Assembly (NCBI GenBank): GCA_008330645.1
Contig: VLTN01000047.1
Coordinates: 1 to 64,000, forward strand
Direction: 5' to 3'
DNA length: 64,000 nt
Source of the DNA: Cafeteria roenbergensis
Taxonomy: Eukaryota; Sar; Bigyra; Bicosoecida; Cafeteriaceae
A program made the translations under genes and the position numbers. This document shows, in pieces, positions 1 to 64,000 of the stretch. The notes beneath the pieces were generated by a model. The model ran no database searches. It had not been told where the DNA came from and saw only the letters and a list, made by a program, of their open reading frames with translations. Each line of letters opens with the position of its first letter. Position 1 is the first letter of the stretch.

Positions 1-665
1 AGGCTGACTGGAGCGCCACTGTGGAGGCCATTGTGAGACGATGACGTTGCCTAGCGTGATCTGCGCGAGCCGCGGCGCGCGTGCGCGGCGGCCTGTCGAC
101 TCGCCTCCGCCGGCCACGGCACCGCGCTGCGTCACGATCGCAGGTGACTGGTCTCGGGGGCCTCGACGTGCTGGTTCAGAGCGCCGGAGTGACCGGCCGG
201 ACCAAAGTTCTCACGCACGAGGTCGACCCTGCCGACTTTGACTTCGTCATGCGCGTCAACTGCCGCGGGACGTTCTTGGGGTGCCGGGCGGTCCTCGGGC
301 GCATGAAGGCCCAGGGCGGCGGGCGGGTGATCAACATCGCGTCCATCGCGGGAAAGGAGGGGAATGCAGGCATGTGCGCCTACAGCACCAGCAAGGCTGC
401 TGTGATTGGCATGACAAAGGTGATGGGCAAGGAATACGCCGAGACGGGGGTGACGGTCAACGCTGTGGCGCCCGCAGTTGTGCAGACGGCCATGGTGGAC
501 GCCATGCCTGCCGAGCAGGTCAAGTACATGACCGACAAGATCCCAATGAAGCGAACTGGGACCATTGCCGAGATCGCCAGCCTGGTCAGGTTCATCGCTT
601 CGCCCGATGCGTCCTTCACGACGGGATTCACGTTCGACGCAACAGGAGGGCGGGCGGTGTATTGA
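1..665 (+). CDS. Short-chain dehydrogenase/reductase, 5'-partial
   Basis: Catalytic and C-terminal part of a classical SDR, an NAD(P)-dependent alcohol/ketone oxidoreductase. Two exons are visible: one ending at 32 (…SATVEAI) and one from 144 to the TGA at 663-665, joined in phase 0 across a 111-bp GTGAGA…CAG intron. The join restores the usual run into LDVLVQSAG, the family's NNAG motif with QS replacing NN. The catalytic Ser lies in NIASIAG and the Tyr/Lys pair in YSTSK. The glycine-rich cofactor motif lies upstream of the window. The C-terminus TGFTFDATGGRAVY resembles FabG-like and sugar-acid SDRs (for example 2-keto-3-deoxy-L-fuconate dehydrogenase), but the substrate cannot be assigned. 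Family call is firm; function within the family is open. Confidence 0.9.
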
Positions 666-864
666 CGGTGAAGCCTGCGTGTTTCTGCGTGCTTGACCCC
701 TTCCCGGAACAGCCGGCTCAGGAGCACCTGTTTCCGGAGCCGCGCGGCTCGGCTACCCCGTCGAGTCCTCGCGCGCCGAGAGTCGTGGGCGGCGGCCCGA
801 GTGCCCTGCTCTGCCAGCGAACGCGAACGCCCACGCACTTGCCGAATCACGCGGCCGCGAGCCC

Positions 865-1143
865 ATGGCTCCCCCTCCTCGCACCATGTCGCGCGGCATG
901 CTCCTCGGCGTGTGCGCCGTGATTGTGGCGGGTGGCAGCGTCACGCTCTTCATGCCGTTCACGGAGTACGGCGTCCAGCTGCGAGCGCAGTCCGCAGAAA
1001 GCCGTCTGTCTCCCAGCGAGATTCGAGCCCGCGGGGGCGGCTCGCGCGGGTCGATGTGGAGCAACATCGAGGACGCCAAGCGGAGGCAGCGCGAGCGCTC
1101 CACGGACGCTCTTGCGCCCAAGGAAAGCGACGACCGCAGATGA
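865..1143 (+). CDS. Small single-pass membrane protein, hypothetical
   Basis: A 92-aa ORF starting in good context (gcccATGG). It has a basic N-terminus, one hydrophobic segment at about residues 12-30 (LLGVCAVIVAGGSVTLFM), then a charged tail containing ARGGGSRGSMW and a Lys/Arg-rich stretch. Size and layout recall small inner-mitochondrial-membrane assembly proteins, but I recognise no family signature, so no function is given. It lies 199 bp after the SDR stop on the same strand and converges on the SCYL1-like gene 227 bp away. An alternative start is the Met at 886. The ORF is short enough that transcript support would be needed to be sure it is a gene. Confidence 0.5.
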   Translation: MAPPPRTMSRGMLLGVCAVIVAGGSVTLFMPFTEYGVQLRAQSAESRLSPSEIRARGGGSRGSMWSNIEDAKRRQRERSTDALAPKESDDRR

Positions 1144-1370
1144 TGCGCTCGCGCATGGGGTTCGGCTGCCTTCGCGTCTGCGCCTGCGGGATGGGAGGCG
1201 CGCCCGGGCTGGCCCTGCGAGTGTGGTTGTCTTTGTGTGGGTGCATGTATCAGTTGTGCGTGAGCTCGTGGCCTGGCCGCCAGGAAAGCGCCGGGACCCA
1301 GCGTCGTCCCCTCGCTGCTGCCTGCGTGGAACGTTTGCGAGCATTTGCGACAGACCGGCCCAATCGCAAG

Positions 1371-4133
1371 TCACCATTCGTCGTCAAAGTCCCACGCCTT
1401 GCTAGAAGCCGGCGCTGCTGCCGGAGCCGGGGCAGGCGCGGGAGTCGGGGCGGGGCGCACAGGCGCCGCCGCAGGCGCAGCCGTGACCCGCGCGGGCCGA
1501 CGCCCGGCAGAGGGGCGCGCGATTCCGGGCGCAGCCGCTGGAGCTGCGGCCACCTGGGCGCGGGCGGCCGGAGCGTCGCCGTGGCCCTGCACGGGGGAGT
1601 CGAAGCCAGCGTCGGCCCACGCATCGTCGCTGTCATCCCAGCCAGAGGCCACGGGTGCGGCGGCTGGGGCGCGGCTGGGGGCAGGAGCTGGCGCTGAGAG
1701 CGTTTCCGGTGCGGAGCGGCGCGCTATCGGCGCGGGCGCGGGCGCCGGCGCTGGCGCTGCAGCCGGAGCGGGTGCAGCAGCCGCGCGCGCTGGCAGCCTG
1801 CCGATGCCTCCTGAGGGCCGCGAGCCTGACCCCGACGCAGGGGCGGGAGGGGGGGCTGCCATCCCAGTGGCCGCCGCAATGGCGGCGCTTGCGGTGGAGG
1901 CGGCTGCGCTTGTGAAGCCGCCCCAGAGCGAGGAGGCGGACACGGGGGGGGCGGCCGAGGCGGCTCCTGCAGCCGCACCGCCGGACGGGGCCGATGCGCC
2001 CGGCGCACCCGTGGCGGCATCAGCAGCCGCGGCAGCAGCGCTCGCAGCCGCAGCGTCGTTGTGCGCCGAGAGGCTTTCCGCGCACGCGCGAATGAGCTTG
2101 ACCGCCTCGGCGCGGACCTCCTGGTCAGCGTCCATGGCTGCCGCTCCCGCCAGCTGCAGGGCCCTTCCAGCGGCAGCGGCGGCGGGGACGCCCGCCCTGG
2201 GCGATCCCACCACAAACGCGGCGGCCCGCACGCCTGCCGCCCGAACTCGCGGCTCCTCGTCCTTGGCGATGGCTGCCAGGAGCTGCAGCACCAGCGAGCC
2301 GCGAACCGACTCTCCGACGCTCTCCGCCACCATTCCTGCGCAAACGGCGGCGTTGGCGCGCAAGCCCGGCAGCGGGTCCTTGAGCAGCTGCCCGATCGCC
2401 CGCACCACGCCATCGTGCCCTGCCGGCGGAAGGGAGCGTGCGAAAGCTGGGAGCGCCTTGAGCGTGGCGTCGCGCAGCGCGGAGGCGGTGTCCCCGAGGC
2501 CCTCGGCTGCCCGTGGCCACACCTCGCGGTGGAGCGTCTTCTGGTCGATGTGGGGCAGCAGCGACGCCGCGTGGCGCATCAGCTGCACGCGCGTGGCGCG
2601 GTCACGCGAGGCGAAGAGGCGGACCACCGCGGGCGCGACACGCGCTCTGTACTCGTCCCGGGACATGCCGGCGCCGATGGCCAGCACGGGCGCGAGAACG
2701 GCCGTGCCGCCGCCCTCGGTCTGGCCGAACTCGAGCGCCTCGAGCAGGCGGGGCAGCAACAGGCCCTCGCGCAGGCACCTGGGCATGCGCGGCACGACGG
2801 CGGGCAGACCGCCGAAGAAGCTCTGCTTCTCGGCAGGGGTCTTGATGGGAAGCTCTGCCAGGAAGCGGATGGTGGTGACGGTGGCGTCCCGCAGCAGCGA
2901 GGGGAGCGCATCCCTGTTCCAGGTGCGGGAGCCGCCGCGGCGCAGCGGGTCGGCATCAAGCAGCGTGCGGACCCAGCGGAGCCACGCCCGGGGCAGCGTC
3001 CCCGAGGAGGCAGCGGCTGCAGCGACGGCGAGCGGGTCCGCGGCCAGCGAGCTCTGCGACAAGGCGTCGGCCGCGAGGGCAGCGGCTTGCTCGTCGCTCT
3101 CGCGGGCGGTGGCCGCGGCGGCGGCTGCTGCGGCCGCGGAGGTGGAGGCTGCGGTGGGCGGCGGCCCCAGAGACGACTGGCCGCTGACTGCGGTCGCGGA
3201 AGATGCGGCCCCCCCAGCCGCTGCCCCACCTCCGCCGGCAAGCGCAGCTGGCGCTGGTGCCTCATCGGAGGCGGCCACGTCGTCGACTGTCGCCTTGGCC
3301 GCTTTGGAGGCAGCCGCGACGGCCGCAGCCACAACGCAGCAGCTGAAGCCGTGCCAGTCCGACTCCATGGCCCCGACAGAGGCGCCCCCGGGCTCCGCGA
3401 AGGAGCCGGGGCAGAGCGCAGCTCGGGCAGCGGCGCGCTGGGGCATCGGGGCGTCGTCTTTGCCCAGAGTGAGGCAGAACATGCCGAGGCGCCACTCGCC
3501 GGCCTCCGTCACGAAGACAGACGAGGGCCCCACTGCGCCGTGGGCGATGCCTCGCTCGTGAAGAAAGGCCAGGGCGGAGCCGAGGGCGTGCGCGCCGGCG
3601 GCCAGCCAGCCTGCAGCGCCCTGCTGCACCAGCTGGGAGGGCGGGCGGGTGGAGGCGCCCTCTGGCTCCGCGGCCGCAAGCAGGCGAGCAAGGCGCCCCG
3701 ACGCAAGGAAGACGAAGAGGGGCACGGCCGGCTCGCACGCAATGACGACTGGGCCCGAGTCAGCGGAGCCGGAGGACGAGGACGTCGGCGCTGCAGTGGC
3801 CCCGGCACCGCCCGCCTCCTTTGGGCCGCCGCTGCTGCCGCCCCCTCCGGACACACCGTGCAGCTTGAGAATGTGGGGGTGAACCAGGGAGCGGTGGCGG
3901 CGGGCCGCGTTGCTTGCCACCGCCATGGCTGCCGCGCTTGGCTTGGAACTCGCGGGCCCGGCAACGCCCGCCAGGCGAAGCGCTGCCGCGTCCGCTGGGA
4001 ACTGCAGCAACATCATGCGCTTGCTGGGATCTGCCGACGCGGAGCCGTCGTACACGGCCCATGCGTACTCAGGGTTGGCCCCGCCAAGCACGGCCCGACA
4101 GTTCTGCTTGCGAAACGCCGCGGTATTGCCCAT
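1371..4133 (-). CDS. SCYL1: SCY1-like (SCYL1/NTKL) pseudokinase with HEAT repeats
   Basis: Intronless 920-aa protein. The N-terminal ~400 residues are a degenerate protein kinase domain: the region LAFLHERGIAHGAVGPSSVF near residue 200 stands where HRDLKPxN should be, and no DFG is visible (RLGMFCLTLG instead), so it should be catalytically dead, as in the SCY1 family. The kinase part is interrupted by Ala/Gly/Ser-rich inserts. Residues ~400-660 are alpha-helical HEAT-type repeats. The C-terminal ~240 residues are Ala/Pro-rich, low complexity, ending with acidic-aromatic peptides (WDDSDDAW and terminal AWDFDDEW) like those at SCYL1 C-termini. Known members act in COPI/Golgi traffic and tRNA export; the role here is inferred from family. 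The GC-rich C-terminal half opens long shadow ORFs on the other strand. Confidence 0.88.
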   Translation of the reverse strand: MGNTAAFRKQNCRAVLGGANPEYAWAVYDGSASADPSKRMMLLQFPADAAALRLAGVAGPASSKPSAAAMAVASNAARRHRSLVHPHILKLHGVSGGGGSSGGPKEAGGAGATAAPTSSSSGSADSGPVVIACEPAVPLFVFLASGRLARLLAAAEPEGASTRPPSQLVQQGAAGWLAAGAHALGSALAFLHERGIAHGAVGPSSVFVTEAGEWRLGMFCLTLGKDDAPMPQRAAARAALCPGSFAEPGGASVGAMESDWHGFSCCVVAAAVAAASKAAKATVDDVAASDEAPAPAALAGGGGAAAGGAASSATAVSGQSSLGPPPTAASTSAAAAAAAAATARESDEQAAALAADALSQSSLAADPLAVAAAAASSGTLPRAWLRWVRTLLDADPLRRGGSRTWNRDALPSLLRDATVTTIRFLAELPIKTPAEKQSFFGGLPAVVPRMPRCLREGLLLPRLLEALEFGQTEGGGTAVLAPVLAIGAGMSRDEYRARVAPAVVRLFASRDRATRVQLMRHAASLLPHIDQKTLHREVWPRAAEGLGDTASALRDATLKALPAFARSLPPAGHDGVVRAIGQLLKDPLPGLRANAAVCAGMVAESVGESVRGSLVLQLLAAIAKDEEPRVRAAGVRAAAFVVGSPRAGVPAAAAAGRALQLAGAAAMDADQEVRAEAVKLIRACAESLSAHNDAAAASAAAAAADAATGAPGASAPSGGAAAGAASAAPPVSASSLWGGFTSAAASTASAAIAAATGMAAPPPAPASGSGSRPSGGIGRLPARAAAAPAPAAAPAPAPAPAPIARRSAPETLSAPAPAPSRAPAAAPVASGWDDSDDAWADAGFDSPVQGHGDAPAARAQVAAAPAAAPGIARPSAGRRPARVTAAPAAAPVRPAPTPAPAPAPAAAPASSKAWDFDDEW

Positions 4134-4855
4134 GGCGACGCCAGCCGAGCTTCAGCTCCACTCGAGGCGGTGCGGCAACCGGGTGAGAGGGTGTCCTCCT
4201 CGCCCGCGACGTGCAAGCGTGCCGGCCTCTCCGGGCGTGCCCCAGGACCCCGGGCGAGCAGCGCCGGAAGCAAGCGCAAGCCCAGGAACGGCCTGCGGGG
4301 TTGGCGACGCAGCGCTGGTTCCGTACCAAGCAGGAGCAGGCAGAAGCCTGGCCTGCGCAGCACAGCCTCCAGAGGGCGCCGCAGGTGCTTGGCCCAATCT
4401 CGCTGGGGGCGGGCGACGGTTGCGAGGCGAGCCGCGGGAACTGGCTCTGCCGGGGCGCTGCAAGCGGGGCGAGTGGCCGACTCCGCGCACCTGTCTGCGC
4501 CAAGCGACCGATGCAAGCAACCGAGCTGCCCCCGGTCGTCGGACGTGCGTACTCGCCCTCTTCTGCGCCGCTTGGAACGCTGGAGCGCCGCAGTGGTGTG
4601 CGCTTGCTCGAGTTGCATCGATGGTTTCGCGAACGGCACCCAGAACTCTTGGTTTGCAAGTGTTGCCCCCCCCCGGGGGTCGACACTCACGCACACACAC
4701 ACACACACACACACACAGGCAGCCAGACAGACACATACATACACACATACGCATACACGCGACCGGTCTCGGAGACATGCGCGCACGCACCCAACAGGGC
4801 CCGGGTGTGCACGCCGGCGGCCGCAGCCGCGCGTGCGTTCGTTCGTGAGTCACGC
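4134..4855. other. Intergenic region with CA-rich tract
   Basis: About 720 bp between the SCYL1-like start and the DOHH stop, both on the minus strand, so it should hold the SCYL1 promoter and the DOHH 3' UTR. Apart from a (CA)n microsatellite and neighbouring CATA/CACG runs I see nothing coding in it. Confidence 0.6.
4691..4718. repeat. (CA)n microsatellite
   Basis: About 13 uninterrupted CA dinucleotides, followed to about 4760 by CA/TA-rich imperfect sequence. Located in the spacer upstream of the SCYL1-like gene. Confidence 0.95.
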
Positions 4856-6018
4856 TCACTCGGCTGACGCCGCGGCCCCTGTGGCGACAGTGGCCTCGCC
4901 TTGCTTGGCAAACTGGGCAAAGTAGTCTGCCGCGTCCAGCGCCACCTCGCACGATTCACGCACGATGGTGCAGTCGCTGGAGCGGAAGGACTCGAGGACG
5001 GCTTCCGCCTCCGGGGTGCCCACCGCGCCGAGGGCCTCAGCGGCCTCGTGGCGCACCATCGGGTGCTCCTCCTCGTCGCGCAGGCTGGCGGTCAGGGCCT
5101 CCGTGGCCTCTGGGCGCGCGGCCTGGCCCAGGACGTAAGCCACCTCGTGCCGGAAGAGGGCCGACGTGGCCTTGAGCCCCGCGCACAGGGCCTCCACCGC
5201 GGCGGCGTCCGTAGTGCAGCGGTTCCGCAGCGAAAACATGGCGCGGTAGCGCTCGAAGAGCGGGGCGGCCTCGTCCACCAGCGAGGCGCGCAGGGCTGCC
5301 ACGTCAGCCGAGGCGGTGTCGGCGGCGGCGGCCTCGGCCCGCTCCTTGTCCGAAGGGGAGAGCACCTCCACGGGGGGCGCGGGATCCACGGACTCGAAGG
5401 GGTTGGCGGTGTCGCGCGCCTTGACCGCATCAGGCCCAGCCTCGGCCTGCCAGCGAAGCGAGCGCACGCCGATCTCGCAGGTCTCCGACACCTCCGGCGC
5501 CGGGTCGGAGCAAAACTCCTCCAGAACCGGCAGCGAAGACGGGTCTCCGATCGCCGCCATGGCCTCCGCGGCCTCGTGGCGCACAATTGCGTCGTCGGAC
5601 ACGTTGCGCAGCACCGCCTCCAGCGCGGGCAGAGACTCCTTGAATCCCATCTGCCCAAGCACGTACGCCAGCTCGTGGCGGAACAAAACGGACCCAGACA
5701 TGTCCGCAAGGGCTGCGGGACACGGTAGGCAGGGCACCGGATGGGGCAGAACTTCAGGCCAGGCCCCTTTGGGAAGCTCTCGCGAACGGCGCGCAGTGAT
5801 GTCAGAAGTTTGCAGGGCCAAGGCCGGGCATTGGCCCGCTACACGCGCGCCCCGCCACTCGCAGCTGCAACCCAGTGCTCACCGGCCTCGAGCGCCGCGG
5901 CCGACTCAATTCCTCCCATGTCCTTAAGGTAGAAAATTGCGCGCATGCGCGTGGCGACGGGGATCGAAGTGTCGGCCAGGACGGCAGCATGCGCCTCGCG
6001 GGGAACCGAACTGGCCAT
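4856..6018 (-). CDS. DOHH: Deoxyhypusine hydroxylase (DOHH)
   Basis: Diiron monooxygenase that hydroxylates deoxyhypusine on eIF5A, completing hypusine synthesis in the cytosol. Two exons, 5883-6018 and 4856-5712, separated by a 170-bp GTGAGC…CAG intron, give 330 aa (331 codons with stop). HEAT-like repeats carry the four His-Glu metal pairs in the family's two-by-two layout: FRHELAYVLGQ (H58/E59), VRHEAAEAM (H91/E92), then FRHEVAYVLGQ and VRHEAAEALGAVG at about 232-266. The linker between the halves is longer and more acidic/Ala-rich than in animals. The start at 6018 is chosen because it opens MASSVPREAH, followed by TRMRAIFYLKDMGG, which matches the family's first helix pair. Divergent from the VPS72 gene. 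Confidence 0.95.
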
Positions 6019-6601
6019 TGCTGCGAGTTGTGACCAGCACGGGGGCTCTCTGTGCCGCGCGCTGCGCGGGCGTGACGACCCCGAGACCGAGGAGACCGGC
6101 GCTGGAAGTTGCAGCTGCGGACGGGCCTCTGCCAGGCAGAGACAGTTCGAGGCCAGCACGAGTCCGGGCCGCTCGCTCCCAAGAAGGCTGCAGAGGCGGC
6201 GCAAGTCGCTTCTGGCAGCGATTGCAGCTGTTGCTAGAGACGGGAGCGATGGCGAGTCGTTGCGGCGCGCAGGGCGCCGACTCGACAATCCGGCTGATTC
6301 AATGCGCTCCGCGCAACACGCGCTCTGGAATGCCAGCGACCCGCCGCACGAACGCGAGCGCGACGAGAGCCGTGGGGATGGGAGGCGGATCGCGCCGACG
6401 CGGCGATTGGGTTGGGCAGCGCCTTGCCTGGATTCCCGGCTGGAGCGGCAGGCCAAGGCCGCGCTCCGAGGCGCTCTGCCAGCCGGCCCCCTTGACCGGC
6501 GCACACTGCGGAGCGCTCGGGGCAGGCTAGCGCGCGCGTGCTTGCTGGCGTGCCGATTTTTGCAGACTGCCTGCCCTGTCCTGGCTGAGAGCGGGAGAGC
6601 C
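6019..6601. other. Divergent promoter region DOHH/VPS72
   Basis: A 583-bp head-to-head spacer. ORFs run through it because of high GC, but none has family resemblance. No TATA box or other named motif was recognised. Confidence 0.5.
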
Positions 6602-7732
6602 ATGGAGAGCCCGCAGTCGGAGTCGTCCGGCTCGGACGACGGCAGCCTGGACTCGGGCCCGCCGCCGCCCAAGCTCCTCCCGGCCCGCAAGACGCGCGGC
6701 ACCCGAGTGATGAAGTTGGTGGGGGAAGCAGAGGAGGCGGACGACGACTTTTGGAACCAGGACGCCTTCAGAGAGGACGAGGGCGACACCGACTTCAGCA
6801 TCAAGTCCGAGGCTGCCACAACGGAGTCCTCTGACAGCGACATCTCAGACCAGGAGCCCACCGAAGAAGAGAACGTCCGGCGTATGGCATCGAGGAGCGC
6901 CGCGGGCGCGGGAGCGGGCGGCTACGAGGCCACGGCGTTCGACGACAAGGAGAAACGCAAGGACGGGGTGTACGTGGACCCGGCCTTGGCGACGGGGGCG
7001 CGGGCCAGGGTGTCGGGCTTTGCGGCTGCCGACAGGCGCAGCCGCCAGAACCGCCTGGCAACGCTTCTGGGGGCGGACCAGGCCAAGGCAGTGCTGCGGT
7101 CGCTGACGGAGGCGGACGGCAGGGCAGCCGGATCCGCCGGGGCAGGCGCTGCCGGAGAGGCGTCCCGTGCGCACCAGGAAGCTCTTGCCGCGCTGCGTGC
7201 CAAGGCGGCCGAGGCGGCAGGCTCCCGCCCATCCCAGGAGCAGGTCCTGCTGGAGGCTGCTGCAACCACTCTGAGCAACCTCGCCGACCTCGAGGCCATC
7301 CTCCGCGCCGCCAGGCAGGCAGAGGCAGCTGCGGCAAAGGCGGCCAAGCCCGGAGACGCGGCGGACAGCAAGCGAGTGCGCTGGCGCTCGTCGGCCAAGA
7401 ACGGCTCGCTGCTCACCTTCGTCGGCGCGGACTCCGTCCCGGCTACAATCCGAGCCGAGGCGCCTCCTGAGCCGGAGCGCAGGCCGGCCGGCAGGACCCG
7501 GTACCGAGACCCAGTCACTGGCGCGGTTTTCGACTCGCAGCAAGCCCTGGCGGCGGTGAGAGCCGCGGCTGGCCAGCCTGCATCGCGCTACGAGCCTGAC
7601 CCCGTCGCACTCGCCGGAAATGCCGCCCGGCGGGCGGCCCAGGGCTCTGTGGCCGGCAGAGCGGGTGCGGAGGTGTGCCGTCGTCCCGTTGCGCCTGTGC
7701 TGGCCCAGGAGCTTCTCCGCTTCCCCCTGTAG
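6602..7732 (+). CDS. VPS72: YL1/VPS72-family chromatin protein (SWR1/SRCAP subunit)
   Basis: Intronless 376-aa protein. The N-terminal half is the acidic YL1 region: ARKTRGTRVMKLVGEAEE, then DDDFWNQDAFREDE and DTDFSIKSE, matching the family order of basic patch, D-D-F-[WY] and acidic D-[TS]-D. The C-terminal YL1_C box is RTRYRDPVTGAVFDSQQAL (about residues 298-317). Family members (yeast Swc2, human YL1) hold the H2A.Z-H2B dimer in SWR1/SRCAP-type remodellers. The ATG at 6602 (agccATGG) is chosen over the longer upstream in-frame opening, which has no resemblance to the family. The middle is Ala-rich and predicted helical. Confidence 0.85.
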   Translation: MESPQSESSGSDDGSLDSGPPPPKLLPARKTRGTRVMKLVGEAEEADDDFWNQDAFREDEGDTDFSIKSEAATTESSDSDISDQEPTEEENVRRMASRSAAGAGAGGYEATAFDDKEKRKDGVYVDPALATGARARVSGFAAADRRSRQNRLATLLGADQAKAVLRSLTEADGRAAGSAGAGAAGEASRAHQEALAALRAKAAEAAGSRPSQEQVLLEAAATTLSNLADLEAILRAARQAEAAAAKAAKPGDAADSKRVRWRSSAKNGSLLTFVGADSVPATIRAEAPPEPERRPAGRTRYRDPVTGAVFDSQQALAAVRAAAGQPASRYEPDPVALAGNAARRAAQGSVAGRAGAEVCRRPVAPVLAQELLRFPL

Positions 7733-8479
7733 CGGCAGCGGCCGCACTCACCGCCCCGTCGTTTCGCGACCAGCGGCACTCGCTCAGTCGCTCGGCGGCG
7801 GCGGTGGCGGCAGGGATCTTCTGGAGGTTCGGCCGTGTGTGTTGCAGCCTAGCCGGCGGGAGCCGGCGTTCGCGCTGGGTCCTGCTGTCTCTCCCAGCGC
7901 GTCGTCGGGTACAGCGCGCTCCGCTCGCCTCCAACGCCGAGTCGAGGCGATGCGCCGCGGCTTGACTAGCTTCCAGAGCACCAGATGGGGTGCCATTGCC
8001 GACGCTCGGTGACCATGAAACGCCGGGCAGGTGGAGGGCGCGGGAGGTGAGGCAGCTGCTGTGGCGCTGCCCAAGAGTGCATTGCTTCGGCTGGATGCGC
8101 ACTTTGACCCCGCCACCAGTGGCAAGCTTCTGGCAACAACAATACAATGTCAGTCGGGAGCAGGGGGGGTGCGGGCGCCAGCGACGGAGCTGCCTGCGCT
8201 GCAGCGTGGCAGCTTCGCAAGCCGCGAGCCGGCACACGGCGTGGCCAGGAAGGCCTGTGGCGCCGCTCGGAGATGAGCAGAGCGAGCAAGCCCGTCTCGA
8301 GTGCGTGCCTTGTGCGGGAGGGTGCTGCCAAGCAACGCAACTCTTGTCTGTGGCAGCGGCAGGCCAGCAGCGCCCGAGCAGACCCCGGATTCGAGTGCAC
8401 GAGCGGCCGAACCACCCACCTGCACCAAATACACGCGCTCTCACGCACTGTCAACCTTGCCGTGCTGCGCCAGCGCTGC
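7733..8479. other. Intergenic region, no gene recognised
   Basis: About 750 bp between convergent VPS72 and RBFA. I see no ORF with family features, no RNA gene and no clear repeat. It is long for this window, where most convergent spacers are 150-400 bp. Confidence 0.5.
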
Positions 8480-10189
8480 TCAAGCCCGCTCCCCGTCTGC
8501 TGCTGCTGCTGCCAAGGGCGCGCGGGCCGCACTGGTCATGCCTTGCCTCGCCGCGTTGAGCAGCTCGTTCGGCGCAGACCCGAGCCACGGGTGGAACTCG
8601 AGGCGCGGCAGAATGCGCAAAGGGACCCTCGCACCGACTTGCCGCCGCAACTCGGGGGCACGCCGGTCCAGCGCCGATTTGGCCTCCTTGAACGCAGCTC
8701 GCAGCACCGGGTCTGAGGGCACCGCGGCACGCTCCGCCCACCCCATCACGCGTGCCACCGTGGGCTTGCGCGTGCCGGCGCGCACCGAGGAGCGCCACTG
8801 CGCCAGTTGCGACCGCAGAACCGACTGGTCCAGGCGCCAGGCCAGGCTGCCTTCCTCGGCGCCCGAGGCACTCTTCTCCAGGGGAACAGGCGCACCCTGT
8901 GCGCGCGCCCCGGCGCCAAGGAAGGCAGCAAGCGCCCCGCCGGGGCCCGCAGAGTCCACGCCAAAGGCGGCGTCCGGCGAGGCAGCCTCCATGCGGCGGC
9001 GAAGCGCCTCCGGGAGCGCGGTTCCGGCGCCTCCCTCGTCGTCGAGCAAGTCCAAGTCGCTGTCACCGTCCTCAACGTCCAGCCCGGCCTGGCGAGCCAT
9101 CCTGCCGGCCGCCTGCATGCGCGCCCGCCGAGCGGCTCGGTCCTTCTCCCGCCGCTGAGCCTCCCGGGCCAGGCGGCCGGGGTGGGCCCCCTCCTTGTCG
9201 GCGCCCCGCGACAGCGTGTCGGCGACGCGCCGCGACCACTCCCTTGCTGCAAGCTGCTCCACGGCAGAGGGCCCCGCCGTGCCTAGCACCGCAGCGGTCG
9301 ACGCCCGTTGCGAGGCCGTCTGGCCGCCGCGCAAGGTTGCCGCGCGCGTCCGGGGAGCATGAACAACAGGCAGCTGCCACCTGACCCTGGCGACGCGCAG
9401 ATCGGGCGAGACCTCCACCTCCACCACGTGCAGCGGGAGGCCGAGCGGGTACAGCCCCGGCTCGCGGATGCGCCGCTGGGACAGGACATTCGCCAGCTCG
9501 CGACGGAGCTGCGCCGCGACCCGCGAGAGGCGAAGCGACTTGCGGTGCTTGGTGTCGGACACCGCCCGGGGCGCCTCCATCACGTCTTCGCCGTCCGCGC
9601 CTTGCCGCTCCTCGGCTCCCCGTTCGCCGGGACGGGACCCGAGCACGCTTCCAGACCGCCGGGCGCCACGGCCGGGCTTGGGGAGCGCGACCTTGAGCGG
9701 CTTGGAGAGGATGGCCTGCTCTCGGTTGCGCTCCTGCTCCTTCTGCACTTGGTGCAGCCTGCGTGCGTCTGCGCGCGACACTTCCTCCCACGTCCGGAAG
9801 CCTTTGGGAAGGTTCTGGATGCGCTCCGTGCGCCGGGTTTCCGCGATGGCCTGCTCACGAGAATAGCGGCGAGGCGAGGTGCTCTCCTTCACGTGCGGGT
9901 CCAGGTCGTCGTGGTCGGTGCCTTTGTACGGTCGCGGCGTCAGCTTTCCGATTTCCTTGTCCTCGGGCCGCGCTCCAGACGGCATGGCCATGGTCGAGGG
10001 GTCGTCCCCGGGGTGCAACGCTACATCGCGGGCCTTCTTGGGCTTGAAACTGTCGAGCCTCCGAACGCGGGACACCTTTTCCTCGCTGAAATGCGAAGGC
10101 ACGGACGCCAGCAGCCGCGCCGACGGCACTGCACGCCCCAGCGCGGGCCCTGACCTCCCCAGCGCGCCGTATCCGGCCCGCGCAAACAT
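8480..10189 (-). CDS. RBFA: Ribosome-binding factor A, organellar, with insert
   Basis: Ribosome-maturation factor acting on the small-subunit rRNA. A 569-aa ORF from the ATG at 10189 (MFARAGYGALGRSGPAL), which opens an Arg/Ser/Ala-rich stretch typical of a mitochondrial presequence; the longer ORF upstream to 10462 looks non-coding. A charged extension fills residues ~30-210. The RBFA KH-type fold begins at SLRLSRVAAQLRRELANVL (~215), continues through HVVEVEVSPDLRVARVRWQL (~245-265), and closes only at about 510-535 with APELRRQVGARVPLRILPRL. A region of roughly 225 residues rich in Arg/Ala/Glu sits between these halves, where most homologues have a short loop. Length compares with 110-130 aa in bacteria and ~340 aa in human RBFA. 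Confidence 0.8.
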   Translation of the reverse strand: MFARAGYGALGRSGPALGRAVPSARLLASVPSHFSEEKVSRVRRLDSFKPKKARDVALHPGDDPSTMAMPSGARPEDKEIGKLTPRPYKGTDHDDLDPHVKESTSPRRYSREQAIAETRRTERIQNLPKGFRTWEEVSRADARRLHQVQKEQERNREQAILSKPLKVALPKPGRGARRSGSVLGSRPGERGAEERQGADGEDVMEAPRAVSDTKHRKSLRLSRVAAQLRRELANVLSQRRIREPGLYPLGLPLHVVEVEVSPDLRVARVRWQLPVVHAPRTRAATLRGGQTASQRASTAAVLGTAGPSAVEQLAAREWSRRVADTLSRGADKEGAHPGRLAREAQRREKDRAARRARMQAAGRMARQAGLDVEDGDSDLDLLDDEGGAGTALPEALRRRMEAASPDAAFGVDSAGPGGALAAFLGAGARAQGAPVPLEKSASGAEEGSLAWRLDQSVLRSQLAQWRSSVRAGTRKPTVARVMGWAERAAVPSDPVLRAAFKEAKSALDRRAPELRRQVGARVPLRILPRLEFHPWLGSAPNELLNAARQGMTSAARAPLAAAAADGERA

Positions 10190-10462
10190 ACTGGCGCCTC
10201 GCTGCCGTCCCTTGCCGAGGCAGTGCGCCGGCTCGGGGCGGCTCCCAGGAAGAACCCAGCAGCAGTTGCCGGCGGGCAGAGCCGCAGCGGCGAGTTTGCG
10301 TCGCGCCGCCGCCTCCCGCGCGTGTGCACGGCGCAACAACCCAACAGCCTTCGCCCTGCAGCTCGATTGCTGGCGTTCCGACGCGCGTGGCCGCTTACTT
10401 TGCTGCAGCGAACGTGGCTGGCGGGCCGGCGGGTTCTGGTGGGGTGCTGGCCTGGCTGCCAC

Positions 10463-11723
10463 TCACTCGGCTGCCAAGCTGTCGCAATCGAGCGCGGCAG
10501 TAAACAGGACGGGCCGGTCAGTCTCCACGGCGACCACATCGTCCTCCGCGTGGTTCGACGAGCTCACGCAGGCACCGTAGGCCAGCTTGAGCTCGGGCCC
10601 CAGGTTCCAGCGAAGCCCAGTCGTCACGACGCGCGAGGGCGGCTCGCCGATTGGAATCACTCCGCACGTGGGGCCCTCAAACGGGGGCGAAAGCCGGACA
10701 CGCGACGCCCCAGCTGGCAACAGCGTCACTGCCGAGAATGTGCTGAGCAGCCACATGCTCGCAAACTCGCCTTCCCTGCGCAGACCGACCACGAGGGCGA
10801 AGCGGCAGCCAAGCGGTGAGCGCGCGCAAGCGACGGGCCACGCCGAGCGTGGCCGAGGCAATGGCATTGGCCCGGGTGTTGAGGCCGCGACTACGTGATC
10901 GCCCGGCCAGCGGGGGAGGGGGGGATGCCTGCCTCTCACCACACCACCAGCGCGTTGAGAGACTGCGCCTCGTGATCGAATCTCCCGCCGAGCCCGCCCA
11001 GTACGACCACGTCGAAGCTCCCCGGTCCCAGCGTGAGCGCCTTGGCGCACTCGCTGCTGATGCACGGGGCGGCTACGTCTGACCCGGCTGCTGCGGGGGG
11101 CGCACCCGCTGCCGCAGGCTCCGTCCCGTCTTTGGCGTCGCCCTCCAACCCCAAGCAGCGCAGAGCCGCGGCAGCCAACCTGAGCGCTGACAGGTCCGCC
11201 ACGCTCCCCGCAGCGGCTGCCCCTGCGCAAGCGTTGGCGGCCTCCTTTAGCACGGCGAGGCACTTGAACATGTCATTCGCATCCTGCGAAGGGATGCCGA
11301 TGCGCATCACGCCTCGGCCGTCCCCGTCCACGATCGAGTCAAAGTCGCCCACCACTCCCAAGACCTTTGCACGGAGGCCGTCCACGCCTGCAGCGAAAGT
11401 CGGTGTCACGTGCAGCGATCATCAGCGAGTTGAAGGTGCGAGAGTGTCGAGCACCATCGCCGGCTTGGCGACTGCTCGCTCGTCGCCCTCGGTGCTGCGC
11501 TGCCAAGCTCACCTTCAAGGGCCCAACCATAGCGCCCGAGGGCACCATCACCAAACACCACAACGTCGGCGCGACGCAAGCACGCCGCAGCCAGGCCTCG
11601 CGCAGGCTCGTCGGGGCTGTTGAGCATCAGCACCGCAAGGGGCCTGCCGGCCGGGGGCCGGCCCCGAGCCCCGATGGCCTCGCCCAGGCAACGGTCGACG
11701 CCGGCACCTGGCCCGGCAGCCAT
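10463..11723 (-). CDS. TPK1: Thiamine pyrophosphokinase
   Basis: Transfers pyrophosphate from ATP to thiamine, giving the cofactor TPP. Three exons (11513-11723, 10940-11387, 10463-10775) with GTGAGC and GTGAGA donors and CAG acceptors give 323 aa; the phases agree across both joins. Catalytic core: VVGDFDSI (family GDxDS), IPSQDANDMFKCL (family QDxTDxxK region), LGGLGGRFDHEAQSLNAL (GGRxDH). The C-terminal thiamine-binding beta-sandwich has CGVIPIGEPPSRVVTTGLRW and SSSNHAEDDVVAVETDRPVL. An Ala-rich insert of about 60 residues lies between the QD and GGR motifs. Start is the ATG at 11723; the codon two upstream is GTG. Divergent from the next gene. Confidence 0.93.
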
Positions 11724-12030
11724 AGTCACTCCCCGGCGCCGCTGCGGCTCAGGCAGCGGGAGTTGGGGTGCGCCATGCTGGTGTTTGCAGAGAGTTGTGC
11801 TCGCGGCGTGGGATGGCTGGAGCTCTGCCAGGCCGGCAACGGCGGCCCAGTCTGCGTCCCGTGCCAGCTCCCAGCGCCCACAGTCGCAGAAGGCCTGGAA
11901 CTGGTCAGCCCGTCTGGTATAAGCGGTGCCCCGGGTGCCTGTCGCGCGCGAGTGGCATCAGAAGTTGCCTGCTCGCCGGATTGCGACGGAAAACGGCCAA
12001 CGGCGCATCGCTGTGCGATTCCGGCGCGCC
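11724..12030. other. Divergent promoter region TPK/orphan
   Basis: 307-bp head-to-head spacer; nothing further recognised. Confidence 0.4.
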
Positions 12031-14499
12031 ATGGCAGAGTGGGAGGAGCCGCCCTGCGGCCTTGACACGATGTGGGCAGATTATTCGGAGATGGTGGATG
12101 CCGCCATTGGCGTGCGCTCGGCGCTGCGTTCGCGGGCGCCGCCGCAAGGCGCTCGGCTTTCGAAGCAGTCGCTCTCCAAGCGCATTCGCGACGCAGTGGC
12201 TCCAGCTTCGGCCGGCCCCAAGCGCGGCGCACGCCCGGCCTCCAAGCCCAGGGCTGTCGTCCATGTGTGGGAGCGTGCTCCGCGACTGGGGGCCCGCACT
12301 CGCGCCCTGCTTCGCGAAGACAGGCCGTCGGCGTTGGTGGAATCGGTGCGACCTCCCGAGCTCGCCCTCATCATGACCACGCCAGACCCGGAGTCCATCC
12401 CATCGCGCCCCATGCCCCAAGGCTTGCCCAAGCCCCGAGCGTCTGACGCTCCCGCGGCCGCCCACCGGGGCCGCGTCCCCAGCGCAGCGGCCTCCACGGG
12501 CGCGCCGGCCGGGCTCTCGTTCCCCTCAAGGCACATGCGATCGGGCGCCTCGGCCGCTGAGGACGCCCCCGCCCCACAGCCGCCCCTGGCCCCTGGGATG
12601 CGATCGTCCGTGTCCAGGCTTCACCGTGGCCTTCCAGCGCGAGAGCCATGCCCTGAAGCGAAGCCCGACGCCGGCTCCGCCCCCCGACGGCCAAGGCGCG
12701 CGGCGACGGGCGGCGGGGCTGGTACCGCCCCCTCCTTCTCTTTGCCGGCTTCTCGGCAGCACGGCAGCCGTGCGTCGGCGCCGAGCGCCGGCCAGGGCCT
12801 CGCAGCGGAGGCCGCCAGTGCAGCTGCAGAGCTGGCGCACCTGCTGGCCTCGGCCTCTGCGGCGCTTGCCAGCGCTGCGGCGGACGCGGCAGGCGCTGCG
12901 GCCAGTCGCAGGCGCCCCCGCAGGCGCCGTCGCACGCCGGCTCGCACCCCGTCGCCCCCAGCACGGGTCGCGGAGGCGGTGGAGACACCATCCGAGTCGC
13001 CGGCGTCAGTCGCTACCGCCCCAACGGACGACGACGTCCTAGCGGCCCTCACGGCAGAGATTCTAGCTCGTCGCCCCCCAAGGGCGCCTCGCCCCGCCCA
13101 GCGGCTCGCCGTGGTCCCGGTGGCATCGCGAGGGGCAGCGGTCTCCGCCGTCACGGCGCTGACTGTGGCCAGGGACACGCGACGACTCTGTGCCGCCACC
13201 GACGCTGCGGTCGCATCGCTGGACGTGCGGCAGCAGGCGGCCGAGCGGGCAGCAGCGGAGGGCTTCAATCGGCTGGCCGCAGCGATCGAGCGCCTGTCAA
13301 TGCGCCGGTTTCCAGTCGCCCCAGTGCCGCCCGCTCCAGCGCCGGCTCCGGTGGCCGTCGATGACGAGAAAACGATCCGCCGGATCGATGCGATGGAAGC
13401 AACAGTGCTTGCGGCGCTGCGGAAGGCCGAGCGGCGGCCAGCGAGCTCGCACAGGGTGACAGCGTCCATCTCCGCTGACGCGTCATCCAGCTCGGATGAG
13501 GACGACGCGCCCGCGACTCCACAGCCGGCGTGGTTTGCGGCCAGCAAGGCAGACCCACGGTCCCCTGGCTCTCATGGAGGCGGGCGATTCGAGGAGGAGT
13601 TTGACCTGGGCAGCGCTCTCGACAGCTCCGCCATGACGGGGCTGTCCGTCGCGGAGCCGGAGCCAGCCAAGCCCCCCGCCCCTGCGCCCGCCGCTGCGCA
13701 TGTTCCCTCCCGGCTCTGCGACCAGGAGGACGAGGGCGACGCCTACCTCGCTGTGGCGCGGGCGGCGGCGAAGCTGGCTGCCGGGTTTGCCGCCGAGGCC
13801 GCGGCTCAGGAACCTCCAAAGCAGCGCGAGCGGGACGAGGCGTGCTCCCCGCGCAGCGCATCGACGGGCCGCATGTCCGTAACCACCGCCAGCTCGTGGA
13901 CGCTCCCCTCCCTTGGGCCGGAGGACGGCTCGGCCGGGTCGGGGGACATGAGTGCCCTCGGAATCAAGGCGCCGCTCCGCGGCGCGGCCGGTGAGATGCA
14001 GGGCGCGGACCTGGACGCGCTTGCAGAAGAGCTTGAAGCGAAGGGGCGGGAGCTGGCTCAGCTGCGGTCCGCCAGCCTGGCCGCCGACAGACGGCAGCGG
14101 AGGGCAGAGGCGGCGCGCGCGCTCGACGCCTCGGACACGAGCACCGACTCACGCGACACGACGACAAGCTCGTCCCTCGCGGGGCAGCCGTGGCCGCCGG
14201 TGGCGCCGCGGAGCGCGCGCAGGCAGCAGCGCCGCTGGCCTTCCTTCGGGGGCGAGGCGCTGCGCCAACGAGCGCCTGGCACGGCCGCAGCGTCTGCGGC
14301 TTGGCGGGCCGCGGCCGCGCGTGCCCCCGCAGACCCCATCGCGGCGGGCCTGCTCGCCCTTGATGAGCCTTGCCTCGTCGCCCCGCCTGCCCGCTCGACC
14401 AAGGCGCTGGACCAGGCCCTGCTGGATGCTGACGTGGCGCTCGCTGGCGTGTCCACCGACGGCGAGGACGGCAGCAGCGTGCGAGTGGCCGCGCTGTGA
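12031..14499 (+). CDS. Low-complexity coiled-coil orphan protein
   Basis: An 822-aa ORF from an ATG in strong context (gccATGGcagag). I do not recognise a family. The first ~60 residues are the least biased (MAEWEEPPCGLDTMWADYSE, then basic helix). The rest is Ala/Pro/Arg/Ser-rich. Helical stretches with likely coiled-coil character occur around AAASAALASAAADAAGAAAS, in the EKTIRRIDAMEATVLAAL segment, and near the C-terminus at LDALAEELEAKGRELAQL. A mid-region acidic patch includes SSSSDEDDAPATPQPAW. No membrane segment or catalytic motif is visible. The frame stays open for 2.5 kb, but at this GC content that alone is weak support; the sharp start context and the intergenic fit support it. 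Function unknown. Confidence 0.6.
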   Translation: MAEWEEPPCGLDTMWADYSEMVDAAIGVRSALRSRAPPQGARLSKQSLSKRIRDAVAPASAGPKRGARPASKPRAVVHVWERAPRLGARTRALLREDRPSALVESVRPPELALIMTTPDPESIPSRPMPQGLPKPRASDAPAAAHRGRVPSAAASTGAPAGLSFPSRHMRSGASAAEDAPAPQPPLAPGMRSSVSRLHRGLPAREPCPEAKPDAGSAPRRPRRAATGGGAGTAPSFSLPASRQHGSRASAPSAGQGLAAEAASAAAELAHLLASASAALASAAADAAGAAASRRRPRRRRRTPARTPSPPARVAEAVETPSESPASVATAPTDDDVLAALTAEILARRPPRAPRPAQRLAVVPVASRGAAVSAVTALTVARDTRRLCAATDAAVASLDVRQQAAERAAAEGFNRLAAAIERLSMRRFPVAPVPPAPAPAPVAVDDEKTIRRIDAMEATVLAALRKAERRPASSHRVTASISADASSSSDEDDAPATPQPAWFAASKADPRSPGSHGGGRFEEEFDLGSALDSSAMTGLSVAEPEPAKPPAPAPAAAHVPSRLCDQEDEGDAYLAVARAAAKLAAGFAAEAAAQEPPKQRERDEACSPRSASTGRMSVTTASSWTLPSLGPEDGSAGSGDMSALGIKAPLRGAAGEMQGADLDALAEELEAKGRELAQLRSASLAADRRQRRAEAARALDASDTSTDSRDTTTSSSLAGQPWPPVAPRSARRQQRRWPSFGGEALRQRAPGTAAASAAWRAAAARAPADPIAAGLLALDEPCLVAPPARSTKALDQALLDADVALAGVSTDGEDGSSVRVAAL

Positions 14500-14732
14500 G
14501 CCGCGCGGCATGCGTCCGCAGGGGGTTTCGGCTGCGCGAGTGCGCGAGGGTCGAGTGCCGAGGTGCCCACGGCGGGTGGCGGCGCCTGCGCAACAACCGA
14601 CTCTCGCGGCGCACGCGGACGCTGCGACGATGCACGCCTCCCCACACTGAGCCGCACGCAAGCACGCAGGTTTCCCGAACACGCAAAGCAGAGGGCACAC
14701 GCGGTCCCGCGCAGCCGGACCGTCGCGCGGCC

Positions 14733-16733
14733 CTACTCCGGCTTCTTGGCGGCCATGTACTCGGACTGGGAGACGCGCACGGCCTCGGACTGCTTGGCCG
14801 CCATCGCTGCCGCGTTCTCTGCCGCCTTGCCCGAGCGCATAGCCCGCGGCTGGGCGCCCCATTCGGCGTAGTAGGCCCCGTAGTAAGCCGCATAGTACTG
14901 CGCGTGGGCCAGCGTGGCGGGGTACTGCGCGGCCTTGCAGTAGGAGCAGTAGAGCTTCTTCTCGCGGCACAGGAAGCAGAAGTAGTCGGCGGACGGCGAG
15001 TGCGAGAGCGAGTGCGCCAAAGCTGGCACGGTCGCCGCGGTGATGGAGCGGGTCAGGATGTGCTGCAGCGTGCCGCTCAGCGGCTCCGCCACGCTGTCGG
15101 CCACGCGCTCGCTGATGCGCTCCGCAAGCGCGGGGGCGAGCCGCGGCACGAGCCGCTTGGTAATGTCGTCCGCAAGAGTGGTTCCCACCGAGCTGGGAAC
15201 CAGCTGGCGAATGTGGGCGGTGGTCGCGGCGGTGACCGCCGAGGCGACGGCCTCTCCGGTCGGGGGCACGAGCTGGTCTGAGAGGGCTCCCACCAGGTCG
15301 GCGGTGAGGATTTTGCTGACCTCCGAAGTGAGCGCGGAGTCAGTGCCCTGCCCGACGAGGTTCATTAGGCCCGCGCCGACAACGTCGCCCACCACGCCGC
15401 CGATGATCTGCGTCACAGGGCCCAGCACCGAGTCCATGATGGGGCCCAGCATGATGTCCAGCCCGGGAATGCCGGCCTCGAGACGCTGCCTCACGCCCGC
15501 CAGCGCCCCGGCCCGCGACTCGGCGCCCGCCTGCAGGAAGGACGCGTCCTTCACGGCGGCGGGCACGTCGCCGCCCTGCAATACAGGCGCTTCGCCGGCC
15601 TCTCCGGCGGCGTCGTCGGCGCACACTGGGGCGCCCTCGCCCCACACGGACGCGTGCCCAGGCCTCCAAGCCATGGGCTCGGCCACGCCGTCGATCACTC
15701 CGGCGCCGTGAAGGCGCGCGAAGTCTTGCTCTGCCGGCCTGCGGCTGTGGCGCACGCACCGGTCGTGCGCCACTTCGGCGGCAGTGAGGCGCGCGTGCGC
15801 CGCCGCACGAGGGTCCGAGTGGCCGGCGTGGTCGAGCGAGCCGGCGTCCAGCAGCGTGCGCGAGGAGTCCTCCAGCTCCACGCGGTCCCAGTCTGGCGAA
15901 AGCGCGCCCGCGGAGCCGCGGAAGGCCGACGTCACGGTGCCGTGCGCAGCCTTGGCGAGCGGGGCAGACGACGGCGCAGCGCTGGACCCAGCGTGACCGC
16001 GGACGAGGGAGCAGACGGCCTCTGTGCCGGCACCCGCCTCGGCGCCAGCGGGCGGCAGCAGCTCAACCACGCAGGCCTGCGGGTCGGCCACTTGCATCAT
16101 GATCTCAGCCGCCAGCGCGGCATCCGCTGCCGCCGGCCCGCAGGCCGCCTCCAGCTCCCAGTCCTCCTCGGGCGCGTCCCCGCGTTCGAGCTCCACGTCC
16201 ATCACCAACGCAACCACATCGCCGGTGGTGTCCCGCGGGATGTTCAGGAGGGCCGCGCTGACCATGCCGGCGTCCAGGCGCCGGGGAAACACCCACGCGT
16301 TGCGGCCGGTGCCCCTCGCCGGCCACGGCAGCCGGCTGAGCTCCAGGGACGAGTTGGCCCCGCCGGCACAGCGGAGCGCAGCCCTTCGAGACCGAGCTTG
16401 CACTCCAAGCCCGCGGGGCAGCAGCATGTAGGCCAGTCTGAGCGCGAAGGAAACGCAGGAGCCAGAACGCCCTATTGAGCCCGGCAGGCAGCGTGCCAGG
16501 AGAGCATCCCACGCACAGCGCAAGCCGTGCGTGCGCGCCAACAGCGGGCAGCACACTCACGACACGTCCAGGGCAGGGGGGTGCTCCGCGCCGTCGTGGT
16601 GGGGCAGGAACCCGAGCCCGGCCATCCAAACCGTGCATGTTGGGAGCAGCTCAGCCGGCCCCGCCCCCACCGAGCGCAGCACCACCAGCGCGAGGCAGGC
16701 CGCGGCAGCGAGCCGGGCGGCAGTCGGCCCCAT
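14733..16733 (-). CDS. Secreted orphan protein with Cys/Tyr-rich C-terminus
   Basis: Two exons, 16561-16733 and 14733-16437, joined in phase 2 across a 123-bp GTGAGT…CAG intron, give 625 aa. Exon 1 encodes a strong signal peptide (MGPTAARLAAAACLALVVLR). Residues ~60-150 form a folded-looking domain with RGTGRNAWVFPRRLDAGM and a TTGDVVALVMDVELERGD strand pair. A disordered Ala-rich linker follows. Residues ~370-545 are an array of amphipathic helices with regularly spaced Gly/Val/Leu (LGPIMDSVLGPVTQIIGGVV). The last ~80 residues hold a CFLCREKKLYCSYC cluster, possibly metal-binding or disulphide-linked, then Tyr/Ala repeats (AQYYAAYYGAYYAEWGAQ). No known family recognised. Shares a 114-bp head-to-head promoter with RRP43. 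Confidence 0.72.
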
Positions 16734-16847
16734 GCGCAGCCGGTGGCGGGAGAGCGGCTGCTGCGGCCATGGCCGGCAGAGCCAGACGGCCCGCACTCCA
16801 TTCCGACAGCAATTTTGGGGCACCTCCTCCAGCCGGCGGCTGACGCG
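16734..16847. promoter_or_regulatory. Short bidirectional promoter
   Basis: Only 114 bp separate the start codons of the secreted orphan (minus) and RRP43 (plus), so both promoters and 5' leaders must overlap here. No core element was recognised. Confidence 0.5.
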
Positions 16848-17885
16848 ATGGACCCCGACGCCTTTGCAGCGCTCCATCCGGACGAATACGTCAAGGCGTT
16901 TTGCGACGCGGGCGCGCGGCCCGACGGACGCGCAATCGACGCGGCGCGCCCGCTGGTGATTGAGCGAGGTGAGTGTGGATGTTGCTGATGGGGCAGCCAT
17001 GCCGCGTCTCCTCCGGACCGCCACGGGGCGGCAAGTGCGCGACCCCGGTGACAGGCGCGCATGGGTGTCGCTCGTGCGCGTGGGCGTGGTGCCGTGGCCA
17101 GAAGCGTCCCCCCCCCTGGGCGCGTCGCCTGCTGCTGCTTCCCCCCCCCCCCGCTCCCGCCACGCCTCGCAGGCACGCTCCCAAGCCTCCCCAGCTCGGC
17201 GCTGGCCAGGCTGGGTGACACTCTGGTCATGTGTGCGGTGCGGCCGGTGCTGGCTCGCCCGGCCGCTGCAACTCCCGACGCGGGCATCGTGGACGTGTCT
17301 GTTCAGGTGTCTGGCACCGTGGACGCCGCGCTCTCGCCCATGCAGCCCGGCGGAGGCCGCTACCCTCCGAGCGCCCTGGACTGGGCGGAGTCGCTGTCAG
17401 AGTTGTTCGCCAAGGGCGCGCTGGTGGACCTGAAGCAGCTCTGCGTGCTCCCCGGCAAGGCTGCCTGGTGCATCCGCTGCGAGCTGGTGGTCCTGCTCTC
17501 GGACGGCTGCGAGCTCGACGCCTGCGTGGCGGCGGCGGCAGCGGCCCTCCACGGCTGCCCTCTGGTAATGCCGCCTGCCCTTGCCTCCGCGTGCGCGCAC
17601 GAGGCAGGCGCGGCGGGACCGAGCGCGGCCTCCTCACTCTCGCTCAAGGCCCTGCCCGTCCCCGTCACCACCGCCGTTGTGTTTGGCAAGACCCTCGTGG
17701 ACCCGTCTGCGGTCGAGGCAGCGCAGGCCAGTGGGACCGCTCTCCACGTGGTGGCTTTGAAGCCGGGCCAGCGCGCCGGTGACGGCGCGGTCTTGCTCCT
17801 GCGCGCCGACGGACCTGGAGCCGACGCGGCCGCTGCTGACGCCGCACTTGAACTGAGGTGGGGCCAGATGTGGGGCAAAGCCTGA
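16848..17885 (+). CDS. RRP43: Exosome complex subunit RRP43 (EXOSC8), RNase PH-like
   Basis: Ring subunit of the RNA exosome, acting in 3'-5' RNA processing in nucleus and cytosol. Exons 16848-16968 and 17173-17885, phase 1 join across a 204-bp GTGAGT…CAG intron, give 277 aa, matching the ~270 aa of human EXOSC8. N-terminus LHPDEYVKAFCDAGARPDGR carries the family's P-x-E-Y and RPDGR boxes; the RNase PH fold follows with SSALARLGDTLVMCAV and DLKQLCVLPGKAAWCIRCEL. The phosphorolytic active-site residues of bacterial RNase PH are not evident, as in all eukaryotic ring subunits. The C-terminal part (ALPVPVTTAVVFGKTLVDPS) fits RRP43/RRP42/RRP45; RRP43 is the best match from memory. Confidence 0.85.
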
Positions 17886-18211
17886 GCGCGCCCAGGCGCG
17901 CGTGAATGCGCGTGCGTGAGTGACTGGCGAAACCGCAAACCAGACCGCTCCTTCATCGTTCTTGCTCCGCCATCGCCATCGATGCAGTGCGCTCATTCAC
18001 GTGCACTCGCGCGCCGCTGGCCTTGGCACTTGCCCTCTCTGTCTCCCTCGCCCTCGCCCTCGCCCTCGCCCTCGCCCTCGCCCTCGCACTCGCCCTCGCC
18101 CTCGCACTCGCACTCGCACTCGCACTCGCCCTCGCACTCGCACTCGCACTCGCCCTCGCACTCTCCTTCTGCTGCAGCTGCTGCGCTGGGCACTCTCTGC
18201 CCCGGGCGGCC
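17886..18211. other. Convergent spacer with minisatellite
   Basis: 326 bp between the RRP43 and TPR-gene stops; mostly occupied by the hexanucleotide repeat listed separately. Confidence 0.6.
18045..18163. repeat. CTCGCC/CTCGCA hexanucleotide minisatellite
   Basis: About 20 tandem hexamers of CTCGCC mixed with CTCGCA units, strictly pyrimidine-biased on the plus strand (GGCGAG on the minus strand). Because it is a multiple of three it opens spurious ORFs (Pro-Ser and Gly-Glu repeats). It sits between two convergent stop codons. Confidence 0.95.
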
Positions 18212-21200
18212 TCAGGGCTTGTCCGGGTTGTAGCCGCGCAGCCCAGCCCTGCTGTGCTCGAGATCCGCCGCTTGCAGCGGCACGCCACCCCGCGTCCGCG
18301 CTCCGTACGCTCGGTAGCCGGCCTCGCCCGCGGTGGGTGCACGCTGCTTCACAGGCTCCCGCGTCTGAACGGAGGAGCGCGCGCCAGCGACGGCCACGCT
18401 GTTTGCGAACGGGATGCTGCGGATTCCAACCTCGCTGTTGTCTGCAAAGTGGGAACCTGCAGAGCCCTTCTTGGGAACGAGGGTCGGCCCGAAGGACGGC
18501 TCCTCCCCTGCCGCGCAAAGGATGACCGTGTCGATCGTGTGGGCGCTGCGGTAGTTGATGGCCAGAGCCGGGTTGTCCGGATCGAGGCTCTTGGCAGTCT
18601 CGAACGCAAAAGCCGCTCCCTCGTAGTCCCGCAGCGCTTTGAGGCTGAACCCTCTTCGGAAGAAGGCATGGGCTGCGGCTCATCAGGCGTCGGGCAGGAC
18701 AAAGCAGGCACTCGGCCGGTTGAGAGGCGAAGGGGCTCCGGCTTGGGCGCCGTGGCGCGCTCGGGCTTGTCCCGCAGGCAGCAGCAAGCGATGCATGGAC
18801 GGGGGGGGCGGACAACGAACGAGCGGCTCCCTGGGGAGGGTGAGGGGGACAGCAGCGAGAGCTAGAGCGAACGAGAAGAGAGGGCGCGAGAAGCGCGCGA
18901 ACGAGAACCTGCAAGCGAGCGAGCGAGCGAGGTGGTGGCGGCCACTGGCCACACGCGCTCACCATTGTGAGGACTGAGGGCGATAACAGACGCGAACGCG
19001 TCAGCTGCCGCGCTGTGGTCGCCCAGCATCTGCAACGCTTTGGCGTGCTCGTGAAGTCGCTGCACCAAGTCCTCGGGGTCGGGGTGCGGATCGCTTGCGA
19101 GCGACTCGCGGAACGACGCCTCCGCAGAGTCGTAGTCGTCTGAATTGGCCTGGGCGATTCCCATCGTGTACCAAGCTGCTGCCCGCAGCTGTGGTGACAG
19201 GGGGCCTGCGAGCGCCGCCTCGCAGTCCTCCATCGCGCCGGGAAAATCATCCCGGTCGTAGCGGCAAAGCGCTCGGATGAACAGGACGCGGCCGCGCTCC
19301 GCGTCGGTGGCTGACCGCTGGGCCGCGCGCGTGTCCACCACGCCGCCGATGGCAAGGACCCCGCCCACGCCTCGCAGCGAGCGCTCCGCCTGGCTGGCGG
19401 CGGCCTCCGGTCCCGGAACCAGCGCCCCCTGCCTGGCGCCGGCCTCGCCGTCGCCGCCTGCGCTGAGAGGCTGCAGCAACTCCAGCGCATCTGAGAGGTC
19501 GTCCTCGGCCGCGGCGGCGTCCCCGATCTCACGGTGGCACTGTGCCCTTCGCACACGGAAGTGGTACTGGTCTGGAGCGAGGTCGATGCACTGCGAGAAG
19601 GCTCGGATGGCCGCAGCGACCCGTCCGAGAAGCAGCTGCGAGGCCGCAACCTTGTCCCACGCCTCGGGGGTGGCGAACCCGCTCTCAATCGCGCGGCGAA
19701 GACCCGAGAGCGCAGCCTCGACATCCGGTGGCGACAGGCTGAGCAGGCTCACCGCCCGGTGGTACTCGCACTCGCCCCTGACCGCGCCCGGCACGGGGCT
19801 GAGCCACAGCTGCCCCTCGTGGAGCTCCGACCCGGGGGCCACGCCCTGGCGCTCCCCCCCTGCCGCGGCGGCTGCGCTGTCGCCGGCCCCGCCCTTTCCC
19901 GCCGCGTCGGCGTGGCTGGCTCCTGCCGCGAACCCCGCTGCGTCCACGACCCCCTTGGCCCGCTCCCGCTCTGCCGCGGCGACCTCGGCGGCGCGCTGCT
20001 GCTCCTCCATCGCGTCCAGCGCTGCCTCGAGGTCCTCCACCGCCCGCTCGTGCATGCCAAGCGCCTGCCTGACCAGCCCGCGCGCCTCCAGCACCTTCCG
20101 CCTCGCAGCGGGCCGCGACATTGGCGCGTCCAGCGCGACGCCGCCCTTGCTCCCAGGGGGCATATCCAGCTCCGAGGAGTCCGGCGCCTTGTCCAGCACC
20201 TCGCAGAGGGCGGCGTCCGCCTCGGAGTGCCACCCCATGACGTGGAGCATGAGCGCGCGGTGGTAGAGTGCGGCAAGGTGGCCGCCGTCGACCGCGCAAG
20301 CTGCGGCAAAGCAGCGCTCTGCCGCCGCCCACGCCCCCGCGGCCTGGAACACCAGCCCGCTCGAGTGCAGCCGGCGGGTCAGCGACGCCGCAGCCTCTGC
20401 CCCTGCGCCCGCCGCCTCGCGCAGCTCCATGAGGAATGGCAGCGGCACCGCCACGACATCCGTCGGGCGGGTGGCGTGTTCCAGCGGCTCCCCGACGCCA
20501 GCGCCGAGCCCCCTGCGAGCCGGGGACGAGGACGGCCTGGCCGCGCCCAGAAAGTCAGCCACCGCCGCGGTTTCCTTGCCCGTGAACTGCGACGGCGCCC
20601 CGCTGCCCTCGGCAGCCTCGTCTGCTGGCCCGCGCGTGGCCTCGGCGTCGCGGTCCCCGCCAGCCGCTGCGGTCCGCCAGCTGTTTGCGCCCCCTGCGCC
20701 TGTCGCCGCAGTGGTCGCCCGCCCGCCCGGCCCGTACCGCGAGCGGGCCGCCGATGACTTTCCCAGCCCCGCGCGCGCCATTGCAGCCGCTGCCGCAACG
20801 TTGGTCGGGGATGACCCCGCGCCCGGCTCCGACGCCTTGGCGATTCGGCGCGCGCTGGAGTCCTTCCGAACCAGCGCCAGAGCCGACGCCACGCTGACCG
20901 CAGCGTCCCTCGCCGCGGCGGCCAGCAGCCCCATGGCCAGGTGCACGTTGGTGCGGTGGAAGTATGGCTCGGCATCGTCGGGGAAGGCCAGCCGCACGGT
21001 GCTCTCCGGCTCCGAGTCGGTGGCGGGGATGTCGACGACGCGAGATCGCGAAGGCAGCTCCCGCTCCACAGTGCGGACGGCTTCGTCGAGCTCCAGCTTC
21101 GCCTCGTCGAGGCGCCCCAGGTGGTAGAGCGCCAGGCCCTTGTGCGTCCGGAAAGTCCAGTGTCCCGGAATGCACTCCAGCGCGCGCTCAAAGGCTCGCT

Positions 21201-21837
21201 GCGCTGCCTCAAAGTCGCCCACGTCGCATAGGGCAAGCCCCAGTGCGTCGTGTGACGCCGCGTTGCCTGGCTCCATCGAAATGGCCTGCCGCAAGTCTTC
21301 GATCGCAAGCACAAACAGGCCCATCCTGCGCCGGCAGTTGGCACGGTTGTACAAGGACCGAAACGCGTACTTGCTCATCGCGGCGGCCCCCTCGCACGCC
21401 TGGCTGAAGTCAGCCTCAGCACGGGCAAGATCCTCTCTCTCAAAGTGCACCAGGCCGCGGTTGAACCAGTGGCTGATCTCGCCAGGGTCCATTTCTATTG
21501 CGATGGACAAGTCCTCCAGCGCCTCGGAAAAGCGCCGAAGCTTCCGCAGGCACACGCCCCGAGCAGCAAAGTACAGGGGGTCCTTGTCGCCGAGCTCCAC
21601 AGCCATTGAGTAGTGCCGAAAGGCCTGCTGGTACCGCTCGATCGACCGGTACGCGTTGCCCGCAACGTAGTGGTACCGGGGCACCCGCGGGCGAAGCTTA
21701 ATGGCCTCCTCCAGCAAATCAATGGCCGAGCGGGCGTCCTTGCCCGTGCGAAGCAGGTCGAACCCCTGCTTAAACCGCTCCATAGCCCGCATTTTGTGCG
21801 ACTGCGCCGATGTGGCGCTGGCATTCTGGTCGCTCAT
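18212..21837 (-). CDS. Large TPR-repeat protein
   Basis: Two exons, 18963-21837 and 18212-18672, joined in phase 1 across a 290-bp GTGAGC…CAG intron, give 1111 aa; the join rebuilds a TPR helix pair (…LSPHN + AHAFFRRGFSLKALRDYEG). Tandem tetratricopeptide repeats fill residues ~15-310 (for example YHYVAGNAYRSIERYQQAFR, HWFNRGLVHFEREDLARAEA), then resume at ~510-620, ~730-960 and ~1000-1060, interrupted by Ala/Gly-rich linkers. The last ~80 residues are unrelated, basic and end in GYNPDKP. TPR proteins are scaffolds; the repeat density and length recall ciliary TTC-type proteins, but no specific orthologue is recognised. Start MSDQNASATSAQSHKMRAME at 21837 follows a stretch without TPR features. 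Confidence 0.85.
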
Positions 21838-22118
21838 GCGCGCGCCGCGCCCAGGCCCCTCGCACCCGGCCTGCGCGCAGCCCAGGCTCGTCTTGGGAAA
21901 GAGACCACACGCGCGGTGCGCAGCTGCGTCGACACCGGTCCGGGCTTCCTCGAGGCCTCGCGTGCCGCATCGCCAGTTGCGCAATGGCGCAACGGCAGAG
22001 CGAGGCAACCGGGAGCAGCGGCGACTGCGCCACGGCCCGCGGCCTCCACTCCTTGGACGCACGGCCCGCGCGCGCCGGCACGCGAAAGTCTGGCAAGGCC
22101 GCACCGCACCTAGCTGCA

Positions 22119-22490
22119 ATGGACATGCGCTCGCTCGCGGCCGAGGAGGCGCGCCGGCTTCGGCTCAAACGGGCGCAAACGGAGGCAAGGCTGGAGCGGG
22201 CGGCCAACCCGGCGGCTTGGCGCCAGCCAACCTGCAGGCACTGCCCGACGCTGCGCCACGACCGCGTGGAGGCGGCCATTCATCCGATGGGCGGCCACCT
22301 GCTGCTCAAGAGGGAGTCTCCCACCAGCGTCCACCTGGCCGTCGCCAAACGGCCGTTTGCTACGTATTGCGACTACCTGCAGGATAGAGCTCCTGGTGCA
22401 CGCCCAGGCGCCGCATCGCTGGAGCGCAAAGCAGTGTCTCGCTACCTGGAGCGATTCCGCCTCGGGCGGAAGGGCGTCGGGGTGAGGTAG
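22119..22490 (+). CDS. Small basic hypothetical protein
   Basis: A 123-aa ORF divergent from the TPR gene (281-bp spacer). It starts with a charged helix (MDMRSLAAEEARRLRLKRAQ), continues with a less biased, conserved-looking middle (HPMGGHLLLKRESPTSVHLA, FATYCDYLQDRAPG), and ends Arg-rich. I recognise no family. A GTGAGG near the stop (about 22481) could be a splice donor; a CAG at about 22576-22578 would give a five-codon final exon, so the C-terminus is uncertain. Existence of the gene is likely but not certain. Confidence 0.45.
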   Translation: MDMRSLAAEEARRLRLKRAQTEARLERAANPAAWRQPTCRHCPTLRHDRVEAAIHPMGGHLLLKRESPTSVHLAVAKRPFATYCDYLQDRAPGARPGAASLERKAVSRYLERFRLGRKGVGVR

Positions 22491-23288
22491 GCACACGGAC
22501 TGCGCGGGCTCGATTCCCATCGCCGGCTGTCCATTCCGCGCGCGACCGCTGTGTCTCGGCGCCTGGGCGCCGAGACAGCTTTGAGGCACCGTAGGGATGC
22601 ATTTAAACAACACGGGCCGGCGCCTCTCGTTCTGGCTGCTGGGGCCGAGTCCAGTGACATGCGCCCCTGAGCCGAGCGGTCCGGTGTTCACGGGCCAGAG
22701 CGGGCCAGGCCTGCAGCACGCTCCGTGGCTTATCGCCGAGGAGCTGGCGCCCGCGGTGGAGCCGCGCTCGCTTCCCCCAGGCCAAGCCAGCCTGGCCAGG
22801 CCAGGCCACCAGCGAAGGCGTCGGGCGCGGCCAAGCGGCGATTCGTTGCCGTGGAGCGCGGTACGACTGCAAGACGCGAAGCGATCTCTCGGCTGGGCAC
22901 TGTGGCTGCGCTGCGACAGCTGCGACAGCTGGTGTATTTGTGTGTGGGAGGAGGGGATGGGGGGGGGGGGGGGCGCACGGTCTCAGAAGCGCGGAGGACG
23001 GCTCCGCGCGCGGTGTGCCGGCGGCGCCGCAGTATCGCTGTGGCAGGCATTTTTTGGCTGGCCGCGTCAGGCGAGGGCTTGCGGCTTTGTGAGGCTGTGC
23101 AGGCCAGGCAGCGCGGCGCGTGGCGAAGTGACAGCGGAGCCAATGCCGGCCAAGCTGGCGGCAGCCGGCGGCGTCGATTCGACTGCGGGGCGCTCGCCGG
23201 CGATGGGGCGCGCAAACGAAGCGGAACTGCACACACAAGGCAAGACGGTGCAAACACGCAGGAGCGGGGCGACTGATGCCATCGTGGA
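22491..23288. other. Intergenic region with inverted repeat and poly-G
   Basis: About 800 bp between convergent genes. Contains a perfect 12-bp inverted repeat at 22552-22577 and a run of 15 G at 22959-22973. No coding resemblance found on either strand. Confidence 0.5.
22552..22577. repeat. Perfect 12-bp inverted repeat (hairpin)
   Basis: Arms TGTCTCGGCGCC and GGCGCCGAGACA with a 2-nt centre; in RNA this would fold as a GC-rich stem of about 10 bp closing a small loop. It lies 62 bp after the stop of the small hypothetical ORF, so could be a 3'-UTR or transcript-end structure. Confidence 0.8.
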
Positions 23289-26200
23289 TCAGACACGCGA
23301 CTTGCGGAGCTGGTCGAGCAGCTCCTCAGAAGACGAGCCCACCAGGTAGAGGCAGCGAGCGAAGAGGCTGGCCGAGCCCGCGAAGGCGTCCACAGTTGAC
23401 CCGGGCAGAGTGTCAACGCCTTGGGCGGGGATTGCAGCCCAGCGGTCGACGGTGAGGCGCTGGGGCACGAGGGTTGCGCGGTTTTCGAAGAGGTAGCGCC
23501 AGACGCGGGACTGGATGTCGATGGTCATCGCGGTCTGCTCGCTGGAGCGTGCGGATGACAAATGGCGGGGCATGTACGTAGTGGGGCGCTCCTTGAGGAT
23601 GGCGAACATGGCGCTCTTGGCCCTGGCGGCCCACGAGCGAAGGGCGGGGTTGAGCGACTGCGACAGCGCCATGAGCAGCGCCATCGTGCGCCCCGGCACG
23701 CACCACGCCGCCTCTGAGGGGCAGTCGCCGTTGAGGGGGTTCGGGGCTGTGCGCGCTGCGCCTGCCTCCGGCTCCAGGTCGACCATGGCGCAGGCGTTGA
23801 GGGGCAGCTTCTTCTCGGCGTCGCGCCACACCGCCAGGGCAAGGAGCGTGTCCCACCCCAGGGCGAAAGTCCCCGCGTCCTCGTGCGACTCGTCTGCGCC
23901 CACGAGGTCGCGCGCCCACTGGCGAACCTCCATCGCAGCCGCCTTCCGCGCGGCAGCGCCGGCGCCAACACCGCCAGCAGCGGACTCCATGTGCAGTCCG
24001 GCCAGCGTCGGGGACCACGCCCCCGACTCACGAGTGCGCAAGGCGGCCGCGAGCACGTCCGCCTCGAAGCCACGGCATCGGCTGAGGCCCTCCGTGGGGT
24101 TGGGAGCCGACTCCCCGAGGTGGGACACGACGGCGTCGGGCACGGTGCACGGCTTCTTGCCGGCCCAGAGCGCGAATGCGAGGTTCGCGCCGGGGGGCGA
24201 GTTCTTCGCCCGCCACAGAGCCGACTTGCGAACCTTGGCCCACACCGCCACCGCCAGCGACACGGACCAGTCGTCCACCGCCCCAGCAACCGAACGGTCG
24301 TAGGGGGCCAGAATGTGCTCCTGCCGCGAGCGGGCCCCCAGCAAGCGGGCGCGCGCAGGCTCGGCGCTGGCCTCGGCGAGCCAGTGCATTGCTGACACAC
24401 GCCCCGCAGAGCGCTCGCGGGTGAGGTGAATCAGGTGCGACCCGGTGGGCGCGTGGCTGGGCAGCTCCGAGCCATCCAGACGGGGCCGGGTGGTGATCCA
24501 GCGAGCTGCCGGGTCGAAGGGATCCTTGCCGTCCCAAGCGCCCGTGGCCTGCCAGCCGTCCGGATCGAGCACCATGGCCTCGACGGCGCCACGCATGGGA
24601 ATGGCCGAGGACTCCCACACGTTGACGCTGGGCGTCGAGTTGTCCCTGGACGAGGGGGTGTTTATGACCGCCTTGGCGCGATTCACGGCGCCCTCCTTCG
24701 CGGCAAACCCCATCTTTGCCGGCAACGGAGCGGGGAAGCACGCTGAGTAGGCGGCGAAGAGCACGTCGTCCCGCATGACGGGCCAAGCTGTCTCGATGGC
24801 GCTGGCCCACGTGAGGGGCGCGTGCTCCGTTGGCAGGGCGCCCGCCTCGTCAGCGGGCGACGCCGTCCCTTCGAACACCACGCACAGGCTCTCGGCCGGA
24901 ATGCGGCGGGCAGACGGCCGAGGGGCGTCGAAAGGCACCCGACGCGCAAAGGCAGCAGCGGCCCTCGCAGCCGCGTTGCCGCTGCCGTCTGCGGGAAGCA
25001 TTGGCACTTGCAGCCGGGAATCGACTGCGTCGGAGTCGCGCACGGACGAGCCACCAGGGGTCGCAGCAGCGGCCGCGCTGCTGCTTCCAGCAGCGTCGCT
25101 GCCGCGCGCCGCAGCCCCGAGCATGGCGGCCGTGGCAGCGGATGCCACCTCCAGGTTGGCGTGGTACCACATAGCCATGAGGTGCGACACCAGCGAGGGG
25201 CCGCCGAGCTCCACGACCGAGCGGCAGCTGGGAATGGAGCGGTAGCCGGTCGGGGAGCTCGCCTTGTTCTCCTTAGTCACCACGGTGGAGCGCACCTCCG
25301 CAACGCAGAAGCAGCCCTGGCCGGGATCGGTCGCGCGCCGCAGGGCCGGTGCAAACGCCGGCACGCGCGGGTCCGGCGTGGAAAGGGCAACGAAGAGCCA
25401 ACGAGCGACGGCAGCCTCCCCAGTTGGGTCGATGGCGACGCGGTCCGCGAACTTGCCGAACCAGTCCAGCAGGCGGGGCTGCACCTTGTTTGCTACGATG
25501 GAGATGCTGTTCGCGGGCCGCGCCAGGCGCCTCGGCACGGACGGCGAACTCGTCGCCCTGGCCGCGGCTACCGCTGCGCTCCCGATCGGGCCGTCGTCTC
25601 CCGCCAAGAGAGCCATCGCGGCGGCAAGGCCAGCCTGCTCGAGGTTGAATGTGGCGGACATGGAGCTGGGATCCCGGAACGCAGGAAGCAGCGCCGCGAA
25701 CGCCTCCCCCATCGCCGCCATCCGCGCAACGTCCTCCTCGTCCACGTGCAGGTCCAGAACGCGCATCGAGCCCGGGCTCCACCACGCGCGCGTGGTAGGC
25801 CGCAGCTTGCCTCCCGCGCCAGCGTGGCGCATCTGCGGGCAGCTGGCGAAGGAGCTCCAGCGCAGGTCCACCCACGTGGGCGCCGTCACTGCCAGGGCGG
25901 CCTTGCGCTCCAGGCCGCGGAGGATCACCTCTGCGCTCTTGTCCGTGTCCCCCTCGACGTCAAGTTCGGCGCTTGAGCCTGCTCCCGACACCGCCCCCGC
26001 CGTCATGAGCTCTGCCTCCGCAAGGTCCATCTCCTGGCGGTGCGCAGCCAGCTTGCAAACCAGCGACGGCGGCAGCTCTGGCCGCTCCGTCCCTCCTTCC
26101 ACGCCGCCCGCGAGCTCCGCAGGGCCGAGCTCCACGACGTAGCGCTCGTCCACGCAAAGGCGGGGGCGGGTGCCGTCGGTCTCGGCGCGTGCGTCCGTCC

Positions 26201-27368
26201 CCGCCCCCTTGACTGCGTGGCTCAGGGCCAGGAGGCCCCACCCAGACTCGGCGCACACGGCATGCGGCGAGCCCACAGGAAACCCCTCACAAGCACGCAT
26301 GACGCAGTAAATCCGCCACAGCAAGAGCGAGCCAGGCGCGCGAGCAGTGTGGCCGTCAGCGTACTGCACCAACGACTCCCACGCGTCGGCAAACACTGGG
26401 AAGGGGATCTCAACCTCGCTCCAAGCGGCAGGGGCAGCATCGGCCCCCGCCGTGGTGGCCTCTGACACGGCCCGGCACGAGAACAGGGCGTTGTCGTCGC
26501 TCAGGTGCGCCTTGACGCTTGCCACGGCGTCGGGAACGCCGGACGTGTCCCGGATCGCGCCCCGCCCGCTGGCCCACAGCACTCGGACCAGGTAGGAGGA
26601 GAGCAGGCTCTTGAGCCTGTGGTCGATCTCCCAGCCAGAGAGCGCCCACGCCCCGCCGGAAATGGCGTTCCACATGGCGGCGTACAGGCGCGCCCGCTCC
26701 GACGGAGAGAGGGAAGACTCGGGGGTGAAGCCCCACGCACGCAAAATGCGTCGCAGCAGTGTGCTGCTGCTCAGAACGGTGTCGATCCCCTCCCGGACGA
26801 TGAACACCGCTCCCAGCTGGGGGAAGGAGCTGCAAAGCATGCCCAAGTTGTTCCGCTTCGCAGATCCCGTCCCCTTGGCGGACTGCTGGAGCAGCGCCTT
26901 CATGTCTGAGCGCCCCATTTTGTGACTGGAAGAGACCACGGAGCGGGTGGGACAGGGAGGGAGAAAGGGCGCAGGGGTGGCAGACGCGCTTGTGCTGGAC
27001 CGTGCCTAGCGGACCCGGGCTGGCGGAGGCGGCCCCGCACCTGGATCGGGCTTCCACCGCGCCGCACGGCAGCCAGGGGGGCAATGACACCGTTGCTCAG
27101 CATTGCGGCGGCGCCGACTGCTCTGGCAGCACGCGCGGGGCACGCCCGCCTGGCCAGCAAGCCGACAGAACCAGGTGCCGGCGTCAACTGCGTGGCAGAC
27201 TCACCAGTGCTCCGAGAGATGCTGAAGCAGGGCAGGCGAGGGTGCGTAGTTCATCGCGCTCAACACGTGAAGGAGCTCATGGCCCTCGATAGACTCGCTC
27301 CGGTCCGTGTCCACGACGGAGAAGATCAGGCTGACCGTCTGGTCTTCACCGGATTGGGTGCTGGTCAT
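23289..27368 (-). CDS. Large orphan protein with N-terminal EF-hand
   Basis: Proposed exons 27205-27368 and 23289-26925, joined in phase 2 over a 279-bp GTGAGT…CAG intron, give 1266 aa. Exon 1 encodes one canonical EF-hand, loop DTDRSESIEGHE (D1, D3, S5, S7, I8, E12), within SLIFSVVDTDRSESIEGHEL. The remainder is a large, mostly non-repetitive protein (ALLQQSAKGTGSAKRNNLGM, then FPQLGAVFIVREGIDTVLSS) with Trp-rich segments (WAKVRKSALWRAKNSPPG, WVDLRWSSFASCPQMRHAG) and Ala-rich linkers. No domain is recognised in the 1200 residues after the EF-hand. Without exon 1 the protein would start at the ATG at 26918 (1209 aa). The join is supported by phase, splice consensus and intron size, but no homologue confirms it. 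Confidence 0.62.
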
Positions 27369-27781
27369 GACGCAGCCGCGCGCAATGCCGTTCCTGTCCG
27401 CGCCGGCGCTGAGCGCCCGGGCTGGCTGCTGGGTCGGAGCCGGGGTGTGCCTACCAGGCGCGCCCGCCGCACTGAACCCTCCCGGGGCCGCGGAGCGAGG
27501 CGCTGCGGCTCTTGATGGCGGCCCCAGCAAGCCCGTGCAGCTCTGCCGGCGAATGCGGTGCCAGTTTCAGTTGTCGGGCTCGAAGACAGCTTGAGTGTGC
27601 CATGCGGCCCCCTGAGTGGGAGCGCGTCGGCTGCCGCGCAGAGGGGTGCTGGATGGGGGCGTCCAAGCGCCCCGCACACAGAAACTAAGCAGAGCGCTCT
27701 CGCGGCTGAGTCAGGCCGCCATTTGTTGCAGCGTGGTCCCCGCCACCAATGATGCCAAGGACCGGCTCGTCTGGGAAGCGC
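27369..27781. other. Intergenic region
   Basis: 413 bp between the EF-hand gene start and the NDH2 stop, same strand. Should contain the promoter of the EF-hand gene; nothing else recognised. Confidence 0.4.
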
Positions 27782-29477
27782 TCAGAAGAGCGAGGTGTCG
27801 CGCCCCCAGATGAAGGTCCGCATCCAGTCCGTCGGAACGAGGAGGCGGTTCCGCCACGTGCCCAGCTTGGTGAGGTACGCCGACCGCCAAACAGCGAACG
27901 ACGCCCACCCCCGGATGGTGGTGCCCTTGACGGCCTCCATAGCCTTGGCATCCACCTTGGTAAAGTCGCTCACGCTCGTGAAGGACCCGACGTAGGCAAG
28001 CGACCCCTTGTGCTGGAACTCGAAGCCATCGCCAGGCAGCCAGTCCTTGCCCGCGCCGATTGCCCACTCCGGGTTTTTGTTCATGGCGCCTGCGAGCCAA
28101 AAGCCCTGCTGCTCGGCCACTTGTGCCGTGGCAGCCAGCCGCCTCCCTTCGACCGCCGCACAGTCGCCGATGGCAAAGACGCCGGAGAGCGTCTCCTTGG
28201 AGCGCAACGCCGCTGCCGCCGCCGAGTCGGGGTCTGGGGCAGACTGGTGGTCTTCGTCGGGCGTGGCCAGCTTGACGATGTGGTCAGAGTGCTTCTCCGC
28301 GCGCAAGTAGCTGTCCACGACGATGTGACCCCAGCCGTCCTTGCGGAACTCGGGCCCGATGCGCTCGGACACGAGGCGGCGGGGAGCGATGCCCGTGGAC
28401 CAGACCAGCATGCCGAACTTGAGGGTCCTGCCGCTCTCGAGCTCCAGCTCTCCGGACCGCACCTCGGTCACCTGGGCCCGCACGATCTGGATCCCCTGGC
28501 GCGCGAAGCGGGTGCGGCAGTAGTCCCGCAGCCCCTGGTCGAACGCGCCCAGGACATCGCCCCTCTCGATGAGTCGGATCGTCACCTGCGCAACCAGCTC
28601 TGGGTACTGCCACGAGAGGTCCTGGCGGATCAGGTCGTGCAGCTCCGCTGCGAACTCCACGCCGGTCGGGCCGCCGCCAACGATGACGAACGAGAGCAGC
28701 CGCTCACGGTCCTCCTCGGACGTGCCGGCAAAGCTCGCCATCTCGAAGTTGCGAATGATGGTCCGCCGAATTGCCCGCGCGTCGGAGAGCTCCTTCAGGA
28801 ACAGGGCGTGCTCGGCCACGCCGCTCACGCCAAACGTTGTGTTGCGGGCTCCGACGGCAATCACGAGCGCGTCGTAGTCGATGTCCAGCTCCAAGCTCTC
28901 GGGCGGCTCCGGGAGGTCCACCCCCTGGTCAGCGGCAGCTGCTGCAGAGTCTGGCGCCCCGGGCCGCTCCGCCCGCACTCGGATGCGCTTGTTGTCTGGG
29001 TCGAGCGATTGCGCCTTGCCCCGCTGGAACTTGACGTGCGGGCACGTGTAGCGCAGCGGCTCGGCGATGGAGCGAACTCCAGCGTCCCGGTGGCGGTGGA
29101 GGCAAGCAGCGGCGTGAAGATCATTTGGCTCCGGGGTCTGCGCGCTCCGGCAGCAGCAGCGCGAGCGAGGGGAGCGGGGATGAGCCTCCCAGACACAAAC
29201 CACAAACTCCGTTGCAAAGGCGGCACCACAGCGGGCCCATGACGCCAACGCACAATGCTCCCCGACCATACTCTCACGATACAACAACAACCTCGAAGGT
29301 CCGAGGGTTGAGCGCCTTGGTGAGGGCGTAGCCCGCCCACCCCGTGCCCAGAACAACCACGCGCTTTTTTTCCGACTTGGGCAGCCGCACCGTTGCCGGC
29401 GCAGCCGCTGCGCCAGCAGCAGCCGCTTGGGACGCCAGGCCGCGGGTGCCGCGAGCAAAGACTCGGGAGAGCGCCAT
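27782..29477 (-). CDS. NDH2: Type II NADH dehydrogenase (NDH2), frameshifted
   Basis: Single-subunit, non-proton-pumping NADH:ubiquinone oxidoreductase of the inner mitochondrial membrane. Exon 1 (29278-29477) encodes a mitochondrial presequence (MALSRVFARGTRGLASQ) and the FAD Rossmann motif VVVLGTGWAGYALTKAL; a 140-bp GTGAGA…CAG intron follows; exon 2 is 27782-29137. Exon 2 holds TPLLASTATGTLEF, RSIAEPLRY, the NADH site FVIVGGGPTGVEFAAELHD, FAIGDCAAVEG, and a typical C-terminus ending in GRDTSLF. At about 29073 the reading frame breaks between TGTLEF and RSIAEPLRY: the exon sum, 1556 nt, is one base short of 519 codons. Everything else is intact and family-sized (518 aa), so an assembly indel or a very recent mutation is more likely than an old pseudogene. 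Confidence 0.9.
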
Positions 29478-29572
29478 CTTGCAGCGAGTGCAAGCGCTTC
29501 GCGCGCGTTTCCGGAACAGAGACTCACGGAGTCAGTGCCCACGTCGGGCCGAATCTTTGCACGGCCAAGACA

Positions 29573-32500
29573 TCACGAGTCCCAGCCTCGCATTGCCCCC
29601 CCCCGAGCCCCGGAGATGCGAGCGCTGCGGGAGCCGTCCCGAGACACGGCGCTGGCCGCTGCCTGCATCGGCTGTCGCGCGCGGTGCAACTGGCGCAAGC
29701 GGGCAAGCAGCGAGGACGAATGCAGCACGGCGTCGGTCCCGGCCTCCAGCTCCCCAATGCCTGCCACGGCCCCAGCGAACAGGGAGCGAGCCCGCTTATG
29801 CTGCGTCCCAGCTTGCTCCCCTCGCGCCAGGAGCTCCGCCGCCGCCGCCTGCTTCGCCGACCGTCCGAGGTTCGCCGCCACCACAGCCCCAGGCGTGTTC
29901 ACACGCAGCGGCAGGCGCAGAACGCCAGGGGAGTCGTCCCTGTAGCTTGTCCCAACAAGGGATGTCGCCGGGAGGGGGCGGCCGTCATCTTCCTCCGCCT
30001 CGGACCGGGCGCGTTTTGCGCCCCGTGAGGGCGAAGAGTCTCGCACGGCCCTTGCCGACGCTGTGCTCGCCCTTGCCCGCTGGCCAGAAGCTGACTCAGC
30101 CACTGACATGGACTTGCGCTGGCCATCACGCCGTGGTCGGCGGATCATGGAGGCTGCGCGTCTTGCTGCAAGCCTCGCCTCCCGGCGCAGCGAGACGTCG
30201 ACGGAGGCCGCTGACTGCATCAGTTGCGCGGCGCGGCCCTCAGCCTCGTCGCCCGCACCTGCCCCGCGCGCGGCTGCCCCCAGCAGCTCGGTCACGAACG
30301 AGTCGTGCTTGGCTAGGGCTGGCTGTTCTGCAGCTGCAGTCGAGCCAGCGTCGTCGGGAGTCTCGCTGCCAGAGCCCGATCCGGGGTGGGGCGATGCCGC
30401 TGCGCCTGCCGCGGCTGCGCCAGTACCATGTCGCTGCCGCGAGGATCCAGCCCCCGACTCGCCAGCCCCGCCATCGTCAGCGCCGGCATCGCTGTCCGGG
30501 TCGCTGTCGTCTCTGCCGGCGTCCAGGGGCGTCCGGCGCCTGGGAAGGTCCTCCGGCACCAGCGGCACCCGTCGAGCGTCGATGGAGAACATGTCCATGA
30601 GGTCCCCTGCGAGGAAGCGCGACTTCTGGTCCGGGTTGGCGAGCACCCGGCGCTGCATCACCGTCTTGAACACCTGCCTCTGGTAGATGCGCTCCTCGAT
30701 GGTTCCCTTGGAGAGCAGCCGGCAAACCTGCACCTCGCGCTTCTGGCCCAACCGCCACGACCGCTCTCTCGCCTGTGCGTCCGTTGACGGGTTCCAGTCT
30801 GGGTCTACAATGGCCACGCGGTTAGCCCCGGTCAGGTTGAGCCCAATTCCGCCCGTGCGCGTGGTCATGAGGAAGGCAAAACAGTCCGGGTCGCCATTGA
30901 ACTGGTCCACCATTGCCTGGCGCCGCCGGACCGGCGTGGAGCCGTCCATCCGCTTGAAGGTCCACCCGTGAGCATCGCACAGTTCCTCCAGCACCCCCAG
31001 CATCCGAACTCCCTGGCAGAACACGAGGCAGCGGTGGCCGCCGCGCTTCCATTCTGCCATCTTGCTCACCAGCACTCGCAGTTTGCCACTGTCCCACCAC
31101 CGCGGGGCATCAGCAAAGAGCCCGGGTTCCTGGGTCACCAGCCGCTGGAGCGCAGGGTCGAGAGGCCCGCTCCGCGGCCCCCATGCCCTTCCGCTCCCCT
31201 CGCTGAGGGATGCGCTGCCGTTGCCATTGTCGTCGCCGGAGACGCCCCACCTGTCGTGCGCGCCAGACTTGGCCGGCTTGTCGCTTGCGAGGGCGCGATG
31301 AGTCATCCGGCCTCCTGCCACCAGCCAGGGATGGTTGCAAATGCTGCGAAGCACCGACATTGCCTTGAAAGCCATGCGCCTGCCTGCCGCCGCCAGGGCC
31401 ACCTCGTCCGACTCCGTGTAAGCGAGGTAGCAGCGCATCTGCAAGGGGGTGAAGGGGCAAAAGACCACTCGTTCCGTCTTTGCGGGCAGCTGCGTCGCCA
31501 CGTCTCGCTTGTGGCGCCGCAGCAGGTAGGGCCGAATGCTGTCGCGCAGAACCACGGCGCGCTCGAACGCCATGGCTTGCGCTGCCGGCGACGCCGACGC
31601 CCATCCCCCCGCGGCGATTGGGGCGGCAAACGTCGTCTCGAACGTGGGGGCGTCCCCGAGTCTTCCAGGGAACACGAAGTCCACAAGCGACCACAGCTCG
31701 CGCAGGTTGTTCTGCACCGGGCTGCCGGTGAGGGCCAGCCGGTGCGGGCAGCGGAGGGTCTTGACAACCTCTGTGACCTCGGCCGCGGCGTTGCGGATGG
31801 AGTGGGCTTCGTCCAGCACGACGTACTGCCAGCGCACACCCGGCGCGGTCAGCAGCCCTCGGTGCTGCCTCACTCCCGCGTAAGTCATCAGCACCAGGTC
31901 ATAGCGCTCCCGCCTCGCCTCGCGAAGAGCGCGCTCCACACTCCAGCCATGCCTTGCAATCGCCCAGCCAGAGTCGTGTACCACCATCACGCGAAGTGGG
32001 GCGTACCACATCGTCGCCTCGCGAAACCAGTGCGCTAGCAGGGTCGCAGGGCACACGACCAAGCAGGGCAGCCTGGGCGCCGCGGCCGCAACCTGCTCCT
32101 CCGTCTTGAACCGCGGCTGAGGCGCGGTGGCTGCAGTGGTGGTGTGGGCTGCCGCGGATGGCATGGAGCTCGCAACGGACACGCCATCAGCCGCCGCGCC
32201 AGCCGCAAGCTGCGGCTGCCTGCCCCCCGTGGGTTTAGGAGGCACCTTGCCTCCGCCAGCGCCGCTGTGCCGCAGCGCCCCGAGGAAGGAGAGCACCTGC
32301 GCTGTCTTGCCGAGGCCCATCTCGTCCGCCACGATTCCTCCGACCGCCTGGCCGTGGAGAAGCCACATCCACCGCAGCGCCGTGCGTTGGTACGGGAGCA
32401 GAGTCTCGGCGGGCTCCTCGGGCAGCCAAAGCTGCGTCCGGCCCTGCCCGCCCACCGCCACGTCCGCGCCTCCGGCGCCGGATGCCAGCCACATCCTGAC

Positions 32501-33340
32501 CCGACGCGCGTATGACCTTCGCTCCGAGTCGTCCCGAATGGTGCCCCGGACATCCGCTTCCCACATCGGCTGGCCATCGCTTGCCGTTTCGTCGGACTCG
32601 CGCTCACTCTCCACCTCCTCCTGGTCATCGTCATCACCGTCGTCATCATCGTCGGCATCGGCATCGTCATCCTCAAAGCCCTCGCCCCGCGTGCCTTGAC
32701 GGGACTGCCTGGCCTGCGGGCCGCGTGTCCTGGCTAAAGGCTGCGCCCTGGGCGAAGGGCGTCCCCGCTGCCGAGCCCTCGGTTGAGAGTGCGGAGTGCT
32801 ACTGCCCTCGCCTGGGTGCGGGCTGGACAGCGCCGCGGACCGTGGGCCCATGCCGCTGCCACTCACGACAGGGCCGAGGCTTGATTCGGCCTCCGCGACT
32901 GCTGGCCCCGCAGTCGCTGGCGGCGGCCTCGCTCTCGTGCCGGCGCTTGCGGCAGCTTCCTGCGGCGTTGCGATCCCCAGACGCACTGCGTCGCCGACAT
33001 CCAGAACAGTCCCGAAGTCGGGACCTGCGCCCTCTGCCTCTGTGCCGCCGGTTCCGCTCGTGGCGGCGGCGCGTGCGCGCTGCAGCTCGAGCAGCATTTG
33101 CAGCTTGAAGCGCAGCCTGTCCAGCGCGTGAGGCTGAGTCCCGCGAGCTTGCTTTGCCGATCGAATTGCAGCCCGCGTTGATGCCACAAGCTGGCTGACG
33201 GCCGAAGCCGATGCGCTTGTGTCCACGCCAGCACGACTCGCGCCCAACATTCTTGCCATGATGTCAGCCTCGACCTCGTCGGCATCCACCTGAGTGGCGA
33301 ACAGCCCTTCCAACTCGCTGCCCATGCCACCTCCGGCCAT
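29573..33340 (-). CDS. ERCC6: SNF2-family ATPase, CSB/ERCC6/Rad26-type
   Basis: Intronless 1255-aa DNA-dependent ATPase of transcription-coupled repair in the nucleus. Acidic stretch (FEDDDADADDDDDGDDDD) at ~305, then the SNF2 core: Walker A ADEMGLGKTAQVLSFLG, LVVCPATLLAHW, VLDEAHSIRNAAAEV (DEAH), LTGSPVQNNLRELWSLVDFV. The C-terminal lobe has LVFCQGVRMLGVLEEL, FKRMDGSTPVRRRQAMVDQF, FLMTTRTGGIGLNLTGANRV and RSWRLGQKREVQVCRL. A ~60-residue Gly/Ala-rich insert splits the region after motif I. The tail contains LHSSSLLARLRQL, like the CSB C-terminal ubiquitin-binding region. The ATG at 33340 is chosen (MAGGGMGSELEGLF); an in-frame ATG at 33679 would add 113 residues with no protein-like character. 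Its stop is only 95 bp from the NDH2 start. Confidence 0.92.
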   Translation of the reverse strand: MAGGGMGSELEGLFATQVDADEVEADIMARMLGASRAGVDTSASASAVSQLVASTRAAIRSAKQARGTQPHALDRLRFKLQMLLELQRARAAATSGTGGTEAEGAGPDFGTVLDVGDAVRLGIATPQEAAASAGTRARPPPATAGPAVAEAESSLGPVVSGSGMGPRSAALSSPHPGEGSSTPHSQPRARQRGRPSPRAQPLARTRGPQARQSRQGTRGEGFEDDDADADDDDDGDDDDQEEVESERESDETASDGQPMWEADVRGTIRDDSERRSYARRVRMWLASGAGGADVAVGGQGRTQLWLPEEPAETLLPYQRTALRWMWLLHGQAVGGIVADEMGLGKTAQVLSFLGALRHSGAGGGKVPPKPTGGRQPQLAAGAAADGVSVASSMPSAAAHTTTAATAPQPRFKTEEQVAAAAPRLPCLVVCPATLLAHWFREATMWYAPLRVMVVHDSGWAIARHGWSVERALREARRERYDLVLMTYAGVRQHRGLLTAPGVRWQYVVLDEAHSIRNAAAEVTEVVKTLRCPHRLALTGSPVQNNLRELWSLVDFVFPGRLGDAPTFETTFAAPIAAGGWASASPAAQAMAFERAVVLRDSIRPYLLRRHKRDVATQLPAKTERVVFCPFTPLQMRCYLAYTESDEVALAAAGRRMAFKAMSVLRSICNHPWLVAGGRMTHRALASDKPAKSGAHDRWGVSGDDNGNGSASLSEGSGRAWGPRSGPLDPALQRLVTQEPGLFADAPRWWDSGKLRVLVSKMAEWKRGGHRCLVFCQGVRMLGVLEELCDAHGWTFKRMDGSTPVRRRQAMVDQFNGDPDCFAFLMTTRTGGIGLNLTGANRVAIVDPDWNPSTDAQARERSWRLGQKREVQVCRLLSKGTIEERIYQRQVFKTVMQRRVLANPDQKSRFLAGDLMDMFSIDARRVPLVPEDLPRRRTPLDAGRDDSDPDSDAGADDGGAGESGAGSSRQRHGTGAAAAGAAASPHPGSGSGSETPDDAGSTAAAEQPALAKHDSFVTELLGAAARGAGAGDEAEGRAAQLMQSAASVDVSLRREARLAARRAASMIRRPRRDGQRKSMSVAESASGQRARASTASARAVRDSSPSRGAKRARSEAEEDDGRPLPATSLVGTSYRDDSPGVLRLPLRVNTPGAVVAANLGRSAKQAAAAELLARGEQAGTQHKRARSLFAGAVAGIGELEAGTDAVLHSSSLLARLRQLHRARQPMQAAASAVSRDGSRSARISGARGGAMRGWDS

Positions 33341-34219
33341 GGCGGCTGCACTCTGGCTCCCCAACACAACTGTGCGAGCGGGGGCTGCGCGATTGGGGCG
33401 GCGCCTGCAGCTCGAAGCCCCGCGAAATTGGTGCTCTGCCAGGAACCAAGCTGTCAACTGTGGTGGCACAGAAATCGGACGTGCTTGCGAGCTTGGTCCT
33501 TGAATTGAACATCTTGGTCCTTGAACGAAAGCCCAACAGTCGGCGAGGGGCACGGGTGTGCTTTTGCTGCTCGTTTGCTGGGCACTAGTGGTGTGTGGAC
33601 TCGCTGGGCCATCGTGCGCAAAGGCAGCAAGGCCGCCCTGCGGCACATCTCCCAGTCGGTGTTCGAGCTCACACACCATCCTTCAGTGGCTGCGGGATTG
33701 TAAATAGCGAGGAGTGGACTTTTTAGTCACTGTGGGCTGGCTTGTGAGGCCCGGCCCGCTGCCTGCTTCCGGTCGAGCACGACCTCGATTGGGAGTGTCT
33801 TTCGCGTGAAACAATCTGTGACGCCGCTTTCGCAGACTTGAGCCAGAAGGAGGAGTCAGTTGCCCAGCAACGTTGGTGGGCTGGCTCCCATCAAGTCTTC
33901 CTTCCCCCGAAAATGTGAAACCGGGTGCGGTGCGTGGGGCTGATCAGCAGCGCCCCTGTTGTCACTATAAAACCTGTGCTTGCAGACTGCCGAGCACTGC
34001 TGCCTCAGTTGAACAGCGAAAAGTCGGGCGAGCGATCGATTGACCGTTGGGTCCTTGCCGATCGAACGGCCATGGAAGGCAAGGGGGTTGGGGACCGCGA
34101 AGCAGGCGAAGCGACAAACTTGGGAATCCAAGCGGTGCAGAGTCATCATCTTTGCCAGCTGCAACTGTCGCTGGTCGTTCGGGAGTTGCAGCGCCCCGCA
34201 CGATGCCCACGCTTTGACC
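33341..34219. other. Divergent promoter region CSB/GH3
   Basis: About 880 bp between head-to-head genes. Noticeably less GC-rich than its surroundings (for example 33650-34060). Nothing coding recognised. Confidence 0.5.
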
Positions 34220-37200
34220 ATGGCAGGGTGGCTGCCATGGAGCATGCTCGCTGCGACTGTGTGCGTCGCATCCAGCATGCCGACAACGGGGGACTCTTCG
34301 CCCACTGTGAGCCACCTGCGCCGCCTGCGGGGCAGACGCGGAACACGGAAATTCTGCTCCTCGCCGCCCTTGGCGCCCTCGGCTTCCCTCGCCACCGCTG
34401 CGGGGAATCGAGTCCCCAGAATTGCCCCAGGAGACACACGTCCTCAACCTGCGCGGCTTTTGCGGGTGGGCCAGCCATGAGAGCTCCAGCGGCCGCAAAG
34501 CGGCACCCATCTGAGCAAGCCGCGGCATGCGACGGGTCTAGCTGCCTCGCTGTTGCCACCTGCCGCCTCGCCGCTCAAGCGCGCACGCGCTCGCCGCTTG
34601 CTTGAGCCTTTGCCCACAGGCGGTGGCACGCCCGTGCACGGGCAAGTACTCGCTCCTGCCCTTTTGCAACACATCGCTGCCGGTGGTCGAGCGAGTGGAT
34701 GACCTTGTAGCGCGGATCAACGTCTCGGACTTTCCTGGCCTCTTTGTCAATGGTCAGGCTGCGATTCCATACCTTGGCATTCCGAGTTACCAGGTGTGGT
34801 CGGAGGCCACCCACGGTGTGGGGTTCAGCCCCGGCGTCAGCTTCGAGCCACCAACGCCCAACGCCACAAGCTTCCCGGAGCCGATCCTGACGGCCGCGTC
34901 CTTCAACACATCGCTCTTTGTCGCCGTCGGGGCCGCGGTGTCGGACGAAGCCCGGGCGATGAACAATGTTGGCACGGCCGGGGAGACCTTTTGGGCGCCC
35001 AATATCAACTTGGCACGCGACCCCCGGTGAGCCAAGAGGTCGGGGCAAGAGGCATCGCCGAGACACCGCGCGGCCAGGCACCCTCTCTGCCACCCCCCGC
35101 GTGTTGGCTCGACTGGCTCCACGCTGCGCAGGTGGGGAAGAATCCAAGAGACGCCCGGAGAGGACCCATTCTTGTCCGGGCAGTGGGCAATCCACTACGT
35201 TCGCGGCCTTCAGGAGGGCGAGGACCCGCGCTACCTGAAGGTGTCAGCCGACTGCAAGCATTTCGCGGCGTGAGGTCCGCGGCTGCTGCAGATCCGTGCG
35301 AAGCGTCTCCAGCCTCACTGCCTGTCTCTCTCGTATGGCTACAGGTGTTTTCGCTGTGGCTGCTGTCCTTCGAATTCTTGCTTGCGCCGCGCAGATACGA
35401 CATGGAGAGTGAGCGAGGCCGGCCTCACGAGTCAGAGGGGGAGCGCTGGGGGTGCCTGGAATTCTCGATCTGAGCAGTCGCTTGCCCTGAGGACGTGCAC
35501 TACTTTGCCGTTTGCGTAGCACAGACAATGGCAAGCTCGCTGCCTCTATCTCCCCCCCCCCCGCCCCCCCGCACACCCATGTCCTCCTTGCCGTGAGCGC
35601 GCCCAGACTCTGACGGCTACACCAGGCACAACTTCTCCGCCAATGTCACGGCACAAGACTTGCACGACAGCTACCTGCCGCACTTTCAGGACTGTGTAAT
35701 GTCTGGCCGCGTGAGCTCGGTGATGGGATCCTACAACGCCGTGCGCGTGATCGGGCGCGACGAAGTCGCCATCCCATCCAATGCCAACCCATTCTTGCTT
35801 CGCACCATCCTGAGAGAAGCCTGGGGCTTCGACGCGTTCGGCTACGTCACGTCTGACTGTGGGGCCGTGTTCGACATCCAGTATAACCACAAGTTCACTC
35901 AAACCACGGACGAGACGAACAAAGTTGTCCTCGAGGCGGGGATGTCGACCAACTGCGGAGAGTTCATGCTGCTAACGTTGGCTGGGGCGCTCGACGACGG
36001 AAGCGTTTCGGTGGAGCTTGCGCAGGACGCCCTCAAGGCCGTCTTCTCGACCCGCATGCGCCTTGGGCAGTTTGATCCGTACGAGGACCAGCCATACCGC
36101 CAGATTGGCCTGGGCGTCATCCACTCCGACGCTCACCAGGCGCTGGCGCTTGACGCGGCTAGACAGGGCATTGTCCTGCTCAAGAACCAAGGCTCTACGC
36201 TGCCGCTCAAGGCTAGCAGCGTGGCAACCCTGGGTGTTGTGGGGCCGAACGCCAACGCCACAACGCAAATGCTGGGGAACTATGCGGGCGCGCCGTTCCG
36301 CGTCGTCTCGCCGAGCCAGGGGCTGGCTAGCTACGCCACATCCCTGAACCAGGCGGCTGGGTGCGACACGACCCTGTGCGAGTCAGACTCTGGTTTCGCG
36401 TCTGCTGAGCTCGTTGCTGCGGCGTCAGACGCCTTGGTGGTGGTGGTCGGAGACGATGACAAAATCTGCGGCGAAGCGAACGACCGGCTCACTATTAGCC
36501 TGCCGGGGATGCAGGCAGCTCTTGTGGCCAAGGTTGCGGCTGCTGCCAAGCTTGCCGGCCCAAGCCGACCCGTGGTCGTCGTAGTCATGTCCGGGGAGCC
36601 TGTGGATCTGTCGCTTGCGCGCGACGACCCCAATGTCGACGCCATTGTGTGGATGGGCTATCCGGGCATGATGGGTGGCCAGGCAATGGCCGACGTGCTG
36701 TTTGGAGCGGCAGTCCCGGCTGGTCGCTTGCCTGTGACGTTTTACGAGGCGGACTTTGTCAACCAGGTCCGCATGATCAACATGAACTTCCGACCAGGAC
36801 TCTGCGACGGCGAGGGTGGCTCCTGCACCAACCCTGGCCACACCCACAGGTTTTACACGGGAGCCCCAGTCTTCGCGTTCGGGCATGGCCTCAGCTACAC
36901 GACGTTCCAGTACAATTGGAGCCAGTCCCCGCTGCGGTCCAAGGCAGTCACGACGCTGCGCACGCTCGCCCAAGGCCGTCCCTCCATGGCCCACGTGCCC
37001 CCCGCCGACACTGCTGGCGTCTTCGTGTCTTTCCAGGTGAATGTGACGAACACTGGCAGCGTGGCGGCAGACGACGTCATTCTCTGCTTTCTGGAGCCCC
37101 CCGGGGCGGGAACCGCAGGGACCCCTCGCCAGCTGCTTGCCGGCTTCCAGCGCGTGCACCTGGCACCTGGCCAAATGACGGAGCTGACTTTTGGCCGGTC

Positions 37201-37348
37201 AGCTCGGCACTTCTTGCTCGCTGGCCAAGCCGGCGAGCCGACTGTCCGCACTGGGCCGTGGATCATCCGCATCGGAGTCAAGGACGAACAGTTCATCCGC
37301 CTAGGAGGGGCGGCACCCATTTTGCACGAGCTGCTGCTGACGGAGTGA
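34220..37348 (+). CDS. Secreted GH3 glycosidase, beta-xylosidase-like
   Basis: Exo-acting glycoside hydrolase family 3 enzyme; 795 aa from five exons: 34220-34306 (signal peptide [19 protein letters not shown]), 34620-35026, 35132-35269, a 14-nt microexon 35395-35408, and 35607-37348. Exon 3 has [18 protein letters not shown] and SADCKHFAA; the microexon supplies most of AYDMEN, continuing into SDGYTRHNF. Nucleophile: Asp299 in [11 protein letters not shown], the xylosidase-type SDCGA rather than SDW of many beta-glucosidases. Likely acid/base Glu505 in [15 protein letters not shown]-terminal fibronectin III-like domain ([20 protein letters not shown]) ends the protein. Several N-x-S/T sites fit secretion. 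Probably acts on xylo- or arabino-oligosaccharides outside the cell or in a vacuole; exact substrate not determinable. Confidence 0.92.
35395..35408 (+). other. 14-nt microexon of the GH3 gene
   Basis: ATACGACATGGAGA flanked by GCAG upstream and GTGAGC downstream. Enters in phase 2 and leaves in phase 1; required to connect KHFAA to SDGYTRHNF in frame and supplies the family-conserved Tyr-Asp. Confidence 0.85.
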
Positions 37349-37977
37349 AGGGGTGATGCGCAACCCCGCTGCTCCATGCTGCGTTGCACCATGCACACAC
37401 ACACGCACACACACGAACGCACACACGTGAAACCGAAACAGCAACCGCTGCAAGCCCAACGCCTTGACGATGCGCGGCGGGTAAATGCAGAAGTCGGGCT
37501 CCTCCGCACGCTTGGCCCAAACGAGACCCTGCGTGAGCAGGGCAACGAGCAGGCCGGGGCTGCATCCCCAGCGCACTGCAGTGACTCGCGGCTCCTTCTG
37601 GGGCTATGCAGCGACGAGATGAGGTCAGACCAACAAAGGAGGCCCTCCCCCGCCGTCTTCCTGCCGCGAGCACCAGACACGTGCGGCTGAGCGGCGCTGG
37701 AGCAGTGTTGCTTCAACTGCCAAGCGACGCACGCCTGGGTCGTCCGGCCATCGGGGGACGCCTCGAGCCGCGCACGGACCCCAGCCCCGCCCCGGGCATG
37801 GGAGCAGTGTCAGTCGCGCGTGCAAGCGAAGCGGGGGGCACCGCGACCGAGGGGGTGGTGCTTTCATTAAAATGCCTGACACTGAGCTCTGCAAGCCGAG
37901 CGTCTGTGCCCCGACGACCCATCGGACGCACGCTGCGCTCGAGCGCCCCCCTCGCCGCCACCGGCCCGCCCGGCTGC
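37349..37977. other. Intergenic region with CA microsatellite
   Basis: 629 bp between GH3 and the Tctex1 gene, same strand. Holds a CA-rich tract at 37392-37428. No coding resemblance on either strand. Confidence 0.5.
37392..37428. repeat. (CA)n-rich tract
   Basis: Imperfect CA repeat with CG and GA interruptions, 45 bp after the GH3 stop. Confidence 0.85.
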
Positions 37978-38759
37978 ATGGCAGCTTCCAGCAAGCGCCA
38001 GGAGGTATCGGAGACGGGTTTCGCCGTCCGGCCGCCGTTCGGGAAGCGGTGAGGCTGGGCTCCACGCTCGGCCGTTTTGCAACGCTCTCACTGGCGGCCC
38101 AAGAGGCCGCTGCGCGCCCCCCCGTGCCCCCTCCCCGAGCCCACTATGCACCACCCTCGTCGGCGTCGCAGGTTTCCGTCACGGGACGTGGCTGCAATCA
38201 TTCGCGAGGTGTTCAAGCTCCGTTTGGAGAGCAACCCCGACTACGACCAGGACCTCGGCTACAGCATAGCTCGTGACATTCGCGACAGGCTCAAGGGTGA
38301 GACTCTCGCCAGAGCTCGTAGGCCCGTTGCGGAAGGGTGGCCGCGCCGGTCTTGGGCCTTCGCTCGAGCAATTCCGGCCGCGCCGCCTGCGCGAGTCTGT
38401 GCCCGTCTTTGCCCGCCCAGAGCTGGAGCTTCCGCGGTACAAATACATGGTGCAAGTTGTCGTCGGCGAAAACAGTGGTGAAGGCGTGCGGGTCGGAACG
38501 CGCTGCCTCTGGGACGCGTCAACGGACGGCATGGCGCACGAGTCCATGACTTCGGTGAGGGCTCGGCTTCACTCGCTGCGGGCGGGTGGCCCCGCGCCGC
38601 GCACTGCCACTCACGTGCTGTAATCCTGCCGCGGGGAGCAAGACTTGACGCACTGTGGGCATCAGGAACTCGCCTGGGACAAATCGCCGAGCCGTTGCCC
38701 GTGCCTCGCAGGACAAGCTTTTCGTCACGGCCATGGCGTTTGGGGTGTACCTGTACTAG
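37978..38759 (+). CDS. Tctex1-family dynein light chain (DYNLT2B-like)
   Basis: Four small exons: 37978-38048, 38172-38296, 38421-38554, 38712-38759; three introns of 123, 124 and 157 bp, all GTGAG…CAG, with phases 2, 1 and 0 agreeing throughout. The 125-aa product has the full Tctex1 fold: FAVRPPFGKRFPSRDVAAII, IARDIRDRLKELELPRYKYM, VQVVVGENSGEGVRVGTRCL, WDASTDGMAHESMT, and C-terminal LFVTAMAFGVYLY ending at TAG. The size and the GEGVRxGxRCxWD and AFGVYLY motifs match DYNLT2B/TCTEX1D2, a light chain of cytoplasmic dynein-2 used in retrograde intraflagellar transport, so the organism is probably flagellated. Assignment among Tctex1 paralogues is from memory. Confidence 0.93.
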
Positions 38760-39066
38760 ATGGCAAACGACGCAGCCCCGCCGTTGCAGAGTTCCGTGGC
38801 GTATTCGCTTTCCGGGACTCTGCAGCTGCGTGGTGGCACCAGGAATTCGTCAGCGGCCGGGTATGCCATGGCCCAGGGCTGCGTGCATCACTGCATGCTG
38901 GTATGTGTGGCTCAGGCAGGAAGCAAGAACCAGAGCAAAGGACTGGTGGGGTGGCCGCCCGCACCAGACGCAGTTGCTGGGTGGAGGCAGCACATTGACA
39001 CAGAACATTCACCGGCCGCTCTCAGCCGCAGCGAAGGCTGACCACACGCGGCAGGAGGCACAGACC
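38760..39066. other. Convergent spacer
   Basis: 307 bp between the Tctex1 and TIM17 stops; nothing recognised. Confidence 0.4.
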
Positions 39067-39785
39067 TCAGGCACGGTCCATGCCAAGGTCCATGCCTGCA
39101 ACGGTGGTGGGGTCGGTCGAGCCAGCATCGCCGTGCCACACGGGCGGCGGCACAGGCGGCTCCAGCTTGTCCACAAGCGCGTCCTCGTCCAAGGGCCGGC
39201 CGTGGATGGCCTCGTACTGCTTCTTGGCCGAAGCCTTCTGCCACTCCGCGATGCGGCGCTGCAGGAACACGGAGGCGCCCTCGATCACAGCAAGCAGCAC
39301 TGCACCGACCGCAGCAGAGCGAACCATGGCGCGGGGCCCCGCGCGCGCGGCGAGAACGGCGCCGGTCATGCCCCCGGACGCAATTGCGTTCCATGCGTCT
39401 TCTGTCCGCCGGATCGCAGTGAGGGAGCAGTCAAAGATGGAGAACAGGCCACCCCAGATGGCGAAGTTCCCGCCGGTCACGGGCGAGCGCGCCCTGACCT
39501 GGTTGAAGGCCATGACGATGGCCTTGCCCTTGGGGGCGTTGCGCCAGCCCTTGAACGCGTGGACAATGGAGCCACCGATGCTGCCTGCGGGGCATGGCGC
39601 GCCGGGCAGCCAGCGGCAAAGCACAGTGGCGGACGCAACCAGCACGCCACGACGCGCGCTCGTGACGCACCGCGCACGCGCAGGCGCATCACAGGCCCAG
39701 GTTTCGCGTGCAGCCGCTCACCGAGCAGAAAAGCACCGCCGACATCGTCCAGGATGCGCCAGGGGCACGGCTCGCGGTCTTCCAT
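39067..39785 (-). CDS. TIM17: Mitochondrial import translocase subunit TIM17
   Basis: Channel-forming subunit of the TIM23 presequence translocase in the inner mitochondrial membrane. Exons 39722-39785 and 39067-39584 (137-bp GTGAGC…CAG intron, phase 1) give 193 aa. Exon 1 is [20 protein letters not shown], the conserved TIM17 N-terminus; exon 2 begins [20 protein letters not shown] and includes [40 protein letters not shown] and [18 protein letters not shown], covering the four TM helices with Gly-xxx-Gly packing. The hydrophilic C-terminal tail (~60 aa) is longer than in yeast and not conserved. Identification is secure. Confidence 0.96.
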
Positions 39786-40514
39786 CTCGAGCGGTGTTCC
39801 GCGCAGAGTTTGCCAGCGATCAGCGGACCCGCGAGGCTCTGCAAGCACCCCAGCGAACTGCGCACTCGCCGCTGGCGCGGGCCAGCCTGGCGGAGCGCAA
39901 GCGCCGCGCCGAGGTGCCAGGACCACAAGCCGGCCCGAGGAGCCTTGCACATGCCGGTTGTCGGGTGAGCCACGCCGCGGCTCCTGAGCCGGGCGCCCAG
40001 CGCGGAGCCCGCCGTGTCGAGAGTTATTGCGGGTCGCTCCGACAGCCCCAGCCGGCACCACGAGCCGGCCTTTCCAGCTCGCTGCGCCCCGGCTCGAAGG
40101 GTGGCTGCCGGACGCCGCCGCCCTTCGCTGCGCGCGCTCCCTCTTGGGCCTCCGGTGCAAGGCATCGCCTTGTGCGCCTGGGGCATAGCTCGTTCGCGCA
40201 GCCCCGAGGCCAGTTCCCCCCCCCCCCCCCCGGGCCTTGCCGGCCCCGAAAGCCCCCCTCCCTCCCCCCCGTCCCCCCCGCACACAAACACACACGCACA
40301 CACTCACACAATGGGGCTGTGCTGCGTTGCTGGGTGGCGAGGCCGTGGCTTGCGCCCGTGCCTGCCAGCTGCATCGCCCTCCCGAGCCGCCGCGAGGCCC
40401 TTGCGCTGCAGCGCGGCGGGCCACCGCTCACACGACACCATGAATTGCCGCTCCCGACTCGCCTCGTTCCCCGCAGCCGGGCCGCAGCCGCGGCGTCGTC
40501 CATAGAGACGTCCC
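39786..40514. other. Divergent promoter region TIM17/EukCat
   Basis: 729 bp head-to-head spacer with a poly-C/CA tract at 40216-40310; otherwise nothing recognised. An additional 5' exon of the channel gene here cannot be excluded. Confidence 0.5.
40216..40310. repeat. Poly-C and CA-rich low-complexity tract
   Basis: Run of 16 C at 40216-40231, further C-rich runs, then CA repeats at 40281-40310; strongly pyrimidine-biased on the plus strand, about 205 bp upstream of the channel start. Confidence 0.9.
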
Positions 40515-41838
40515 ATGCGAACCGCTACCGGAAATCGCGGGATCAGCACCAGCGGCGCAAGGCGAGTCGTACGAGGAGACGGCCTCCTGAATTTTTGGGC
40601 TGCTTTCGCAGCAAGGCCGCGAACAGGCTGGTGTACTGGTGCAGAGACATCCGGGACAGCTCCCTGTTCCAGATATTCATCATCCTCGTCATCTTCGGCG
40701 CGGGTCTTCTCGTGGGAATTCAGACGTACCCGCTGTCGGGCGTGTTTGCCGAGCTCGTGGGAGTGCTGGACGACATGGTGCTCTGGATTTTTGTTCTGGA
40801 GCTCGTGGTGAAGCTTGCTGCTGAAGGGAGGTACCCGTGGAGGTTCTTCAAAGACCCTTGGAATTGCTTCGACTTCCTCATCGTGGCCCTGGGCTTCATG
40901 CCTTTCACCGGGGGTCAGGCAGTGACGGTGCTGCGGCTCGTCCGGCTGTTGCGCGTGCTCAAGCTGGTGCGAGCCTTGCCCAAGCTGCGCGTTCTGGTCA
41001 TCGGCCTGCTCAAGTCGCTCTCCTCCATCGTGTACATCGGCATGTTGCTCATCCTGCTCTTTTACCTCTACGCCGTGGTGGGCGTCTCCGTGTTTGGCAC
41101 AGCCGACCCTCTGTTCATGGGGAACCTTCATACGGCGTTCATCACCCTCTTCCGTGCCTCCACCCTGGAGGACTGGACGGACCTACTCTACACCCACCAG
41201 TTTGGCTGCGACGTCTTCGGCTACGATGGCGTTATGGACGCGTGCATCGCCCCACAGGCGTTTGGTGTGGTTGCCGTCGTGTATTGGATCACCTTCATCA
41301 TTCTGTCGTCGATGATCATCCTCAACCTGTGAGTCCTGCGGCATTGTCACGCGCGAGGGTTTGTGCCCTTGCACCGCTTTTGGCCGCAGTGGTCTGCGCT
41401 TCCCCGTGCGCTCTTGGCTTTGGGGCCGCCTCGACCTGTCGTGCTTGCTCCTTCGCCCCCTGAGGCTGCAGGTTCATCGGAGTGATCACCTCGAGCATGC
41501 AGGACGCGAAGAACGACATCAGCGACGAAGCCGTCGACGAGGTTGCGGACGAGGATGAGGACGACGATGAGGATAACGTCATCGAGACCAAGCTTATGGA
41601 TCTGTCCGAGCTCATGGCGCTCATCACGGATGAGGTCGAGGCGTTTGCGCAGCTGGAGAAGCAGCGAAGGTCGGCTGCGATGCCGCCGCCTCCCTCCCGG
41701 CCCCTCGTTCCGCACGACGGCCACGCTCCCGGAGCCGAGCAGCCTGTGTCAGCACCTGCGTCTGGTGCGTTCCGGACGATGGCTGTGCGGGCGGCCAAGT
41801 CGGCGTCGCCCGACGGCAAGCAGGTGCCCCTACAGTAG
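40515..41838 (+). CDS. Single-domain voltage-gated cation channel, EukCat-like
   Basis: Six-TM channel with one voltage-gated-like domain, related to bacterial Nav and to EukCat channels of diatoms and other algae. Proposed exons 40515-40561, 40612-41328 and 41472-41838 give 376 aa. S1 is FQIFIILVIFGAGLLVG; S4 is LRLVRLLRVLKLVRALPKLR with basic residues every third position; the pore holds STLEDWTDLLY, with T200-L-E202-D203-W as the probable selectivity filter. S6 ends IILSSMIILNLFIGVITSSM across the second intron. The cytosolic tail is acidic (VADEDEDDDEDN) then helical. Such channels carry Na+/Ca2+ action potentials. The 5' end is less sure: it needs a 47-nt first exon and a 50-bp intron with a GC donor (AAG|GCGAGT), but phases fit. 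Confidence 0.9.
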
Positions 41839-42218
41839 CGCAAGCGAGGTGCGCGCGAGCAGTCGTGACGGACAACGTGAACCGGCGAAGGAGCCTTGCG
41901 CCGGGCTCTCCGGTGCTGGCCCTGCGATTGCTGGCGCAGAGTTGGACATCTGGCAGACGGCTGGAAGCCGCCAGCTCTTGTTTGTTTGGATTATTGTATT
42001 GCCAGGCCAAGACTTGTGCCCCCTGCTTGAGCGAGCGAGTGACTGAGTGCGTGTGCGGCCGAGTGCGCGTGGCCTGGGGACCGTGGCAGCTGCACAGCAA
42101 AACACATTGTTGAGGAAGCATTCCTATATTGCAAGCCTCCTGGGCCGGGGCTATCCATCGCGGCAGCGCAGTGGCCGCGCCGCAACGCGCTCGGCGCTCC
42201 CACCCGTGCGAAATACCG
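41839..42218. other. Convergent spacer
   Basis: 380 bp between the channel and four-TM gene stops; moderately AT-richer in its centre. Nothing recognised. Confidence 0.4.
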
Positions 42219-43001
42219 TCAGCGCTTGATCATGTCGCCGTACTTCTCGTAGTACCCCGCCTTCGACTGCTTGTAGCGGTCACGCGCGGCTTCGCGGTCG
42301 GACTTTCCCGCCGCGCTGCCTCCACTCGAGTCGAGCAGGCGAGCCCTGCTCGACTCGTGCTCCTGCCTCGGGGCCAGGTCCTTGTCGTCGACCCTGTCTG
42401 CAAGCTGCGCCTTGCGGCAGCCCGACGAAAGGATGGACACCACTTGGACGCCCATTGCCACCAGCAGCCCGATGCCCACTGGAGTGGCGTTGTCCTTCAT
42501 CAACTTCAGGGTGGTCTGCGAGCGCGGGGTGCGCAGGCGTCGCGGGGCGGGAGGGCGCTGGCAGCGGTGTGCGCTTTCGGGCGCCGCAGCAAGTTGAGCT
42601 TCCGGCGAACCCCGCCTCCACCTCCCCCCAAACGCGCGGACCCGCGAGCTCACAGGGTCCTTGATCTCGCTCAGAATGGAGTCGCGCGTGCCCGGGATGA
42701 AAAAGAGAATGGCAACCACTGTCTGGGCAATGGTGATGAGCCCGAAGCCCCAGAACCACATGTCGAGGCAGCAGCGCGAGTTCACGCCCCAGATGGCCAC
42801 GGCAACGCCAATAAGGGCATCAATCAGCCCAAAAGCCAAGATGGAACCAGACACGATGCTAAACGCGTGGCTCTGAACAAGCAGGTAGATGCTGTAGCCG
42901 CTGAGCGCGAGGCCGATGACCACAACGAGCAGCGTCGAGTATCGCGTGAGACGGATCGCCGTGCTGCCGCAGCAGCCCTCCGTCGGCTCCTTGGCTGCCA
43001 T
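42219..43001 (-). CDS. Four-TM (tetraspan) membrane protein, unknown
   Basis: Exons 42654-43001 and 42219-42515, phase 0 across a 138-bp GTGAGC…CAG intron, give 214 aa. Four hydrophobic helices: YSTLLVVVIGLALSGYSIYL, IVSGSILAFGLIDALIGVAV, DMWFWGFGLITIAQTVVAIL and VGIGLLVAMGVQVVSILSSG. N-terminal CCGSTAIRLTRY and the topology recall tetraspanins, but the loop between TM3 and TM4 is only ~25 residues and lacks the tetraspanin CCG motif, so the family label is avoided. The cytosolic C-terminus is charged and ends YEKYGDMIKR. It is head-to-head with the CNG channel gene; a shared role is possible but not shown. Confidence 0.8.
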   Translation of the reverse strand: MAAKEPTEGCCGSTAIRLTRYSTLLVVVIGLALSGYSIYLLVQSHAFSIVSGSILAFGLIDALIGVAVAIWGVNSRCCLDMWFWGFGLITIAQTVVAILFFIPGTRDSILSEIKDPVSSRVRAFGGRWRRGSPEAQLAAAPESAHRCQRPPAPRRLRTPRSQTTLKLMKDNATPVGIGLLVAMGVQVVSILSSGCRKAQLADRVDDKDLAPRQEHESSRARLLDSSGGSAAGKSDREAARDRYKQSKAGYYEKYGDMIKR

Positions 43002-43582
43002 CGCAGCGCAGGGACAGTGCCCTCTTGAGCGCCTCCCAGTTGCGCGCGCAGGGTCCGCGGCGCCTGCGCAGGTGCCGCCCTGCAGCCCGGGCTGGCTCTG
43101 CAGCGGCCCCTGCAGCAGACTTGCCCGAGTCAGGCGGACGACGTCTCGGTTGCCAAGCCCGGGCAGGGCAGCCCGCGCCCCGCACCCAACGTGATTCGGG
43201 CACGGGAACTCTGGGAAACTGCAACCCGGAGCGGCTCTCGGCCCCTGGTTCACGGGGAGCGCACCTGGCGAGCTGGCGGTGAGCGAGACGCGTGCTCCCT
43301 CGTTTCCGACAGTGGGCGTTGAATCGCATACGCAGCCTGCCGCCCTCGCGCCGGCAACCGCTTGGCCCCGCACGGGGCGCTGGGCCGGGGCATCACTGCC
43401 CCCCACGTTCAGCGCGAGCACCTTGACCGGGCGTGCTCCTCGCAGCTTCGGAGGCGGCGCCAGAGGGAGTCGCAGCGAGCAGCAGCAGCCCCAGCAACTC
43501 CTCCCGCGCGTGCCCGGGCTTCGCTCAGAGCGCCCCACTCTCGGCTCACCGGCCACAACATCCAGCTCTGCGGGGTTTGACT
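43002..43582. other. Divergent promoter region
   Basis: 581 bp between the four-TM gene and the CNG-type channel, head to head. Nothing recognised. Confidence 0.4.
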
Positions 43583-46500
43583 ATGGCCGCCTCGCGGCGC
43601 TCGGCTGACGAGGAGCGCGCAGCGGCGTCGTCCATCCTCAGCCAGCCAAAGAAGCCTGGCGTTGTGTCCCTCTCCGACATGGACGAGGAGGCCCAGATGC
43701 GAGAGATTCGTGCCCGTGCCCGCGGCGCAGGCATGCACACAGAGGACGGACTGGAGGACGAGCAGCTTCGAGAGCTCATCAGGGCAACGCCACAAGCCCT
43801 CATGTCGATGGCGTCGGAGCGCAGCTCAGCCGGCGCGGGGCCGTCCCCAACCGGCGCACGGGGTACCACCGGTGGGCGCACCCGCACCTCAGCATCTCTG
43901 CCCCACGGTGCCGGAGACGGCGAGCAGCCGCGCTCAGGGTCGGAGGCTGACTTCACGGACATGGCTGGCTCCTCTGTCCGGCTGTTGCGTGCTCGCCAGC
44001 CGGACGAAGAGGCGAAGCCAATGGGCACCGGGGACATCCGCGGCAGGGCGGCCCCGCGCGGCCAAGAAAAGTTCCAGGTGCGCCTCGACGTGACGCAGAA
44101 GCCCGGACTGGTGATGGAGTCTGCCGGGTCCTTCAGCGATGACGACGCCGGCTCAGACGGCAAGCGCGATCAGCATAGCGGGCTCGAACTGGGCCTTGCT
44201 GGCGCAGCGGCAGGGGGCTCCCACCGCCGCGCCAGTGTCGGCTCGACGGGCGCCGAAGCTATGGCGGCGGCGCTGGAGCAATACGGCGACGACGCAGGCG
44301 AAGCCATTGAGCAGGCGGAGCTCGCTCGCTCCGCGTACGTGGCGCATGTGCGGGCAGAGCGCGCAGAGTCAAAGCGCCAGCTGGCGGCCGTGGCCCCCGC
44401 TTCCCGCTCCGAGAGCGAGGACGGGCGTCACGCTGGGGGAGCTGCCGTCACGCCTTTCCACGGAGGCCGCCTGAAGGACATGCCTGCGAAGGACGGCCGT
44501 GCGGGACGCCCTACGCTCAAGTCCAGTGCCAGCAAGATGGGGGGGGGTGGCGGGCCCAAGGACTTGCTGGTCTCCGCGGGCAAGCGAGTTCAGACCGCCA
44601 ACAGGATTGCAAAGGTCGCTCCGCCCAAAATGAACCGGGTTTGCCTGCTCAACAAGAACAAGCCCATGATGCGGTCCTGGGACGTCCTGATGATCGTGCT
44701 CTTGCTCTACACAGCTCTTCTAACCCCCTTCGAGGTCAGCTTCGTCGACTCGGCTCTGCTGGACGCGTGGTTCTGGATCAACCGCGTTGTCGACGCAGGC
44801 TTCCTCGTGGACCTTGTCTTCAACTTCTTCCTCCCGTACCACGACCCCGACACCCGGCGGGAGATCATCAACCACTGGAGCATCGCGGTCCACTACCTGC
44901 AAGGATGGTTCATCGTGGACATCTTGTCCATCTTCCCGTTCGACATTGTGTTCGAGCAGGTCAGTGGCAACAGCGGCGCGGGCGCCACCTTCAGGATTGT
45001 GCGCGTCATCCGGCTGCTGAAGCTCGCCAAGCTGCTTAGGGTGGTGCGGGCTTCGCGGATAGTGACTCGCTGGCGCTCAAGAGTCGGAATCTCCTTCAGC
45101 CTTGTGCAGCTTGTCAGCTTTCTTGTGTACGTGCTCCTCCTTGCGCACTGGAGCGCGTGCGCATTTTATCTTGTCGGCACGCTAACAATGGACGAGGCGG
45201 CTGGCATCACGAGCTGGGTTGTGCACGAGGACGTTGTTGGCAAGCCGTTCGACGCCTACGTTGCCTCCCTGTACTTCTCGACCATGACGACGACTACCAT
45301 CGGTGAGCTCCTGTCCCGTGCCCTCAAGGTCCCCGCTATTGCTTGCTCGAGCGCTCTGGCCGCTCGACGGGCTCCGTGTGCCGGGGCTGCTTTCCCGTGG
45401 CTGCTGTCCCTGGGTCAGCTTCCCGTGCTGGGGTACCGCCCGGGGCTGTTTAAGCCAATCAGGCATCGCCACCTCTTACGCTATGGCACCTTGCGCCTCT
45501 CTTGTCGTGCTCGTTGCTCCCGCAGGCTACGGTGACATTGTGCCCGTCAACGCGTATGAGCGCCTGTTCACGGTGTTTCTCATGATCCTGGGGGGCGCGC
45601 TTTACGCGTACGTCATCGGCGCGATCGGTAAGCTTTGCCCTCTCGCCTGGTTCCCGTGCGTGTCATGCCGCCACGATCCCGTGTGCGGCCCCTGGCTCAT
45701 GACTTCTCGCGCTTGCCTTCACTCTTGGCCTCCGCACCGCGCGACGCAGGAAGCATCGTTGCGACATTTGATGGAGCGACGTCGGAGCACCGCGCCAACA
45801 TGGACCAGCTGAACAGGTACACGACCGAGCTTGACCTCCCACAAAAGCTGCGAGAAGAGCTGAGGGAGTACTTTTCGCAGACGCTGTCGATCCAGAGGGA
45901 GCGTTACTACTCGCACTTGCTGACGTTCATGAGCCCGAAGCTGAGGGGCCATGTGGCGATGCAGCGGCACGGCGAGTGGATCAAGCATGTGCCGTTCTTC
46001 AACGTCGGCAACACCCACGAGCGCATCGCGTTCGTGACTGCTGTGGCCATGGAGCTGCAGCCGGCTGTTTTCGGCATGTTGGAGCGGGTGATGTACGCTG
46101 GGCAGACCATCAACCGGATGTACATCATCCAGAAGGGACTGGCGACGGTGCAGGGCAAGATCGTGTCTCGGGGACACTTTTTCGGGGAAGAGGCTATCTT
46201 GACCCAGGCGCGGGCGATCAGCACCGTGAGGGCCCTGACGTACCTTGATGTGTTCTACCTCTCCAAGGATGCCCTGTCCCGCATCCTGGACAGCGGCGAC
46301 TTCGGCGAGACGCGCAAGAAGATCCGCTATGCAGTGATCAGGATGGCCTTGCGGCGCGAGCTGCTCAAGTGCGCAACGCTTGCCCGCATTCAGAACAACC
46401 TGTTCCGCATCGGGCAGGGCGGCGTGCTCGCGTATGCGCCAGACCCATCCGCGGATGTTGAACTTGATGCCGACGACGAGGACGCGTCAGTGTTTGGCGC

Positions 46501-47734
46501 CTCGAGCATTCCGCGAACCAGGCGCGTCGAGTCCAAGACGGAGATGGGAGCTGGGCGCCCCCCAAGCCCGCCGCCCCTCGGCCTGGTGAACCTGGCAAGG
46601 CAAGCTAGCAAGCACAGGGCAACCCGCGCATCGGAGGCGTCCGTCATGTCCAAGTCAATGGCGTCGTCTCACCGCGCGATCAGCCGCACTCGCATTGAAG
46701 GCAGTGCTGCTTCGGGTGATGACGACGCCCTCCTCGATGCTGCCTCTGCTTACCACGAGCGCGCTTCGGCCGCGAGCGATCGGCGCCCGCCCCCGCAGCA
46801 GCACTCGCCCCCGGCCTCGGGCGCGGTCAGTCTCGTGTCAAGGGGCTCAGGCCAGCCGTGGACCGGCAGAGCTGCAAAGCTGGAATCGCCGGCTACGCCT
46901 GCCGATGCGACGTTTGATAGTTCTGGCGCGAACCCGGCTCAGCGGGGAGTGTTTCTGCCGCAGACGTCCATACCGGCTGGGTCGGGCGTCGGAGCCCCTG
47001 CGCTCGGTGCTGGCGATTCGAAGGACAGCAAGCTGGTGCCCTCTGTGGTGGGAGCCGCTGCGCCTAGGGGCTCGAGCAAATCGCAGGGACGGTCCTCCTC
47101 GGTGGGAGCCGAGGCATTAGTGTCAGCAGCAGGGGGGGCTGTAGGGCTGGACGCGCCATCGCATGCCGTGCAGCAACAGCCAGGGTACTTCACGGCCGAG
47201 CAGCGTGCCAGCTTTGCTCGGGACGCGCGGCGGATGGAGAGGCGGATGCCGTTGCTGGCGAGGGAGATGAGCCGTGCCACGCTCGGGACCCGGCGGCGGG
47301 GAAGCAGCTCCGCAGCGTCCGGCCACACGTCCCTTCCAGCGTCAAGGCTTCAGGCGCCCCTGGCGCCACCTCCCACCGCCCAGGAGGGCAGGGGTGCGGA
47401 CTGGGTGACGCGCCCGCACACCTCCCTCACGTCAGCATCCGACGTCGACGCGACGGCTGCCCGACCGGCCACCGCGGAGACGGCGTCCTCAGTGGTGCCC
47501 AAGCAAGCCACATACGAGCGCGGCGTGCTGCAGCGCATTCTCGTGCAGTCGAACAAGTCCCGGGTGGACGCCGGCGAGGCTGCTCGAACCGCCCAGTCGC
47601 TGGAGTCCACAGTCAAGGCGCTCGAGATCCAGATGGACAACCTTCTCACTGCTACCCAGCGTTCGCAATACATTGCTGCCTTTGCATGTCTGCTCTCGTG
47701 TGCGCTGCTCGCGATCCTCCTCACGAGGAACTGA
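43583..47734 (+). CDS. Cyclic nucleotide-binding K+ channel (CNG/HCN/EAG superfamily)
   Basis: Exons 43583-45302, 45526-45627 and 45750-47734 (introns of 223 and 122 bp, both phase 1) give 1268 aa. Residues 1-350 are a long disordered cytosolic N-terminus. Six TM segments begin at SWDVLMIVLLLYTALLTPFE; S4 is IVRVIRLLKLAKLLRVVRAS; the pore has MTTTTIGYGD, with G574-Y-G-D577 split by intron 1, predicting K+ selectivity. The post-S6 helix and C-linker (ELREYFSQTLSIQRERYYSH) lead to a cyclic nucleotide-binding domain with RGHFFGEEAILTQARAISTV (the GE and R of the phosphate cassette partly kept). The ~450-residue tail is Ser/Ala/Pro-rich and, oddly, ends in a hydrophobic helix (YIAAFACLLSCALLAILL). 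The second intron starts GTAAGC, unlike the usual GTGAG. Confidence 0.92.
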
Positions 47735-48219
47735 GCACATCTTGTTGGCAGGGGCGCGGCTGGTGGCAGCAGGCTGGACTTGTGACGGAGTGTATGCTCC
47801 CTGGGCTTGTGAAGGGCTTCCCGCGCTCGGACAGGGCCTCTGGTTGTCAGTGGCGGGCGCGTCGCGTTGCGGGCCCGACCCGCTGCGCTTCGGTGCGTCC
47901 ACAAGGCGACGACGCCGCCGGCGCCGGACAGAAGTTTGCCTGCGTGGATGCATGAGCGCACTGCCGAGCAATGATGCGCCTTGTCTTGCGCCTGCTTCGC
48001 TCCCTCGTCCACTCCACCGTCGCACGGCCTGGGGGGCGGCAGGGGCTGGGGGCCAGAGCGCGACAGGTCCCAGCAGAGCCGCGGGTTGAGGCGCTGTCAG
48101 GGTGCCGCCCACCCGTGCGCCGCCGCCGTGCCCAGCGGCAAGCGCAGTGGCGGCGGAGCCCAGCCTGTGCCCCGGCCAGTGCTCCGCCCGCCGTGGGCCA
48201 CCGTTGCCTGCGAGGGGGC
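47735..48219. other. Intergenic region
   Basis: 485 bp between two plus-strand genes; should carry the JMJD8-like promoter. An in-frame ATG at 47971 could extend that protein, but the extra residues look non-coding. Confidence 0.4.
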
Positions 48220-50208
48220 ATGGGCTGCACACCCCTGCGATTGGCGATCGCAGCACTTGCGCTCGCCTTGTGCTGCGCGTCGCCAAGCGGCCTGGACAGT
48301 TTGCTCCTTCGGGCAGTTCGAGTTGGCAACCTTGACGCAGCACGCCTTGCCGCTCAGAGGGGCGCCAACGTCTCGGCTGTTGACAGCCGGGGGTTTGGAG
48401 TGGTCTCGCTGGCCTTGCAAGGCTGGCAGTCGGCTACAGAGCGCTTTCCCGGGCGCGGGTGGAACTCGACGGCGCATTCCGACATGGTCACGATGCTTGT
48501 GGAGTCGGGACTGGGCGACGTGCGTGGTAGCGTCCTTGCAGGGAGCGGGTGCCCGGTTGTCGAGGCCGTGCATTTCAGGCTGCTCCGCGCTGCGCAGCAA
48601 ATCGCTCGAGCAATGGGCGACCCGGAGCACTTGAAGCGGTGCTTAGTCCCAGAGAACGTATGGGGGCAGACTGTGCTGCATGCCGCGGCGACATCGCATG
48701 CCTCAGGCCTGACAAGGCTGCTCCTGAGGCTGCCGCAGCGCTGGGCAGGCTCCTCAGCAGAGGCCGAAAGCCTGGGGGCGCTGCTTGACCTCGACATGGC
48801 GGCCGCATCACCCACGTACCGGGACGTTCCGGGCGGTGCAGGTGAAGCGATCCCGGTGGTGCGGTTCGGCGACATCGCCAGGGCTGCTTCTGGGCGAGAC
48901 TTGGAGTGGCTGCTCCGTGCTGGCAAGCTTGCAGGCGCCGACATGGGGGCGTGGGCCCTGCACAGGGACAGCCTCGGCCGGACGGCGGCTGACATCGCAT
49001 GTGCCGAGGGCCGGTTGAGCGCTGCTGGCGCGCTGCTCCATGCAGCAGGCGCCCTGCAAGCCGGCGAAGCGGCTGCCTGCCAGCGAGCTGCCCGGGCGGC
49101 AGGGTTTGATAGCAGCCTAGGGCTCGGCTGCGGCGCTGGCAGCGATGGGCCGTGCACTGCAGTGAGCGGGGAAGGGTCGCCGCTGCCTAGCGTGTCCGGC
49201 CTCGCCGGGCAGGGGGCGCTGCTGCGGCTTCGAGCGCAGCTGGACATGGCGCGGCAGGAGGGCGAAGAGACCTGCAAGGACTCCGGTTGTTCCCGAAAGT
49301 TGGAGCGAGGCTGGGCTGGCTTGGACCAGGAGCTGGCTGTGGCTGTTGTGGCCGTGCTGGAGGCCTTCCCCGATATGCTGGAGGCGCCACTCAGCCCCCG
49401 AAGGGATTGGACGAGGGACGAGGCACTGGCCACCGTCGAGGCTTGCATGCTAAACGCGAGCTCGCCATGCCTGCTGAGGCAGCGGTTCGGTGCCCGGCCC
49501 TCCGCGCCTGGGGGCCTGTGGCAGGGCCGAAAGAGGTCCTTGGCGCGTCAGATCCGGGCGAGCAAGCGCCTTGCCGCAGAGAATGAGGCCAACACGTCGC
49601 ACCCCCGCCCTCTGGTGTCTAAAAAGCGACTCATCGAGGCTGCAGGCTCGATGACGGTCGCCGTGGCCGACATTCCCTACGGCTCAACGTACGGCTCGCA
49701 GCGCGCTTCTCGCGAGCGGCTCTCCACCTTTGTGCGCGACTCAATGGGGAAGCGGGCCGCAACAGGAGGTGCCCACGATGGCAAGGCCCCTGTCTCCGCT
49801 AGCTCGCCTCCGCTGTACGTTTTTCAGGCGCTGCCGCCAGGGCGTGCGGAGCGCGTCGTTCCGGTCCCAGCGCTGCCCAGCCGCATGCGGAGCCACATCT
49901 CTCAGCTCATCGTTGGGCCAGCTGGAACTGGTGCCATTCCCCACTACCACGGACCCGCGGTGAACGGCCTGGCCGTTGGCCGCAAGCTGTGGGTCGTGAC
50001 GCGCCCTGGGTGCTCAGAGTTCTCCCCGGAGCACGCTCGGTCTTGGGTGTTCCGGGCGGCTTGGATGTCTGCGGCAGCAGAGTCGCCTTTGTGCGTCCCG
50101 TGGATCTTCGTGCAAGAGGCAGGAGACGTGGCTGTGATCCCGCGTCATTTTGGCCATGCTGTGTTGAATCTGCAGGATACGGTGGCGGTGGCGTTCGAGC
50201 AGCCGTAG
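48220..50208 (+). CDS. JMJD8-like JmjC/cupin protein with ankyrin-like repeats
   Basis: Intronless 662-aa protein. MGCTPLRLAIAALALALCCA is a clear signal peptide, the reason for choosing the ATG at 48220. Ankyrin-like repeats follow (DSLLLRAVRVGNLDAARLAA; VWGQTVLHAAATSHASGLTR; DSLGRTAADIACAEGRLSAA), covering about residues 25-290. The C-terminal ~110 residues are a JmjC-type cupin: GPAGTGAIPHYHGPAVNG (H575-Y-H577), GRKLWVVTRPG, AGDVAVIPRHFGHAVLNLQD (distal H646). HxHGP instead of the usual HxD/E with the GRKxW element is the pattern of JMJD8, an ER-luminal member without proven hydroxylase activity. The protein is therefore probably ER-luminal or secreted; an active 2-oxoglutarate oxygenase is doubtful. 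Confidence 0.82.
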   Translation: MGCTPLRLAIAALALALCCASPSGLDSLLLRAVRVGNLDAARLAAQRGANVSAVDSRGFGVVSLALQGWQSATERFPGRGWNSTAHSDMVTMLVESGLGDVRGSVLAGSGCPVVEAVHFRLLRAAQQIARAMGDPEHLKRCLVPENVWGQTVLHAAATSHASGLTRLLLRLPQRWAGSSAEAESLGALLDLDMAAASPTYRDVPGGAGEAIPVVRFGDIARAASGRDLEWLLRAGKLAGADMGAWALHRDSLGRTAADIACAEGRLSAAGALLHAAGALQAGEAAACQRAARAAGFDSSLGLGCGAGSDGPCTAVSGEGSPLPSVSGLAGQGALLRLRAQLDMARQEGEETCKDSGCSRKLERGWAGLDQELAVAVVAVLEAFPDMLEAPLSPRRDWTRDEALATVEACMLNASSPCLLRQRFGARPSAPGGLWQGRKRSLARQIRASKRLAAENEANTSHPRPLVSKKRLIEAAGSMTVAVADIPYGSTYGSQRASRERLSTFVRDSMGKRAATGGAHDGKAPVSASSPPLYVFQALPPGRAERVVPVPALPSRMRSHISQLIVGPAGTGAIPHYHGPAVNGLAVGRKLWVVTRPGCSEFSPEHARSWVFRAAWMSAAAESPLCVPWIFVQEAGDVAVIPRHFGHAVLNLQDTVAVAFEQP

Positions 50209-50393
50209 CTGTGTGTGATGGACTCTGCTCCGCAGCACGACCGATCGTGGTTGCCTGCCCACAGTGGCCCAACGGCGCCTGAATTTGCTCGCCCGCAAGG
50301 CCGAGAGACACACGCATCGCGAAAGCAGGGGCAGCGGCTGCAGAAAAAAGTAGGCACGCCCGTCACAGTGGCGGCTTCGGGCCAAGAGCTTGG

Positions 50394-52957
50394 CTAGTGC
50401 GCCGTTCCAGGCTCTTGCGAGGAGCTGGATCTGGCTGGCTCGTGCGCGCCTTGAGCCCTCGGAGACAACGGAGCCGCCGCGGGAGGCACGGTCGCGGCAG
50501 GCTGCGGCACCGACTCGGTGACTGGAGCTGCCGAGGCTTCTGGCAAAGGTGCAGAGCTGCCTGGGGCAGCCCCTGCCTGGTGGTCCAACGTGCGGGCTCG
50601 CTTCGCAGCTGCGGTGCCTTGGCCTGGTGCGGATCCACCAGCCGGACCAGTGGGATGCTCGCTGCTCGAATCGGCTCGGGGCCGTTTTTGAGCCCGAGAC
50701 GCAGCTTCACCTTCACCTGTCACAAGATCCGCACTGTTGAGGGCAGGGGCGATCACGCCAGACTGGCCAGCGGCAGTGGGCGCTGCAGCAGAGGCAGGCA
50801 AGGTCTGCGGGGCGAGCGCTGCCATTGCTACCGCGGGAATGCTGGCCGTCGCAGCAGCAACTGGCTCGGCTGTGGCCGGCTCGGCAGGCGCAGCTGCATC
50901 CTGTGCCGAGGTTGAGGGCGCTGATGCTGCGGCGCCTGCTTCTTCCTTCACGGCGACGGGCTCCTGGGCAGCCTCTGCTGCTACAGCGCCCGACCCCGAA
51001 ACGGCGCTTGCGACGTCCCTTGGTTGAGCTGAAGTCGCGACTGGCACCAGCCCTGGCGCCACGGGTGGGCTGGCCAACGAGCTGCCACCCCCGACGGGAT
51101 CGGCGCTGTCCGGAGCTTGCGCCGCAGCCGCAGGTGTGGGTGCCAGCAAGCCTCCAGAAGCTGCGCTGCGCGCTTCTGCCGGCGAAGGCGAAGTTGTCGT
51201 CGGGGAGCATGCCGGCTGCTTCGCAGGCTCGGCCGAGGCCGTGCTTGCAGTGCCGTTCGTTGCACCACAAGCTTCGTCGCTGCTGGGCGGAGCTGAGGGA
51301 GCTGCTTGCCCCGCTTGGCGGGGCTGCTGCCGGCCGTCTGCGCATTGGGGGGCCGGAGATGCAGGAGGCGCAGCCTCTTGGGCCTTGGCCGGCCCCGACT
51401 CGGCGGCTGACGTGCCTGCGGCGCTCGGAGCGGTGGCTTGCTGGCCACTTGATTGAGGCGACGTCGCCGGCGAAGCCACTGATGGCGCTTGTGAGGGGTC
51501 TGGCGGAGAATCGGACGTCGCCACACGAGGCGGAGATGTGGAAGGGGCGCAGCGGGTGTCTGCTTCTGGGCGACTGGGCTTGGCCGGCAAGGGTGCCTGA
51601 GCTGGCGGTTGCGGCTCGGAGTCGTCCGCCTGTGTTGCAAGGAGTGCCCTCCTGCGCTGCCTGGCAGCCTCGACGGCCTTGGGCGGGAGCGCACCCGATA
51701 CCGATGCATTCGGCTTGGGTGGATCTGAGGGGTCCGGGGCAAAAAGTCCCTGCTTCAGGCTGTCTAGCAAACGCACCGTAACTGCGTCAGGCTCCCCAGA
51801 TTGCTTGAGGATTATGCGGCCGAGTCGCAAGTGGTCCAGGCGCAGCCTGCAGCGAGTGCCGTCAGGAAGCAAGATGCCGGCCTCCACGCTGTTCGCGCCC
51901 ATGAAGACCCCAGGGAACTCTTGGGCAGTGAGCTCCGACAGAGCAACGACAGAGTCGCCCCGGCGGAACGTGTGGCCGCAAAAGTGCAGAATCTGGCCCT
52001 CCACTCTCGTTGGGAGCAGCTGCGGCGTGGTCTCCTGGCGGAACCGCTCGGCAGTGCTGCGCCAGTCCTTCACAACTTGCCGCATGTCGTCCATGACTTC
52101 GTCGCGCTCCAGGCAGTGCCGTAGGGGAAACAGAGTCGGGTCTGCAAGCGAATCACAACAAGCGCCAAGGCAAGCCAGTGCTCTCAGCGAGAAGCAAGGA
52201 GATACATGGGCCGGTGGCGCCCCAGCCGCTGCGCTGCCTGGCCTGCGGCAGCATGCTTGGGGTGGCAAGCGGAGTGATACGTGCCAGGCAGGCTCACCGG
52301 GAATCCCACTAGCAGAGGCATCGTTCGCCTCCTTGACCTTCGAGCGGAGCGCCCTGAAGGCGCCCCGCGTCGGTGCGCCTTTGCCCGAGGCGCGGATCTC
52401 CGCAAGCCGGGAATCGAGCTCCTTGAGGAGCTTGGAGGTGGCGGACGCAATGCTGGCGTCAAAGGCCTGCGCTGCCGCGTTTATCTCCGCCTGAGCCATC
52501 TCGTTGGCAACCTTGACCTTCCACTGCCGCTCGAGGTCAGCTTTGTCTGCGCGGGCCTGTCGTTCGTGCTCGAACACTCGGGCTCGTGCTCGCAGCGTTG
52601 GATGCGTCCCTGCGCAGTTGGAGAGGCGGAAGGGACGCAGGCGCAGCCCACAGTACGGCAAGCTCGTTGGAGGGACGCTGGTCGGGAGGCGGGCCACGCT
52701 GGCCGCTGAAGCTAACGCGGACCAGGGCGGCGTATGCAGGCAAAAGGCGGCAGGGCGAGGGGCGAGGGGCGGGCGCGAGGGCGCGCGGGGGGTGGCGCAG
52801 GGGGGAGGCCAACAGCGAGGCCGCGCTCAGGTGCACAGCCCGCGCAGGCGCAGCCGTGTTCGCCGCGCCCCTCACCCTGCTCGATCAGCGTTCGCTCGGC
52901 CTCAAGACTCTCGACGGTGTCTTGGGGCTCGTCCGTGGCATCGGAAGCCGCGGCCAT
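50394..52957 (-). CDS. SDS3/BRMS1-like (Sin3 complex) protein, tentative
   Basis: Three exons, 52876-52957, 52298-52609 and 50394-52141 (introns of 266 and 156 bp, phase 1 at both joins), give 713 aa. The acidic start (MAAASDATDEPQDTVESLEA) leads to a long charged helix (QARADKADLERQWKVKVANE, KLLKELDSRLAEIRAS). A short folded region at ~175-235 has CGHTFRRGDSVVALSELTAQ and GILLPDGTRCRLRLDHLRLG. A coiled coil followed by a small beta domain with G-x-F-x-x-G-D and a DG-x-[KR] turn is the layout of Sds3/BRMS1, scaffold of the Sin3 histone-deacetylase complex; similarity is weak, so this is a suggestion. The last ~430 residues are Ala/Pro/Ser-rich low complexity. The gene structure is better supported than the function. 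Confidence 0.6.
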
Positions 52958-53196
52958 CGCGAGGCCAGTGCACGGCGCAGCGCCTTGCCCGGCGAGCCGG
53001 CTGCTGCGCGTGGCCGAGCGTCGAGAGTTGCCACAGCTCTGCCGGCTGTCCTGCATTTGGCGTGGCTTGCTGCCGGGGTGCGTCCGCCGCCCCCTCCCAC
53101 CCGGCCTCGCAGCCCCGCGCCGCAGAACTCCCGCGGCTGGCTGCTACTCCGGCCCCCAAGCCCCTCGGCGCCTCTTGTGCCGCTCAGTTGACCTCC

Positions 53197-56100
53197 ATGG
53201 CTGCGAGTTCCGAGCTTGCATTTTTCGAGGAGCACGAGAGGTTCGTAGCGCTCGTCTCGGAGCTGGGAGCCCTCGACAATGCTCTCCCGGAGGACGCAGC
53301 CCGCGCCAAAGCGCTCGTGAAAGAGGGGGCAGATATCGTGAGCCCCGACTTGGCCGAGTCCGGTGGCCTCCCACCGCCTGCCCGTCGGGCTGGGCGTGGC
53401 AGCAGCTGTGCTGGGCAACGGCGGTTTGCTGCACCCGTTGTGGGTGGCCGGGCGCCTGCTCCTGCGTGCTGTGGGGCGCCGCCCGCGCTCGAGCAGTGCC
53501 GCATGCTAGCGCGTGTTGCGATTCTCCACGGCTGGCTGCCTGCTCATGTGCTGCGCTTCGGGGCGGGGCGGGCGGGCGGGATGGCGATCATGCGGCGACC
53601 TCGTCAGCTCCCCGCGTACCCGCAAGAGAGTTGGTGCTTCGCAGCTGGACAAGTACCAAGAACAGTCCCATCTTCTCGACAAGCACATGGAATCCATGGC
53701 CAAGCCGCTGATGGACCGTGCTCGCGACGACCTGAGAGCCATTCGGGCCGCCCACGTGAAGAAATCGAGCGAGGCTGGGAGCGGCTTCGCGCTGCAGCTG
53801 CTGGACGCGCCCGTGATGCACCACTGCCTCACCCTGGCGTACCTGCTGTGCAAGACGCGCGGCTGGAAGCGCGTCATCACCTTCTTTCCGCACGAAGCGG
53901 CAGACCTGGAACCTTGCGTTGCGGCTCTCCTGTCGCTCGACTCTGAAGGCACAACTCACTGGAAGAGCCGGTACGTGCTGCTGCTGTGGCTGTCAGTGCT
54001 GGTGCTAGCGCCCTTTCCGGTGCACACCATCGACTCAGGAGACCTGGGGCCTGCAGCCGCGGCGCTGGCAGCGGCGGCGGAGGGGGCCCTGTCAACCGTC
54101 CCCACGTTTGGCACTGGGGACCCCTGGGGCGGGGGCATTGTGGGGACCATTCTGTGCGTGTGTCAGGGGTGCCTGGGCTCCGCAGGTCCGGTCCGAGACG
54201 CAGCGGCTGCTTGCGTTGGCAGGCTGTTGACCCGGCCGGATCTGGAGACGAGCGTCTTGGCCGAGTTCATCGGGTGGGGGGTCAAGGTTATCGAGGCGAC
54301 CTGTCTCTCGCATGCGAGGGCTGACCCTGGGCTGGCAGAGCGGCTGGCCAGCGATGGTGCAGAGGGCGATGCCGAGGAGTTGACCGCCCGGCAGCAGGCG
54401 TCACCGTCTGGCTGGGACACGTCCGCCGTCGATGATAGCGGGGCCGGCACCCCAGTGTGGTCCGGAGCTGCCGCAGCCAGCGCAGGGGCAGACCCCGCGG
54501 CTGCGTCGGGGGCTCCCGCAGGTGGCCTCGACGTGTTCGTCGTGACCGGCGTGCTGGCCGCAATTGTCCGTGCCTTCAAGCACGGCCAGCGCGACTCCCT
54601 TGCCGATGCCGCCGGCGAGGCCTTTTGCCGAATCTCGCAGGTGGCGGCAAGCGAGCAGGGCCAGCTGCTGCGTTCGTCGGCAAGCCTTCGCCGGCTGCTT
54701 GTCAAGCTCTCGCAGCGAACTGGGCTGGTGTACCTGCCCCCCCGCGTTGCTAGCTGGCGCTACCAACGAGGCCAGCGGTCACTGCTGGATAACCTCCGTG
54801 GTGCGGGGCCAGCCGCAGCTCTCCCCAGTCGCGCTCGCGATGCCGAGGAGCCCGAGGCCGACGACGATTTCGACATCGAGCCCGTGGTGGAAGACGTGAT
54901 CGACAGCCTCCTCACTGGGCTCCGCGACCACGACACCATTGTTCGGTGGTCGGCTGCCAAGGGGATCGGCCGGGTGGCTGGCCGGCTTCCCAGGGAGTTT
55001 GCCGACGAGGTGGTGGAGGCCGTGGCCACGCTGCTTGACCGAGCGGAGGGTGATGGCGCATGGCACGGCGGGTGCCTGGCGCTGGCCGAGCTGGCTCGGC
55101 GCGGGCTCCTCTTGCCAGCAAGGCTCTCAGATGTCGTGCCACGCGTGGTATCTGCGCTTCAGTTCGACGAGCGCAGAGGCGCGACCTCTGTGGGCTCGCA
55201 CGTCCGGGACGCTGCTTGCTACGTCTGCTGGGCTTTCGCCCGCGCCTATTCTCCCAGCGTCATGCGCCCCTGGGTTCGACCGCTTGCGGCCGCTCTCCTC
55301 TGTGTGGCGCTCTTCGACCGTGAGGTGAACTGCAGGCGCGCCGCTGCTGCAGCCTTCCAGGAGAGCGTGGGGCGTCAGGGGGCTGACAACTTCCCGCACG
55401 GCATCGCGATCCTGACGGCTGCTGACTACTTCAGCCTGGGCAACCGCGCCCACGCGTTCACCCATGTGGCCCGCCAGGTTGCAACGTTCGCGACCTACCG
55501 GGGCGCGCTGCTGGAGCACCTAGTTGGCGTCAAACTCCGCCACTGGGACGTTGACGTGCGCCGGCTCTCTGCGCGGGCCCTGGCGTACTTGGCGCCCCTT
55601 CAGCCCGAGTGGGCCGCGTCCGACCTGCTTCCACGTCTGACCGCCGAGACGACGAGTGCCGACCTGCTCGTCAGGCACGGCGCAACGCTTGCGATCGCGG
55701 AGGTGCTGCTGTCTTTGGCAAGGCTGTCCAACTTTCAGGCGCTCATTCCCTACTCTGTGATGCACAACATCCGCGCCGTGGTGCCTCGTGCGGAGAAGGT
55801 CAGAGTGTATCGGGGCCGTGGGGGGCTGCTTGTACGCGAGGCCATGTGCCGCCTCATCGAGGTCTTCGTCCTTGCACGGCTGCCGCTGGGCAGGAAGGGG
55901 GCCCTCCGACTGCTGAAGACGGTCGATGAGTGCCTCGGGCACGCTCACGAGAGCGTTCAGATCGCTGCTGCAGCGGCGTTTGCAGCCCTGACGCGCACCG
56001 CGCTGGGCCGCCCGGAGGCAGAGCTGCGGCAACGACTCTGCCTCCGCTACGCCGACCTGGTCAACTCCGGCGAGAACGCTGCTGTTCGTCGAGGCGCCGC

Positions 56101-58594
56101 ACTGGCGCTTGGTCAGCTGCCGTCGACTCTCTTTGGTGCCACAGTTGCCCCAGAGGTGGCAGCCGCGCCAAGCCCCTCAGCGGCGCCGCGTGGCCGCACG
56201 GGGACTGGCCGCACAGCAGGGCCGAGGCGCCGTGTTGCTGCGAGGCCAGCGCTGGTGTTGGACCCGGCGGCGGCGACTGGCCAGGCAACTCTGGCAGCAG
56301 TGGTATCTGCGCTGTGCGAAGCAACTCGTCCCGAGCCCGTTGTGTCACGGCGGGACGCTGAAACCAGGCGCAACGCCGTTCAAGCGCTGACGTCCTTGGT
56401 CGAGGAGCTCGGAGTGGCGACCAGTGTTCCGCGATCTGAGAGCGCCAAGTCGCCAGACTGCGCCAGCAGCAACGCCGAGCGCACCTTCGCCGGGATGGGA
56501 CCGGAACAGCTGCAACAGCTGTGGCATGCCGTGTGTGACTCCACTGGCGACTACGCCACGGATACCCGAGGGGACGTCGGCTCGTGGGTCCGCATCGCTG
56601 CGGCTGACTGCGTTTGTCGGCTGACGCGCCTCTTGGCTGTGGTGCCAACCCGGCTGTCGCTTGGCCTGGTCACTCGAGGCGCGCCTCCTTTTGTTGGGCC
56701 ACAGGCAGGCGCCGACGGATGGGCTGCCAACGCTCGCCTGATCCGGGCCGGAGGGGTGGCTCCAGGTGATGCGGTGGTGCACTCGCGACTCGGAGACGGG
56801 GTGCTCGTGAGCCTGAACTCAGCCGGGGCTGTCGCTGTTGTGGACTTCTCGGGGTCGCGCGGTGTCGGGCGGTGGTATTGCCCGTATGGGAAGGCGTCCG
56901 TCGCTGTGGCCGATCTCGAGTTCACCGCCCTGCCGGTCGCCGACGCCTGGGAGCGGGCGGGCGCCCCAGGGTTCCCACACTGCCTTCGGGGGGGACTGTC
57001 TTCAGCTGGCCGCGACTTGCCCACCGCTGCGCATCGTGCTGCAGTTGTGGATGCCCTCGAGGCAGATGTTGCAGACCGCGGCCTCGGGGCCCCTTCGCGA
57101 GTCGACCCCGCGAGCCTGCTTGGACCTGAGCGCGCGGCACAGGCAATCGGGTGCCTCCTTCGGCTGGCAGTCGAAAAGCAAGACCGCGTGCGATCGGCGG
57201 CAGGAAGGGCACTTTCGAGGCTGCTTTGGGACAGCGCCGTCCCGCCACTTGCAATCCCTGCCCCCTTTTTGCCCCGCCTCCGTGATCTCGTGCCTCCCTC
57301 GGTCAATGCGTCTGATGAAGCGCCTCCCACCTCTTTGCCTCAGATTTTTGAAGCGTTCGAGCGCGCCCAGCGCCTCCGAGCAGCTCGGATCCACGACGAG
57401 GAGCCGAGCGGGGAGGACATTGAGGATGAATCGCCCAGCGACGGCATTCCTGGGCGCGCACTCCCGAAGCCGACTCTCCGAGCCAGCCCGAGCAGCGAGG
57501 CCAACTTCGCAGCGCCCGACGTTGTGTTCCCACGGATGGTCCCGTTGCTCTCGATCCCGGATCCAGTGTACGCTCGGGGGCTTGCGGAGGGCTTGAGCCT
57601 TGCAGTTGGTGGCTTGTCGGAGTCCGTTGTGAAGTGCAGCACCTCGACACTTGCAGCGTGGGCCCGTGCAGCAGGGGAGCCAAAGGGCGACCGAACGGGG
57701 CTTGAGACGTTGCTGTGGAACTTGCTGCTGCTGCTGCGCGGTCGCATCGCCAAGGTGCCCGCAGGCAGCGGCGGAGAGCAAGCTTCTGCTGCAGGCAAGC
57801 CTTCTCGAGATTCAACACTTCAACCCGACTCGGATGAGCCAGCATCTCTTGCCAGCCAGGCGACCGGATTCAGAGTCGAGTCCCGCCTAGTGGTTCCCGT
57901 GTTGCGCACGCTTCATGTGCTGCTTGCCCAGGGCCGCGCCGGTGAGGGCTCTGCGAAGGACGGGCGGTGGGCTCGCGAAGCCATCCCGCTGATTCGCTAT
58001 CGCGTCATGCGCTCGAAGGACCCCGTTCGGGTCATGTCCGCGAGCGACGTGCTATTGGCGATGGTGGGTCTCCGGCAGCCAATCGGCGCTGCAGCATTGC
58101 GAACCGTTCTGGACTTTCTGGCCCACCCGTTCCCCAAGGTGCGCCGCATCACGGGAGAGCGGTTGTTTTCCACGCTGATGATCTTTGACGACCTTTTCAA
58201 AACGGACGCCCAGCCCGAGACGTCCGACCACGGACAGGTCTCGTCGGGTGCAGGGGCTGAGGAAGCAGTACCTGGTGGCGAACGGCCAGCATCGTGGATC
58301 CAGGCGTTGCGAGAGGCAGACCCGAGCGAAACGGCTGTCATAGGCTTTTTCGGTTGCGACCCGGATGGCGCAATGGCAATCCTGTCCTCGACTGCTTGGG
58401 ACGGTGACGAAGCTGACGTTGTCGCTGCCCGCGACGTGCTCTACACCATGCTGGGGGTGGCCGCACCTGCGGCCAGGGTTGGCGCATTGCGAAGCGACGG
58501 CGAGCGATGGGGCTACCCTTCCCAAGACTCGAGCACAGCAACAGCGGAAGGTGCCGACAGCTACCTTGCGCTTGTGCGAGAGGTCGGATACTAG
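53197..58594 (+). CDS. TBCD: Tubulin-specific chaperone D (cofactor D)
   Basis: Cofactor that captures beta-tubulin and, with cofactors C and E, forms the alpha/beta heterodimer. Exon 1 53197-53337 and exon 2 53645-58594 (307-bp GTGAGC…CAG intron, phase 0) give 1696 aa, against ~1200 in human. Diagnostic block right after the join: LDKYQEQSHLLDKHMESMAK, then CKTRGWKRVITFFPHEAADL and RYVLLLWLSVLVLAPFPVHT. HEAT/Armadillo repeats continue, including DHDTIVRWSAAKGIGRVAGR, VGSHVRDAACYVCWAFARAY and DREVNCRRAAAAAFQESVGR, all conserved in TBCD. Extra length comes from Ala/Gly linkers and a compact insert at ~1085-1144. Exon 2 is a 4.95-kb uninterrupted coding exon. Divergent from the SDS3-like gene with a 239-bp spacer; the stop is 106 bp before the tRNA array. 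Confidence 0.95.
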
Positions 58595-58994
58595 GAACCT
58601 CCTGGCGGTGGGCATGCCAGTGACAGTGTGTGACTTGCTGGGCTGTCAGCCCCAAAGCGATGTCTCTGCCATGCACTTTTGCTCAAGTCAAAGAGACCTA
58701 CCCGGTTCCGGGGGCACCGTATGGGCGCGGTGGGCAGTGCGGGCGGCCGGCTTGGCGGGGATCCTGCAGGGCGGCGCTGTTCACGCACGGGGATGCACGT
58801 GTTCGGGCCGGCGCCCCGCGCGGATCCACCCGGGCTCGGCGTGTGCCGTGGGCGGGAAGCGGGTGGGTGGTATGGGCGGGGTAGGGGTGGTGGTTGCGCT
58901 TGGAATGCTGCAGCGGGGCCAGTGTCACGCTCATTGCTGTGCCTGTGAGCAGGCGTCACAACCGGGTATGTAAAATCTGCGCTGCCGATCATCT

Positions 58995-59067
58995 GCTTGT
59001 GTAGCTCAGTTGGTAGAGCATAGGACTCTTAATCCTGTAGTCGCGGGTTCGAGCCCCGTCATGAGCT
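58995..59067 (+). tRNA. trnK-CUU: tRNA-Lys (anticodon CUU), copy 1
   Basis: A complete 73-nt cloverleaf without intron. Acceptor GCTTGTG/CATGAGC (7 bp with two G-U pairs); U8-A9; D stem GCTC/GAGC; anticodon stem TAGGA/TCCTG with loop CTCTTAA, giving CUU; 5-nt variable loop; T stem GCGGG/CCCGT with loop TTCGAGC. A and B box promoters are consensus (TAGCTCAGTTGG, GGTTCGAGCCC). T5 terminator at 59072-59076. N73 is U, whereas eukaryotic tRNA-Lys normally has G (or A). CCA is not encoded. Confidence 0.97.
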
Positions 59068-59634
59068 GACATTTTTGCACCCGCAACGCCCAGTCCGCAG
59101 CGCTCGCCCCCACAGCGTGTGTTGGGCTGATTCGGCGTTTTTGTGCACTGGCGGTGTGGCGACGGCGGGTTTGCTGCGGGGACGCACGGGCGACGCACGG
59201 CCGGCCCGATTCGGCGAGAGCACAGTCAGCGCGCCGTTTGTGGCGTCGGTTGCCGGCCTTCACCACCGATAGCGCGTGTGAATCCCGCCGTCGGGGCCTG
59301 GGGGACAGCCTGGGGCGCGTGCGGGCCACTCCGGTGGAGGCCCGGTTCCGGGGGCACCGTATGGGCGCGGTGGGCAGTGCGGGCGGCCGGCTTGGCGGGG
59401 ATCCTGCAGGGCGGCGCTGTTCACGCACGGGGATGCACGTGTTCGGGCTGGCGCCCCGCGCGGATCCACCCGGGCTCGGCGTGTGCCGTGGGCGGGAAGC
59501 GGGTGGGTGGTATGGGCGGGGTAGGGGTGGTGGTTGCGCTTGGAATGCTGCAGCGGGGCCAGTGTTGCGCTCATTGCTGTGCCTGTGAGCAGGCGTCACA
59601 ACCGGGTATGTAAAATCTGCGCTGCCGATCATCT

Positions 59635-59707
59635 GCTTGTGTAGCTCAGTTGGTAGAGCATAGGACTCTTAATCCTGTAGTCGCGGGTTCGAGCCCCGTC
59701 ATGAGCT
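59635..59707 (+). tRNA. trnK-CUU: tRNA-Lys (CUU), copy 2
   Basis: Identical to copy 1, 640 bp downstream; T5 terminator at 59712-59716. Confidence 0.97.
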
Positions 59708-60274
59708 GACATTTTTGCACCCGCAACGCCCAGTCCGCAGCGCTCGCCCCCACAGCGTGTGTTGGGCTGATTCGGCGTTTTTGTGCACTGGCGGTGTGGC
59801 GACGGCGGGTTTGCTGCGGGGACGCACGGGCGACGCACGGCCGGCCCGATTCGGCGAGAGCACAGTCAGCGCGCCGTTTGTGGCGTCGGTTGCCGGCCTT
59901 CACCACCGATAGCGCGTGTGAATCCCGCCGTCGGGGCCTGGGGGACAGCCTGGGGCGCGTGCGGGCCACTCCGGTGGAGGCCCGGTTCCGGGGGCACCGT
60001 ATGGGCGCGGTGGGCAGTGCGGGCGGCCGGCTTGGCGGGGATCCTGCAGGGCGGCGCTGTTCACGCATGGGGATGCACGTGTTCGGGCCGGCGCCCCGCG
60101 CGGATCCACCCGGGCTCGGCGTGTGCCGTGGGCGGGAAGCGGGTGGGTGGTATGGGCGGGGTAGGGGTGGTGGTTGCGCTTGGAATGCTGCAGCGGGGCC
60201 AGTGTTGCGCTCATTGCTGTGCCTGTGAGCAGGCGTCACAACCGGGTATGTAAAATCTGCGCTGCCGATCATCT

Positions 60275-60347
60275 GCTTGTGTAGCTCAGTTGGTAGAGCA
60301 TAGGACTCTTAATCCTGTAGTCGCGGGTTCGAGCCCCGTCATGAGCT
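60275..60347 (+). tRNA. trnK-CUU: tRNA-Lys (CUU), copy 3
   Basis: Identical to copy 1; T5 terminator at 60352-60356. First unit of the alternating part of the array. Confidence 0.97.
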
Positions 60348-60914
60348 GACATTTTTGCACCCGCAACGCCCAGTCCGCAGCGCTCGCCCCCACAGCGTGT
60401 GTTGGGCTGATTCGGCGTTTTTGTGCACTGGCGGTATGGCGACGGCGGGCCTGCTGCGGGGACGCACGGGCGACGCACGGCCGGCCCGATTCGGCGAGAG
60501 CACAGTCAGCGCGCCGTTTGTGGCGTCGGTTGCCGGCCTTCACCGCCGATAGCGCGTGTGAATCCCGCCGTCGGCGCCTGGGGGACAGCCTGGGGCGCGT
60601 GCGGGCCACTCCGGTGGAGGCCCGGTTCCGGGGGCACCGTATGGGCGCGGTGGGCAGTGCGGGCGGCCGGCTTGGCGGGGATCCTGCAGGGCGGCGCTGT
60701 TCACGCATGGGGATGCACGTGTTCGGGCCGGCGCCCCGCGCGGATCCACCCGGGCTCGGCGTGTGCCGTGGGCGGGAAGCGGGTGGGTGGTATGGGCGGG
60801 GTAGGGGTGGTGGTTGCGCTTGGAATGCTGCAGCGGGGCCAGTGTTGCGCTCATTGCTGTGCCTGTGAGCAGGCGTCACAACCGGGTATGTAAAATCTGC
60901 GCTGCCGATCATCT

Positions 60915-60987
60915 GCTTGTGTAGCTCAGTTGGTAGAGCATAGGACTCTTAATCCTGTAGTCGCGGGTTCGAGCCCCGTCATGAGCT
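60915..60987 (+). tRNA. trnK-CUU: tRNA-Lys (CUU), copy 4
   Basis: Identical to copy 1; its downstream spacer is the 641-bp variant (one extra base near 61317). Confidence 0.97.
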
Positions 60988-61555
60988 GACATTTTTGCAC
61001 CCGCAACGCCCAGTCCGCAGCGCTCGCCCCCACAGCGTGTGTTGGGCTGATTCGGCGTTTTTGTGCGCGGGCAGTGTGGCGACGGCGGGCCTGCTGCGGG
61101 GACGCACGGGCGACGCACGGCCGGCCCGATTCGGCGAGAGCACAGTCAGCGCGCCGTTTGTGGCGTCGGTTGCCGGCCTTCACCGCCGACAGCGCGTGTG
61201 AATCCCGCCGTCGGGGCCTGGGGGACAGCCTGGGGCGCGTGCGGGCCACTCCGGTGGAGGCCCGGTTCCGGGGGCACCGTATGGGCGCGGTGGGCAGTGC
61301 GGGCGGCCGGCTTGGGCGCGGATCCTGCAGGGCGGCGCTGTTCACGCACGGGGATGCACGTGTTCGGGCCGGCGCCCCGCGCGGATCCACCCGGGCTCGG
61401 CGTGTGCCGTGGGCGGGAAGCGGGTGGGTGGTATGGGCGGGGTAGGGGTGGTGGTTGCGCTTGGAATGCTGCAGCGGGGCCAGTGTTGCGCTCATTGCTG
61501 TGCCTGTGAGCAGGCGTCACAACCGGGTATGTAAAATCTGCGCTGCCGATCATCT

Positions 61556-61628
61556 GCTTGTGTAGCTCAGTTGGTAGAGCATAGGACTCTTAATCCTGTA
61601 GTCGCGGGTTCGAGCCCCGTCATGAGCT
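61556..61628 (+). tRNA. trnK-CUU: tRNA-Lys (CUU), copy 5
   Basis: Identical to copy 1; T5 terminator at 61633-61637. Confidence 0.97.
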
Positions 61629-62195
61629 GACATTTTTGCACCCGCAACGCCCAGTCCGCAGCGCTCGCCCCCACAGCGTGTGTTGGGCTGATTCGGCGTT
61701 TTTGTGCACTGGCGGTATGGCGACGGCGGGCCTGCTGCGGGGACGCACGGGCGACGCACGGCCGGCCCGATTCGGCGAGAGCACAGTCAGCGCGCCGTTT
61801 GTGGCGTCGGTTGCCGGCCTTCACCACCGATAGCGCGTGTGAATCCCGCCGTCGGCGCCTGGGGGACAGCCTGGGGCGCGTGCGGGCCACTCCGGTGGAG
61901 GCCCGGTTCCGGGGGCACCGTATGGGCGCGGTGGGCAGTGCGGGCGGCCGGCTTGGCGGGGATCCTGCAGGGCGGCGCTGTTCACGCATGGGGATGCACG
62001 TGTTCGGGCTGGCGCCCCGCGCGGATCCACCCGGGCTCGGCGTGTGCCGTGGGCGGGAAGCGGGTGGGTGGTATGGGCGGGGTAGGGGTGGTGGTTGCGC
62101 TTGGAATGCTGCAGCGGGGCCAGTGTCGCGCTCATTGCTGTGCCTGTGAGCAGGCGTCACAACCGGGTATGTAAAATCTGCGCTGCCGATCATCT

Positions 62196-62268
62196 GCTTG
62201 TGTAGCTCAGTTGGTAGAGCATAGGACTCTTAATCCTGTAGTCGCGGGTTCGAGCCCCGTCATGAGCT
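62196..62268 (+). tRNA. trnK-CUU: tRNA-Lys (CUU), copy 6
   Basis: Identical to copy 1; downstream spacer is the same type as after copy 4 but without the extra base. Confidence 0.97.
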
Positions 62269-62835
62269 GACATTTTTGCACCCGCAACGCCCAGTCCGCA
62301 GCGCTCGCCCCCACAGCGTGTGTTGGGCTGATTCGGCGTTTTTGTGCGCGGGCAGTGTGGCGACGGCGGGCCTGCTGCGGGGACGCACGGGCGACGCACG
62401 GCCGGCCCGATTCGGCGAGAGCACAGTCAGCGCGCCGTTTGTGGCGTCGGTTGCCGGCCTTCACCGCCGACAGCGCGTGTGAATCCCGCCGTCGGGGCCT
62501 GGGGGACAGCCTGGGGCGCGTGCGGGCCACTCCGGTGGAGGCCCGGTTCCGGGGGCACCGTATGGGCGCGGTGGGCAGTGCGGGCGGCCGGCTTGGGGCG
62601 GATCCTGCAGGGCGGCGCTGTTCACGCACGGGGATGCACGTGTTCGGGCCGGCGCCCCGCGCGGATCCACCCGGGCTCGGCGTGTGCCGTGGGCGGGAAG
62701 CGGGTGGGTGGTATGGGCGGGGTAGGGGTGGTGGTTGCGCTTGGAATGCTGCAGCGGGGCCAGTGTTGCGCTCATTGCTGTGCCTGTGAGCAGGCGTCAC
62801 AACCGGGTATGTAAAATCTGCGCTGCCGATCATCT

Positions 62836-62908
62836 GCTTGTGTAGCTCAGTTGGTAGAGCATAGGACTCTTAATCCTGTAGTCGCGGGTTCGAGCCCCGT
62901 CATGAGCT
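62836..62908 (+). tRNA. trnK-CUU: tRNA-Lys (CUU), copy 7
   Basis: Identical to copy 1; T5 terminator at 62913-62917. Confidence 0.97.
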
Positions 62909-63475
62909 GACATTTTTGCACCCGCAACGCCCAGTCCGCAGCGCTCGCCCCCACAGCGTGTGTTGGGCTGATTCGGCGTTTTTGTGCACTGGCGGTATGG
63001 CGACGGCGGGCCTGCTGCGGGGACGCACGGGCGACGCACGGCCGGCCCGATTCGGCGAGAGCACAGTCAGCGCGCCGTTTGTGGCGTCGGTTGCCGGCCT
63101 TCACCGCCGATAGCGCGTGTGAATCCCGCCGTCGGGGCCTGGGGGACAGCCTGGGGCGCGTGCGGGCCACTCCGGTGGAGGCCCGGTTCCGGGGGCACCG
63201 TATGGGCGCGGTGGGCAGTGCGGGCGGCCGGCTTGGCGGGGATCCTGCAGGGCGGCGCTGTTCACGCATGGGGATGCACGTGTTCGGGCCGGCGCCCCGC
63301 GCGGATCCACCCGGGCTCGGCGTGTGCCGTGGGCGGGAAGCGGGTGGGTGGTATGGGCGGGGTAGGGGTGGTGGTTGCGCTTGGAATGCTGCAGCGGGGC
63401 CAGTGTTGCGCTCATTGCTGTGCCTGTGAGCAGGTGTCACAACCGGGTATGTAAAATCTGCGCTGCCGATCATCT

Positions 63476-63548
63476 GCTTGTGTAGCTCAGTTGGTAGAGC
63501 ATAGGACTCTTAATCCTGTAGTCGCGGGTTCGAGCCCCGTCATGAGCT
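63476..63548 (+). tRNA. trnK-CUU: tRNA-Lys (CUU), copy 8
   Basis: Identical to copy 1; the repeat stops 103 bp downstream, where unique sequence before the cyclophilin gene begins. Confidence 0.97.
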
Positions 63549-63775
63549 GACATTTTTGCACCCGCAACGCCCAGTCCGCAGCGCTCGCCCCCACAGCGTG
63601 TGTTGGGCTGATTCGGCGTTTTTGTGCGCGGGCAGTGTGGCGACGGCGGGCTCTTTGCTGGGGTCCGGCTGGTTTGACAACCGCACTCCCTGGCTGGGAT
63701 TCACTTTGCCTCGGCAGCCTGCCTCTCCAAGTCGCACTCCCCCCACCAGCGCTGGGCTTCCCAGCTGACGAGCTC

Positions 63776-64000
63776 TCAAGCACGCACATTCTTGGCACTG
63801 GACGGAACACGCAGCTCCCCGCTGCGGGCAATGGTGAGCTGGCCGCCGCTTCCAGCCTCGAACGCCTTCTCGATCTCATGAACTACCTCCATCCCAGTCA
63901 TGACATTCCCCATCACGACATTCTGGTAGTCCATGAACGGGCTCTTTCCGAGGGCGACGTAGAATTGGGATGTGGCGTTGCCAGGTCCTCCGGGGCTGAC
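63776..64000 (-). CDS. Cyclophilin-type peptidyl-prolyl isomerase, 5'-partial
   Basis: The last 74 codons of a cyclophilin-domain protein on the minus strand, running off the window end and stopping with TGA at 63776-63778. Visible: GGPGNATSQFYVALGKSPFM, then DYQNVVMGNVMTGMEVVHEI, matching the family run in which an F/Y-x-LG-x-x-x-x-LD/MD-x-x-x-VVFG-x-V stretch is followed by G-M-x-V-V-x-x-I. The segment ends with LTIARSGELRVPS, the last beta strand, plus a short tail. Cyclophilins isomerise Xaa-Pro bonds in protein folding. The catalytic Arg and most of the active site lie outside the window, so activity and targeting cannot be judged. The 3' end of the gene lies 125 bp from the edge of the tRNA array. 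Confidence 0.88.
   Translation of the reverse strand, partial: VSPGGPGNATSQFYVALGKSPFMDYQNVVMGNVMTGMEVVHEIEKAFEAGSGGQLTIARSGELRVPSSAKNVRA

Follow-up and report, generated by a model that had tools for sequence, protein, structure and literature searches.

Tandem arrays of tRNA genes have been described in several eukaryotes. Among stramenopiles, to which Cafeteria roenbergensis also belongs, Phytophthora infestans and other oomycetes are reported to carry monomeric arrays built from one-gene units of a size similar to that seen here, the Cys unit measuring 513 nt; units of the same array are near-identical, and many array families share one chromosome (PMC9584435). These arrays are far longer than those described here, with 271 Cys genes (PMC9584435). 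In Entamoeba, tRNA-bearing tandem units are homogenised within an isolate and the arrays account for more than 10% of the E. histolytica genome; single-gene units are described, but those of E. histolytica hold up to five tRNA genes, some with 5S RNA as well, and the spacers are A+T-rich and, in E. dispar as well as E. histolytica, contain short tandem repeats (PMC2652664). The tRNA-Cys cluster on Arabidopsis chromosome 5 likewise contains a single isoacceptor, in units of around 0.42 kb whose number varies by accession, but it comprises only 4-6 units that are 84-94% alike, overlaps annotated Helitrons and is apparently silenced (PMC10701932). A human repeat at 1q23.3 is also tandem and tRNA-bearing, but on a much larger scale, with 7.3-kb units present 9-43 times per allele (PMC4041453). 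Most generally, homogeneous tDNA clusters of eukaryotes group tRNA genes for one amino acid lying less than 1 kb apart, a definition that, as worded there, places no requirement on the spacers (PMC2888827).

The window analysed here, a 64,000-nucleotide stretch of C. roenbergensis DNA, contains a tandem array on the + strand at 58701..63651 (left edge 58701/58702, right edge 63650/63651). It consists of around 7.7 units of 640/641 bp, the last being incomplete with some 170 bp missing. Each unit carries a 73-nt tRNA-Lys(CTT/CUU) gene, and ARAGORN and Rfam agree on eight letter-identical copies arranged head to tail on the + strand at 58995..59067, 59635..59707, 60275..60347, 60915..60987, 61556..61628, 62196..62268, 62836..62908 and 63476..63548. 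All score 66.1 bits against Rfam RF00005, where the gathering score is 29. Start-to-start distances are 640, 640, 640, 641, 640, 640 and 640 bp, so that the spacers measure 567/568 bp. The array is thus confirmed as real in the assembly, bearing out both the eight identical genes on a 640-bp repeat and the near-invariant 567-bp spacers of the sequence-only reading. When the assembly was searched with a single unit, the eight units were matched with E-values from 0 to 1.7e-237, and the repeat is therefore not due to chance; no further copy of the unit was found in the 36.3-Mb assembly. The GC content of the array is 68%. Its CpG observed/expected ratio is 1.04, against 1.01 in positions 1-58000 of the window, and with CpG not depleted there is no sign of long-term methylation.

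The array fills the space separating two convergent genes. To its left is a tubulin-cofactor-D-like open frame (53513..58594, + strand; Pfam PF25767, 1.4e-108) and to its right an open frame of cyclophilin type, represented by its 3' part (63776..64000, - strand, running beyond the window end; L011:277-876; Pfam PF00160, 1.1e-26). A tRNA-Phe called by ARAGORN at 55879-55975 falls inside the tubulin-cofactor-D frame and is not reported by Rfam; it was excluded from all counts.

With one tRNA gene per unit and near-identical units, the Lys array belongs with those known from another stramenopile, P. infestans. It is equally a homogeneous tDNA cluster, its genes belonging to a single isoacceptor family and being separated by 567/568 bp, well under 1000 nt. 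The comparison with Entamoeba made in the sequence-only reading stands as regards tandem tRNA-bearing units, but otherwise fits less well, because Entamoeba units hold up to five tRNA genes (PMC2652664). The Lys units, with a single gene each and a GC content of 68%, show neither the several genes per unit nor the A+T-rich spacers typical of the Entamoeba arrays.

The sequence of each unit is that expected of a Pol III tRNA gene, with an intact predicted tRNA fold, a putative B-box and a T-run. In copy 1 an A/T-rich element, GTATGTAAAATC, lies at -29 to -18 (58966..58977, + strand) and may have a promoter role. Within the gene, the stretch GGTTCGAGCCC (59046..59056, + strand) is B-box-like, judged against the general B-box consensus. 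A run of five T residues behind the gene (59072..59076, + strand) is a candidate Pol III terminator, and such a T5 run is present at each of the eight genes. The 40 nt upstream of the gene are identical in 8/8 copies, while the 80 nt downstream are the same as in copy 1 in five of the eight, differing in copies 4, 6 and 8. Among 84 non-redundant upstream regions of tRNA genes, an A/T core motif was positioned at -32 to -15 in 54 and at -60 to -43 in 18.

Mean divergence among the seven full units is 1.07% and the maximum 1.87%, a uniformity comparable to the near-identical units within P. infestans arrays (PMC9584435). There are 17 variable columns across the copies, and in the full units all variants lie outside the tRNA genes. 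This freedom of the gene from variants was rejected as proof of selection, since for the Lys array alone it has a chance of 0.16 and is not significant. Columns 58, 447, 449, 453, 456 and 570 split alternate copies within copies 3 to 8, which suggests a two-unit repeat of 1280 bp. Furthermore, of the 66 pairs that the informative sites form, 10 fail the four-gamete test. Such failures are expected from exchange between copies, although recurrent mutation can also cause them, and they support the earlier proposal that spacer near-identity reflects recent expansion, ongoing homogenisation or both. Certain of the variable sites are C/T at CpG.

We assessed the genomic context with a tRNA family search, in which 63 of 405 candidates were scored, and with pattern searches requiring a near-consensus B-box and, in all but one search, a nearby T-run. 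ARAGORN calls with introns were left out of the counts. The recovered nuclear set comprises at least 132 genes; none for Val, Ile, Asn or Phe was recovered by either kind of search, so the census is incomplete. Clustered genes make up 112 of the 132, a share that overstates clustering because retrieval of loci favoured places where candidates lay close together. It becomes 112/142 on adding ten single hits that were not fetched, assigned by eye through their identical or near-identical 3' tails (the Leu one as AAG by guess). Neighbouring genes share an anticodon in 77 of 84 pairs, compared with 12 at most in 10,000 shuffles. Homogenised head-to-tail arrays, each with 7 to 9 genes, also exist for four further anticodons; they show the same pattern at periods that differ from that of the Lys array, with mean unit divergences of 0.65-1.68% and four-gamete failures of 24/36, 5/10, 7/10 and 18/36. 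The genes beside these four arrays include few clear frames. The view that a single-isoacceptor array of this kind is uncommon finds no support in the context of Cafeteria: the Lys array is not exceptional in this species but one of several such clusters. Genomes whose recovered tRNA genes mostly cluster by anticodon thereby come to include that of a compact, free-living stramenopile.

The number of tRNA genes follows codon use closely across 31 anticodons, with Spearman coefficients of 0.93 and 0.81 and Pearson coefficients of 0.87 and 0.81. Leaving out the array families (25 anticodons) still gives correlations of 0.91 and 0.76, so that the arrays are not singled out by this relationship. 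For lysine, eight CTT genes were recovered and one TTT gene, and the larger codon set contains AAG and AAA at 261:16, the Pfam-supported set at 96:15. The four most-used anticodons all fall within the five homogenised arrays, with a chance of 1.6e-4, a post hoc result confined to the larger codon set; by the Pfam-supported set, the second most-used anticodon is Asp-GTC.

We consider it probable that in C. roenbergensis the Lys array serves as a dosage locus for the principal lysine tRNA. Each 640-bp unit would be a complete Pol III gene, with its A/T-rich element at around -29 to -18, internal B-box, tRNA-Lys(CUU) and T5 run. The array may have started as a tandem duplication of one gene between the two convergent protein genes and reached eight copies by unequal crossing over, in part by two-unit steps. 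Exchange or conversion among copies would then hold the spacers around 99% alike, and the copies would be retained by selection for tRNA supply. More tentatively, most cytosolic tRNA species of this bicosoecid might each reside in a locus of their own that behaves like a miniature rDNA, with copy number set by codon demand, the anticodons in greatest demand lying in homogenised arrays, and the length of an array changing fast between strains; such an organisation could be an old one in stramenopiles, common to oomycetes.

Alternatively, the array may simply have grown by unequal exchange, its length drifting and its eight copies unselected. The number of Lys-CTT genes does lie above that predicted from codon share (17-30 AAG per 1000 codons), and rDNA copies range from 18 to 83 across Cafeteria strains (PMC6972860). 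In P. infestans, moreover, the relation of gene number to codons is described as only modest (R = 0.41), and it is rare codons that the most expanded families serve (PMC9584435). Nevertheless, such drift is an unlikely explanation in Cafeteria, where gene number tracks codon use and no degenerate gene copy was seen among the eight. Because the close agreement of gene number with codon use sets Cafeteria apart from the long oomycete arrays, it becomes possible to test how array length relates to tRNA supply and growth, in a protist that is in culture and has four strains sequenced.

It is very unlikely that copy number or identity is wrong in the assembly, whether inflated, collapsed or over-homogenised by polishing. 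The assembly was polished with mapped short reads, a step that could even out repeats, and the assembly of strain BVI, at 36.3 Mb, falls short of the approximately 40 Mb suggested by k-mers of strain E4-10P (PMC6972860). However, BVI was sequenced with PacBio at 45x (PMC6972860), and Canu contigs were split at unexpected drops in coverage, yet the contig bearing the array is uninterrupted. The Lys copies also have distinct variants, and the same pattern recurs in other arrays of other periods. Assemblies from short reads may give tRNA counts that are too low.

Judged from the array edges and from a search for further copies of the unit, an origin by capture of a tRNA gene in a mobile element, as in the Helitron-like origin proposed for the Arabidopsis cluster (PMC10701932), is hard to credit. 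The two edges of the Lys array share a 7-nt inverted match, as do those of the Glu array, but among 1431 pairs of 30-bp stretches taken at random 96 attain as much, making it a weak transposon mark; the matches are just 3-4 nt in the remaining three arrays, and the Lys unit has no other copy in the assembly. Equally improbable is a mainly non-translational role, for instance as an insulator or replication-fork barrier, for which the position between convergent genes and the implication of the human tandem repeat as a boundary element (PMC4041453) could be cited, since gene numbers follow codon use.

The spacers of the five arrays proved largely unrelated in blastn comparisons between units. 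A common carrier sequence for all five is unsupported, the Lys unit matching neither the units of the other four arrays nor any sequence elsewhere in the assembly. The matches that were seen join the two Ala genes to one another and the Gly and Glu arrays, over 42 bp within their genes and over 33 and 29 bp in their spacers.

The genome-wide organisation of tRNA genes proved more interesting than the single Lys array. A sequence-only reading had reported eight identical tRNA-Lys(CUU) genes separated by 567-bp spacers, and its coordinates and description were borne out by ARAGORN, Rfam, unit comparison and an assembly search. The eight tRNA-Lys(CTT) genes (58995-63548, + strand; ARAGORN, with 66.1 bits each against Rfam) are letter-identical and recur every 640 bp, 641 in one case, within a repeat spanning approximately 58701-63651, whose eighth unit is incomplete, with around 170 bp missing at its end. 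With one unit as DNA query, in a search that passes over simple repeats and very common words, only the eight array positions were matched in the assembly (36,303,456 bases in 167 contigs, the window being contig 47). We infer the Cafeteria roenbergensis strain to be BVI, whose published assembly (170 contigs, 36,327,047 bp, contig N50 460,467 bp) is reported to come from 45x PacBio sequencing (PMC6972860); its contigs were built with Canu, split wherever coverage fell unexpectedly, and then polished using both PacBio and Illumina data (Cafeteria genome paper). The array is present in the assembly as described, and is well explained.

Divergence among the seven full Lys units averages 1.07% (maximum 1.87%), and all 15 biallelic ungapped sites lie outside the gene. 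Downstream of the gene there are two haplotypes, copies 4, 6 and 8 carrying one and copies 3, 5 and 7 the other, and adjacent copies differ at a mean of 7.8 sites, against 5.0 for copies two apart. This alternation, though the numbers are small, is compatible with a 1280-bp dimer, a pattern that would arise if exchange between copies also occurred in two-unit steps; 10 of 66 informative-site pairs fail the four-gamete test. Cafeteria strains are reported to lie roughly 0.3-1% apart (ANI 99.05-99.67%; PMC6972860). Since the copies diverge from one another by amounts of that order, the array is predicted to occur in other strains too.

The 40 nt preceding the gene are identical in all eight copies and include GTATGTAAAATC at -29 to -18, while a T5 run follows the gene. 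Among 84 non-redundant tRNA upstream regions, A/T content is higher near -37 and at -26 to -20, and an A/T core motif lies at -32 to -15 in 54, compared with 18 at -60 to -43. Given the shared upstream A/T element and the T5 run, each Lys unit looks, from its sequence, self-sufficient for Pol III. The array occupies the convergent gap between a tubulin-cofactor-D-like frame (+ strand, ending at 58594; Pfam 1.4e-108) and a cyclophilin-type frame (- strand, ending at 63776; Pfam 1.1e-26), a position probably tolerant of expansion because no promoter would be disrupted. Elsewhere in the window, 18026-18163 holds about 20 tandem CCCTCG hexamers.

The census yielded 132 nuclear tRNA genes, which between them represent 31 anticodons. 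As many as 112 of the 132 have another tRNA gene less than 1 kb away, a share overstated by the choice of loci mainly where candidates clustered; it becomes 112/142 once 10 unfetched single matches are counted. Neighbouring pairs agree in anticodon in 77 of 84 cases, in amino acid in 83 and in orientation in 66; when the labels were shuffled 10,000 times, the number of same-anticodon pairs never exceeded 12. The sole pair differing in amino acid involves a Leu-TAA gene, with a B-box tail similar to Ser ones, amid Ser-AGA genes (contig 28, 194399 region). The family and pattern searches recovered no nuclear Val, Ile, Asn or Phe tRNA genes in the assembly; these may have unusual B-boxes, distant T-runs or introns. 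Contig 167 (43,160 bp) reads as a mitochondrion in which TGA encodes tryptophan. Seven matches (loci L045 and L047, contigs 34, 58, 86 and 88) belong to a repeated sequence that may derive from a Pol III gene and in which a T-run comes after the B-box-like GGTTCGAGTCCTGACAA; ARAGORN found no tRNA in L045 or L047.

Two kinds of cluster can be distinguished. Homogenised head-to-tail arrays comprise, besides Lys-CTT, Ala-AGC (9 genes, 828-874 bp units, mean unit divergence 1.02%), Ala-CGC (7, 474-475 bp, 0.65%), Gly-GCC (7, 702-708 bp, 1.06%) and Glu-CTC (9 in tandem, 571-585 bp, 1.68%). In the second kind, for example Cys, His, Pro-AGG, Trp and Tyr, the genes are identical or nearly identical, yet the likeness of their 200-bp flanks does not exceed that between flanks of tRNAs for different amino acids (control medians 0.59 and 0.60; 95% points 0.65 and 0.64). 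Intermediate between the two are the Ser-AGA and Ser-CGA clusters, whose flanks are similar in part, a Leu array in which AAG and CAG genes take turns, and an Asp array of inverted pairs. The Leu array (contig 27, 305655-308964) is built on a unit of two genes spanning about 0.85 kb, with outward flanking single copies; the eight Asp-GTC genes (contig 54, 36041-43406) form four divergent pairs (- + - + - + - +), among whose upstream sequences two types recur.

The Lys array belongs to an already known kind of tRNA tandem array. In Phytophthora infestans some 64% of tRNA genes reportedly lie in same-gene tandem arrays, whose monomeric units are near-identical, as in Cafeteria, and for which that study's authors propose unequal crossing over (PMC9584435). 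Entamoeba histolytica units differ in carrying up to 5 tRNA genes each (PMC2652664); an Arabidopsis tRNA-Cys array has 4-6 units (PMC10701932) and the human 1q23.3 repeat 9-43 (PMC4041453). A survey concluded that homogeneous tDNA clusters have had many separate origins in eukaryotes (PMC2888827). The word 'tandem' is absent from the main text of the Cafeteria genome paper, and no paper among the open-licence matches listed treats its nuclear tRNA arrays, which does not establish absence from print.

Selection for dosage on locally duplicated tRNA genes is the best-supported explanation; its main rival is that array length drifts neutrally. Lys-CTT gene number lies above the codon-use trend. 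Across tRNA families, gene number follows codon use, with Spearman 0.93 and Pearson 0.87 in 17 frames picked by a codon model (8701 codons), and 0.81 for both in six Pfam-supported frames (5615 codons), whereas 0.41 is reported for P. infestans (PMC9584435). When six array families are removed, the correlation is still 0.91 and 0.76 (25 anticodons), so that the relation is genome-wide rather than peculiar to the arrays.
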